From NCBI GenBank assembly GCA_010365215.1, contig JAAFGT010000032.1, forward strand, positions 1 through 40,482: 40,482 nt of DNA. Reading direction: 5' to 3'. The notes beneath the pieces were generated by a model. That model saw nothing but the letters and a program-made list of their open reading frames with translations, was not told the origin of the DNA and searched no databases. Positions 1 to 40,482 of this stretch are shown here, piece after piece. Positions within the stretch are counted from its first letter, which is position 1; every line of letters starts with the position of its first letter. The position numbers and the translations under genes were made by a program. Source of the stretch: Acidipila sp. GTDB taxonomy: Bacteria; Acidobacteriota; Terriglobia; Acidiferrales; UBA7541.

Positions 1-254
1 CCCTCGAGATTCCCGAACGTCAGATCCGCGCCGGTAAGCTCCCCGGAAATATCCGCGAACGGCAGCGAGTAATCCCCCGCCTGCTCCATCAGCACGCCCA
101 GCGAGCGCCCCAGCAGAATATCGCCCACGGCCACCAGCGTGGTCGTTGGCTGCGGCCGCGCGCGCAGATCGAAGGGCTCGGGCGCGCCCGACGCAGGTTT
201 CCAGGCGAACAGCGCCACCACGGCGGTAAAGGCAAGCGCAGCGAAAATGGGCAT
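1..254 (-). CDS. CapA-like (poly-gamma-glutamate synthesis/metallophosphatase) protein, N-terminal part
   Basis: The gene runs off the left edge, so only about 84 N-terminal residues are seen. They comprise a hydrophobic N-terminal segment (MPIFAALAFTAVVALFAW), a short proline-rich linker, then VAVGDILLGRSLG at about residues 41-53 and DLTFGNLE near the edge. GD-(I/V)-(L/M)-x-G-R and the later x-F-x-N-L-E are the hallmark early motifs of the CapA/PgsA family, calcineurin-like phosphoesterase-fold proteins of capsule or poly-gamma-glutamate metabolism anchored at the membrane. The ATG at 254 is used; a TTG at 266 in the same frame would add four residues. The gene is divergent from the membrane protein at 434, so 255-433 should hold both promoters. 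Family membership is fairly secure from the motifs; the substrate is unknown. Confidence 0.75.
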   Translation of the reverse strand, partial: MPIFAALAFTAVVALFAWKPASGAPEPFDLRARPQPTTTLVAVGDILLGRSLGVLMEQAGDYSLPFADISGELTGADLTFGNLE

Positions 255-433
255 GCGTTCGGACAAATTAAGAACTCACTCTGAAGTTCCGAGCCGCCCG
301 ACCTTTTTGGCAGCGCTCCTCACTCTGCGCGGCCCGCGCGCCGCTTGTCAACGCCCGCCCTCGCCACGTTTTCCTGCGCATGACTACCCTGCTTCGCGTG
401 TATCCTCAGCGGTGATTTAGAGGAGACCCTGCC

Positions 434-2362
434 GTGCGCCCGCGCTCCAAACGTCCGCGCAACGCCATTCTGCCGCCCATCGTTGCGGAGCACCACCTCG
501 CGCAAGCCGCCGAGAAAAGCGGCTGGCTGCCTTTCCTGCTGATCACCGCAGTCGCCCTCGGCATGATCCTGCCCATAATCTTCCACGGCAACGCCTCCGG
601 CCATGACTTCGAAGTCCACGTTGCCTCCTGGATGGAGGCGGCAGCGCAGTGGCGTCACGGCATCCTCTATCCGCGTTGGGCTCCGGGAGCGCACAGCGGC
701 TTCGGCGAGCCGCGCTTCCTATTTTATCCGCCACTCTCCTGGCTGCTCGGCGCCGCGCTGGGAACTCTGCTGCCATGGATCGCCGTGCCCGCAGCCTTCG
801 CTTGGGTGGCGCTGACTCTCGCTGGCCTCACCACCTACTTATTGGTCCGCGAATCGCATCCCCGCCCCACGGCGCTCTGGGCGGCAGCGCTTTACGCAAC
901 CAACCCGTACAACGTGGTCAACATCTATTTCCGCAGCGCCTTTGCCGAGCTGCTGGCCAGCGCCATCTTCCCACTCGCAGTACTTTTCGCGCTGCGCCTG
1001 GCCTGCTTGCCAACCTATCCCTCGAAAGCCGGCGACAACCCCGAAACACGCAAGCAGGCCAGCGCAAACATCCGCAACATCATCAGCCTTGCGCTGGTCG
1101 TTGCGGCCATCTGGCTCACCAACGCTCCCGCCGCCGTGATCACCTCTTACTCCCTCGCGCTGCTCTTCGTCGTCGCCACCGTGCACACCCGTTCGTTCCG
1201 GCCCCTCCTGCGCGGCGCGGTGGCCGGCGCGCTGGGACTGGCCATCGCCGGCTTTTACATCGTCCCCGCCGTCTATGAACAAAAATGGGTGCATATCGCC
1301 GACGCTTTCTCCAGCCCTTTGCGCCCCGAAGATAATTTCCTTTTCACGCGCTCCGCGCCATTCGCCTGGCCCAACAACGATCCGCAAACCGGCGACGAAT
1401 TTAACTTCCAAATTTCCTGGCTTCAAATCACCGAGCTGGGTCTCGGGATCCCTCTGGCGTTATCCATGATCGCTGCAGCCAAACGCTGGCCCCGACGCCG
1501 CACGTCATCACGCGCAGCGAGACAAGCAACGGGCCAGGCAGCCTTCGGAACCACAGCCGAGACCGCTCCCTCGCCGGCCCCCGGCCTTCTGCTGCTGACC
1601 GCCATGCTCGCGCTCGGCTTGGCGGCGGCCGTGCTCTTCCTGCGCCCCTCGCTGCCGCTTTGGCGACTATTTCCCTACCTGCGCAATATTCAATTCCCCT
1701 GGCGGTGGCTTTTTGTATTGAACCTGGCCATCGCCATCGGCGCGGCTGCCGGCGCGGGCACCAGCCGCTTCCGCTACACTTCGCGATTCCTGGTCCCTAT
1801 CCTGTGGCTGCTCCTCAAGATCTATCTCCTGGCAGGTTCGGAGATCGAGAGTCATCACCTGACCCTGCCGGTCTGGGATAACTCAGACATCTCCGACTAC
1901 TCTGCCGCCATTGCCTCCGGCACGGGCTACGAAGGCCTGCGCGAATACCTGCCCACCGATGGCGATATCGAGCAGCTCCCAGACGGAGCTCCGCAAGTCG
2001 CACTAGCCAACTCGGACTCGCCGCCCGGCAAAATTAAAGTAGTCATGGAAAAATGGCAGGTGGAAGAAAAACGCTTCGCCGTCGAATCTTCAAGCGCGGC
2101 CCAGCTCTCCCTGCACCTCTTCAACTATCCTGCCTGGCAAGTGGAGGTGAACGGCCGCCCTGGCGCAAAACAATCCGACCCCGACGACGGCCAAATGCTG
2201 GTCTCCGTCCCCGCAGGCCGCAGCAACGTGCGCGTATTCTTCGCCCGAACCCCCGACCGCACTGCAGGCGGCGTAATCTCACTGGCCGCCATCGCGCTGA
2301 TCGCAGCGCTGTTCGCGGCCGGCAGACTGAGGCCCAGGAGAAGCCGCCTGAAAAAAGAGTGA
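434..2362 (+). CDS. Large polytopic membrane protein, PTPS-related / GT-C glycosyltransferase-like
   Basis: The 642-residue protein starts at GTG 434, chosen because AGAGGAG lies about 8 bases upstream. It has roughly ten or more hydrophobic helices, beginning with WLPFLLITAVALGMILPIIF at about residues 31-50. The first periplasmic loop carries GHDFEVHVASW and later YPRWAPGAHSGFGEP and FFYPPLSW-like segments. This pattern matches the bacterial 6-pyruvoyl-tetrahydropterin-synthase-related membrane family (COG5617-like), which has a GT-C glycosyltransferase-like fold: an acidic residue in the first loop, then a Y/W-rich motif. The C-terminal 150 residues form a soluble domain (LSLHLFNYPAWQVEVNGRPG) followed by a last helix. 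The GT-C role, using a lipid-linked sugar donor at the periplasmic face, is known only by analogy for this family. It neighbours CapA-like and sugar genes, which fits an envelope function. Confidence 0.7.
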   Translation: MRPRSKRPRNAILPPIVAEHHLAQAAEKSGWLPFLLITAVALGMILPIIFHGNASGHDFEVHVASWMEAAAQWRHGILYPRWAPGAHSGFGEPRFLFYPPLSWLLGAALGTLLPWIAVPAAFAWVALTLAGLTTYLLVRESHPRPTALWAAALYATNPYNVVNIYFRSAFAELLASAIFPLAVLFALRLACLPTYPSKAGDNPETRKQASANIRNIISLALVVAAIWLTNAPAAVITSYSLALLFVVATVHTRSFRPLLRGAVAGALGLAIAGFYIVPAVYEQKWVHIADAFSSPLRPEDNFLFTRSAPFAWPNNDPQTGDEFNFQISWLQITELGLGIPLALSMIAAAKRWPRRRTSSRAARQATGQAAFGTTAETAPSPAPGLLLLTAMLALGLAAAVLFLRPSLPLWRLFPYLRNIQFPWRWLFVLNLAIAIGAAAGAGTSRFRYTSRFLVPILWLLLKIYLLAGSEIESHHLTLPVWDNSDISDYSAAIASGTGYEGLREYLPTDGDIEQLPDGAPQVALANSDSPPGKIKVVMEKWQVEEKRFAVESSSAAQLSLHLFNYPAWQVEVNGRPGAKQSDPDDGQMLVSVPAGRSNVRVFFARTPDRTAGGVISLAAIALIAALFAAGRLRPRRSRLKKE

Positions 2363-2399
2363 TTAACTAAGAGGTGGTTTGCTACAAGGAAAAAAAGTT

Positions 2400-2474
2400 T
2401 GGCTGGGAGACATGGACTCGAACCATGATTCTCAGATCCAGAATCTGATGTCCTGCCAATTGGACGATCTCCCA
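2400..2474 (-). tRNA. tRNA-Gln (anticodon CTG)
   Basis: The reverse strand folds as a full cloverleaf. The acceptor stem is TGGGAGA/TCTCCCA, the anticodon stem TCAGA/TCTGA encloses loop TTCTGGA with anticodon CTG, and the T arm contains GGTTCGAGTCC. The U-A first acceptor pair is typical of bacterial tRNA-Gln. The discriminator is G and the terminal CCA is encoded (2402-2400). Downstream on the minus strand is a run of seven T's (about 2390-2396), which may help terminate the transcript. Confidence 0.95.
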
Positions 2475-2747
2475 GCCGGGAGGCGTCGCATGCGCAGCTC
2501 AAAAGCCACGCGCACAACCTTCTAACTTTATTCGCGAACCAGCCATTCGTCAACCGAGGAAAAACGGCCAGCGCCGTAATTTGGAGCGACCCAGCTTCCA
2601 GAAGCGTGGCATTTTCAGTTGCCGTTGCCCGCTTGAATGTCTAACGGAGCCGAGCTAGATTACGCGCATGCGAGGATTTCTTGAACCTGAGAGACCAGGT
2701 GTAATGCAGTCCGCCTGCATCGAATCTGCGAGACCCGAAGGAACAAA

Positions 2748-3080
2748 ATGACCACAGACCACATAGTCAACCATTTGGCCATCTGGGAATTTCTGGTCAA
2801 GCCGGGCTGCGAAAGCCGATTCGAGCAGATCTACGGCCCCGCGGGCGACTGGGTCCACTTGTTCCGCCGCGCCGGCGGTCACCTGGGCACAAAGCTGTAC
2901 CGCGATGCAAGCATGGCCAGGCGTTACATTACAGTTGACCACTGGGAATCGCTTTACGCCTATGAAACTTTTCGCCATAACTTCGCCGCGGAATACAAGC
3001 TCTTGGACGAATCCTGCGAATCCCTGACCGAAAAAGAGACCCCGCTTGGCACCTTCCATCCCGTTGGCCCGGTATCGTGA
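2748..3080 (+). CDS. Small dimeric alpha/beta-barrel protein (ABM/NIPSNAP-like)
   Basis: The 110-residue cytosolic protein has no signal peptide. The start is supported by AAGGA five bases before ATG 2748. The pattern, a beta strand (VNHLAIWEFLVKPG), a helix (ESRFEQIYGPAGDWVHLFRR), then strands (GTKLYRDASMARRYITVDHWES) and a helix (LYAYETFRHNFAAEYKLLDESCES), is that of the antibiotic-biosynthesis-monooxygenase or NIPSNAP ferredoxin-like dimers. Members include quinol monooxygenases and heme-degrading enzymes, but many are uncharacterised. No haem ligand or other diagnostic catalytic residue can be singled out. It stands alone between the tRNA and the exporter adaptor gene, followed directly by a 20-bp palindrome that may end its transcript. 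Confidence 0.7.
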   Translation: MTTDHIVNHLAIWEFLVKPGCESRFEQIYGPAGDWVHLFRRAGGHLGTKLYRDASMARRYITVDHWESLYAYETFRHNFAAEYKLLDESCESLTEKETPLGTFHPVGPVS

Positions 3081-3092
3081 TGTCCGAAGTAG

Positions 3093-3112
3093 GGGCACGG
3101 CATGCCGTGCCC
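3093..3112. repeat. Perfect 20-bp GC-rich palindrome (REP-like)
   Basis: The sequence GGGCACGGCA is followed immediately by its exact reverse complement TGCCGTGCCC, 12 bases after the stop of the small ABM-like gene. Such GGGCACGG/CCGTGCCC elements between genes resemble REP-type intergenic repeats. It could act as a transcript-end hairpin, although no T tract follows. A relic with the core CTACGGCACG lies near 33161. Confidence 0.6.
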
Positions 3113-3234
3113 GCTCCCGCACTTTCGCCCAACCCGCGCTACCCGCACTTTCCCGCGGTCTGCTAGACTAATATTTCCGTGCCGCATGTGGGCGCGGCGC
3201 GAACGATTTCGGGCCGGGGGCGCATCTCACTTCT

Positions 3235-4503
3235 ATGCAACGCAAACAAATCCGCTGGCTGCTGCTCGGCGGCGTCGCCAGCATAGCGATCGTCGCGCTG
3301 CTCATGGCGCTTGGGCGCACCGACCCGTCGCCGCGCGTCACCGCCGCCAAAGTCACACGCGGCAACCTCAACGCCGCCGTCTCCACCAACGGAAAAGTTG
3401 AGGCGGTCGAGCCGTTTGTCCTGCGCGCCGAGCTTTCCAGCTTTGTCACTGGCGTCACCGCCATGGAAGGCCGCCACGTGCGCCGCGGCGACCTGTTGTT
3501 GCAACTCGACATGACCGCCACGCGCGCCGACCTCGCGCAAGCCCGCGAAGCTCAGCTTTCCGCCCAGGAAGATCTGCGCGCCGCGCGCGCCGGCGGCCGC
3601 GCCGACGAGCTCGGCCAGCTGGATAGCGACATCCGCAAATCTTCTTCCGACTTGGAACGCCTGCGCAGCGAACGCGCCGCGCTCGAGCGCCTGGTAGCGA
3701 AACAGGCCGCCACCAAGGACGAGCTGGCTCAGAACCGCGCCGCCCTCGATAAAGCCGAAGCCGAAGCCAAGCGCCTGGACTCCCGCAAAACGGAAATGGC
3801 ACGTCGCGCAGCTCTCGACGCCGAGCGCGCGCAGCTTTCCGGCACGCGCGCCCGCGAGGAGACGGCATCCCTCTCCGCGAAGGCGCGTCAGGGCCAGTTG
3901 CGTTCTCCGGTGGACGGCACCCTCTATCTGCTTCCCGTTCGCGCGGGAGATTACGTGCACCCCGGCGATCTCCTCGCCGAGGTTGCCGACCTCACGCGCG
4001 TCCGCGTTCGCGCCTTTGTCGACGAGCCGGACATGGGTCTACTCCAGCCCGGCCAGCCCGTCGATATCACCTGGGACGCGCTGCCCAGCCGCGTGTGGCA
4101 GGGCAGCACGGAGCAAACTCCAAAAACAGTAGTACCGCGCGGCACGCGCAGCGTCGGCGAACTGCTCTGCTCAGTGGTAAATGAAAAAGGCGAGCTGCTT
4201 CCGAATACCAACGTCAACGTGCGCATCCACGTGCAGGAGCGCAAGAATGTGCTGATGGTTCCGCGCGGCGCCGTCCGCACCGAAGGCATCCACCGTTACG
4301 TTTTCCAGGTCGTGGATTCAGCCGATCTAGGAAGGTCGGGCAGCCGTCTTCACCGCCGCGAGATTCACGTCGGCATTTCCAGCGCCACGGAATTTGAAAT
4401 CACCGACGGCTTGTCCGAGGGCGATCGCGTAGCGTTGCCGGGCGACGTGGATCTGTCCGATGGCATCAAAGTTCAAGTGGCTCCCGATCAGCCCGGGCAG
4501 TAG
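3235..4503 (+). CDS. HlyD/MacA-type periplasmic adaptor (membrane fusion) protein
   Basis: The 422-residue protein has an N-terminal membrane anchor (WLLLGGVASIAIVALLMAL, about residues 7-25). It then has the first half of a biotinyl-lipoyl hairpin (VEAVEPFVLRAELSSFVTGV...GRHVRRGDLLLQLD), a long Ala/Arg/Glu-rich coiled coil (about 95-220), the second lipoyl half (GQLRSPVDGTLYLLPVRAGDYVHPGDLLAEVAD), a beta-barrel domain (VRVRAFVDEPDMGLLQPGQPVDI) and a C-terminal membrane-proximal domain. This is the order in MacA/HlyD adaptors that link an inner-membrane ABC permease to TolC. No strong ribosome site precedes ATG 3235; a TGCTAGACT extended -10-like box lies 65 bases upstream. Its likely partners, a MacB-type permease and a TolC-family protein, lie 7 kb downstream, separated by sugar genes. 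Substrate unknown. Confidence 0.88.
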   Translation: MQRKQIRWLLLGGVASIAIVALLMALGRTDPSPRVTAAKVTRGNLNAAVSTNGKVEAVEPFVLRAELSSFVTGVTAMEGRHVRRGDLLLQLDMTATRADLAQAREAQLSAQEDLRAARAGGRADELGQLDSDIRKSSSDLERLRSERAALERLVAKQAATKDELAQNRAALDKAEAEAKRLDSRKTEMARRAALDAERAQLSGTRAREETASLSAKARQGQLRSPVDGTLYLLPVRAGDYVHPGDLLAEVADLTRVRVRAFVDEPDMGLLQPGQPVDITWDALPSRVWQGSTEQTPKTVVPRGTRSVGELLCSVVNEKGELLPNTNVNVRIHVQERKNVLMVPRGAVRTEGIHRYVFQVVDSADLGRSGSRLHRREIHVGISSATEFEITDGLSEGDRVALPGDVDLSDGIKVQVAPDQPGQ

Positions 4504-4600
4504 TTGTCCGAAAGTGAAAATTCCCTGTAGGCCACTGTCGCTATTTTTCGTGGGTAACGGTTATTCGGCAGCTGTTGTTCGAGCGTCGGTATAAATCAAA

Positions 4601-5578
4601 ATGATTTTTCGCACTTCATCTGTCCTGACCTTGATCCTCTGCGTGGCCATCGTAGCCGGCAGTCAGGTCCCTCCACCGTTAGCGGAATACCAGCGCCAGT
4701 TCGAAGCCGGCCACTACGCCGAGGCCGTGCGCACGCTGGAATCCGCGCTTGCTCAATCTCCTACCGATGCGCGCCTCCACTTTTGGCTGGCGCGCAGCAC
4801 TTACGAATTGCTGCAGTTCGACCGCGCCATTCAGTCCTTCGAGAAGGCCTGCCAGCTCGATCCCGTAAATTCCGACTACCGCCTCTGGCTGGCCCGCGCC
4901 GTAGGCCGCAAAGCGGAGCGCGACCGCAGTTTTTTTCTGGCTCGCCGCTCCAAGCGTGAGCTCGACGAAGCTGTGCGCCTGGCGCCGGGAAATATTCGCG
5001 CGCGCCGGGATCTCGCTGAGTTTTATTCCGATTCGCCGTGGATCGTCGGAGGCAGCAAGAGCAAAGCCCGTCAGGAAGTGGAAACGATTGCGCAGCAGGA
5101 TCCCATCGAAGGCATCCTCGCCCGCGCCGATTACTCTCGCAACGTGGACGATCCCGAGGCTGCGGCGCAGCAGTACCGCTTGCTTCTCGAGAAAAAGCCT
5201 TCGCGCCCCGGCCCCTATTTTGAGGCCCTCGATTTCTTCGAGAGCCGCAGGGATTCCACGCAGCTCGAGCTGTTTCTCGAGCCGGCCGCGCGCCTGGCCC
5301 CCGCCGACCCGCGCATCGCCTATTACCGCGCCGTCGCCCGCGTTTTTGCGGGCCAGGAACTTCCCGAGGCGGAAAAGGCTCTGCGCACGTACATCGACGC
5401 AGGTCCCGACCGCAGCGATATGCCCAACCACGCGGACGCCCACGAGCGCCTGGGGCTTCTCTACGAAAAGCTGAACAGCCCCGCGCGCGCCGAAGCCGAA
5501 TACCGTGTGGCGCTGGCCAGCGACCCCACGCGCAAGCGCGCCCTCGACGGCCTGAAACGCGTCACCGCACAGCGCTAA
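4601..5578 (+). CDS. Exported TPR-repeat protein
   Basis: The 325-residue protein has a signal peptide ([21 protein letters not shown]) and then TPR units: [54 protein letters not shown], a middle less regular set, and a last clear unit [34 protein letters not shown] solenoids mediate protein-protein contacts; here it would act in the periplasm. There is no Shine-Dalgarno sequence before ATG 4601, while TATAAA at 4590-4595 would place the transcript start on the ATG, so the gene may be leaderless. It lies 97 bases after the adaptor gene and may or may not be co-transcribed. No enzymatic motif is visible. Confidence 0.8.
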
Positions 5579-5684
5579 TCACTCTGCACCGCTTGTTTTT
5601 CTACGTCTTCACAGTCAAAATGCCGCACAGAAGCTAGGCCCATCGGCAGCTGCCGCAAGCCTGCGCACTTCACAAGGCCGTGAA

Positions 5685-6488
5685 ATGATCAACGGAAAGC
5701 GCGTGGTGGTGGTGCTGCCCGCCTACAACGCCGAAAAAACTCTTGAGGCCACCGTTCGCGAGCTGCCCGATCTGGTCGACGCCAAAATTCTCGTCGACGA
5801 TCACAGTAACGATCAGACCGTGCAAGTGGCCAACCGCCTGGGCCTCAAAGTCTTTGTGCACGACGCCAACTACGGCTATGGCCGCAACCAGCAGACCTGC
5901 TACCGCGAAGCGCTCTCCGCCGGCGCCGACATCGTTATCATGGTGCATCCCGACTATCAGTATTCGCCGCTTCTGGTCACCGCCATCGCCAGCATGATCG
6001 CCTACGGCGTCTACGACATCGTGCTGGGCTCGCGCATCATCGGTGGTGGCGCGCTTAAAGGCGGGATGCCGCTTTACAAATATATTTCCAACCGCCTGCT
6101 CACCGCGTTCCAGAATATGCTGCTCGGCGCCAAGCTCTCCGAATACCACACCGGCTATCGCGGCTTCACTCGCCAGGTGCTGATGGCCTTGCCGCTGCTC
6201 GAAAATTCCGACGATTTTGTCTTCGACAACCAGATCCTCACGCAGGCCGTCTTTTTCGGCTATCGCATCGGCGAAGTCTCCTGCCCCACAAAATATTTTG
6301 AAGAGGCTTCCTCGATTAATTTTCGGCGCAGCGTGAAATACGGTTTCGGCGTGCTGGCCACCAGCTTGAAATTCGCCTGCGAAAAAATGGGCCTGGCCCA
6401 TTTCAGCATTTTCAGCCCGCGCGGCCGCCGGCTGGAGCTGAACTATTACGCTCCTCCCTTGCGCGAGACCTCTACGCTGCCCACGTGA
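5685..6488 (+). CDS. Family 2 glycosyltransferase, DPM1-like
   Basis: The 267-residue soluble GT-A enzyme has the nucleotide-binding N-terminus [14 protein letters not shown], the acidic pair in [11 protein letters not shown] (Asp38/Asp39), and the metal-binding region MVHPDYQY (Asp90). Later come GSRII and [11 protein letters not shown], typical of the dolichyl/polyprenyl-phosphate mannose synthase-like branch. Such enzymes make a polyprenyl-phosphate sugar at the cytoplasmic face that GT-C membrane enzymes use on the other side. It has no C-terminal membrane helices. Its stop overlaps the start of the following membrane protein by four bases (GTGA), so the two are very likely translated together, consistent with a donor-synthase/membrane-transferase pair. 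The sugar is not predictable. Confidence 0.88.
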
Positions 6489-8017
6489 ACCCTCCCTCGC
6501 TGGAGCATTCGTTGGTTAATTCTTCGCGCCAGTTCAGCGATTCACAAACTTCCTCGAAGCCGGCAGATTTTCTCTATCTCGCCCTGCTCACCATCGGCGC
6601 CATGCTGGTCGCTGGCTATCATCCCTACGTCGAGGATGCCGAGATCTATCTTCCCGGCGTGAAGAAAATTCTCAACCCGGCGCTCTACCCTTTTGGCGGA
6701 GAGTTTTTTCTCTCCCACGCGCACATGACGCTCTTTCCCCGCCTGATCGCCTGGTCGGTGCGCCTCTCCCACCTGCCGTTTGATGTGGCGATTTTTCTGT
6801 GGCAGCTGCTTTCGATTTTCCTGCTGCTGCTGGCCTGCTGGAAATTGAGCGGCCTCTGTTTCCGCGACTCCCGCGCCCGCTGGTGCGGCGTCGCGCTGGT
6901 AGCCGCGCTTTTGACTCTGCCGGTAGCCGGCACCGCGCTCTACATCATGGACCAGTACATCACTTCGCGGTCCCTCTCCGCCTTCAGCGTTTTCTTTGCA
7001 ATTTTTTACGCCGTGAAAAGGAAATATCTCTGGGCCGCGCTGTGGATCGTGTTCACCGCCGCAGTCCACCCGTTGATGTCCGTGTTTGGCCTGGCCTACT
7101 TGTTTTTCCTGTTCTTCACGCGCACACGCGGCGGCGCGGAAAACTCCTCCGTGCGTCTAGCCGCACTGCTGCTTCCTTTCGGTCTTTCGCTGCATTCTCC
7201 CTCGGAGGCCTACCGCGAAGCCGTCGCCACGCGCTCGTATTTTTTTATCCTCCAGTGGGCCTGGTACGAGTGGCTGGGAATTTTCGCGCCGCTGGCGATC
7301 CTCTGGTGGATCAGCCGCATCGCCGGAAAAAATCAACTCGCCGCCCTGGAACGGATGTCGCGCGCGCTGATTCCCTTCGCGCTGAGTTTCTTTGCCCTCG
7401 CGCTGATCATCACCATCCCCGACCACCTGCTCAGCCTCGCCTGGTTCCAGCCCATGCGCAGCTTCTACATTCTTTATATTCTGTTGATCCTCTTCGGCGG
7501 CGGCCTGCTCGCGCAATTCGTTTTAAGAAATCGCCTGTGGCGTTGGGCTGTGCTGTTTCTGCCGCTCTGCGCGGGAATGTTTTACGCCCAGCGCCAGATT
7601 TTTCCCGGCACCGTGCATCTCGAACTTCCCGGCCGCGCGTCCCGCAATCCCTGGGTGCAGTCGTTCACATGGATCCGCGACAACACTCCCACCGATGCGC
7701 TTTTCGCTCTCGATCCCGCGCACATGGCCCTGCCCGGCGAAGACCAGCACGGTTTCCGCGCCCTCGCCGAGCGCAGCCGCCTGGCCGACCACACCAAAGA
7801 TTCCGGCGCTGTAACCATGTTTCCCGATCTGCCCGTAGCCGACCACTGGCGCGAACAGGCTCGCGCGCAAGACGGTTGGAGCCATTTCCAGCGAGATGAT
7901 TTCGCGCGGCTAAAAAAACTCTACGGAGTAACCTGGGTTGTGCTGCAACCCCCCGGCGTTCCCGGTTTGACTTGCCCCTACCAGAATGACGCGCTCATGG
8001 TCTGCCGCCTCGACTAA
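6485..8017 (+). CDS. Polytopic membrane protein, possible GT-C-like partner of the upstream GT2
   Basis: The 510-residue protein has about ten to twelve hydrophobic helices (for example [67 protein letters not shown]). The first loop carries [14 protein letters not shown] and the segment [17 protein letters not shown]. The C-terminal 140 residues are a soluble domain with [29 protein letters not shown] and ADHTKDSG. It resembles uncharacterised families (I think of DUF6798) whose first-loop acidic residues suggest a GT-C-type transferase. The start is GTG 6485, inside the stop of the GT2 gene (GTGA overlap). No function is proven; the overlap with a DPM1-like enzyme is the main clue. Confidence 0.65.
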
Positions 8018-8082
8018 GCCGTCGCGCGGGCTGGTAATAACGAAACAGCGCCACAGTGACGCGACGATTTCACCGCAGTCGC

Positions 8083-8102
8083 GGTACACTTTAGACTGTA
8101 CC
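8083..8102. promoter_or_regulatory. Inverted repeat upstream of the rhamnose operon (possible operator)
   Basis: GGTACA, an 8-base spacer, then TGTACC form a perfect 6-bp inverted repeat 43 bases before the rfbC ATG and upstream of its ribosome site. Its position between a likely promoter and the operon would suit a repressor or activator site. No binding protein can be named. Confidence 0.3.
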
Positions 8103-8145
8103 CACAGACGCCGAGAGACCGCTTAACAGGTGAGGACGATTGGAT

Positions 8146-8781
8146 ATGCCCGCTAATTCGGCCACACGCCCTGCTGCTGACCTATCTGCGCTGGCCGCCG
8201 AACAAGACATTGTCGCTATCGGCGCGCGCAACGATTTAAACTTGGCGATTCAACGCCGCAGCGCAAAAACTCTGGGCGCCGTCATCACCCACCTGGGCGT
8301 TCCCGAAATAATTTCCGGCGTCGCGCTCGAACCCTTGCAGCTTTTTGCCGACGACCGTGGTTGCTTCACCGAGCTCGCGCGCCTGGGCCGCCCGGGAATC
8401 GCCGAAAAATTGATTCCCGGCGGGGATCGCCGCATTCAAATCTCTCTGACGCTGACCTATCCCGGGGCCATCAAAGCGATTCATTATCACTACGAACAGA
8501 CCGATCTTTGGGTACCCATCGCTGGGATGTTGCAAGTGTTTCTCTACGACCTGCGCCGCGGCTCGGCCACGTTTGGGCGCATCAATACACTTTTCGTCGG
8601 CAAATTTCGCCCCTGGGAAATCCTTATCCCGCCCGGCGTGGCCCACGGCTACAAAACGCTGGGCCACGAACCCGCGCAGCTTCTCTACATCACCGACCGT
8701 CATCACAATCCCGCGGACGAGGGGCGCCTGCCTCACGATCATCCGGAAATCGCCTACGACTGGGAGACGCAACACAAATAA
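8146..8781 (+). CDS. rfbC: dTDP-4-dehydrorhamnose 3,5-epimerase-like protein
   Basis: The 211-residue cupin-fold protein catalyses, by family, epimerisation of dTDP-4-keto-6-deoxyglucose at C3 and C5. It shows LFADDRGCFTE, then GAIKAIHYHYEQTDLWVPIAGMLQVFLYDLR, corresponding to the catalytic His and surrounding strand of RmlC, and PPGVAHGYKTLG, corresponding to the second half of the cupin. An extra N-terminal stretch of about 50 residues precedes the fold. ATG 8146 is preferred over the in-frame TTG 8140 because GTGAGGA at 8130-8136 is properly spaced only for the ATG. It is the first gene of a rfbCDAB operon, five bases before rfbD. The sequence is divergent from standard RmlC, so a related epimerase such as a mono-epimerase is possible. 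Confidence 0.85.
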   Translation: MPANSATRPAADLSALAAEQDIVAIGARNDLNLAIQRRSAKTLGAVITHLGVPEIISGVALEPLQLFADDRGCFTELARLGRPGIAEKLIPGGDRRIQISLTLTYPGAIKAIHYHYEQTDLWVPIAGMLQVFLYDLRRGSATFGRINTLFVGKFRPWEILIPPGVAHGYKTLGHEPAQLLYITDRHHNPADEGRLPHDHPEIAYDWETQHK

Positions 8782-8786
8782 TTGCC

Positions 8787-9728
8787 ATGAAAATTCTGGT
8801 TATTGGCGCTGGCGGATTGCTGGGAAGCGCGCTGGTTGAGCAGGGTCGCTCGCGCGGCGTCATCGGCGCCACAAAAAACGATGGCGACATTCGCGACGCC
8901 GCCGCTGTTCGCGCGCTGTTCCTGCGCACGCGCCCGGACTGCACCATACTCGCCGCGGCCTACGCCGATGTCGACGGCTGCGAACGGCAGCCCCATCTGG
9001 CCATAGAGGTGAACTTCAAGGGCGCCGCCCACGTGGCCCGCGCCGCGCTCGAATCCGGCTCGCGGCTGCTCTACGTCAGCACCGATTACGTTTTCGACGG
9101 CGCGAAGAATTCCCCCTACGAAATTAGCGACCCGCCGAATCCGCTCAGCGCCTACGGCCGGTCGAAAGCCGCCGGCGAAGCGGCGGTGCTCGAAATTCTG
9201 CCGCAGGCCTGCATCGTGCGCACCGCGCGGCTTTTCGGAACCACCGGCCACTGCTTCCCCGCCGCCATTCTCGAGCTCGCGGCAACCCGCGCGGAAATAT
9301 CTGTGGTCGACGACCAAATCGGCTCGCCCACCTTCCATTGCGATCTGGCCGGCGCGCTACTGCATTGCGCCGAAACGCGCACAGCAGGAGTCATCCACGC
9401 CACCAACGCCGGCGCGTGTTCCTGGTTCGACTTCGCGAAAGAGATACTTCGCGCCTCGGGCATGAACAAGGTTAGCGTCCGCGCGATCAGCAGTGGACAG
9501 TCGGGACGACTCGCACCCCGCCCAAAGTATTCCGTCCTTTCCAATACCAGCCTGCGCGCCTGCGGAATTTCTTTGCGCTCCTGGCAAGAGGCTCTGGCCG
9601 CCTACCTGGAAGAACGCCAAGCCGCGCAACAGCCCGGGCAACAGCACACACAACAACACCCACAACAGCCCGGCGCACCCGACGCGGTTCACCCGATCGC
9701 CGCCGGAACTGCCGGAAGGCCGCGATGA
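8787..9728 (+). CDS. rfbD: dTDP-4-dehydrorhamnose reductase
   Basis: The 313-residue short-chain-dehydrogenase-fold enzyme reduces dTDP-4-keto-L-rhamnose to dTDP-L-rhamnose. It has a dinucleotide-binding GAGGLLGSAL near the N-terminus, GDIRDAAAV, AAYADVDGCE, STDYVFDG and the catalytic YGRSKAAGE (Tyr-x3-Lys). The start is ATG 8787, giving the canonical MKILVIGAGGLLG N-terminus; the same frame is open further upstream but that is shadow sequence over rfbC. The C-terminal end (about the last 40 residues) is Gln/His/Pro-rich (QPGQQHTQQHPQQPG), unlike the family, and seems a low-complexity extension. It overlaps rfbA by four bases (ATGA). Confidence 0.92.
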   Translation: MKILVIGAGGLLGSALVEQGRSRGVIGATKNDGDIRDAAAVRALFLRTRPDCTILAAAYADVDGCERQPHLAIEVNFKGAAHVARAALESGSRLLYVSTDYVFDGAKNSPYEISDPPNPLSAYGRSKAAGEAAVLEILPQACIVRTARLFGTTGHCFPAAILELAATRAEISVVDDQIGSPTFHCDLAGALLHCAETRTAGVIHATNAGACSWFDFAKEILRASGMNKVSVRAISSGQSGRLAPRPKYSVLSNTSLRACGISLRSWQEALAAYLEERQAAQQPGQQHTQQHPQQPGAPDAVHPIAAGTAGRPR

Positions 9729-10501
9729 AAGGCATCATCCTGGCCGGCGGCACCGGCTCGCGCCTCTATCCGCTCACTCGCGTCACGAACAAACACCTGC
9801 TCCCCGTTTACGACAAGCCCATGATCTATTACCCGCTGCAGATCCTGGTGGACGCCGGAATCCGCGACATCCTCATCGTCTGCGGCGGAAACAGCGCCGG
9901 TGAGTTTTTGCGGCTGCTGCGCAATGGCGTCGATTTCGGCCTGCAACAGCTCAATTTTGCCTATCAGGAAGGTGAAGGCGGCATCGCCGACGCGCTGCGC
10001 CTGGCCGAATATTTTTCCGGCGGCGAAAAGATCTGCGTCGTGCTCGGCGATAATCTCATCGAGCGCGACATCCGCCAGGCCCGCGAAAAATTCGAGCGCC
10101 AGGACCGCGGCGCCATGGTGCTGCTGAAAGAAGTTCCCGACCCGCAGCGCTTCGGCGTCCCCGTATTCGAGGGCGAGCGCATCCTGCGCATCGAAGAAAA
10201 GCCGCAGTCCCCGCAGTCTCCCTATGCCGTGATCGGAATCTACTTTTACGACGGTACGGTCTTCAATCGCATCCGCACTCTGCAGCCCTCGGCGCGCGCC
10301 GAGTATGAAATCACCGACGTCAATAACTCTTACCTGCGCGACGGCCTGCTCTCCCATTCCCTCCTCGACGGCTGGTGGACCGACGCCGGAACGCTCGAAT
10401 CGCTGTGGCGCGCCAGCGGAATGGTCCGCGAAAAAGTGCGCGCGGCTCAGGGCCGCGGCGCCGAAAGCAAAGTTCGCGGCGCCGGAGCCACGCGCCCATG
10501 A
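9725..10501 (+). CDS. rfbA: Glucose-1-phosphate thymidylyltransferase (short form)
   Basis: The 258-residue nucleotidyltransferase makes dTDP-glucose from dTTP and glucose-1-phosphate. The N-terminal signature is intact: GIILAGGTGSRLYPLT, then NKHLLPVYDKPMIYYPLQ with its catalytic Lys/Asp, then LGDNLIE, EEKPQSPQSPYAVIGIYFYD and GWWTDAGTLESLW. The usual RmlA is about 290 residues with a C-terminal helical allosteric segment; here the family match ends near residue 235 and is followed by a basic, Ala/Gly/Arg tail, so this is the short form. It overlaps both neighbours by four bases, indicating translational coupling. Confidence 0.92.
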   Translation: MKGIILAGGTGSRLYPLTRVTNKHLLPVYDKPMIYYPLQILVDAGIRDILIVCGGNSAGEFLRLLRNGVDFGLQQLNFAYQEGEGGIADALRLAEYFSGGEKICVVLGDNLIERDIRQAREKFERQDRGAMVLLKEVPDPQRFGVPVFEGERILRIEEKPQSPQSPYAVIGIYFYDGTVFNRIRTLQPSARAEYEITDVNNSYLRDGLLSHSLLDGWWTDAGTLESLWRASGMVREKVRAAQGRGAESKVRGAGATRP

Positions 10502-11523
10502 CTCGCGTCCTGGTCACCGGCGGCGCTGGATTCATCGGCTCCAACTTCGTTCACTACCTGCTGGAAAAATATCCCGACTACCGCATCGTCGTGGTCGACA
10601 AGCTCACCTATGCCGGAAACCTCAAAAATCTGGAAAACGCTCTGCAGAATCCGCGCCTGCAATTCGTGCGTCTGGACATCTGCGATCCCGCGGTAACCGA
10701 AGCCGCGCAGGGCTGCGACCTGGCGGTGCATTTTGCCGCCGAAACCCACGTCGACCGCAGCATCGAAGACGCCGCCGCGTTTACGCGCACCAATGTCGAG
10801 GGCACCTGGCGCATAGCGGAAGCCTGCCGCGCGAATCGCCTGCGCCGTTTCCTCCAGGTCAGCACCGACGAGGTTTATGGCAGCTTGGGGCCCGCCGGCA
10901 AATTCACCGAGACTTCCCCGCTGAACCCCAGCAGCCCTTATGCCGCCACCAAAGCGGCTGCCGACCTGATGGTCCTCTCGCTCGTCCGTACCCACGGCTT
11001 TCCCGCGATCGTCACGCGCTGCTCCAACAATTACGGGCCTTACCAGTTTCCTGAAAAATTTATTCCCTTGATCATCGCGCAGGCGCTCGACAATCAGCCC
11101 CTGCCGCTTTATGGCGACGGGCTTAACGTCCGCGATTGGATACATGTCTCCGACCACTGCCGCGCGCTCGATCTGATTCTTCACTACGGACGCGACGCCG
11201 AGATCTACAACATCGGCGGCGACTGCGAGCGCCGCAACATCGATGTAGCCCGCGCGATTCTGCGCAGCATGGGCAAGCCCGAAAGCCTGATTCAATTCGT
11301 CTCCGACCGCCCCTGCCACGACCGCCGTTACGCTCTCGACTCCAGCAAACTGGCAAACGAGCTGGGTTGGCGGCCGCTGGAAAACTTTGAGGCTGGGCTC
11401 ACCGCCACGCTGCGCTGGTATCAGCAGCACTCCGCCTGGCTCGACCAGACGCGCAGCGGAGAATATCGCGATTACTTCGAGAGAAATTATCTGCGCCGCG
11501 CGGCCACTCTCCCGGCGCATTGA
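10498..11523 (+). CDS. rfbB: dTDP-glucose 4,6-dehydratase
   Basis: The 341-residue extended SDR enzyme converts dTDP-glucose to dTDP-4-keto-6-deoxyglucose. It starts at ATG 10498 (MTRVLVTGGAGFIGSNFVHYLL), overlapping rfbA. It shows the NAD-binding GGAGFIGSN, HFAAETHVDRSI, STDEVYGSLG with the catalytic Thr-Asp-Glu triad, YAATKAAADLM (Tyr-x3-Lys), NNYGPYQFPEKFIPL and GDGLNVRDWIHVSDHC. Length and motifs are standard. With rfbC, rfbD and rfbA it completes dTDP-L-rhamnose synthesis for cell-surface polysaccharide, alongside the upstream glycosyltransferase genes. Confidence 0.95.
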   Translation: MTRVLVTGGAGFIGSNFVHYLLEKYPDYRIVVVDKLTYAGNLKNLENALQNPRLQFVRLDICDPAVTEAAQGCDLAVHFAAETHVDRSIEDAAAFTRTNVEGTWRIAEACRANRLRRFLQVSTDEVYGSLGPAGKFTETSPLNPSSPYAATKAAADLMVLSLVRTHGFPAIVTRCSNNYGPYQFPEKFIPLIIAQALDNQPLPLYGDGLNVRDWIHVSDHCRALDLILHYGRDAEIYNIGGDCERRNIDVARAILRSMGKPESLIQFVSDRPCHDRRYALDSSKLANELGWRPLENFEAGLTATLRWYQQHSAWLDQTRSGEYRDYFERNYLRRAATLPAH

Positions 11524-11621
11524 GCACTGCGATTTGTTCGTAGTAGGTTGATTTGGTAGCAAGAAGCAACAAGCATGACGGAGCAACACCGCCTGCGAGC
11601 TTAGGCATCCACTAGATAGCC

Positions 11622-12824
11622 ATGCTGAGAAGCGAAACCCTCATCGTCGCCCTCGACGCCCTGCGCGCCAACAAGGTGAAAGCTTTCCTCACCATGCTGG
11701 GCGTGGTGATCGGCAGCGCCTGCATCGTACTCGTGGTCACCGTCGCGCTCACCGGGAAAAACTACATCCTTTCGGTCATCGAAGGCGTCGGCTCCAACCT
11801 GGTGTACGCCCAGGCGCTGCGCTCCGGCCCGCCGCAAACCGCCGTGCTGGCCGATGAGATCACCGTCGGCGACCTGGAAGCGGTGCGCGAGGGAATCCCG
11901 CAAATCAAGGAAGCAGGCGCCAGCCGCGATCTCAGCCTCAGCGTGATCGTCGACGGCGTGGAACGCGCCGTCACCGTGGTCGGCATCACTTCCGGTTTCC
12001 AGCAGATTCGCAACCTGGTAGTCGTTCGCGGACGCCTGCTCGACGACGACGACCTGGCCGCGCGCAGCAAAGTCACCGCGATCACTGAGGAGCTTGCCGC
12101 GCACGCCTTCCCCCACGACGATCCCATCGGCCAGACGCTGCGTGTGGGCGAGCTGCGCTTCACCGTTGTGGGCGTTTTTCGCGAGCGCGTGGCCACTTTC
12201 GGCCAGTCCGAAATCGAAGCGGAGTCCGCGCTGATCCCTCTCGGGCTGCTGAAGTACTACACTGGCAACGATTATCTGCGCGTGCTCTACGCCCAGGCCC
12301 GCCGCCCGGAGGATGTAGCCAGCGTGACGCGCCAGGTCACGGAAGTGTTACGCACCCGCCATCGCCCGGAGGCCACCTACACGGTCAAGAATCTCACCGC
12401 GCTGCTCGATGCCGCCCGGCTGATCTCGCTGGTCCTCTCCATCATCCTGGTCATCGTCGCGGCAATTGCACTGGTCATCAGCGGTGTGGGTATCATGAAC
12501 ATCATGCTGGTCACCGTCACCGAGCGCACGCGGGAGATCGGGGTGCGTATGGCCATTGGCGCGCCCCGCGGCGAAATTCGCTGGCAGTTCCTGATCGAAG
12601 CCCTGATCATCAGCGGCACGGGAGCAATTGTGGGGATTCTGATCGCCGTCAGCATCCCGCTGCTGGTAAAGCCCTGGCTGCCCGGCAGCATTTCCATTTC
12701 CGTTTCCTGGGTCTCCATCCTGTTGGCTTTCGGCGTCACCTGTCTTTCCGGCGTTCTTTTCGGTTATCTACCGGCCAATCGCGCCGCTAAACTCCAGCCC
12801 ACTGAATCCTTGCGATATGAATAG
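11622..12824 (+). CDS. MacB/FtsX-type ABC transporter permease without an ATPase domain
   Basis: The 400-residue protein has an N-terminal helix (KAFLTMLGVVIGSACIVLVVTVAL), a periplasmic MacB core domain of about 230 residues, and three C-terminal helices of the FtsX family (LISLVLSIILVIVAAIALVISGVGIMNIMLVTVTERTREIGVRMAIGAPRGEI, then two more). The conserved ERTREIGVRMAIGA cytoplasmic motif couples to an ABC ATPase. MacB itself carries the ATPase at its N-terminus, but here the protein begins directly at the membrane domain, and no lolD-like ATPase gene adjoins. It overlaps the downstream TolC gene by eight bases. It probably works with the adaptor at 3235 and a separately encoded ATPase. Confidence 0.85.
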   Translation: MLRSETLIVALDALRANKVKAFLTMLGVVIGSACIVLVVTVALTGKNYILSVIEGVGSNLVYAQALRSGPPQTAVLADEITVGDLEAVREGIPQIKEAGASRDLSLSVIVDGVERAVTVVGITSGFQQIRNLVVVRGRLLDDDDLAARSKVTAITEELAAHAFPHDDPIGQTLRVGELRFTVVGVFRERVATFGQSEIEAESALIPLGLLKYYTGNDYLRVLYAQARRPEDVASVTRQVTEVLRTRHRPEATYTVKNLTALLDAARLISLVLSIILVIVAAIALVISGVGIMNIMLVTVTERTREIGVRMAIGAPRGEIRWQFLIEALIISGTGAIVGILIAVSIPLLVKPWLPGSISISVSWVSILLAFGVTCLSGVLFGYLPANRAAKLQPTESLRYE

Positions 12825-14256
12825 CTTCCAATTTTTCAAAAATCTTTTCTCGCAGGCTCGCGCTTTTGCCCCTCGCTTCAGCGCCGCGTCCGCGCTGCTG
12901 ATCGGCATGTTCGCGCTGGGCTTGGCTACGCGCGCACAGGAACAGCCCGCCCATGACCCCGCTACTCCGGAACCACCAACCCAAGACGCCGACCAGCGCA
13001 CCGACACCATCCCCTCCGCCCGCTTGACCTTGAAAAGCGCGGTAAGCCAGGCCCTCCAGAGCAGCCGCGAAGTTGCCCTGGCGCGCTTGCAAGCCAGCGT
13101 CGCGGAAAAATCCGCCGGAATCACTCGCGCCCGCTTTATGCCGAATCTTTATACGGGCTCCGGCATCGCCTATTCCAATGGCTTTCCTCAAACGCCCGGT
13201 GGCGCCGCGCCGTCGCTCTTTAACTTGTCTTACATACAAACGGTATTCAATCCGCCGCTGCGCGGCGAGCTTCGTGCCGCGCAAACTCGCACCGACATCC
13301 AGCGCCTCGAAGCCGACCGTGTGCGCGACAACGTCATCGTCAGCACCGCCTCTACCTACTTCGAGCTGGCCAACGTGCGCCACGCTCTGGCGTTGCTCCG
13401 CAAGGAACGCTCCAGCGCCACGCGTATTATGGACCTGACCCGTGACCGCGTCGTCGCCGGCCTCGAACTGCCCATCGAGCTCACCCGCTCTGAGCTTTCT
13501 GCCGCGCGCGTAGAACAGCAGAATCTGCGTTTCGAAGGGCGCGAGGACGTTCTCGAAGCGCAGCTTCGCGACCTCTGCGGCCTCGCTCCCGACCGCCGCG
13601 TCATTCTTGCCGACCAGCCGGAAATGCTCCCCGCCTTGCCCGCCGCCGGCCAGGCCGACCAGCCCCTTCCCGAGTTGGTCAGCCTGGGCATCGCCAGCAG
13701 CATCGAGCTCAAGCAAGCACAGCTCGAGTATCAAGCCCGCCAGCAACACCTGCATGGCGAACGCGGCGGCTACTGGCCCACCGTAGACGTAGTCGGCGAA
13801 TACAGCCTGCTCAGCAAAATCAATAACTACGACAAATTCTTCAAGCGCTTCCAGCGCAACAACCTCAACCTTGGCCTGCAGATTACCGTTCCCATTTACA
13901 GCGCCAACACTCGCGCCGCCGTCGATTTCGCCCGGGCCAACCTTTCCGCCGCGGAGCTACAGGTGCGCTCGCGCCGCACCCAGGTGGAAAACGACGTGCG
14001 CCGCGAGGCTCGCTATACTCGCGAGCTGGAATCCGGCCGCGAGGTCGCGCGCCTCGAGCTCAAGCTTGCTCAGGAAGATTTGCGCGTGCTTCAGGCGCGC
14101 TTCGACGAAGGCCGCGCCGGCCTGCGCGACATGGAGAAATTGCGCCTCGAAGAAACCACTCGCTGGCTGGCCTACATCGACGCCGACTTCGAGTACCAAA
14201 AAGCTCGTCTCGAACTGCTCCGCCAGACCGGCCAACTGGCGTCTATACTTCAGTAA
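12817..14256 (+). CDS. TolC-family outer-membrane efflux protein
   Basis: The 479-residue protein has an N-terminal export signal (about residues 16-41, ending ATRAQEQ), then two repeated outer-membrane efflux halves. Each has helical coiled-coil and strand segments, for example LTLKSAVSQALQSSREVALARLQASVAEKSAGITRARFMPNLY and, in the second half, VSLGIASSIELKQAQLEYQARQQHLHGERGGYWPTVDVVGEY. Length and repeat match TolC/CusC-type trimeric channels. Start ATG 12817 lies inside the end of the permease gene (eight-base overlap), so the two are translationally coupled. It should form the outer-membrane exit duct for the MacB-type permease and the adaptor encoded at 3235. Confidence 0.9.
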   Translation: MNSFQFFKNLFSQARAFAPRFSAASALLIGMFALGLATRAQEQPAHDPATPEPPTQDADQRTDTIPSARLTLKSAVSQALQSSREVALARLQASVAEKSAGITRARFMPNLYTGSGIAYSNGFPQTPGGAAPSLFNLSYIQTVFNPPLRGELRAAQTRTDIQRLEADRVRDNVIVSTASTYFELANVRHALALLRKERSSATRIMDLTRDRVVAGLELPIELTRSELSAARVEQQNLRFEGREDVLEAQLRDLCGLAPDRRVILADQPEMLPALPAAGQADQPLPELVSLGIASSIELKQAQLEYQARQQHLHGERGGYWPTVDVVGEYSLLSKINNYDKFFKRFQRNNLNLGLQITVPIYSANTRAAVDFARANLSAAELQVRSRRTQVENDVRREARYTRELESGREVARLELKLAQEDLRVLQARFDEGRAGLRDMEKLRLEETTRWLAYIDADFEYQKARLELLRQTGQLASILQ

Positions 14257-14273
14257 CATTCGCCAGCATCGGA

Positions 14274-14303
14274 TTGGGCGATTCGCTTCGATTCGGGTAT
14301 AAT
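14274..14303 (+). promoter_or_regulatory. Candidate sigma-70 promoter of the hpnJ module
   Basis: TTGGGC (14274-14279), an 18-base spacer and a perfect TATAAT (14298-14303) lie just after the TolC stop. The transcript would start near 14310, leaving a leader of about 180 bases before hpnJ. The -35 match is weak (3 of 6). Confidence 0.45.
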
Positions 14304-14313
14304 TGCCGTTCCA

Positions 14314-14361
14314 GCTCTCCGTCCTTCCAAGGGGAAACTTGTTCCACCCAGCGCGGAGAGC
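14314..14361 (+). promoter_or_regulatory. Hairpin at the start of the hpnJ leader
   Basis: GCTCTCCG (14314-14321) and CGGAGAGC (14354-14361) are exact 8-bp complementary arms around a 32-base loop, which contains a smaller TTCC/GGAA pairing. It begins about four bases after the predicted transcript start. It could stabilise the mRNA or act as a regulatory element; it matches no riboswitch I recognise. Confidence 0.4.
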
Positions 14362-14451
14362 CCTGCGCGCCTCCCGGTAGAGCCTCGATTTGTGCGACTC
14401 TGACGGTCTTAGGCGGCGGTTTCATAAACCGATTTGGGTGCCCGATTTTGG

Positions 14452-14489
14452 TAGTCGAATTTGGGGGTAGTAGTCGAATTTGGGGGTAG
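14452..14489 (+). repeat. Exact 19-bp tandem duplication carrying the hpnJ ribosome site
   Basis: TAGTCGAATTTGGGGGTAG occurs twice head to tail (14452-14470 and 14471-14489), abutting the first hpnJ ATG at 14490. Each copy has a GGGGG run that can serve as a ribosome-binding site, so the translation signal itself has been duplicated. Confidence 0.85.
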
Positions 14490-15998
14490 ATGATGAGTTC
14501 GTCCGTAATGAAGACCCTGCTGTTGAACCCGCCGAGCTTCGAGAATTTCGACGGCGGCGCCAGCTCGCGCTGGCCGGCGACTCGCGAGATTGAATCCTAC
14601 TGGTACCCCGTCTGGCTGGCCTACCCGGCCGGCATGTTGCCCGGAAGCCGGCTGCTCGACGCTGGCCCGCACAAAATCACCCCGGCGGAAACCGTGCGTA
14701 TCGCTGCCGGCTACGACTTCGTGGTTTTATTTACCTCCACCGTTGGCTTTAACAGCGATCTGCGCCTGGCTCGCGAAATGAAAGCTGCCAAGCCCGACCT
14801 GAAAATCTGCTTCGTCGGCCCGCATGTCCAGACCCAGCCGGACCGCAGCCTCAACCAGAGCGCCGATATCGACTTCATCGTGCGCGGCGAATTTGAGCTC
14901 GCCGTGGTGGCTTTCGCCGAGGGACATCCGCTCGAATCCATCGAGAACGTCAGCTACCGCAAAAATGGCCGCATCGTTCACAATAACGAACGCGACAAAC
15001 TGCACACCGAAGAGCTCGACGCCCTGCCCTTCGTCACCGAAGTGTATAAGCGCGATCTGACCATCGAAAAATACACCGTGCCCTTCCTGATGCATCCCTT
15101 TGTTTCCTTTTATACTTCGCGCGGCTGCCCCGCCCTGTGCACGTTTTGCATGTGGCCGCAGACTCTCTCCGGCCACGCTTGGAGGGTGCGCTCGAATGAC
15201 AACGTCGCCCGCGAGCTCGCTCAGGCCTATAAAATGTTTCCGCAGGCCAAAGAGTTTTACTTCGACGACGACACGTTTAACATCCGCAAAGACCGCGTCA
15301 TCGACCTCTGCAAGCGCTTCGCGAAAATCGGCTGCCGCTGGAGCGCCAACGCCCGCGTGCACAGCGACTACGAAACTCTGAAAGCCATGTCCGACGGCGG
15401 CGGCCGCCTGCTCATCGTGGGTTTTGAATCGGGCGACGCGCAAATCCTCAAGAACGTCAAGAAGGGCGCCACCCTGGAGATGGCTCGCACCTTCATGAAG
15501 AACTGCAAAAAAGTCGGTATCCGCGTGCACGGCGATTTCATCATCGGCCTCCCCGGCGAAACCAAGGAGACCATCGCCAAGACCATCGAATTCGCCAAGG
15601 AGCTCGACTGCGAGACCATTCAGGTCTCGCTCGCCCACGCCATGCCCGGCACCGAGCTTTACACTTTCGCCGACCAGAACGGCTTCCTCGCCACCGAAGC
15701 TCTCGCCGACGCTGGCGGCCACCAGCTTCCCCACTTGCAGTATCCCGGCATCTCGCGCGACGAAATGCTGGACGGCGTCAATCGCTTCTACGACGATTAC
15801 TATTTCCGCCCCCGCGTCGCCTGGCGTATCGTCCGCGAAGCGCTGTGGGATTCCAGCGAACGCAAGCGCCTCTACGACGAAGCCGTCAGCTTTCTCAAGC
15901 TGCGCCGCGAGCGCGTCAAAATCGCGCGCCAGGGCATGACCAAGAAGCCCCTGGTCGCCGTCGCCGCGCCGTCCAGTTCCGGCCCAGCCGCGGATTAA
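14490..15998 (+). CDS. hpnJ: Hopanoid biosynthesis B12-binding radical SAM protein HpnJ
   Basis: The 502-residue cytosolic enzyme starts with MKTLLLNPPSFENFDGGA after a few extra residues; ATG 14508 is an alternative start. Residues about 8-150 are a B12-binding-like Rossmann domain (GYDFVVLFTSTVGFNSD, ICFVGPHVQTQP). Then the radical SAM core has the cluster motif Cys213-x3-Cys217-x2-Cys220 (RGCPALCTFCMWPQTLSG), DDDTFN, and GDFIIGLPGETKET. The FENFDGG and SYWYPVWLAYPAG stretches are characteristic of HpnJ. In Burkholderia, HpnJ is needed to turn bacteriohopanetetrol glucosamine into the cyclitol ether. It leads a four-gene module ending in hpnI; hpnK (deacetylase) is not in the window. Confidence 0.88.
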   Translation: MMSSSVMKTLLLNPPSFENFDGGASSRWPATREIESYWYPVWLAYPAGMLPGSRLLDAGPHKITPAETVRIAAGYDFVVLFTSTVGFNSDLRLAREMKAAKPDLKICFVGPHVQTQPDRSLNQSADIDFIVRGEFELAVVAFAEGHPLESIENVSYRKNGRIVHNNERDKLHTEELDALPFVTEVYKRDLTIEKYTVPFLMHPFVSFYTSRGCPALCTFCMWPQTLSGHAWRVRSNDNVARELAQAYKMFPQAKEFYFDDDTFNIRKDRVIDLCKRFAKIGCRWSANARVHSDYETLKAMSDGGGRLLIVGFESGDAQILKNVKKGATLEMARTFMKNCKKVGIRVHGDFIIGLPGETKETIAKTIEFAKELDCETIQVSLAHAMPGTELYTFADQNGFLATEALADAGGHQLPHLQYPGISRDEMLDGVNRFYDDYYFRPRVAWRIVREALWDSSERKRLYDEAVSFLKLRRERVKIARQGMTKKPLVAVAAPSSSGPAAD

Positions 15999-16010
15999 TT
16001 CACTCGCTGC

Positions 16011-16481
16011 ATGCCTGCCGTGCACACTTTGCGGACGAAGACCTTCGTCCTGATCGCCCTCATGGTTTTATTCGGCTCCTCGGGCGACGTCCTCCTCGGC
16101 AAAGGCATGAAGGAAGTCGGCAAGCTAACCGCCTGGACCCTCCCCGCGCTGTTTCATTTTCTCTTGCCCGCTTTATTAAATCCTACCGTCTGGCTGGGCA
16201 TCTCGTGCCTGCTGCTTTTCTTTCTGGCCTACATGATCGTGCTCAGTTGGGCGGATTTCAGTTACGTCCTCCCCGCCTCCGCCGCCGGCTACGCCGTTGT
16301 CCCGCTCCTCGGCCACCTGTTCCTTGGTGAAGCCGTCAGCCCGCTGCGTTGGACCGGCGTCGCCTTCATCTGCGTCGGCGTAGTGCTGGTAGGCAACACG
16401 CCGCCAAGCACTACCACTCTCGCACCCGCTCCCGCGCCCGCGCGTTCCGCCTCCCACGCGCCAGCCGCGACGGGGAGCTGA
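16011..16481 (+). CDS. Small EamA/SMR-like membrane protein (first of a pair)
   Basis: The 156-residue protein has four predicted helices: FVLIALMVLFGSSGDVLLGKG, LLPALLNPTVWLGISCLLLFFLAYMIVL, FSYVLPASAAGYAVVPLLGHLFLGE and WTGVAFICVGVVLVG. Its C-terminal tail of about 30 residues is Pro/Ala-rich. The GEAVSPLRWTGVAFICVGVVLV end is typical of the drug/metabolite transporter superfamily, in half-size form that must dimerise. It starts 12 bases after hpnJ and is followed after two bases by a second such gene. The arrangement recalls ArnE/ArnF, two small subunits that flip a lipid-linked aminosugar. A role in moving hopanoid glycolipids is inference from position. Confidence 0.75.
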   Translation: MPAVHTLRTKTFVLIALMVLFGSSGDVLLGKGMKEVGKLTAWTLPALFHFLLPALLNPTVWLGISCLLLFFLAYMIVLSWADFSYVLPASAAGYAVVPLLGHLFLGEAVSPLRWTGVAFICVGVVLVGNTPPSTTTLAPAPAPARSASHAPAATGS

Positions 16482-16483
16482 CC

Positions 16484-16852
16484 GTGCGCAACACCATCCT
16501 CGTCTTCCTGGTCACCGTCGCCGGCACCCTCGGTGAGATGTCCGTCGGCCGCGCCATGAAAGATATCGGCGAGGTCACGCGCTTCACCCCTCGCGCAATT
16601 TTCCGCGTGGTCCTGCAATCCATGGCGCGTCCCTTCATGTGGCTGGGCCTTCTTCTCATGGCCGTGGCGTTCTTTTCCCTTCTGCTGCTGCTCTCCTGGG
16701 AAAACGTCAGCTTCGCCGTGCCCGTCACCGCGCTCAGCTATGTCATCGCCGCGGTGGGAGCGAAATTTCTTCTGCGGGAAGAAGTCAGCGGCCTCCGCTG
16801 GCTTGGCGTAGGGATGGTTGTCGTGGGCGTAAGTCTGGTCTGGGCCGGTTAG
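16484..16852 (+). CDS. Small EamA/SMR-like membrane protein (second of a pair)
   Basis: The 122-residue four-helix protein contains NTILVFLVTVAGTLGEMSVGRAM, FMWLGLLLMAVAFFSLLLLLSWENVS, FAVPVTALSYVIAAVGAKFLLREE and GLRWLGVGMVVVGVSLVWAG. GTG 16484 is chosen because GGGGAG sits six bases upstream, and the frame upstream of it overlaps the first gene. The protein is alignable to its neighbour (both have G(D/E)x3GxxMK(E/D)(V/I)G after helix one and the LRWxGVxxxxVGVxLV end), so the pair arose by duplication and probably forms a heterodimer. Last gene before a 99-base gap preceding hpnI. Confidence 0.75.
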   Translation: MRNTILVFLVTVAGTLGEMSVGRAMKDIGEVTRFTPRAIFRVVLQSMARPFMWLGLLLMAVAFFSLLLLLSWENVSFAVPVTALSYVIAAVGAKFLLREEVSGLRWLGVGMVVVGVSLVWAG

Positions 16853-16951
16853 CGACTTTTCACTGGGTTAAATCAGTGGGTTAAAATTGTCTCGTAGGTC
16901 ACACTTGCGTAGTAGGCTGGGCTTATCTAGCAAGCCAGAAAAAGTCTAAGC

Positions 16952-18169
16952 ATGTTTTTCCTGCTGCTCAAGATCGTCACCGCTACGGGCGCCCTCAGCG
17001 CCGCCGGCTTTTACGTGGTTGCGCTGCTCGGCGCCGCAACCTTCCGCCGCCGCGCCGCCCACGCCGTTTCTTCCTCGCCAGGCGGCGATGCGCGCACCGC
17101 GGAGAAACCCTTCACCCCGCCGGTCTCTCTCCTCAAGCCTTTGCGCGGCACCGACCCGCACGCCTACGAAAGTCTGCGCAGCCACTGCGTGCTCGATTAT
17201 CCGCAGTACGAAATTCTCTTTGGCGTCGCCGATCCCGCCGACCCCGCGGTCGCCCTGGTCGAGCGCCTCATCCGCGAATTTCCCGCGCGCGACATTCGCC
17301 TGGTCATCTGCTCTCAGGCGCTCGGCACCAACCGCAAAGTCAGCAACCTCATTCAGATGCTTCCGCACGCCGCCCACGATCACCTGCTCATCAACGACAG
17401 CGACATCTTCGTACCTCGCGACTATCTCCGCCGCATCCTGGCGCCGTTCCGCGACCAGCGCGTGGGCATGGTCACCTGCCTCTACCGCGGCGTACCCGGC
17501 CGCACCCTCGGCTCCCGACTCGAAGCGCTCGCCATCAGCACGGAATTTTTTCCCGGCGTGCTCGCGGCGCTGCGCCTGGAAAAAGGCATGCGCTTCGCTC
17601 TCGGCTCCACTCTGGCTTTTCCGCGCCGCGCCCTCGCCGCCATCGGCGGCTTCGAGCCACTGCTCGATTATCTCGCCGACGATTTCGAGCTGGGCAGCCG
17701 CATCGCCGCCGCCGGCTTCGAAGTCTTCCTCGCCGACGTGGTCGTCGAAACCCATCTGCCCAACTACACCTTCGTCGATTTTTTTGCCCATCAACTCCGT
17801 TGGGGCCGCAGCACCCGCGACTCGCGCCCATGGGGCTACACCGGCGTCCTGCTGACCCAAGGCCTCCCGTGGGCCCTGGCCGCCCTGGCCGCGTCCTATC
17901 TCCCGTCAAGCAGCGCGGTCTCCGTGACCGGATGGGGATCCGAGTGGGGCTGGATGTTGCTCGCACTGATCATCTTTCTGCGCCTCGCCGTCGCCGACAC
18001 CGTCGGCCGCAAAATCCTCCACGACCGCCACCTCTGGCGCAATATCTGGCTCCTCCCCCTCCGCGACCTGGTCGGCCTCGCCGTCTGGATCGGCAGCTAC
18101 ACCGGACGCCGCGTCCGCTGGCGCGAAGAAGAATTCATCCTGGAAAAAGGCCGCCTCAGGCCCACCTGA
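16952..18169 (+). CDS. hpnI: Hopanoid glycosyltransferase HpnI (GT21-like)
   Basis: The 405-residue membrane-bound family 2/21 glycosyltransferase has an N-terminal helix (about residues 2-30). The catalytic domain shows PPVSLLKPLRGTD, HCVLDYPQYEILFGVADPADPA, NRKVSNL, and INDSDIF (Asp149-x-Asp151). Then come LADDFELG and HQLRWGRSTR, the counterpart of the Q-x2-RW motif. Two or three C-terminal helices end the protein (GVLLTQGLPWALAALAASY and WMLLALIIFLRLAV). This is the architecture of ceramide glucosyltransferase-like HpnI, which adds N-acetylglucosamine to bacteriohopanetetrol. Close linkage to hpnJ strongly supports the call over a ceramide glucosyltransferase. ATG 16952 follows a weak ribosome site. 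Confidence 0.85.
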   Translation: MFFLLLKIVTATGALSAAGFYVVALLGAATFRRRAAHAVSSSPGGDARTAEKPFTPPVSLLKPLRGTDPHAYESLRSHCVLDYPQYEILFGVADPADPAVALVERLIREFPARDIRLVICSQALGTNRKVSNLIQMLPHAAHDHLLINDSDIFVPRDYLRRILAPFRDQRVGMVTCLYRGVPGRTLGSRLEALAISTEFFPGVLAALRLEKGMRFALGSTLAFPRRALAAIGGFEPLLDYLADDFELGSRIAAAGFEVFLADVVVETHLPNYTFVDFFAHQLRWGRSTRDSRPWGYTGVLLTQGLPWALAALAASYLPSSSAVSVTGWGSEWGWMLLALIIFLRLAVADTVGRKILHDRHLWRNIWLLPLRDLVGLAVWIGSYTGRRVRWREEEFILEKGRLRPT

Positions 18170-18182
18170 TGCATCTCACCCC

Positions 18183-18213
18183 TTGACCCACGCCGCGTGC
18201 CTGCGGGTACAAT
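18183..18213 (+). promoter_or_regulatory. Candidate promoter for a leaderless zinc-ribbon gene
   Basis: TTGACC (18183-18188, 5/6 match) and TACAAT (18208-18213, 5/6 match) are separated by 19 bases. Seven bases past the -10 lies the ATG at 18220, so the transcript would begin at the start codon. The spacer is longer than optimal. Confidence 0.45.
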
Positions 18214-18219
18214 GGACCC

Positions 18220-18384
18220 ATGACCGACGCGCAGAAAACCGATGCACCCCCAAACCCCGACCCCCACGCCAACACCCCGGGCAAACCCCTGATTCACCGC
18301 GTCTGCATCCAGTGCAACAACATGTTTCTGGTCACCGCCGACCGCTACGACGCCAAACAGTGCTCCAACTGCCATAAGGGGTAG
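18220..18384 (+). CDS. Small zinc-ribbon protein
   Basis: A 54-residue protein starts at ATG 18220. Residues 1-24 are hydrophilic and Pro-rich; the C-terminal half carries two cysteine knuckles, Cys29-x2-Cys32 (VCIQCNNMF) and Cys48-x2-Cys51 (QCSNCHKG). The paired C-x2-C arrangement is that of a single zinc ribbon, suggesting nucleic-acid or protein binding in the cytoplasm. The function is unknown. There is no ribosome site, but a promoter-like TTGACC/TACAAT would start transcription at the ATG. It lies between hpnI and the natA-like gene on the same strand. Confidence 0.7.
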   Translation: MTDAQKTDAPPNPDPHANTPGKPLIHRVCIQCNNMFLVTADRYDAKQCSNCHKG

Positions 18385-18427
18385 TGATTTCTTTTCAGGC
18401 TTTCCCTTTTTTTCGCAAGCCCGCCCG

Positions 18428-19237
18428 ATGATCGAAGCGCGTCAACTGACCAAAACTTTTCGCGACAAGAAGCGCGGCGAGATTCGCGCTGTCGATGGCG
18501 TGAGTTTTCGCTGCAGCCCTGGCCGGATTTACGGCCTGCTGGGCGCCAATGGCGCCGGAAAAACCACTACCCTGCGTATGCTGGCCACGCTCATCGAGCC
18601 TACCTCCGGCACCGCAGTTGTGGCCGGATACGACGTCGTCCGCGAGCCGGAAAAAGTTCGCTGCAGCGTGGGATTTCTTTCCACCGCCACGGCGCTCTAC
18701 GCGCGGCTCAGCGCGCTCGAGATGGTCCAATATTTCGGCCGCCTCTACGGCCTTTCCGAAGAAACGCTTCGCCGCCGCATCGACGAAATCTTTGCCCGTC
18801 TGGAGATGAACGAATTTCGTGACCGCCGCTGCGACCGCCTCTCCACCGGCATGAAGCAGAAAACTTCCATCGCCCGCACGCTGGTGCACGATCCCCCGGT
18901 GATGATTTTCGACGAACCCACCAGCGGCCTCGACGTGATGACCTCGCGCACTATCATTGCCTTCATCCGCGAATGCCGCGAGCGCGGTAAGACGGTGATT
19001 TTCTCCACCCACGTGATGAGCGAAGCGGAAAAACTGTGCGACCACATCGCTATCATCCACGGCGGCCGCCTGCTGGAAGAAGGCACCGTGGCCGATTTGC
19101 GCGCGCGGCATGGCCCGGGAGACCTCGAAGATATTTTCGTGCGCGTAGTCGACGGTCTGGGCGGCCCTGGGGTCGCAGTAAGCAGATCCGCGGAAAGCGG
19201 ATCCGCAGATCGCGGGCCCGCAGAGAACCAATCATGA
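18428..19237 (+). CDS. ABC transporter ATP-binding protein, NatA-like
   Basis: The 269-residue ABC ATPase has Walker A GANGAGKTT (about residues 39-47), signature LSTGMKQK, Walker B VMIFDEPTSGLD and the switch His in STHVMSE. The sequence MIEARQLTKTFRDKKRGEIRAVDGVSFRC is typical of ABC-2 exporters of the NatA type. The last 25 residues after VRVVDGLGG are low-complexity (RSAESGSADRGPAENQS). Its stop overlaps the start of the permease gene by four bases (ATGA), so the two form one transporter. NatAB exports sodium in Bacillus; the true substrate here is open. Confidence 0.9.
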   Translation: MIEARQLTKTFRDKKRGEIRAVDGVSFRCSPGRIYGLLGANGAGKTTTLRMLATLIEPTSGTAVVAGYDVVREPEKVRCSVGFLSTATALYARLSALEMVQYFGRLYGLSEETLRRRIDEIFARLEMNEFRDRRCDRLSTGMKQKTSIARTLVHDPPVMIFDEPTSGLDVMTSRTIIAFIRECRERGKTVIFSTHVMSEAEKLCDHIAIIHGGRLLEEGTVADLRARHGPGDLEDIFVRVVDGLGGPGVAVSRSAESGSADRGPAENQS

Positions 19238-20442
19238 GCTTGCGGAATATCGGCACGGTCTACCGCAAAGAAATGATCGATTCGCTGCGCGACCGCCGCA
19301 CGCTGATTTCCATGGTGGTCATCCCCGTGCTGCTCATGCCGCTGATGACCATCGGCATCGGCGCCGTCTCGCTGCGCCTGCTGCGCCGCGCGCAGAAAGA
19401 GACGCCGCGCGTGATGATCCTCGGCGGCAGCAATTCCCCGCGCGTGCTGCGCTCGCTCGCCGGGCTGCCGGCCATGCAGTTCGCGCCCGCCAGCCGGGAT
19501 TATGAGCGGCAAATTTCCAATAAGGAGTTGCGCGCCGCGGTGCGCATTCCCGACGGCTTCGACCACGCCATCGAAAAAGGTGAGCCGGCGCGCGTCGATA
19601 TCCTCTATTACGAAGGCGAAATCATGTCGGAGATCGCCGCCGGGCGCCTGGAATCCTTTTTCAAGGATCTGCGCCAGCGCACGGTGGAAGAGCGGCTGAC
19701 CGCGCGCAATCTTTCCGCGAATCTCATCCGGCCATTCGAGGTGGCGCGCGAAAACGTCGCCCCGGCGGCAAAAGCGGGCGCCGCCGCTTTTGCCGGGTTG
19801 ATTCCCTACCTGGTGATCCTGCTGTGCCTCACCGGAGCGATGTATCCAGCCATGGATTTGACCGCAGGCGAAAAAGAGCGGGGCACCATGGAGACGATTC
19901 TCACCAGTCCGGTATCGCGCACGCATCTGGTGCTGGGAAAATTTCTTACCGTGCTCACCGCCTCGATTGCCACCGCGGCGCTCGCCGTGGCCTCCATGGG
20001 AATTTCTGCGCGCTACGCCAAATACCTGCTGGGCGATGTGCCGCCCGAGGCTACGGCACAATTCCACATGGTGATTGACCCCAAAGCGGTGGCCGCGGTG
20101 TTTGCCATGGTGCTGCCCATCGCCGTGCTTTTTTCCGCGGTGCTGCTGGCAATTTCCGTGTTCGCAAAAAGCTATAAGGAAGCGCAGAGCTACATCTCGC
20201 CGCTGATGATCGTCGTGATCCTGCCGGCGGTGGCCTCGATACTGCCCGGCGTCGAGCTCAATATGCGCCTGGCGCTGATTCCTATCCTCAATACCAGCCT
20301 GGTGAGCAAAGAAATTGTCAGCGGCACCTACCACTGGAACTACATCGCGCTCATCTTCGGCTCCTCCTGCTTCTACGCTGCTCTGGCGCTCTTCGCCGCG
20401 GTAGAACTTTTCCAGCGCGAGGACGTCCTGTTCCGCAGTTAG
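19234..20442 (+). CDS. ABC-2 transporter permease, NatB-like
   Basis: The 402-residue membrane protein starts at ATG 19234 (MSLRNIGTVYRKEMIDSLRDRRTL). The first helix (MVVIPVLLMPLMTIGIGAVSL) is followed by a large extracytoplasmic domain of about 150 residues. Five further helices follow, including AAFAGLIPYLVILLCLTGAMYPAMDLTAGEKERGTMETILTSPVSR, whose GEKERGTMETILTSP motif is characteristic of NatB/ABC-2 permeases. The upstream extension of the frame is over natA and is not used. It pairs with the ATPase encoded immediately before it. Confidence 0.9.
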   Translation: MSLRNIGTVYRKEMIDSLRDRRTLISMVVIPVLLMPLMTIGIGAVSLRLLRRAQKETPRVMILGGSNSPRVLRSLAGLPAMQFAPASRDYERQISNKELRAAVRIPDGFDHAIEKGEPARVDILYYEGEIMSEIAAGRLESFFKDLRQRTVEERLTARNLSANLIRPFEVARENVAPAAKAGAAAFAGLIPYLVILLCLTGAMYPAMDLTAGEKERGTMETILTSPVSRTHLVLGKFLTVLTASIATAALAVASMGISARYAKYLLGDVPPEATAQFHMVIDPKAVAAVFAMVLPIAVLFSAVLLAISVFAKSYKEAQSYISPLMIVVILPAVASILPGVELNMRLALIPILNTSLVSKEIVSGTYHWNYIALIFGSSCFYAALALFAAVELFQREDVLFRS

Positions 20443-20475
20443 AGAAGACAGTTAGAGAAGAGAGTTAGGGGAGAC
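20437..20475 (+). repeat. 13-bp-period direct repeat over the natB-like stop codon
   Basis: AGTTAGAGAAG at 20437-20447 recurs at 20450-20460, and a decayed third copy (AGAGTTAGGGGA) follows. The first copy includes the TAG stop of the permease gene, so the repeat began at the gene end and looks like slippage. Confidence 0.7.
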
Positions 20476-20571
20476 GGCGAGAGTAAACTTTTCGGGCGCG
20501 CCGTCCATCGCCGCCCGTTCTGGTTGGACGCTTCTGCCCTGCTGCCGCTGGCGTGCTAGAATCCCCGGTTT

Positions 20572-21594
20572 ATGGCTGAAGCACCGCTGATTGCCGTTCG
20601 TGACCTGTCCAAAGACTTCCGCACGTTCCGGCGCCGCGAAGGCGTGTGGGGCGGCATACAAAATCTTTTTGTACGCGAGTACCTCACCGTCAAAGCGGTG
20701 GACCACATCACCTTCGACATCGACCGCGGCGAAATGGTCGGCTACATCGGGCCTAACGGCGCCGGAAAATCCACCACCATCAAAATGCTCACCGGAATCC
20801 TGGTGCCCAGTTCGGGGACCATCCAGGTGGGAGGCTACGTTCCCTGGCGCGATCGCACCACTTATGTGAAGACCATCGGCGTGGTGTTCGGGCAGCGCAC
20901 GCAATTGTGGTGGGATATTGCCGTCATGGAATCCTTCCGCCTGCTGCAGAAAATCTACGGCGTATCGCAGCGCGATTTTGACGAACGTATGGCGCTGTTC
21001 GGCGACATCCTGGGAATTAATAAATACCTGCACACGCCGGTGCGCAAGCTTTCGCTGGGCGAGCGCATGCGCTGCGATCTGGCTGCGGCCCTGCTGCACA
21101 ATCCGCCGCTGCTGTTTCTTGACGAGCCCACCATCGGCCTCGACGTGGTGGCCAAGGATCACATCCGGCAGTTTTTGCGCAGCGTGAACCAGCGCTTCCG
21201 CACCACCGTGCTGCTCACCACGCACGACCTCGACGACATCGAAGCGCTTTGCAAGCGCATTGTGATCATCGATCGCGGGCGCCTGCTCTACGACGGGCCG
21301 CTCGACCTGCTCAAACAAAAACTTCTGCGCACGCGTCAGGTGAAATTCGTGTTGCGCGATGCCGCTGCCGGAGCGCGCCTGCGCGCGATCGGCACCGGCG
21401 GCCTGGCCATTGACGAGGTGGACGAGCTGACCTTTCGCATCCGCTTCGACCGCACCAAGGTTTCTACGGGCGACCTGATGCGCGAAATCCTGGGCGCGGT
21501 GGAAGTGCGCGACCTGGTGATCGAAGACGAGCCTATCGAAGAGGTGGTCAAGCGCATCTATGCCGGCGAAGCCTTGCGCGAGGTGACCCTGTGA
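20572..21594 (+). CDS. ABC transporter ATP-binding protein (COG4586-type)
   Basis: The 340-residue ATPase has Walker A GPNGAGKST (about residues 62-70), signature LSLGERMRC, Walker B LLFLDEPTIGLDV and switch His in TTHDLDD. The N-terminus RDLSKDFRTFRRREGVWGGIQNLFVREY with an insertion before Walker A is typical of COG4586 ATPases, which operate with two ABC-2 permeases. About 85 extra C-terminal residues form a regulatory-like domain. TGCTAGAAT (an extended -10) ends 10 bases before the ATG, so transcription likely begins close to the start codon and no ribosome site is seen. It overlaps the next gene by four bases. Confidence 0.9.
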   Translation: MAEAPLIAVRDLSKDFRTFRRREGVWGGIQNLFVREYLTVKAVDHITFDIDRGEMVGYIGPNGAGKSTTIKMLTGILVPSSGTIQVGGYVPWRDRTTYVKTIGVVFGQRTQLWWDIAVMESFRLLQKIYGVSQRDFDERMALFGDILGINKYLHTPVRKLSLGERMRCDLAAALLHNPPLLFLDEPTIGLDVVAKDHIRQFLRSVNQRFRTTVLLTTHDLDDIEALCKRIVIIDRGRLLYDGPLDLLKQKLLRTRQVKFVLRDAAAGARLRAIGTGGLAIDEVDELTFRIRFDRTKVSTGDLMREILGAVEVRDLVIEDEPIEEVVKRIYAGEALREVTL

Positions 21595-22391
21595 GCGCGG
21601 CGGCGGTCTACCTGGAGTGTGCGCGCATCGGCTTCATCAATAATCTTGCGTTCCGGCTGCGTTATTACACGGGGATTTTTACTTACCTCATCAATGTGAC
21701 CGTCTACTATTTTATTTGGCGCGCCGTGTATGGCTCCGGCCCGCCCATTGCCGGCTACAACCTCGCGCAGATGGTTACCTACGTATCCATCGGCTGGATC
21801 ATGCGGTCATTCTACTGGAACACCATTGACCAGGAGATGGCCTACGAGGTTATCGAAGGAAAAATTGCTACTTCTTTGCTCCGGCCGCTTTCCGTGCAGT
21901 GGATGTGGCTTTCGCGCGCGGCGGGTGAATCGGCGTTTCGGCTGGGACTGCTCACCGCACCCACCGCGCTCGCCGTGGCGCTGATCTTTCCTGTGCTGCC
22001 TCCGGCCTCGGCCGTCCACTTTGCGCTGTTTCTGCCCGCCGTGGCGGGAAGCTTTTTGTTGATGGGCGCGCTCAATTTTATGATTGGCACTTGCGCCATC
22101 CACCTGGAAAGCATTCTCGCGTTAATCCGCGCGAAGTTCTGGCTGATCGAGCTGCTTTCCGGCGTGCTGCTGCCCATGACTTTCTTTCCCGGCTGGGCGC
22201 AAAGCATCCTGCGCTGGCTGCCGTTCCAGCACATTGCTTATAGCCCGCTGCAGATTTATCTGGGCAAGCTCGAGCCCCGCGCGGCGCTGGTGGTTCTGCT
22301 GATGCAATGGCTTTGGGTGGGGGCGCTCGTCGCCCTGGGCGCGCTGTGGTGGCGGTTCTCTATTAAAAAAATCACCATTCATGGAGGCTGA
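21591..22391 (+). CDS. ABC-2 type permease, first subunit
   Basis: The 266-residue protein has six helices, e.g. YYTGIFTYLINVTVYYFIWRAVYG and LLTAPTALAVALIFPVLPPAS, with EVIEGKIATSLLRPLSVQW between helices. The EGKIATSLLRPL segment, shared with the following protein's EGKFDRVLLRPI, marks COG4587/COG3694-type permeases that pair with a COG4586 ATPase. It starts at GTG 21591 overlapping the ATPase stop by four bases, and overlaps the next gene by eleven bases. Substrates of these exporters range from antibiotics to lipids; nothing here decides. Confidence 0.87.
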   Translation: MSAAAVYLECARIGFINNLAFRLRYYTGIFTYLINVTVYYFIWRAVYGSGPPIAGYNLAQMVTYVSIGWIMRSFYWNTIDQEMAYEVIEGKIATSLLRPLSVQWMWLSRAAGESAFRLGLLTAPTALAVALIFPVLPPASAVHFALFLPAVAGSFLLMGALNFMIGTCAIHLESILALIRAKFWLIELLSGVLLPMTFFPGWAQSILRWLPFQHIAYSPLQIYLGKLEPRAALVVLLMQWLWVGALVALGALWWRFSIKKITIHGG

Positions 22392-23184
22392 CGTGCGCCG
22401 CCACCTCACGCTGCTTCGAGCCTATTTCGCGCAATACGTGAAAGTGCGTCTGGCCTATCGCGGCGATTTCCTGATCGGCCTGGCCACCAGCATGCTGGCT
22501 ACCGCATTTGGTTTTGGCTTCCTGCTGATTCTTTTTTCGAAAATTCCCAGATTGGCCGGCTGGCGGTTGGAGGAGGCCGTGTTCCTCTACGGCTTCGGAC
22601 TGATTCCCTTTGGGATCTTCAACGTAGTCAGCTTGAACATCTACGAGTTCGGGAACACCTACATCATCGAAGGCAAGTTCGATCGCGTTCTGCTGCGGCC
22701 CATCTCTTCGCTTTTTCAGGTGCTCTTCGAAGTGTTTCGCATTGAATCGCTGCACGAGGTGCTCATCGGTGTACTGGCGGTGTGGTGGGCGTCGCGGCGG
22801 TTGGGAATTGAGTGGAGCGTCGGGACGCTGATGTTGTCCGTACTGTTTGTGCTGTGCGGAGCGGTGATCTACGTTTCGATATTCACGCTGCTGAGCTGCG
22901 TGTCGTTCTGGTTTGAAGACCGCGTCGGCGTGCACCCTCCGGTTTACAACCTCATCGCCTTTGGGCGCTATCCGCTGAGCATTTACAGCCAGCTCATCCA
23001 GTTTTTGCTGAGCTGGATTATCCCGTTCGCCTTCGCGTCGTTCTATCCCAGCGCGCGCTTGCTGGGGCGCCCGGAGATGCGCAACCTTTGGCTGCTGGCG
23101 CCGGTCATGGCGGCGGCATGCCTTGCGGTGATGCTATTCACCTGGAACCGCGGCCTGCGCCAGTATTCCTCAACAGGTTCCTAG
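22381..23184 (+). CDS. ABC-2 type permease, second subunit
   Basis: The 267-residue six-helix protein begins with a cytoplasmic stretch and RGDFLIGLATSMLATAFGFGFLLILF. It has the diagnostic EGKFDRVLLRPISSLFQVLFEV segment, and ends with a last helix (WLLAPVMAAACLAVMLFTWNRGLRQY). It is homologous to the first subunit and probably forms a heterodimeric channel with it. It begins at ATG 22381 inside the end of the preceding gene, completing a compact three-gene operon (20572-23184). The call to the COG3694-type permease family is firm; the substrate is unknown. Confidence 0.87.
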   Translation: MEADVRRHLTLLRAYFAQYVKVRLAYRGDFLIGLATSMLATAFGFGFLLILFSKIPRLAGWRLEEAVFLYGFGLIPFGIFNVVSLNIYEFGNTYIIEGKFDRVLLRPISSLFQVLFEVFRIESLHEVLIGVLAVWWASRRLGIEWSVGTLMLSVLFVLCGAVIYVSIFTLLSCVSFWFEDRVGVHPPVYNLIAFGRYPLSIYSQLIQFLLSWIIPFAFASFYPSARLLGRPEMRNLWLLAPVMAAACLAVMLFTWNRGLRQYSSTGS

Positions 23185-23308
23185 GTCGGCACTCCACGGC
23201 TTAGGAATACAGAACCCAAATAGGCGAGCTGAACTTTCGACTAGCAACACCGCTCAGCTTCCGCGAACGACAACTGAACTGCAGACGCTCCGCAGCTCGT
23301 TTAGAACA

Positions 23309-23337
23309 TTGTGAATGTTAATTACTTGGTGTATATC
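23309..23337 (+). promoter_or_regulatory. Candidate sigma-70 promoter upstream of a small secreted protein
   Basis: TTGTGA (23309-23314), a 17-base spacer and TATATC (23332-23337) each match the consensus in four of six positions. It would give a leader of about 50 bases. Confidence 0.4.
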
Positions 23338-23364
23338 TGCCCTTTCCGTTTCATTCTCGGTACA

Positions 23365-23374
23365 GTGTCGACAC
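23365..23374. promoter_or_regulatory. Palindrome GTGTCGACAC in the leader (possible operator)
   Basis: The perfect 10-bp palindrome GTGTCGACAC lies between the predicted transcript start and the ribosome site (GAGGAGGA, 23381-23388) of the gene at 23393, a good place for a repressor to bind. No regulator can be named. Confidence 0.3.
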
Positions 23375-23392
23375 AATTGAGAGGAGGACAGG

Positions 23393-23788
23393 ATGATGCA
23401 TCGGAACCTTCTGCGTGGGCTGTTGGTTGGACTGCTATGCGTAGCGCTAGCCACACCCGCCAGTGCGAGGGCGTCTAATTACGGTCCCAGCACAGGTAAG
23501 TATGTCGGGGCGCTCGTGGGTGTGCTCGCCGGCATTGCCGTCGTCATCGTTCTGGTGGTCACGCACAAGAAAAAGATCACCGGTTGCGTCACTACGAACG
23601 ACAAAGGGATGACCATGACCACCGAGAACGACAAGCAGACCTACCAGCTTTCGGGAAATACAGCAGGTATCAAAGCCGGTGAGCGAGTCCGCGTGCAGGG
23701 CAAGAAAATCAAATCAAGCGATAAAGGCGGCACGCCAACATGGGAAGTGGAAAAGCTAGATAAAGACTACGGTCCATGTCATCCATAG
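23393..23788 (+). CDS. Small membrane-anchored exported protein of unknown function
   Basis: The 131-residue protein has a signal peptide (NLLRGLLVGLLCVALATPASA), a Gly/Tyr-containing stretch, then a second membrane helix (VGALVGVLAGIAVVIVLVV, about residues 41-59) followed by a basic HKKKITG. The C-terminal 70 residues are predicted to be a small beta domain (GCVTTNDKGMTMTTENDKQTYQLSG...GERVRVQGKKIK). The two cysteines (in GCVTT and YGPCHP) could form a disulphide. The start is ATG 23393 with GAGGAGGA upstream; an ATG follows directly. The local GC content is lower than in the flanking genes. I do not recognise a named family. Confidence 0.7.
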   Translation: MMHRNLLRGLLVGLLCVALATPASARASNYGPSTGKYVGALVGVLAGIAVVIVLVVTHKKKITGCVTTNDKGMTMTTENDKQTYQLSGNTAGIKAGERVRVQGKKIKSSDKGGTPTWEVEKLDKDYGPCHP

Positions 23789-23842
23789 GCCTAAGGCAAG
23801 AACCAATTCATCTCAAGCCCCAGTTCGGTTCAGGAGGCATTC

Positions 23843-24496
23843 GTGCTTGACCTTCCCGGGTCGGAACTAAAGACCTTTCTGGGTCTGCTGTTCCTGGGCG
23901 CACTAGTGCTCATTGCCGCGGTTCGCAGCCTCAAGTTCCTGAAGCGCAATGAGCGCGGAATGGTTTTGGGGCCGGGCAAATCAATGTCCGATTACTCGCA
24001 TCCACTTGGCGCGGGTTTCCATTGGATTTGGTTTCCGTTCGAATCGCTCACCCGCTGGAACATTTACGCCGGCCAGGAACAGATCATCGGAGCAGAAGGT
24101 GTGGCAGTGGACACACTTGGTGAGGGTCGGCTGGGGGTGGTCCTCGTTGCCGCCAAGGAGTGGATGGCCACATCCAGCGAGCCAATTGCATCCGGCCAAA
24201 ACGTGTGTGTGGTGGGTTTCGACGGCCCGCACCTGAGGGTAGCAGTCGGGAGCCACCCCAAAACCGAGCAGGAGCTTTTGAATGAGGAGATTCGGTCTAA
24301 GCTAGAGATCTTAGAATCCGATCCCAGCAGCGCATTTGGGCATTGGAATCTTGGCACCCTATACGAAGCCAAGGGCGATTCCCGGGCCGCGTTCGAGGAA
24401 TACCAGAAGGCCGAGAAGCTCAATCCGAACGTCCGCGCCGATCTCGAAAAGATAGTCGCCGAACTGAAAGCTGAGGAAGCGTCACGCAAAAACTGA
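23843..24496 (+). CDS. SPFH-like N-terminus plus NfeD-like OB domain plus TPR
   Basis: The 217-residue protein starts at GTG 23843, with AGGAGG eight bases upstream. An N-terminal helix (LKTFLGLLFLGALVLIAAVRSL) is followed by FLKRNERGMVLGPGKSMSD...GAGFHWIWFPFESLTRWNI, resembling the start of the SPFH/flotillin domain. Then GAEGVAVDTLGEGRLGVVLVAAKEWMATSSEPIASGQNVCVVGFDGPHLRVAV is the pattern of the NfeD C-terminal OB domain. The C-terminus has a TPR unit (AFGHWNLGTLYEAKGDSRAAFEEYQKAEKLNP). NfeD and flotillins normally act as separate partners in membrane domains; here both halves are short and fused. It ends 171 bases before the hydrolase gene. Confidence 0.7.
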   Translation: MLDLPGSELKTFLGLLFLGALVLIAAVRSLKFLKRNERGMVLGPGKSMSDYSHPLGAGFHWIWFPFESLTRWNIYAGQEQIIGAEGVAVDTLGEGRLGVVLVAAKEWMATSSEPIASGQNVCVVGFDGPHLRVAVGSHPKTEQELLNEEIRSKLEILESDPSSAFGHWNLGTLYEAKGDSRAAFEEYQKAEKLNPNVRADLEKIVAELKAEEASRKN

Positions 24497-24667
24497 GCGA
24501 GGAATCCGGCGCCGGGACGCGACGTAATGAATTGCGTGTCTCCTCGTAGCCAGCCCTTCCCGCGTCAGCATCTTGAGTGGAGCCGGCGCTACCAGGAAAC
24601 TTCCTATACTCTAGATCGCAGACCGGCAAACAATTCGAGAGCGCCACGCGTACTACAATAAGAAACG

Positions 24668-25609
24668 ATGGGGCGCACAGTCACAATTCTCGCCGTAGTT
24701 CTGTTGCTGCTGCTGGCGATCGGCGCTGGGGTGGCGGGGTCAGCCATCGGCGGCGGTTTTTTGCACCCCACGCGGCTGCTCCTCTCGGCGGAGAGTGTGG
24801 CGGCGATGGACCGGATGCTTTCGAGTTCGGGGGCACGACGCGAAGATTTCGACGTCACCGCGCCCGATGGCATCCAGCTCCGCGGATGGAAAGTCCGGCC
24901 GCACGATCCCAATGGTGACTGGGTGTTGCTTTTTCACGGCGTTTCCGACAATCGCAGTGGGATGTCCGGTTACGCCGAGTTCTTGGTTCGACTGGGCTAC
25001 AGCCTGGTGATGATGGACGCTCGCGCGCATGGCGCAAGCGCGGGCGCGATGGCCACTTTCGGCTGGCTGGAGCGCCGCGACACCGCGGCGGTGGTGCAGG
25101 CGCTCTACGCAAGTGAGAAGGTGCACTGTCTGTTTGCACTCGGGGAATCCATGGGGGCGTCCATTGCGCTGCAGTCCGCGGCGATCGAACCGCGCATTGC
25201 AGCGGTAGTGGCGGAAAGCGCTTTCCGCAACCTGCGAGAAGTGTGCTACGACTACGCCGGGCTGCGCAGGTTCCCGTGGCTCGGTAAAACGTTATTTCGG
25301 CCAGCGGTGATTACCGCGCTTCGCGCGGCGCAAAAAGAGGGGGGATTCCGCGCCGACGACGTCTCGCCGGAAAAGGCCGTGGCCGCCCGGCCGTTTCCCG
25401 TCCTGCTGATCTGCGGCTTGCTTGACCATAATATTCCGCCCCGGCACACCCTGGCGATCCACAAGTCCGCAACTGGAGTCAAATCGCTTTGGCTGGTCCC
25501 TGGGGCGGGCCACTGCGGGGGATACGGGGCGGCGCCGCAGGAATTTGAACGGCGCGTCACTGAATTATTCGGAAAGATCCACGAACAAAAACAGCAGACA
25601 GGCGGGTAA
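24668..25609 (+). CDS. Membrane-anchored alpha/beta hydrolase
   Basis: The 313-residue protein has an N-terminal helix (VTILAVVLLLLLAIGAGVAGSAI) and then an alpha/beta hydrolase fold. Oxyanion strand LLFHGVSDNRSG, nucleophile elbow GESMGAS (Ser161), acidic residue in ICGLLDHNIP (Asp253) and catalytic His282 in GAGHCGGYG complete the triad. DARAHGAS and GWLERRDTAAVVQ are typical of the BAAT/serine-aminopeptidase-like lysophospholipase group. TACAAT at 24654-24659 lies nine bases before the ATG, so transcription starts near it. The substrate is probably a lipid or ester; it is not determinable here. The gene is convergent with the minus-strand phosphatase at 25683. Confidence 0.82.
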   Translation: MGRTVTILAVVLLLLLAIGAGVAGSAIGGGFLHPTRLLLSAESVAAMDRMLSSSGARREDFDVTAPDGIQLRGWKVRPHDPNGDWVLLFHGVSDNRSGMSGYAEFLVRLGYSLVMMDARAHGASAGAMATFGWLERRDTAAVVQALYASEKVHCLFALGESMGASIALQSAAIEPRIAAVVAESAFRNLREVCYDYAGLRRFPWLGKTLFRPAVITALRAAQKEGGFRADDVSPEKAVAARPFPVLLICGLLDHNIPPRHTLAIHKSATGVKSLWLVPGAGHCGGYGAAPQEFERRVTELFGKIHEQKQQTGG

Positions 25610-25682
25610 GGAACGGCCGGTTCGGCAAAGATCGATTCTCTCCGGGGCAAGTCTCGCAGGCAGATTAAGGCTGAAGCGCGAT

Positions 25683-27341
25683 CTACTCCACTTTCAGGAT
25701 GAGTACGACGCGGTCGTCCTCGTGGGTGCCCAGGCGGGAAAAGCGGTCGACGTCGACGATCAGCTTATCGAGGATGGCTTGCGCGGGCTCTGCGCGGTGT
25801 TTGCGTACCACTTCCACCATGCGTTCGATTCCATATTCGTCGTCGTTGGCGTCCATGGCCTCGGTGATGCCGTCAGTGCAGGAGACGAAAATATCTCCCG
25901 GCTCCAGCATCAGGTAACCGCGCTTGTACACTTCTCCGGGCAGCACTCCCACCACCATACCGCCCTCGCGCAGGTATTCCACTTCCCCGTTGGCGCGGAC
26001 CAGCGGCGGCGGCACGTGTCCGGCATTGATGTAGTGCAGCCCGCGATGGCGGCGGTCGAGCATGGCGATGAACATACTCATGAATTTCCGCTGGCGCTGG
26101 TCGGCCACCATCAAATTGTTGATCGCTTCCACCAGGCGTTCCAGCGAATGCAGATGACCCACCAGGGTGTGCAACATCGCCTGGAGATTCGCCATCATCA
26201 GCGCGGAGGCCACGCCTTTGCCTTCCACGTCGGCAACCACGGCGAGCAGCGTCTCCGGGTCCAGGGTGATGAAATCGTAGTAGTCGCCGCCCACCATTTG
26301 CGAGGGCCGGTGGAAAACAGCAATCTGGAAGCCGGGCACTTGCGGCGCTTTGTCGGGAAGCAGGCTGGACTGAATGCCGCGCGCCAGCGCCAGATCCCGC
26401 TCCATGCGTTCCTTGCTGAGCATGGCGCGGTGCAGGCGCGCGTTTTCCAGGGCCAGCGCAATATGGATGGAGATGGCTTGCAAAAATCCTTCGTCCGCGG
26501 CGCTGAACGCGCCGCCTTTTTTGTTGAGCAGCTGCAGTACGCCGGCAATGTGCCCATCTTTATTCCGGATGGGAAGGCAGAGCAGCGAGCGCGTGCGGAA
26601 ACCGAGCTTCTGATCGAATTCGCGCGAAAAGCGCGGGTCCTGGTAAGCGTCGGCGATATTGAGAGTTTCGCCCGAGCAGGCCACATGGCCGGCCAGGCCC
26701 TTATCGATGGGCATGCGAATTTCCTGCTGCTGGAGTCCCAGACCAACCAGCGACCATATTTCCTTGGTCTCATGGTCCACCAGAAATACCGTGCCGCGTT
26801 CCGCGCCGGTCTGCCGGGTAGCCAGTTGAAGAATAATATTGATCAACTCGGCCAAGTCGATGGTGGAGTTAAGGCTCTTGGTGGCTTCGAGGATGCTGGA
26901 AAGCTCTTCCAGCGCGTAACGGCGCTCGTTGTGGGAGAGCGCTACGCCCACGTACCGGCCGTAGAGCTCGAGCACGCTGCGCGCGCCTTCGTCCAAAGGC
27001 TCCGCGGAGATGGCTTCGAACACGCCGTTCATACGGCCGTTGGTGCCCACGGCCCAGGCGGCGCGGCGTCCGCCTTCCTGCAAAGCGGAATGTTTTGTCA
27101 GCGCGCTGCGCGCCAGGGCGGTGTCGGGCTCAGGTACCGCACCGCTTTCCTGCCACACCGTGGGAGTTTCTCCTTCCACGCGCCATAGACGTGCGCCCGA
27201 GATTCCAAACTGCGCGCGCGCGGATTCCACTACCTGCCGGGAGAAATCGTCGGCGTCGGTTTCCGGATTGAGCGCCCCGAGCGCGTCGCCCAGCCGCTGC
27301 AACAGTAAGATTCCCACCGCGGATTGGGAAACGTCGCTCAT
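25683..27341 (-). CDS. GAF-domain SpoIIE/PP2C phosphatase
   Basis: The 552-residue cytosolic protein has a divergent GAF-like region (about 1-140), a clear GAF domain (about 150-300: GTVFLVDHETKEIWSLVG, GLAGHVACSGETLNI, LCLPIRNKDGHIAGVLQLLNK), a short linker (LALARGIQSSLLP) and a SpoIIE-type PP2C domain (about 340-552). Metal-binding acidic residues are present in GGDYYDF, VVADVEGKG, CTDGITEAMD and EDDRVVLI. These enzymes dephosphorylate anti-sigma antagonists or similar partners after ligand sensing by GAF. ATG 27341 is chosen as it overlaps the preceding gene's stop by four bases (ATGA) and starts the conserved fold. No anti-sigma kinase or STAS antagonist is encoded nearby. Confidence 0.9.
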   Translation of the reverse strand: MSDVSQSAVGILLLQRLGDALGALNPETDADDFSRQVVESARAQFGISGARLWRVEGETPTVWQESGAVPEPDTALARSALTKHSALQEGGRRAAWAVGTNGRMNGVFEAISAEPLDEGARSVLELYGRYVGVALSHNERRYALEELSSILEATKSLNSTIDLAELINIILQLATRQTGAERGTVFLVDHETKEIWSLVGLGLQQQEIRMPIDKGLAGHVACSGETLNIADAYQDPRFSREFDQKLGFRTRSLLCLPIRNKDGHIAGVLQLLNKKGGAFSAADEGFLQAISIHIALALENARLHRAMLSKERMERDLALARGIQSSLLPDKAPQVPGFQIAVFHRPSQMVGGDYYDFITLDPETLLAVVADVEGKGVASALMMANLQAMLHTLVGHLHSLERLVEAINNLMVADQRQRKFMSMFIAMLDRRHRGLHYINAGHVPPPLVRANGEVEYLREGGMVVGVLPGEVYKRGYLMLEPGDIFVSCTDGITEAMDANDDEYGIERMVEVVRKHRAEPAQAILDKLIVDVDRFSRLGTHEDDRVVLILKVE

Positions 27342-28993
27342 GAAGCGATGCCGCAAAATTGGAAGGCCAGCAAAGTCATGTCGTCGTTTTGCGGAAAGCC
27401 CCCGGTAAACACGCGCACGCCGGCAATAATATCCGCCAGCAATTCCTCGACGGCTGCGCCCTTGAACTGTTTCAAGTGGTCGCGCAAGCGCTGCTCGCCG
27501 AAGAACTCGCTCTTGGCGTCGGAGGCTTCCGTGAAGCCGTCGGTGTAGATGAGCACGATGTCCCCGGGGCTCAGTTGCGCGTGGCAGCTGTGGAATTCGG
27601 CGAAGTCGAACATACCCAGCGGAAAACTTTCCGAGGCCAGCGGATACACCTGTCCCGAAGCGGTGCGCACCAGCGGCGGAACATGGCCGGCGTTGACGTA
27701 GTCGAAAGTGCCCTTTTCATCGAGCGTGCCGTAGAAAAGCGTGGCGTAGCGTTCGATGCTGCTGCGCTCGAACAGGTAGCGGTTGATGCGCGCCGCCACG
27801 ACGTCGGGAGTCAAGTCGATGGCCGCCGCGGTGGACATGATTCCCTGCAGCATGGAGGCCAGCAGCGCGGCAGGTATTCCTTTGCCGGCAACGTCGAGCA
27901 CCACAAATCCCATTTTCCCCGCGGGCAGCTCCAGCACGTCGTAATAATCTCCGCCCACCGACTGGCACGCCAGGTTGCTGCCGGCCACGGTAAAATACGA
28001 AGCTTTGGGAAACGCCGTGGGCAGCAGCTGGCGCTGCAGGTCGGAAGCGATTTCCAGCTCGTGCTGCATGCGCTCCATGTGGCGCGTGGCGGTGAAGAGC
28101 TTGGCGTTTTCAATCACCGTGCCGGCTTCAATGGCCAGCGAGCGCAGCACGGCGCGATCCAGATCGGTGAATGCCGCGGCGGGCTGCTGGCTGTCCAGGT
28201 AGAGCACGCCAAGCAGTTCGGCGGTCTTGCCCACCACCGTGGTTTCCACCGACTCCGCCATGTGCATGCGTTCGAGCGGCAGCGCTACCACGGTATGAAT
28301 CTGCAGGCGAACGACGCTGGCCTGATTTTGCCAGGCGGTTTCGTCCCCTGCGTCGGTGACGATCAACTCGCGCCGCGACAGCGAAACCTGCTTCAGCACC
28401 GACGAGGAAATATCCAGCGTGCGGGGATCGAGTGAGGCGCGGCGCGTATCCCGCGCCACCATGGGCTCGAGTTCGCCGGCCGCGTTGGCCATCAGCAAAA
28501 CTCCGCGCTCCGTCTTGGTGACGCGGATGGCCGAATCCACCACCGTGGCCAGCACATCTTCGAGCGAAAGGCTGGAGTGCAACGCGCGGGCCACATCGAG
28601 CAAGACGCCCAGGTGATAAAGCTCCTTGGACGAGCCCTCCACTTTGGAAGCGGTCTCCGCGCGCTCTATAATCTCCTCAAGTGAAGATTCCTCGCCCGCG
28701 TACATGACCGTGAAGGAGTCGGGAACCCCGAAATCGATAACGTCGCGCGGCTGCAGCTCGTGACGGTCGACGCGCTTGCCGTTGACGTGCGTGCCGTGGC
28801 GGCTGTCGTTATCCACCAGTAGAAATTTCCCGTGCTCCAGGACGATCTCCGCCTGCTGGCGGCTGATGCGGTTGTCGCGAAGCATCAGCTCGTTTCCGTT
28901 TTGCCGCCCGATGCGAAATGGAGTGGTGCGCACGATCACTTCTTGTCGTGTGCCACTCGGCTCGATGAGCATTAATCGGGGCGTGCGTGCCAT
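27338..28993 (-). CDS. FHA-GAF-SpoIIE/PP2C phosphatase
   Basis: The 551-residue protein starts at ATG 28993; a GAGGAAAAGG ribosome site precedes it. Residues about 1-95 form an FHA domain (FRIGRQNGNELMLRDNRISRQQAEIVLEHG, then NDSRHGTHVNGKRV). The conserved SRxH is SRQQ, so the usual His is replaced by Gln. A GAF domain (about 120-290) and a PP2C domain (about 320-551) follow, with acidic residues in GGDYYDVLEL, VVLDVAGKG, IYTDGFTEASD and NDDMTLL. FHA domains bind phosphothreonine and would let the phosphatase dock on a kinase-made mark. The gene overlaps the GAF-SpoIIE gene downstream by four bases, forming an operon. Confidence 0.9.
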   Translation of the reverse strand: MARTPRLMLIEPSGTRQEVIVRTTPFRIGRQNGNELMLRDNRISRQQAEIVLEHGKFLLVDNDSRHGTHVNGKRVDRHELQPRDVIDFGVPDSFTVMYAGEESSLEEIIERAETASKVEGSSKELYHLGVLLDVARALHSSLSLEDVLATVVDSAIRVTKTERGVLLMANAAGELEPMVARDTRRASLDPRTLDISSSVLKQVSLSRRELIVTDAGDETAWQNQASVVRLQIHTVVALPLERMHMAESVETTVVGKTAELLGVLYLDSQQPAAAFTDLDRAVLRSLAIEAGTVIENAKLFTATRHMERMQHELEIASDLQRQLLPTAFPKASYFTVAGSNLACQSVGGDYYDVLELPAGKMGFVVLDVAGKGIPAALLASMLQGIMSTAAAIDLTPDVVAARINRYLFERSSIERYATLFYGTLDEKGTFDYVNAGHVPPLVRTASGQVYPLASESFPLGMFDFAEFHSCHAQLSPGDIVLIYTDGFTEASDAKSEFFGEQRLRDHLKQFKGAAVEELLADIIAGVRVFTGGFPQNDDMTLLAFQFCGIAS

Positions 28994-29083
28994 CTTTTCC
29001 TTTTCCTCACCGCGGGGGCGCCTCTTCCCTGCCGCGCCGTATGGAGACACCTGTCAGCTTGCGGGAACCAGGGAAACAGGTTC

Positions 29084-29112
29084 ATGTTAGGAGAATCCAC
29101 CGCGGATGTAAA
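29084..29112 (-). promoter_or_regulatory. Candidate sigma-70 promoter of the phosphatase operon
   Basis: Read on the minus strand, TTTACA (5/6 match, 29112-29107), a 17-base spacer and TAACAT (4/6 match, 29089-29084) lie about 90 bases before the FHA-protein ATG at 28993. Spacing is ideal. Confidence 0.5.
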
Positions 29113-29244
29113 TACTGGAGAATGAAGCAGGGCGGAAAACTCATCTGCCAGCGGGGTGAAGCGTGCCGGCAGGCTGGCGCCGGACTTCCCCCAAAAACTC
29201 CAACCAACTAACCGGACGGGCTGAATCGATTGCGCGCGGCTGCG

Positions 29245-29928
29245 TCAGCCTTGCGTAGTCTCTTGCCGGCTCAGTTTCTGAATCTGCTTGCGGGCTTGCT
29301 GATGGCCCTGCTGCTGGCGTGATTCCCAGGCGTTGCTGATGCGCCGGACGGTCTCTCGCAGGCGCAAGGTCAGGTGGGTAATCGTCTCGACACGCATAAG
29401 CACATCGCTCGACAACTGGTCGCGGCGCCGCAGCAGCATCTCGGCATTCCCCAGAATGCCGGTGAGCGGATTGTTGAGGTCGTGACGAAGCAACGAACTG
29501 AAGTCCACGACCTCGTCCGCTTCCAGCGCTTCCTCGTACTTCATGGAGTGCTTCTCGAAGCGCAGTCGGCGATCGAGCAGCGCCAGTACCACCGGCAGAA
29601 AATCACCCGCAGCAGCAACGCAGTCCACTTCGCCCGTGGAGATGACCGGGGCCAGCTCGACGTTGTAGGCCGGGTTTGCGGCCATGACTACGGGCGCACG
29701 AAGCGCCATCTCGCGAGCCAGCAGATTTCGCGGCATGTCGCCCGGAAGGCCGCCGTCCAAAAATATTACTGTGGGCGGCGTCGCGGCCAGTTGCTCGCGG
29801 GCGCGCGCCACAGTGGAGGCCACCACGACCTGAGGCACGCTGCGGCCGCGAGCAAGCTCCATGGCGATCCGCTTGGCAAGCGCGGCATCCGCGGTCACTA
29901 GCAGGACATTTTGTGGGTGTGCGGTCAT
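29245..29928 (-). CDS. Receiver-like/HisKA protein lacking an ATPase domain
   Basis: The 227-residue protein has an N-terminal Rossmann-like receiver half (NVLLVTADAALAKRIAMELA...VIFLDGGLPGDM, with Asp58 where the acceptor would be) that lacks clear Thr and Lys switch positions and is probably degenerate. Residues about 140-200 are a HisKA dimerisation helix pair with H-box SSLLRHDLNNPLTGILGNAEMLL (His149). No HATPase_c domain follows: the protein ends in a Gln-rich tail (RQQQGHQQARKQIQKLSRQETTQG). Such a protein could be a phosphotransfer intermediate, like Spo0B, or a dimerisation partner or inhibitor of the hybrid kinase encoded 93 bases upstream. AAGGA precedes the ATG at 29928. Confidence 0.8.
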   Translation of the reverse strand: MTAHPQNVLLVTADAALAKRIAMELARGRSVPQVVVASTVARAREQLAATPPTVIFLDGGLPGDMPRNLLAREMALRAPVVMAANPAYNVELAPVISTGEVDCVAAAGDFLPVVLALLDRRLRFEKHSMKYEEALEADEVVDFSSLLRHDLNNPLTGILGNAEMLLRRRDQLSSDVLMRVETITHLTLRLRETVRRISNAWESRQQQGHQQARKQIQKLSRQETTQG

Positions 29929-30021
29929 TCCTTGGATATGTTTAGATGTGCTTCGAACTGCGTTTGTGTCTACAGCGCCGTCCCTCTTCGCTGACGCGAG
30001 CGCGCCCTCCGTTCTAACCTG

Positions 30022-32709
30022 CTAGCCTTTCCCACCACGCTGCGGAGAAGTTAAGTACGGCCCTGTTCTCCCTGCAGGGAGAAGCAGCGAAGGCCCTACA
30101 CGATCCAACTCCTGATTCAATCCCTGCTTCAGGCCCTGCTTCGGGCCCTGGTTCAGGCCATGTTCTACCGCGCGTTTTAATTCCTCCACCAGGAAAGGCT
30201 TGGCCAGATAAGGCAAAGAATTCCCTTCAAGAAATTCCAGCGTATGCGGGGTCAGCGTATCTCCGGTGATGAAAATCATGCGGTTCTGGACGCTGTTGCC
30301 GTTGCGCACCAGAGCTAAATGAAGGTCGCGTCCATCGAGGCGCGGCATCCTGAGGTCGCAGATGACCAGATCGTAGGATTGCCTCTGGATGCGCGCCAGC
30401 GCCTCAACACTGTCGAGGAGCGCTTCGGCCTGGTGCCCTTCCTCGCTGAGCACATCGACCACCAGTTGCGCCACGGTAGGCTCATCCTCGATCACCAGGA
30501 TTTTCCGGCCGCGCGCGGAGGCCGGCACGCGCGCGCCGGTCAGCGGGTGGTCGGCGGGCTTCTCCGGAATCCGCTGCGGGCCGAGCGTGGGCAGCTCGAT
30601 CACAAAATCGGTGCCGCGCCCCGGCCCGGTCTGCACGGTCACCTCGCCGCCATGTTCCTGCACAATGCCGTAGACGATCGAGAGCCCCAGTCCGGTGCCT
30701 ACGCCCACCGGCTTGGTGGTGAAGAAGGGATCGAAAATGCGCGAGGCAATCTCCGGAGGAATCCCCGGGCCATCATCGCTCACCTCGAGGGCCATCCGCC
30801 CCGCGGAGACACGTCGCGTGCGCACCGTGATCCGGCCGCTGCCGCGGCACTGTTGAAGGGCTTGCTCGGCGTTCACCAGCAGATTGAGCACCACCTGCTG
30901 CAGCTGGTGGGCATCCGCTAGGGCCAGAGGAAGTTCCCGGTCCAGTTCCAGCACTACGGCTATATTCTGTACCTTGAGTTCGTAACTGCGCAGGGCCAGG
31001 GTGCGCTCGATAATTTCGTTCAGGTCCACCGGCTTGCGCTCCGGTTTTTTCCCGCTGGCAAACAGCAGCAGATTTTTGACGATTCGTCCGGCGCGCTCGG
31101 CCTCTTCAAAAATACGCCGGGCTTCCTCGGCCGGTTGGGCGTCGAGCGAGCGGCTGAGCAGTAGTTGCGCGTAGCCCATGATCCCGGTGAGCGGGTTGTT
31201 GAGCTCATGGGCGATTCCGGAAACCAGCTGGCCCAGCGCGGCCATTTTTTCGGTTTGCAGCAATTTAGATTGAATCATCCGTTCTCCGGTAATGTCGCGA
31301 TAGAGCTCCAGCCAGCCGATCCGTTGGCCGTCGGCGCCCAGTACCGGCCGGCCATGCCGCTCCAGCACCAGCCGGCCAGGCAGCAGGATTTCCAATTCAT
31401 CCCAGGCAGCTTCCGTGCCGCGGGCAATAATTTCACGCCAGCGCCGTTCCGCTACCCGCGGGTCGCGGAAGCGTTGGCGCACCTCTCCCAGCAACTGTTC
31501 GAAGTCGGCCAGCTGCCGGAGCCGGAGCGGATCGACACCCAGCAAATGAGCAAATCGCGCGTTGGAAAGCCGCAGCCGGCCCTGCGCGTCGAATACCACG
31601 ATTCCGCTTTCCATAGAATCCAGGACCGCGGCCAGCTCGGCGTCTACTTCCTTGCGTTGCATGCGCAGGGCCTCGTCACCGAGGGCTCGCGCGGCCAGCG
31701 CGGCCAGCGGCTCGAGGTTTTGGCGCACGGCGGCAGGCGATTGATCGGTGCCCAGGCCCACAGACAGCACGCCGTGCATTTCGCCGCCGGCCTCCAGCGG
31801 CAGAACCAGGATCTGAGCGACCCCGCGCCTGCTAAGTAGTTTGCGCCAGGGGATTTCGTCAGGCACGGCGTGAAGATTCTCGACAATCGCGCGCCGGCCC
31901 TTTATCACCTCCCGCCAGATAGGCGCGAGCACGGCTTCATTCAACAGCGGCAGAATTTCTCCGGCGCCTGCCAGCGCGTTGAACGAGACCCCGCTTCGCG
32001 AACCGGAGCACCTGCCCACGGCTACAAAATCGGCTCCCGAGATCCCGCGCATGAACTCCGCCAGGCGTTCAAGAATCACCTCCGCAGGCTCTTCCGCGGC
32101 CAGGCTCCGCTCCACTTCGGTGAAGGCGCTTAATTGCAGATTGAGCCGTTGGGCGCGAACCGCCTGCTGGCGTTGACACACCGCCACCGCCAGATGCGCC
32201 GTAATCGCGTGTAAGCATTCGAGGGACTCGCGCGAGGCCTCCGCGGCATAGGCTACCAGCGCCACTCCCCACACTTCACCGGCGCAGGCCAGCGGCAGCA
32301 CTATGGCAGACCTGATTCCGGAGGCCGGTTTCAGGCCTGGAGGCTTTGACTCTTTAAGGTGCTCCAGCACCGCCGCCCACGGCGCCTCTCCCTGGCGAAT
32401 CAGGAAAGGTTCGCGATCTGCCAGCAGATCGTTCAAGGCAGAGGGCGCCAACTCCAGGCGCTCCCAGGACTCGGTCTTATGCATCGACCGCGCGTCCACT
32501 ACACATCCCGCAAGGGTCACGGCCTCCTTTTCACTTCGCAACCATACTGCCGCACGATCCGCTTGCCCTTGCTCAAGCAGACTCCGCGCCGTCAACACCA
32601 GCAAGCTCTCCACGGGCGCATTCGTGGTCGCCGCGCGCGCCAGCGATTCCGCGAGCGAGACTTCGCGCGAGTTTTCTTGCCAGAATCGGATTCCGCGGAT
32701 GCTTGACAT
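30022..32709 (-). CDS. Hybrid sensor histidine kinase (GAF-GAF-PAS-HisKA-HATPase-REC)
   Basis: The 895-residue soluble kinase has no membrane helix; ATG 32709 (MSSIRG) is preferred over ATG 32751, which would place a 9-bp hairpin inside the coding region. Two GAF-like domains (about 20-360) and a PAS domain (about 365-480, SGIVVFDAQGRLRLSNARFAHLLG) precede HisKA with H-box GIAHELNNPLTGIMGYAQLLL (His about 501). The ATPase has N-box DAHQLQQVVLNLLVNAEQAL, G1 DDGPGIP and GTGLGLSI. The receiver (about 734-850) has the acidic pair in VIEDEP, Asp785 in CDLRMP, Thr in FITGD and Lys in LAKPF. A 45-residue tail of GLNQ-like repeats ends it. It probably signals to the sigma-54 activator at 33326. Confidence 0.93.
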   Translation of the reverse strand: MSSIRGIRFWQENSREVSLAESLARAATTNAPVESLLVLTARSLLEQGQADRAAVWLRSEKEAVTLAGCVVDARSMHKTESWERLELAPSALNDLLADREPFLIRQGEAPWAAVLEHLKESKPPGLKPASGIRSAIVLPLACAGEVWGVALVAYAAEASRESLECLHAITAHLAVAVCQRQQAVRAQRLNLQLSAFTEVERSLAAEEPAEVILERLAEFMRGISGADFVAVGRCSGSRSGVSFNALAGAGEILPLLNEAVLAPIWREVIKGRRAIVENLHAVPDEIPWRKLLSRRGVAQILVLPLEAGGEMHGVLSVGLGTDQSPAAVRQNLEPLAALAARALGDEALRMQRKEVDAELAAVLDSMESGIVVFDAQGRLRLSNARFAHLLGVDPLRLRQLADFEQLLGEVRQRFRDPRVAERRWREIIARGTEAAWDELEILLPGRLVLERHGRPVLGADGQRIGWLELYRDITGERMIQSKLLQTEKMAALGQLVSGIAHELNNPLTGIMGYAQLLLSRSLDAQPAEEARRIFEEAERAGRIVKNLLLFASGKKPERKPVDLNEIIERTLALRSYELKVQNIAVVLELDRELPLALADAHQLQQVVLNLLVNAEQALQQCRGSGRITVRTRRVSAGRMALEVSDDGPGIPPEIASRIFDPFFTTKPVGVGTGLGLSIVYGIVQEHGGEVTVQTGPGRGTDFVIELPTLGPQRIPEKPADHPLTGARVPASARGRKILVIEDEPTVAQLVVDVLSEEGHQAEALLDSVEALARIQRQSYDLVICDLRMPRLDGRDLHLALVRNGNSVQNRMIFITGDTLTPHTLEFLEGNSLPYLAKPFLVEELKRAVEHGLNQGPKQGLKQGLNQELDRVGPSLLLPAGRTGPYLTSPQRGGKG
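30066..30083. repeat. Perfect 18-bp palindrome in the kinase 3' end
   Basis: TTCTCCCTG followed by CAGGGAGAA is an exact palindrome that encodes part of the kinase C-terminal tail (LLLPAGR). The domain sequence ends well before it, so the tail region is made of accreted repeat DNA. Confidence 0.75.
30112..30158 (-). repeat. Twelve-base tandem repeats encoding GLNQ/GPKQ/GLKQ/GLNQ
   Basis: Four tandem 12-bp units read on the minus strand give GLNQ-GPKQ-GLKQ-GLNQ in the kinase tail. The period is a multiple of three, so copy-number change would alter length without shifting the frame. Confidence 0.8.
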
Positions 32710-32725
32710 GCCGAACCTGACGAAC

Positions 32726-32753
32726 CATTGCTCTCTCGGGCAGCAGAGCAATG
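32726..32753 (-). promoter_or_regulatory. Leader hairpin upstream of the hybrid kinase gene
   Basis: CATTGCTCT and AGAGCAATG are exact 9-bp arms around a 10-base loop, ending 17 bases before the kinase ATG at 32709. In the mRNA the stem would sit just before the ribosome-binding region, so it could gate translation. Confidence 0.55.
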
Positions 32754-32829
32754 CTTTTCGCGACTCGCCCAGCGCCTGGAGCCAAGTGCCTCGGAGGCTA
32801 AGTGCAGAGACGCACTCGTGTTGGATTAC

Positions 32830-32845
32830 TGCACCGCGGGTACCA
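32830..32845 (-). promoter_or_regulatory. Candidate sigma-54 (-24/-12) promoter of the hybrid kinase gene
   Basis: On the minus strand the sequence TGGTACCCGCGGTGCA matches TGGCAC-N5-TTGCA with the invariant GG and GC exactly ten bases apart. Mismatches are C4 to T and T12 to G. A transcript would begin near 32819, about 110 bases before the kinase ATG and upstream of its leader hairpin. Confidence 0.55.
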
Positions 32846-32918
32846 CGGACGGTATGAAGTTAAAGGTAATGTAATGAGGAGTCGTGCGGTGTAAAAGCCG
32901 GATATGCAGGCTCGAGAG

Positions 32919-32934
32919 ATTCCTGTTAAGGAAC
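32919..32934. promoter_or_regulatory. Candidate upstream activator site, kinase promoter
   Basis: ATTCCTGTTAAGGAAC contains the inverted repeat TTCCT-GTTA-AGGAA, about 100-115 bases upstream of the predicted sigma-54 transcript start. Its core ATTCCTGT...GGAA recurs upstream of the NtrC-like gene at 35200, suggesting one regulator binds both. Confidence 0.4.
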
Positions 32935-33325
32935 TTGATTCCCGAAGCGGATTGATTTTCTGTCAAGCACTACTCTCGGTGGACAAGAAAAAAACACGGG
33001 CAATTCACCGCAGATAACACGGAAGACGGATTTCGTTCGCTCCACTCTCCGTGGAGCTGCGTCAGTTCATCACGTGGCCGGCCGTGAATCGTCGGATCAG
33101 GAGGAAAAATCCGGACTCCGGGGCTTGACGGTACTGGGGGAAATTTAGAGGGCTAAAACCCTACGGCACGCTCGAAAAATAACCCAGCTACAGCCTCGAC
33201 GCAGTAAGGACGGGAGGGATTCCGCGGCCCCTCGAACTGGAGTGCCAAGCTCTTGCATCACCCTTCGCCCTCAGCGTGAGGGGAATGACGGCATCTCGGC
33301 CACACGATAACGGGGGGCCCGGTGC

Positions 33326-34879
33326 TTAGATTGCGGGAAGCTTAACCGTTTCGTATTCCTTCAGCTTGCGATAGAGCGTTGTTTTTCCGATGCCCAGCAG
33401 GCGCGCAGCGGCCAGTTTGTCGCCCGCAGTCTCGCGCAGCGCGCGGAAGATGGCGCGGCGTTCCAGCTCTTCGAGCGGCACCATATCGTCGCTGCCGGCG
33501 ATGCGCGGAGCGGTTCCTTGCTGCAGATTGGTAGGCAGATCGCTGACCTGCAGCTCGGGCCCCGAACCCAGGGCCACGCCGCGTTCGATGGAATTCTCCA
33601 GCTCGCGGACGTTTCCGGGCCAGTCATAAGCCATCAGACGGCTCATGGCGTCTTCTGAAATGGAGCGCACCGTGCGCTGCGGGGTACTGAATTTGTCGAG
33701 AAAAGAGTTCACCAGCAGCGGAATGTCCGGCTTCCGTTCACGCAGCGGCGGAAGTTTTACCTGCACCACGTTCAGGCGGAAATAAAGATCCTGTCGGAAG
33801 CTGCCCTTGCGGATGGAATCTTCCAGATCGCGGTGCGTGGCGGCGATCACGCGCACGTTAATGCCGATGCGCTCGGTGGAGCCTACCGGCTTGACCTCTT
33901 TTTCCTGCAGCGCGCGCAGCAGCTTGGCTTGCAGATCGACCGGCAGATCGCCAATCTCATCCAGGAAGACGGTTCCGCCGTCCGCGACCTCCAGCAGTCC
34001 ACGGCGATTCTGCAGCGCGCCGGTAAAGGCTCCTTTGGAATAGCCGAAGAGCTCGGATTCGATCAGCGTGGGCGCCAGCGCCGAGCAGTCCACGGGCACG
34101 AAGGGCCGCTGCCGCCTGGCGCTGCTGTAGTGAATGGAGCGCGCCACCAGTTCCTTCCCGGTTCCGCTCTCGCCCAGCACCAGCACCGGGCAGGTGTGCG
34201 CGGCCACCTTCTCGATCAGGTGGTAAACGCGCTGCATTTTTGAAGACACGCCGATCAATCCGCCGAAGCCGGGGCGGCTGCGCAGCTCTTCGCGCAGCAC
34301 GCGATTCTCCTGCTCGAGCTCAAGGCCGTGAACCAGCCGCTCCAGCTTGCTGCGCAGCTCCTCCACGTGACACGGTTTGGTCACATAGTCCATGGCGCCC
34401 AGGCGCGTGGCTTCCACAGCCGTTTCGATCGTCCCGTACTGGGTCATCATCAGCACGGCGATGCGCGGGAAGCTGGCGCGCATGCGGCGCAGGAGCTCAA
34501 TGCCTCCCAGCGCGGGGACGCGGATGTCGGTGAGAGCAATATCCACGGGGTATTGCTCGAGAATCTCCAGAGCTTCTTCCGTGGTCGCCGCGGCGCGGAC
34601 GCGCAGGCCGGCCTCTTCGGCCACCTCCGCGCACAGGTTGCGCGCCGACTCTTCATCGTCGATCACCAGCACGGTGAAGGCATTGCTAGCATTGCTAGCA
34701 TTGCTAGCATTACTCGAATTGCCTGGGGTGTCGGGGCTGGCTATGCGCGGGAGATTCTCGCTGCGGTCATGCGGGCTCTGGTCATGCGTGCTCTGGTCGG
34801 CCTTGCTTTGGTCGCGCATGCTCTCGTTCTTGCTGTGGTCGGGCACACTCTCGTCGTGCGTACCGTTGTTTGAATTCAT
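33326..34879 (-). CDS. NtrC-family sigma-54-dependent response regulator
   Basis: The 517-residue protein has a low-complexity N-terminal extension (1-66, rich in HDQS and ASN repeats). The receiver (67-185) has acidic VIDDE (Asp74/75), acceptor Asp118 in LTDIRVP, Thr146 in MMTQYG, and Lys168 in VTKPC. The AAA+ domain (about 208-435) has Walker A GESGTGKE (236-243), the sigma-54-contacting GAFTGA (283-288), Walker B FLDEIGD and sensor NVRVIAATHRDLE. The Fis-type helix-turn-helix is at the end (KLAAARLLGIGKTTLYRKL). It activates sigma-54 promoters after phosphorylation, presumably by the hybrid kinase encoded next to it. A sigma-54 promoter candidate and structured leader precede it, implying self-activation. 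Confidence 0.95.
   Translation of the reverse strand: MNSNNGTHDESVPDHSKNESMRDQSKADQSTHDQSPHDRSENLPRIASPDTPGNSSNASNASNASNAFTVLVIDDEESARNLCAEVAEEAGLRVRAAATTEEALEILEQYPVDIALTDIRVPALGGIELLRRMRASFPRIAVLMMTQYGTIETAVEATRLGAMDYVTKPCHVEELRSKLERLVHGLELEQENRVLREELRSRPGFGGLIGVSSKMQRVYHLIEKVAAHTCPVLVLGESGTGKELVARSIHYSSARRQRPFVPVDCSALAPTLIESELFGYSKGAFTGALQNRRGLLEVADGGTVFLDEIGDLPVDLQAKLLRALQEKEVKPVGSTERIGINVRVIAATHRDLEDSIRKGSFRQDLYFRLNVVQVKLPPLRERKPDIPLLVNSFLDKFSTPQRTVRSISEDAMSRLMAYDWPGNVRELENSIERGVALGSGPELQVSDLPTNLQQGTAPRIAGSDDMVPLEELERRAIFRALRETAGDKLAAARLLGIGKTTLYRKLKEYETVKLPAI
34681..34716 (-). repeat. Nine-base tandem repeat encoding (Asn-Ala-Ser) units
   Basis: CATTGCTAG occurs three times in tandem (34681-34707), then a decayed CATTACTCG. 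On the coding strand it reads as the ASN-ASN-ASN repeat just before the receiver domain. The nine-base period preserves the frame, so copy number could vary freely. Confidence 0.85.
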
Positions 34880-34911
34880 CGCCGGCTCCCTGGCCCACGG
34901 ACCGGATTGCG

Positions 34912-34966
34912 GAAAGAACGACGGTAATCAGGCCTGCGGCTTGCCTGATTCGCAGTACGTTCTTTC
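34912..34966 (-). promoter_or_regulatory. Nested two-stem hairpin in the NtrC-like gene leader
   Basis: Outer arms GAAAGAACG (34912-34920) and CGTTCTTTC (34958-34966) are exact complements (9 bp). Inside them, AATCAGGC (34926-34933) and GCCTGATT (34943-34950) form an exact 8-bp stem with a nine-base loop. The structure lies between the predicted sigma-54 transcript start and the ATG at 34879. Confidence 0.65.
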
Positions 34967-35018
34967 TACTTAAGTTCAGTCTCCACGAGGGCCTAGACTG
35001 TTTCCAGGACCACTGTGG

Positions 35019-35034
35019 AGCAGGAACAGTGCCA
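35019..35034 (-). promoter_or_regulatory. Candidate sigma-54 (-24/-12) promoter of the NtrC-like gene
   Basis: On the minus strand TGGCACTGTTCCTGCT fits the consensus TGGCAC-N5-TTGCW with one mismatch (T12 to C); GG and GC are exactly ten bases apart. Transcription would start near 35007, giving a leader of about 128 bases that includes the nested hairpin. Confidence 0.7.
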
Positions 35035-35080
35035 ATTCAGGAGATATTTACAACCGCACAGAGACACAGCGCTTGCGAGC

Positions 35081-35095
35081 GATTCACAATGAATC
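35081..35095. promoter_or_regulatory. Inverted repeat GATTCA-CAA-TGAATC (possible activator site)
   Basis: Perfect 6-bp arms lie 75-90 bases upstream of the predicted sigma-54 transcript start of the NtrC-like gene. Position suits an enhancer or an additional regulator; no second copy is seen near the kinase promoter. Confidence 0.3.
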
Positions 35096-35199
35096 AATTA
35101 ACTGAGCATGTGTCGAATCGGGAAAAATGTCAAGGGTCACAGTATAAGGATATAGAGTAGGTGCTTGATAGTAAATGAATTACCGAAATGGGAAGCAAA

Positions 35200-35216
35200 A
35201 TTCCTGTGACGGGAAT
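35200..35216. promoter_or_regulatory. Candidate upstream activator site, NtrC-like gene
   Basis: ATTCC-TGTGACG-GGAAT is an inverted repeat about 195-210 bases upstream of the predicted transcript start, a normal enhancer distance. Its ATTCCTGT core is identical to the site at 32919 upstream of the kinase promoter. Confidence 0.4.
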
Positions 35217-35297
35217 GAATCTCACGCGAGGTCCTCGCCGTCTCTGTTCTCGACGATCGATTTGGATTCGTTACTGAGGAACCAGTCAAGGCGGGGA

Positions 35298-37424
35298 TTA
35301 TTTAGGGATTAATTCAGAAGCGGTCACGCCAGCTTTCTCCTTATCTTTCTCTTTATCGAGCACCACGGCATAAACACTGTCGGTGGAGGAGGCGGCATAG
35401 AGTGTTTCCGCGGTGACCGTGGTGGTGACTACAGGGAAAAATCCTTCGGCCAGCGTCCCTTCGATTCGCTCCCAGGTGACCCCCAGGTCGCGCGAAAGAA
35501 AAAGCCCGCCGCTTTCCATGGAAGCGAGAAGGATTTTTCCAATGATGGCCAGGCCTTGCAGGGGCGCTTCGGGAATTCCCCGCCCCGCTTTGTGCCAGGT
35601 CTGCCCGGCGTCTCGCGAGAGATAGAGGGCGTTTGTAGCGGTGGCCAGGAACGTCTGGTCGTCGGCGGTGTCCAGCCGCAGGGCGCCGCCGGCCTCGCGG
35701 GGCAGGTCGCGCCACGACCAGGTAATGCCGCCGTCGAGAGAAAAAACCATCCCGCGCAAAGAGACGACCCACAGACGCTGGCCATCGGGCGTTGCGCGCA
35801 CGCTTCGCGTGGGCAGATTCACCGGGCCCAGCGGCAACGGAGACCAGGTGGCGCCGTGGTCCTTCGACACCAGGAGATTTTCCTCGGTGGCGGCAAACCA
35901 CGCGCTTTCGGCGAAAGCCATATCGTTAACCACCTGGCGCAGCGGCTGCGGCCCGGCAGGCTTGCGTGCCTTCTTGGCGCTCGCCGGACTTCCCGGTGAC
36001 GGTTTTCCGGGTGCCTCGGGAGGCGGCGCAATAAAAATTCCCGCGGCTTCCCACGCGCTTTTTTGCGCGTCGTAACGCATCAGGCCCCCGCGCTCGAGGG
36101 CGGCCCACCAGCCATCCGGTGAAGCGTAGACGCGCCGCAGACTTTCCGTCTTGAGGCCGGGCCCCAACGGCAGCCAGGTGGCACCACCGTCGTCGGTGGC
36201 CAGCACGGGCTCGGGGGCGTTGGTGAGCACGGCGAGCACACGCGTGGGGCGTTCCGGGTCGAGCGCGAGAGAGACGATCTGGCGGTGATTGAAGCCTTCA
36301 TTCGCGGCATGAAACGTCGTGCCGCCATCTTCGCTGCGCAGCGCGCCGAGCTGCTCGGTACCGATCACCAGCACTTCCGGATGGTCTTCCTCGATCTGGA
36401 GCGCATTGATCACCCAGTTGGCGGGCGTGACGCGCTGCCAGGATGAGCCCGAGTTCAGCGTCTTCCACAGACCTTCGGTGGTGCCGGCGTAGACCACCTG
36501 CGGGTGGCGCGGGTCCTGGCGAAGTACCGGTGTGCGCCGCGCGGTGTAGGGAATGCCCTGAATTTTCCGCCACACGCCGCCGGCGTTGTCGCTGCGGTAG
36601 ATGCCCGAGCACGCGCTGGCGAACACGCGACGTGGATTGGAGCGGTCAACGGAGATACTCATCACGTCGGAGTCATCGATCATGCCGTCGTGAATCGGAA
36701 GCCAGTGCCGCCCCCCGTCGATGGTCTTCCACGGAAGATGGTAGGTACCGGCATAGATCACCTGCGGATTGCGCGGATCGGTGGCCAGTGAATCGATGTT
36801 GCGCAACTCTTCATCGTTTTCGGGCGAGATGCGCTCCCAACCTTTGCGCGGATCGGTAGAGCGATAAACGCCATCGAGCGCTCCGGCCACCAGCACGCTC
36901 GGCCCCTTCTCTCGTCCCACAATCACCAGTGCGCGCACGGCCTTGCCGGCAAGTCCGGCGGCGATCCACGTGCGGCCGCCGTCCGTGCTGCTGAAAACGC
37001 CGCCGCCGGCATGCGGGTCAAGCGTCCAGGTGGAAGCGTAAAGCGTGTAGCTGGCGCGAGAGTCCCCGCGAGCATCCCCCATGGGCTCCCCGCGGGTCTC
37101 CGCATGAGGGTCAAATACAAGCGCGGTGAGCACCGCGTCCTGGCGCGGCCCCGCGCGGCCGGCGATCTCCCAATGTTCCCCGGCGTCGATCGAGCGGAAG
37201 ACGTGGCCGTCGGTGGTTCCTAAAAATATGCGCCGGGAATCCGCGGGGTCCGCGGTTAACGAGCGCACGTCACCGCCGGCAGGGCCCATGGGCCGCCAAG
37301 TCTGCGCCCGGACGGGCACAGCCGTGCACCAGGCCGTCCATAAGACCAGCAAGGTGAAAAATAAGAAAACGCGAAGAAGGGGGTCGCGGTGAATTGTGCA
37401 GCTGAAGCGATTTACTTTGGTCAT
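35298..37424 (-). CDS. Secreted BNR/Asp-box repeat (VPS10/Ycf48-like beta-propeller) protein
   Basis: The 708-residue protein begins with a signal peptide (LLRVFLFFTLLVLWTAWCTAVPVRA-Q); ATG 37424 gives this, though longer in-frame starts exist. It carries at least eleven Asp-box motifs of the S-x-D-x-G-x-x-W type, for example FRSIDAGEHW, FSSTDGGRTW, WKTIDGGRHW, LATDDGGATW, LVSKDHGATW and YLSRDAGQTW. They indicate one or two beta-propellers, as in sortilin/Ycf48-like and exo-glycosidase-related proteins. No sialidase catalytic residues stand out, so a binding or scaffold role is likelier. A Pro/Lys-rich linker (PGKPSPGSPASAKKARKPAGPQP) interrupts the repeats. It lies downstream of the OmpA gene, separated by a terminator hairpin. 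Confidence 0.85.
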   Translation of the reverse strand: MTKVNRFSCTIHRDPLLRVFLFFTLLVLWTAWCTAVPVRAQTWRPMGPAGGDVRSLTADPADSRRIFLGTTDGHVFRSIDAGEHWEIAGRAGPRQDAVLTALVFDPHAETRGEPMGDARGDSRASYTLYASTWTLDPHAGGGVFSSTDGGRTWIAAGLAGKAVRALVIVGREKGPSVLVAGALDGVYRSTDPRKGWERISPENDEELRNIDSLATDPRNPQVIYAGTYHLPWKTIDGGRHWLPIHDGMIDDSDVMSISVDRSNPRRVFASACSGIYRSDNAGGVWRKIQGIPYTARRTPVLRQDPRHPQVVYAGTTEGLWKTLNSGSSWQRVTPANWVINALQIEEDHPEVLVIGTEQLGALRSEDGGTTFHAANEGFNHRQIVSLALDPERPTRVLAVLTNAPEPVLATDDGGATWLPLGPGLKTESLRRVYASPDGWWAALERGGLMRYDAQKSAWEAAGIFIAPPPEAPGKPSPGSPASAKKARKPAGPQPLRQVVNDMAFAESAWFAATEENLLVSKDHGATWSPLPLGPVNLPTRSVRATPDGQRLWVVSLRGMVFSLDGGITWSWRDLPREAGGALRLDTADDQTFLATATNALYLSRDAGQTWHKAGRGIPEAPLQGLAIIGKILLASMESGGLFLSRDLGVTWERIEGTLAEGFFPVVTTTVTAETLYAASSTDSVYAVVLDKEKDKEKAGVTASELIPK

Positions 37425-37488
37425 GTCCTCGGCCCGCTGGGGCGCGGCCAATCTGTGCATTCTCCAAACTTCGTATGAGCTCCAAAAC

Positions 37489-37526
37489 GAGGATGGGCTC
37501 CGCCCACAGGGACGGAGCCCATCCTC
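37489..37526 (-). terminator. Terminator hairpin after the OmpA-family gene
   Basis: GAGGATGGGCTCCG (37489-37502) and CGGAGCCCATCCTC (37513-37526) are exact 14-bp arms with a 10-base loop, starting 14 bases past the OmpA stop on the minus strand. A short GTTTT follows the stem, giving the shape of a weak intrinsic terminator. Confidence 0.75.
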
Positions 37527-37539
37527 TGGAGGTTGCTGT

Positions 37540-39603
37540 TTAGTAGGTGGCGCCTTCGGGAACCAGGACGACGTCCAAGCGGCGGTTCTGCTTGTCGGCG
37601 CCTGCCTGTCCACCCGCGGCACGGGTTTCAATACGGGCTACGGCAGCCCCTTTGCCCTGGAGATACTTGCTGGCATTGTCGGCGCGCTGCTTAGCCAGTT
37701 TATCGGTCTTGCCTTCCTTGGGATCCGAGTAACCGACGATGACAATGCGGTCGCGCGGCGAGGAGCTGAGCCGCAGGGCCACGTCGTCGAGTACGCGCTT
37801 GCAAACGTTGTCCACGCGCGCGCTGGCGGAGCGGAAGAAGCACTCGTTGAGCTTGGAAGACTGCGGAGCAGGCGCGGGAGCCTCGACCTTGACGTCGGTG
37901 GTGCAGTCCGCGGCGCCGCCTTTGCCATCCTCCACCCTGCCTGTGACCGTGTAGCTTCCCGGAGCTAGGCCAGTGGTGTCGAAATCAACGGTGGCGCCGG
38001 TTCCGGTGACTTGACCGCCATTCGCGCGCCAAGTGTAAGTGAGCGGATCGTTGTCGGCGTCGGAAGCGTTCGCGGTAACGTGAACTCGCTCGCCGGCAAT
38101 TGTGCTCGAGCGGTCCACCGAACAGGTCATGACTGGCGGGTGATTGGGCTTGGGCTCAACTTTTACATCCGCTGAGCAGTTTACGATGCCTCCGTGAGCG
38201 TCGTCCACCTGCGTGGTGACCGTGTAATTGCCAGCGGGCATGGCATCGAGATTCCAACGCGCCTGCGGCCCGTTGCCTTCCACAGTTCCGCCGGTCGCCG
38301 AGTAAGAGTAGGTCATGGGATGGTTATCGGCATCCGTGGCGTTAACGCTGACGTTCACCACGTCGCCGGATCCCAGGTAGATCGAGCCTTTGTCCACCGA
38401 GCACGTCACCGACGGCGGCAGCATCGGAGGAGGCACGGGAGGCGGCGGGCTCCAGGAGGTTCCCACCTTGACCACGAAACCGTGGCGGTCGTGGGTGCCG
38501 TTCAGATTCAGCATGTAACGGTAACCCAGGTCCACGGCCACCTGCTTCCAGGGATAGAGCCGCAGGCCCCATATGCCATCGACGGGATCGCGCGGCCCGA
38601 AGGTAGTGTTCGGCGTGCTGCTGCCGAAGTAAATTAGGCCGTTATATTCGGAAATAATCTGGAAGCGGCTGCGCGGAAACATCAGCAGGCCCAGGCCTAC
38701 TTTAAATTGATTGGCCTGCTCCAGAAGTTCCGTGCTGCCGCTGCGGGGATTGCGCGTCAGGCGCACTCCGGCGTTGAGCGTGCCTTCCATGATCTGCCCG
38801 AAGTTTCGCGTAGCTGCCGCGGTCACGCCGAAGTTAACCTGCCCGGTCTGGTTCTGCCGGTCGAGCAGATTGCCCAGGCCGGTGGCCGTGGGAATATAGA
38901 CGTCGCCGCGCAAAGAGAGTCCGAAGGGATTCCCGCGGTGCTGCGAGAGAATATTGAATTTTGCGCCTACCACCACCTCGCCCACGCCATTGGCGTCGCG
39001 GTTGGCGAACGGATAATCTTCCACGTAGCTGGCGGCCCCGCCCACGGTGCAGGAAATCGAGCGATAGATCGTCGCGCCTACCTGCGGGCAGCCCAGGGTA
39101 ATCGGATTGACGCTGAGCTGCGTGGGGCGCCCGATATGCACGTGACGATTGGGGTCAAAATTCACAAACAGGCTCCAGCGCTTGCTGACCTGGTAGCCCA
39201 GACCCATCGACGTGTTAAGAATGGAAACGCTCGCCGGGGCGCGGGTAAACTTATTTACCCCTACCATGGTGGCGATGGTCTTGCGCGGCAGCGGCTCGCC
39301 GGATTCGATGGTGAACAGCCCGTTCACCCCGGTGGTCGGCGGAACCGGCTGCACGTTGATTTGCGAAGCCGCAAGAGTGTCGCGGTCCATCTGCTCGCGT
39401 TCCCTTTGCTCGTGAGCCATTTTGTCTTGCTTCTCTTTCTTTTCGTTTTCCTGGGCGCGGGCCTTGCGAGCCGGGCGAGCCTTCGCGGTCTTTGCCGCCG
39501 TAGCGGCCGCAGGCTGGGACGTGGTGGGCTCGCTAGCCAGGGCGGCGGAAGCCAGCACCAGCACCAGGGCAGGCAACCACGACAGGCGGAGCAGCGATTT
39601 CAT
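37540..39603 (-). CDS. OmpA-family outer-membrane protein with Ig/PKD-like domains
   Basis: The 687-residue protein has a signal peptide (LLRLSWLPALVLVLASAALA), a Lys/Glu/Gln-rich segment (about 30-75), then a predicted outer-membrane beta-barrel (about 110-390) rich in alternating strands with aromatic ends (for example FQIISEYNGLIYFG, VAVDLGYRYMLNL). A PPPPVPPPMLPP linker leads to two tandem Ig/PKD-like domains (about 400-490 and 495-580; each begins with TCSVD and contains ATDADNHPMTYSYSATGG / ASDADNDPLTYTWRANGG). The C-terminus is an OmpA-type peptidoglycan-binding domain (VIVGYSDPKEGKTDKLAKQRADNASKYL, NRRLDVVL). AGGAGG precedes ATG 39603. It probably anchors the outer membrane to the wall and exposes ligand-binding domains. 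Confidence 0.9.
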   Translation of the reverse strand: MKSLLRLSWLPALVLVLASAALASEPTTSQPAAATAAKTAKARPARKARAQENEKKEKQDKMAHEQREREQMDRDTLAASQINVQPVPPTTGVNGLFTIESGEPLPRKTIATMVGVNKFTRAPASVSILNTSMGLGYQVSKRWSLFVNFDPNRHVHIGRPTQLSVNPITLGCPQVGATIYRSISCTVGGAASYVEDYPFANRDANGVGEVVVGAKFNILSQHRGNPFGLSLRGDVYIPTATGLGNLLDRQNQTGQVNFGVTAAATRNFGQIMEGTLNAGVRLTRNPRSGSTELLEQANQFKVGLGLLMFPRSRFQIISEYNGLIYFGSSTPNTTFGPRDPVDGIWGLRLYPWKQVAVDLGYRYMLNLNGTHDRHGFVVKVGTSWSPPPPVPPPMLPPSVTCSVDKGSIYLGSGDVVNVSVNATDADNHPMTYSYSATGGTVEGNGPQARWNLDAMPAGNYTVTTQVDDAHGGIVNCSADVKVEPKPNHPPVMTCSVDRSSTIAGERVHVTANASDADNDPLTYTWRANGGQVTGTGATVDFDTTGLAPGSYTVTGRVEDGKGGAADCTTDVKVEAPAPAPQSSKLNECFFRSASARVDNVCKRVLDDVALRLSSSPRDRIVIVGYSDPKEGKTDKLAKQRADNASKYLQGKGAAVARIETRAAGGQAGADKQNRRLDVVLVPEGATY

Positions 39604-39952
39604 CTCAATCCTCCTAGAAACTTTTCAAACGGCGCTGGGCTCAGCCTTACTCCGGTCTGAATTCGCAATGCGGATTCGCGGCGCCCAAGTACGTTCCCCC
39701 GTGCCAGCCACAAACGGACAAACCAGTGTGCCGAAGTGGCGCACAACAACGTCAGCATTATAATGCAGCCATCTCCAAGGCAAGCAGGAATTTACCAACA
39801 TTTTCATCCTAGACACTAGCCCGCTGCTGGCAGAAACCCGAATTTTCGGCCAGGCCACCCATAATTGTCCGCTGCCATCTCATAAAGCGGTGTCTTGTTA
39901 TGGACATCGGCAGAATATTGCAGGGGCCCGCGAAGGGCCGCAAGGAGCCAAT
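39604..39952. other. 349-bp divergent intergenic region
   Basis: No gene is seen. It separates the OmpA-family gene (minus) from a secreted protein (plus) and should contain both promoters. The clear element is the palindromic TATAAT box at 39755-39766. Confidence 0.6.
39755..39766 (-). promoter_or_regulatory. Palindromic -10 box, likely OmpA-gene promoter
   Basis: GCATTATAATGC is a perfect palindrome carrying TATAAT on both strands. On the minus strand TTGCCT lies 15 bases upstream, a workable though short -35 spacing; on the plus strand no -35 is seen. The leader to ATG 39603 would be about 150 bases. Confidence 0.4.
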
Positions 39953-40482
39953 ATGCATGGCGATTTTCGAGCACTGGGACTCTCCGGCCTCCTTTTAGCT
40001 GGCGCCCTCCCGGCCACCGTCCGCAGCCAACAAAACCCACCTGCAGCTCCGGCCGCGGTGCGAGCTAGTTTGCCCAACGGAACGCGCTTTTTGATCCGCC
40101 TGGAAAATGATCTGAACTCCGGCAAACACCACCCGGGGAAAAAATTCAAAGCGCGGACGATCGATCCGATGGAAACGCCCGACGGTCTGGTGATCGAGCC
40201 CGGCGCGCGAGTGCGGGGCCATATCAGCCGCGTCGAGCAGGCCAGCGTCACGGGTCACGGAAGAATGTGGCTGAGCTTCGACGAGATCGATACAAAAGCC
40301 GGCAAACTCTATCTGGTGGCCGACGTGGTGGCTGCTCCCGGCGATCATTATCTGGTCGCCGACGAACGGCAGGAAGGCGAACTCTCCACCCATACCAACC
40401 GGGGCCGGCGCGAAATGGAAGCCGCGGCCACGGGCGCCGCAATCGGCGCGGCCCGCGCCACTGCCAGGGGTGCGGGAGGCCG
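39953..40482 (+). CDS. Exported glycine-zipper protein, N-terminal part
   Basis: The gene runs off the right edge; about 176 residues are seen. A signal peptide (ALGLSGLLLAGALPATVRS) is followed by LPNGTRFLIRLENDLNSGKHHPGKKFKARTIDP, a beta-rich domain with VIEPGARVRGHISRVEQ and LSFDEIDTKAGKLYLVADVVAAPG, then a Gly/Ala zipper-like stretch (AAATGAAIGAARATARGAG). This resembles acidobacterial exported proteins of unknown function that set a barrel-like domain before a glycine zipper. ATG 39953 is preceded by AAGGAG. The function is unknown. Confidence 0.65.
   Translation, partial: MHGDFRALGLSGLLLAGALPATVRSQQNPPAAPAAVRASLPNGTRFLIRLENDLNSGKHHPGKKFKARTIDPMETPDGLVIEPGARVRGHISRVEQASVTGHGRMWLSFDEIDTKAGKLYLVADVVAAPGDHYLVADERQEGELSTHTNRGRREMEAAATGAAIGAARATARGAGG

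Follow-up and report, generated by a model that had tools for sequence, protein, structure and literature searches.

A Pair of Half-Size DMT Proteins in Acidobacterial hpnJ/hpnI Clusters Is a Candidate Flippase for Glycosylated Hopanoids

Results

A Same-Strand hpnJ-DMT1-DMT2-hpnI Cassette

We analyzed a window of 40,482 nucleotides, which is the whole of an acidobacterial contig; among named relatives, Candidatus Acidiferrales MAGs stand nearest, with 79% identity in HpnJ. Four genes lie on the same strand in the order hpnJ-DMT1-DMT2-hpnI:

14490-15998, + strand: hpnJ, B12-binding radical SAM enzyme of the BHT cyclitol ether step (TIGR03471; Radical_SAM and B12-binding domains)
16011-16481, + strand: DMT1, 4-TM SMR-fold subunit by structural model, ATG start, 156 aa
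16484-16852, + strand: DMT2, 4-TM SMR-fold subunit by structural model, GTG start, 122 aa
16952-18169, + strand: hpnI, BHT N-acetylglucosaminyltransferase, GT21-like (TIGR03472)

In profile searches both enzymes passed the curated NCBIfam cut-offs for their families (HpnJ, 703 bits against 577.6 for TIGR03471; HpnI, 368 bits against 310 for TIGR03472). The genes are tightly spaced, with intergenic gaps of 12 (hpnJ/DMT1), 2 (DMT1/DMT2), and 99 bases (DMT2/hpnI). The initial annotation had placed two related half-size DMT genes between hpnJ and hpnI; its coordinates are right, and the two proteins are indeed homologous, with 30% identity (E = 1e-17) and a profile-versus-profile probability of 99.96%. 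The pair's neighbors are hpnJ and hpnI, and the cluster in the window contains no arn genes. Elsewhere in the window genome, no protein matched HpnL (TIGR03476) at E≤1e-10, and the best score against HpnK (TIGR03473) was 216.3, below the cut-off of 232.6, from a protein whose gene neighbors an ArnC-like gene on a different contig. We considered this HpnK-like protein as the missing deacetylase and rejected it, given its pairing with the ArnC-like gene in what we take to resemble a NaxD-type unit.

DMT1 and DMT2 Share a Predicted SMR Fold and Differ in Charge Bias

The EamA profile PF00892 matches all 39 DMT1 and all 37 DMT2 family members at E<0.01, and the window's own proteins score 30.2 bits (DMT2) and 24.4 bits (DMT1) against a gathering cut-off of 28.2. 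PF00893 (SMR) matches just 1 of the 76 members at the same threshold, so that by the Pfam criterion the pair falls outside SMR. The nearest named family by profile is ArnE, matched by 30/37 DMT2 and 20/39 DMT1 members, with the window proteins at 22.4 and 29.2 bits, far below the cut-off of 92. Because it lies below this cut-off and outside an arn operon, we do not class the DMT pair as ArnE/ArnF.

A PDB sequence search with DMT1 returned no significant match. AlphaFold2 models built with family alignments (pLDDT 87.6 and 91.7) comprise four TM helices and a short helix in loop 1. The DMT1 model superimposes on EmrE over 109 residues (Z 11.8, rmsd 3.1 Å), and the DMT2 model has Gdx-Clo among its top Foldseek matches, though with weak E-values, the best being 0.01. 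On these models we assign the 4-TM SMR fold to both proteins, a fold that is not in itself proof of function. The pair resembles the EmrE/Gdx SMR transporters in fold and in antiparallel dimer logic; those transporters, however, carry small cationic drugs or guanidinium, and theirs is the profile, PF00893, that the DMT members largely fail to match.

SMR proteins that work as pairs are reported to carry opposite K/R charge, and singletons to be balanced (PMC9574504). The K/R bias of the DMT1 family has a mean of +2.7 (range 0 to 7) and that of the DMT2 family a mean of -6.5 (range -10 to -3), while 18 single-gene DMT relatives are balanced at -2 to +1; the window's own pair stands at 0 (DMT1) and -6 (DMT2). 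The opposite bias of the paired proteins, together with the balanced singletons, follows the reported pattern and supports an antiparallel dimer. The predicted topologies are N-in/C-in for DMT1 and N-out/C-out for DMT2. Each protein has an acidic residue in TM1 (Asp26 in DMT1, Glu18 in DMT2), and the TM1 residue beside a conserved Gly is Asp or Glu in 36/37 DMT2 and Asp or Asn in 36/39 DMT1 members. In lipid SMRs the central Glu is often Asn, and these proteins are possibly not proton-coupled (PMC9574504). A domain scan found no DMT-DMT fusion; three apparent natural fusions of DMT1 and DMT2 (L061, L067, L072) were rejected as over-long ORFs in the wrong frame, the protein listing giving separate genes.

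ArnE/ArnF is the Und-P-L-Ara4N flippase and belongs to the lipid subtype of SMR (PMC9574504). The initial annotation had likened the architecture of the pair to ArnE/ArnF, a comparison that the SMR fold, the opposite charge bias, and the rank of ArnE as nearest named family support. Each system has two half-size subunits of four TM helices, and each is encoded within a cluster for glycolipid decoration. The DMT pair differs in its linkage to hpnJ, hpnK, and hpnI with no arn genes in the cluster, in its TM1 Asp/Glu (DMT2) and Asp/Asn (DMT1) beside the conserved Gly, and in the short extra helix of loop 1.

The Pair Is Linked to hpnJ, hpnK, and hpnI in Two Phyla

We surveyed 40 hpnJ neighborhoods from a phylum survey and 80 named loci, and counted linkage where the sequence runs on for 1.2 kb or more after hpnJ (39 and 76 loci, respectively). 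The initial annotation had named rare linkage of the pair to hpnJ/hpnI as the outcome that would tell against it; instead, 105/115 loci have the pair downstream of hpnJ and no more than 10 kb away (35/39 phylum-survey, 70/76 named), and 103/115 have it within 3 kb (34 and 69). The commonest DMT1/DMT2 arrangement in the relatives is a 4-base overlap, and several families (f33, f11, and others) have the order hpnJ-hpnK-DMT1-DMT2-hpnI. These loci carry both the pair and hpnK, and we therefore rejected a role of the pair in making up for a missing hpnK.

Across 297 sampled Acidobacteriota genomes, 46 of which contain hpnJ, the DMT1 profile detected an adjacent pair in 42/46 hpnJ genomes versus 5/251 hpnJ-less ones (Fisher 1e-40, kinship ignored). 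The linkage of the pair to hpnJ is far beyond chance, although the loci are not phylogenetically independent. One of the five hpnJ-less carriers (G103) has hpnJ in two pieces next to an intact pair. The other four (G169, G201, G215, G074) are without HpnH, and their homologous pairs indicate that the family extends beyond bacteria that make hopanoids. Two of the 42 genomes have hpnJ elsewhere and keep hpnK-DMT1-DMT2 together (G291, G267), joined in G291 by hpnI; in that genome DMT2 and HpnI are fused in one continuous frame of 675 aa, although in a single draft genome a sequencing error that removed a stop is possible. Four genomes with HpnH and no hpnJ match extend this association, three with hpnI-hpnK followed by a single DMT (G037, G274, G066) and one in which hpnI is followed by a DMT at about 0.4 kb (G235).

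A second phylum, that of two genomes titled Deltaproteobacteria, has hpnJ in 45/395 sampled genomes. We read 38 of its hpnJ loci; in 15 of them hpnK is immediately followed by a DMT gene, single in 13 and paired in 2, both paired loci having the order hpnJ-hpnK-DMT1-DMT2-hpnI, as in L133. A further genome of this phylum (G557) has hpnK-DMT1-DMT2-hpnI away from hpnJ. We rejected the possibility that the pair merely trails hpnJ, since where hpnJ lies elsewhere (G291, G267, G557) the pair follows hpnK/hpnI instead. Two cyanobacterial hpnJ loci (Scytonema, Rhizonema) have neither DMT genes nor HpnL.

HpnL Often Occupies the Same Position Where the Pair Is Missing

HpnL lies in the hpn cluster of two pair-less Acidobacteria (order I-J-K-L in G029 and J-K-I-L in G278) and of all six Proteobacteria records examined, which lack the pair as well (Mycetohabitans, two Paraburkholderia, two Caballeronia, and Methylobacterium). 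No locus with both the pair and HpnL was found among those surveyed in both phyla. By genome, an HpnL-like match occurs in 2/42 pair-bearing versus 3/4 pair-less acidobacterial hpnJ genomes (Fisher 0.0025, the genomes not being independent). The second-phylum genomes divide into 12 with DMT only, 21 with HpnL only, 6 with both, and 1 with neither (Fisher 3.5e-5, again for non-independent genomes), most of these HpnL-like genes being below the HpnL cut-off and unlinked to hpn genes. HpnL (TIGR03476) matches the flippase-like TIGR00374 group weakly, and its function was stated in 2025 as not established (PMC12583986). It is thus like the DMT pair in its place in hpnI/J/K clusters and complementary to it in occurrence, but it is a single protein of about 350 aa and unrelated to the pair. 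The pair seems to replace HpnL, the carrier candidate of other bacteria. That HpnL holds the pair's position in other bacteria is not mentioned in the initial annotation.

A Conserved Exporter Block Lies Upstream of hpnJ

Four further genes of the window form an exporter-like block upstream of hpnJ:

3235-4503, + strand: HlyD/RND-type periplasmic adaptor (TIGR01730, 147 bits, cut-off 94.9)
4601-5578, + strand: TPR protein, part of the conserved upstream block
11622-12824, + strand: MacB-like FtsX permease without an ATPase domain (PF12704, PF02687), kept in the nearest relatives
12817-14256, + strand: TolC-like outer membrane factor (PF02321), directly upstream of hpnJ in relatives too

In the window this adaptor-TPR-MacB-like-TolC block is split by inserted rml sugar genes. 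Among DMT loci whose sequence extends 5 kb or more upstream, 21/33 and 38/51 have a TolC-like gene no farther than 2.5 kb upstream of hpnJ, usually preceded by the HlyD adaptor and the TPR protein and, at Acidiferrales/gp2 loci, additionally by the MacB-like permease. The HpnL carrier G029 has MacB-TolC genes upstream of a squalene-hopene-cyclase-like gene, the cyclase being recognized by eye.

HpnN (TIGR03480) was not detected at E≤1e-10 in the window genome, and none of 38 acidobacterial genomes had a match over the cut-off. The initial annotation is silent on both the block and the absence of HpnN. HpnN, an RND hopanoid transporter, resembles the proposed role of the pair in that it serves hopanoid trafficking, but it works between the inner and outer membranes. 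We hypothesize that the adaptor-TPR-(MacB-like)-TolC block is a substitute for HpnN and provides a route to the outer membrane. Tentatively, and with considerable doubt, Acidobacteria might use the DMT1/DMT2 flippase in place of HpnL and the adaptor-TPR-MacB-like-TolC block in place of HpnN, HpnL being the hopanoid flippase of Proteobacteria.

Discussion

A functional association of the pair with hopanoid decoration is well supported by its genomic context. The dedicated link proposed at the outset draws strong support from neighborhoods in two phyla, the fusion to HpnI, an association with hpnK/hpnI that is independent of hpnJ, and complementarity with HpnL. HpnI, HpnK, and HpnJ are expected to work on the cytoplasmic side, and their products would therefore have to be flipped before export. 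Acting in succession, these enzymes yield GlcNAc-, GlcN-, and cyclitol-BHT (PMC12583986). The DMT pair is the best candidate for the flippase of glycosylated hopanoids.

We consider it probable that DMT1 and DMT2 form an antiparallel SMR/DMT heterodimer that moves HpnI-glycosylated hopanoids across the inner membrane, out of the cytoplasmic leaflet and into the periplasmic one. The two proteins would pair in opposite orientations, a dimerization that we infer, as we do the cargo, GlcNAc-, glucosaminyl-, or cyclitol-BHT, and the direction of transport. The conserved acidic residues in TM1 could couple transport to protons, or they could serve only to bind the sugar head group.

The rival reading that fares best, although we regard it as unlikely, takes the pair as a flippase of the ArnE/ArnF type whose cargo is an undecaprenyl-phosphate-linked aminosugar used in lipid A or glycan modification, with the hopanoid neighbors reflecting shared envelope regulation. 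ArnE is after all the nearest named family, and by names read by eye distant homologues lie beside (L190) or near (L182) an ArnT-like gene, while at L186 and L189 a single DMT lies ahead of DegT aminotransferase and epimerase genes. At one locus (L091) hpnJ-DMT1-DMT2-hpnI is followed by genes for a NaxD-like deacetylase and for an ArnC-like protein. Among the loci read gene by gene, however, this is the only hpnJ-linked pair beside an ArnC-like gene; the NaxD-like/ArnC-like unit of the window genome is on another contig, and HpnK-paralogous genes occur also in the pair-less G029 and G278. Neither the fusion of DMT2 to HpnI in G291 nor the recurrence of the hpnJ-hpnK-DMT order in a second phylum fits readily with an undecaprenyl-phosphate-linked cargo.

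The same fusion, seen in one genome, and the adjacency to hpnI/hpnJ would also suit non-transporting membrane partners of HpnI/HpnJ whose part is to keep the hopanoid in place or present it to these enzymes. We think this improbable, because the pattern of opposite and balanced charge is typical of antiparallel transporters and the EamA/SMR core and TM1 acidic positions are strongly conserved. Least probable of all is export of a small compound arising in the pathway, whether by-product or metabolite (adenine, 5′-deoxyadenosine, or an amine): EamA/SMR families move mostly small molecules, and HpnG and the radical SAM steps release adenine or 5′-deoxyadenosine, but the DMT genes follow hpnK/hpnI also in genomes that lack hpnJ or carry it at another site, which like the DMT2-HpnI fusion ties them to the sugar step, and their complement HpnL weakly matches the flippase-like TIGR00374 group.

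In the literature searched, which excluded subscription journals, we found no connection between hpnJ/hpnI and a DMT/EamA gene, and an earlier mention is possible. A 2017 acidobacterial survey reports that, in strain KBS 83, two additional genes separate the clusters it describes from hpnJ (PMC5462960). In that strain (locus L128) the pair lies directly 3′ of hpnJ, and the two additional genes may be the DMT pair. By analogy with known systems, what appears new in a hopanoid-moving DMT1/DMT2 heterodimer is the predicted hopanoid cargo for an SMR-type glycolipid flippase, the kind of flippase itself being known.

Hopanoids make up a major class of membrane lipid in bacteria and gave rise to the hopane fossil record, and the passage of their glycosylated forms across the inner membrane lacks an assigned carrier. 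The DMT pair and HpnL, two unrelated candidates found at the same genomic position, offer a testable assignment for both. If the proposal is true, HpnL would gain a function, and half-size DMT proteins would be known as glycolipid flippases for more than polyprenyl-phosphate sugars.

A candidate hopanoid exporter upstream of hpnJ

Across Acidobacteria without HpnN, the RND hopanoid transporter, a block encoding an HlyD adaptor, a TPR protein, a MacB-like permease and a TolC-like protein is kept 5' of hpnJ, and we consider it a candidate hopanoid exporter. In the window, the block and the genes that interrupt or adjoin it are arranged as follows:

3235-5578, HlyD adaptor and TPR protein genes of the conserved block
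5685-8014, polyprenyl-phosphate-sugar-synthase-like GT2 gene, then a gene whose uncharacterised product of 510 aa matches DUF6798 below threshold
8361-11523, rmlD, RmlA-like nucleotidyltransferase and RmlB-like dehydratase genes
11622-14256, MacB-like permease and TolC-like genes of the conserved block

The sugar genes at 8361-11523 form an insertion separating the TPR gene from the MacB-like gene.

Variation in hopanoid loci and DMT genes

The sole HpnK-like protein of the window genome scores 216 bits, under the cut-off, and its gene adjoins an ArnC/DPM-like glycosyltransferase gene, the two resembling a NaxD-type unit:

L191:8106-10278 (G000:C3), HpnK-like and ArnC/DPM-like genes

At L177 (G103:C34), the DMT pair is intact and the adjoining hpnJ is split into two separate pieces, reflecting either a pseudogene or an assembly error. 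At three second-phylum loci (L219, L222, L224), hpnJ and hpnK are separated by a radical SAM-like gene (about 360 aa). DMT2 also occurs fused in frame to HpnI:

L175:7687-9711 (G291:C131), DMT2-HpnI fusion, 675 aa

ArnE-like single DMT genes, at L189 immediately 3' of hpnI-hpnK, are followed at L186 and L189 by genes resembling those for DegT aminotransferases and sugar epimerases, which possibly provide an extra aminosugar step.
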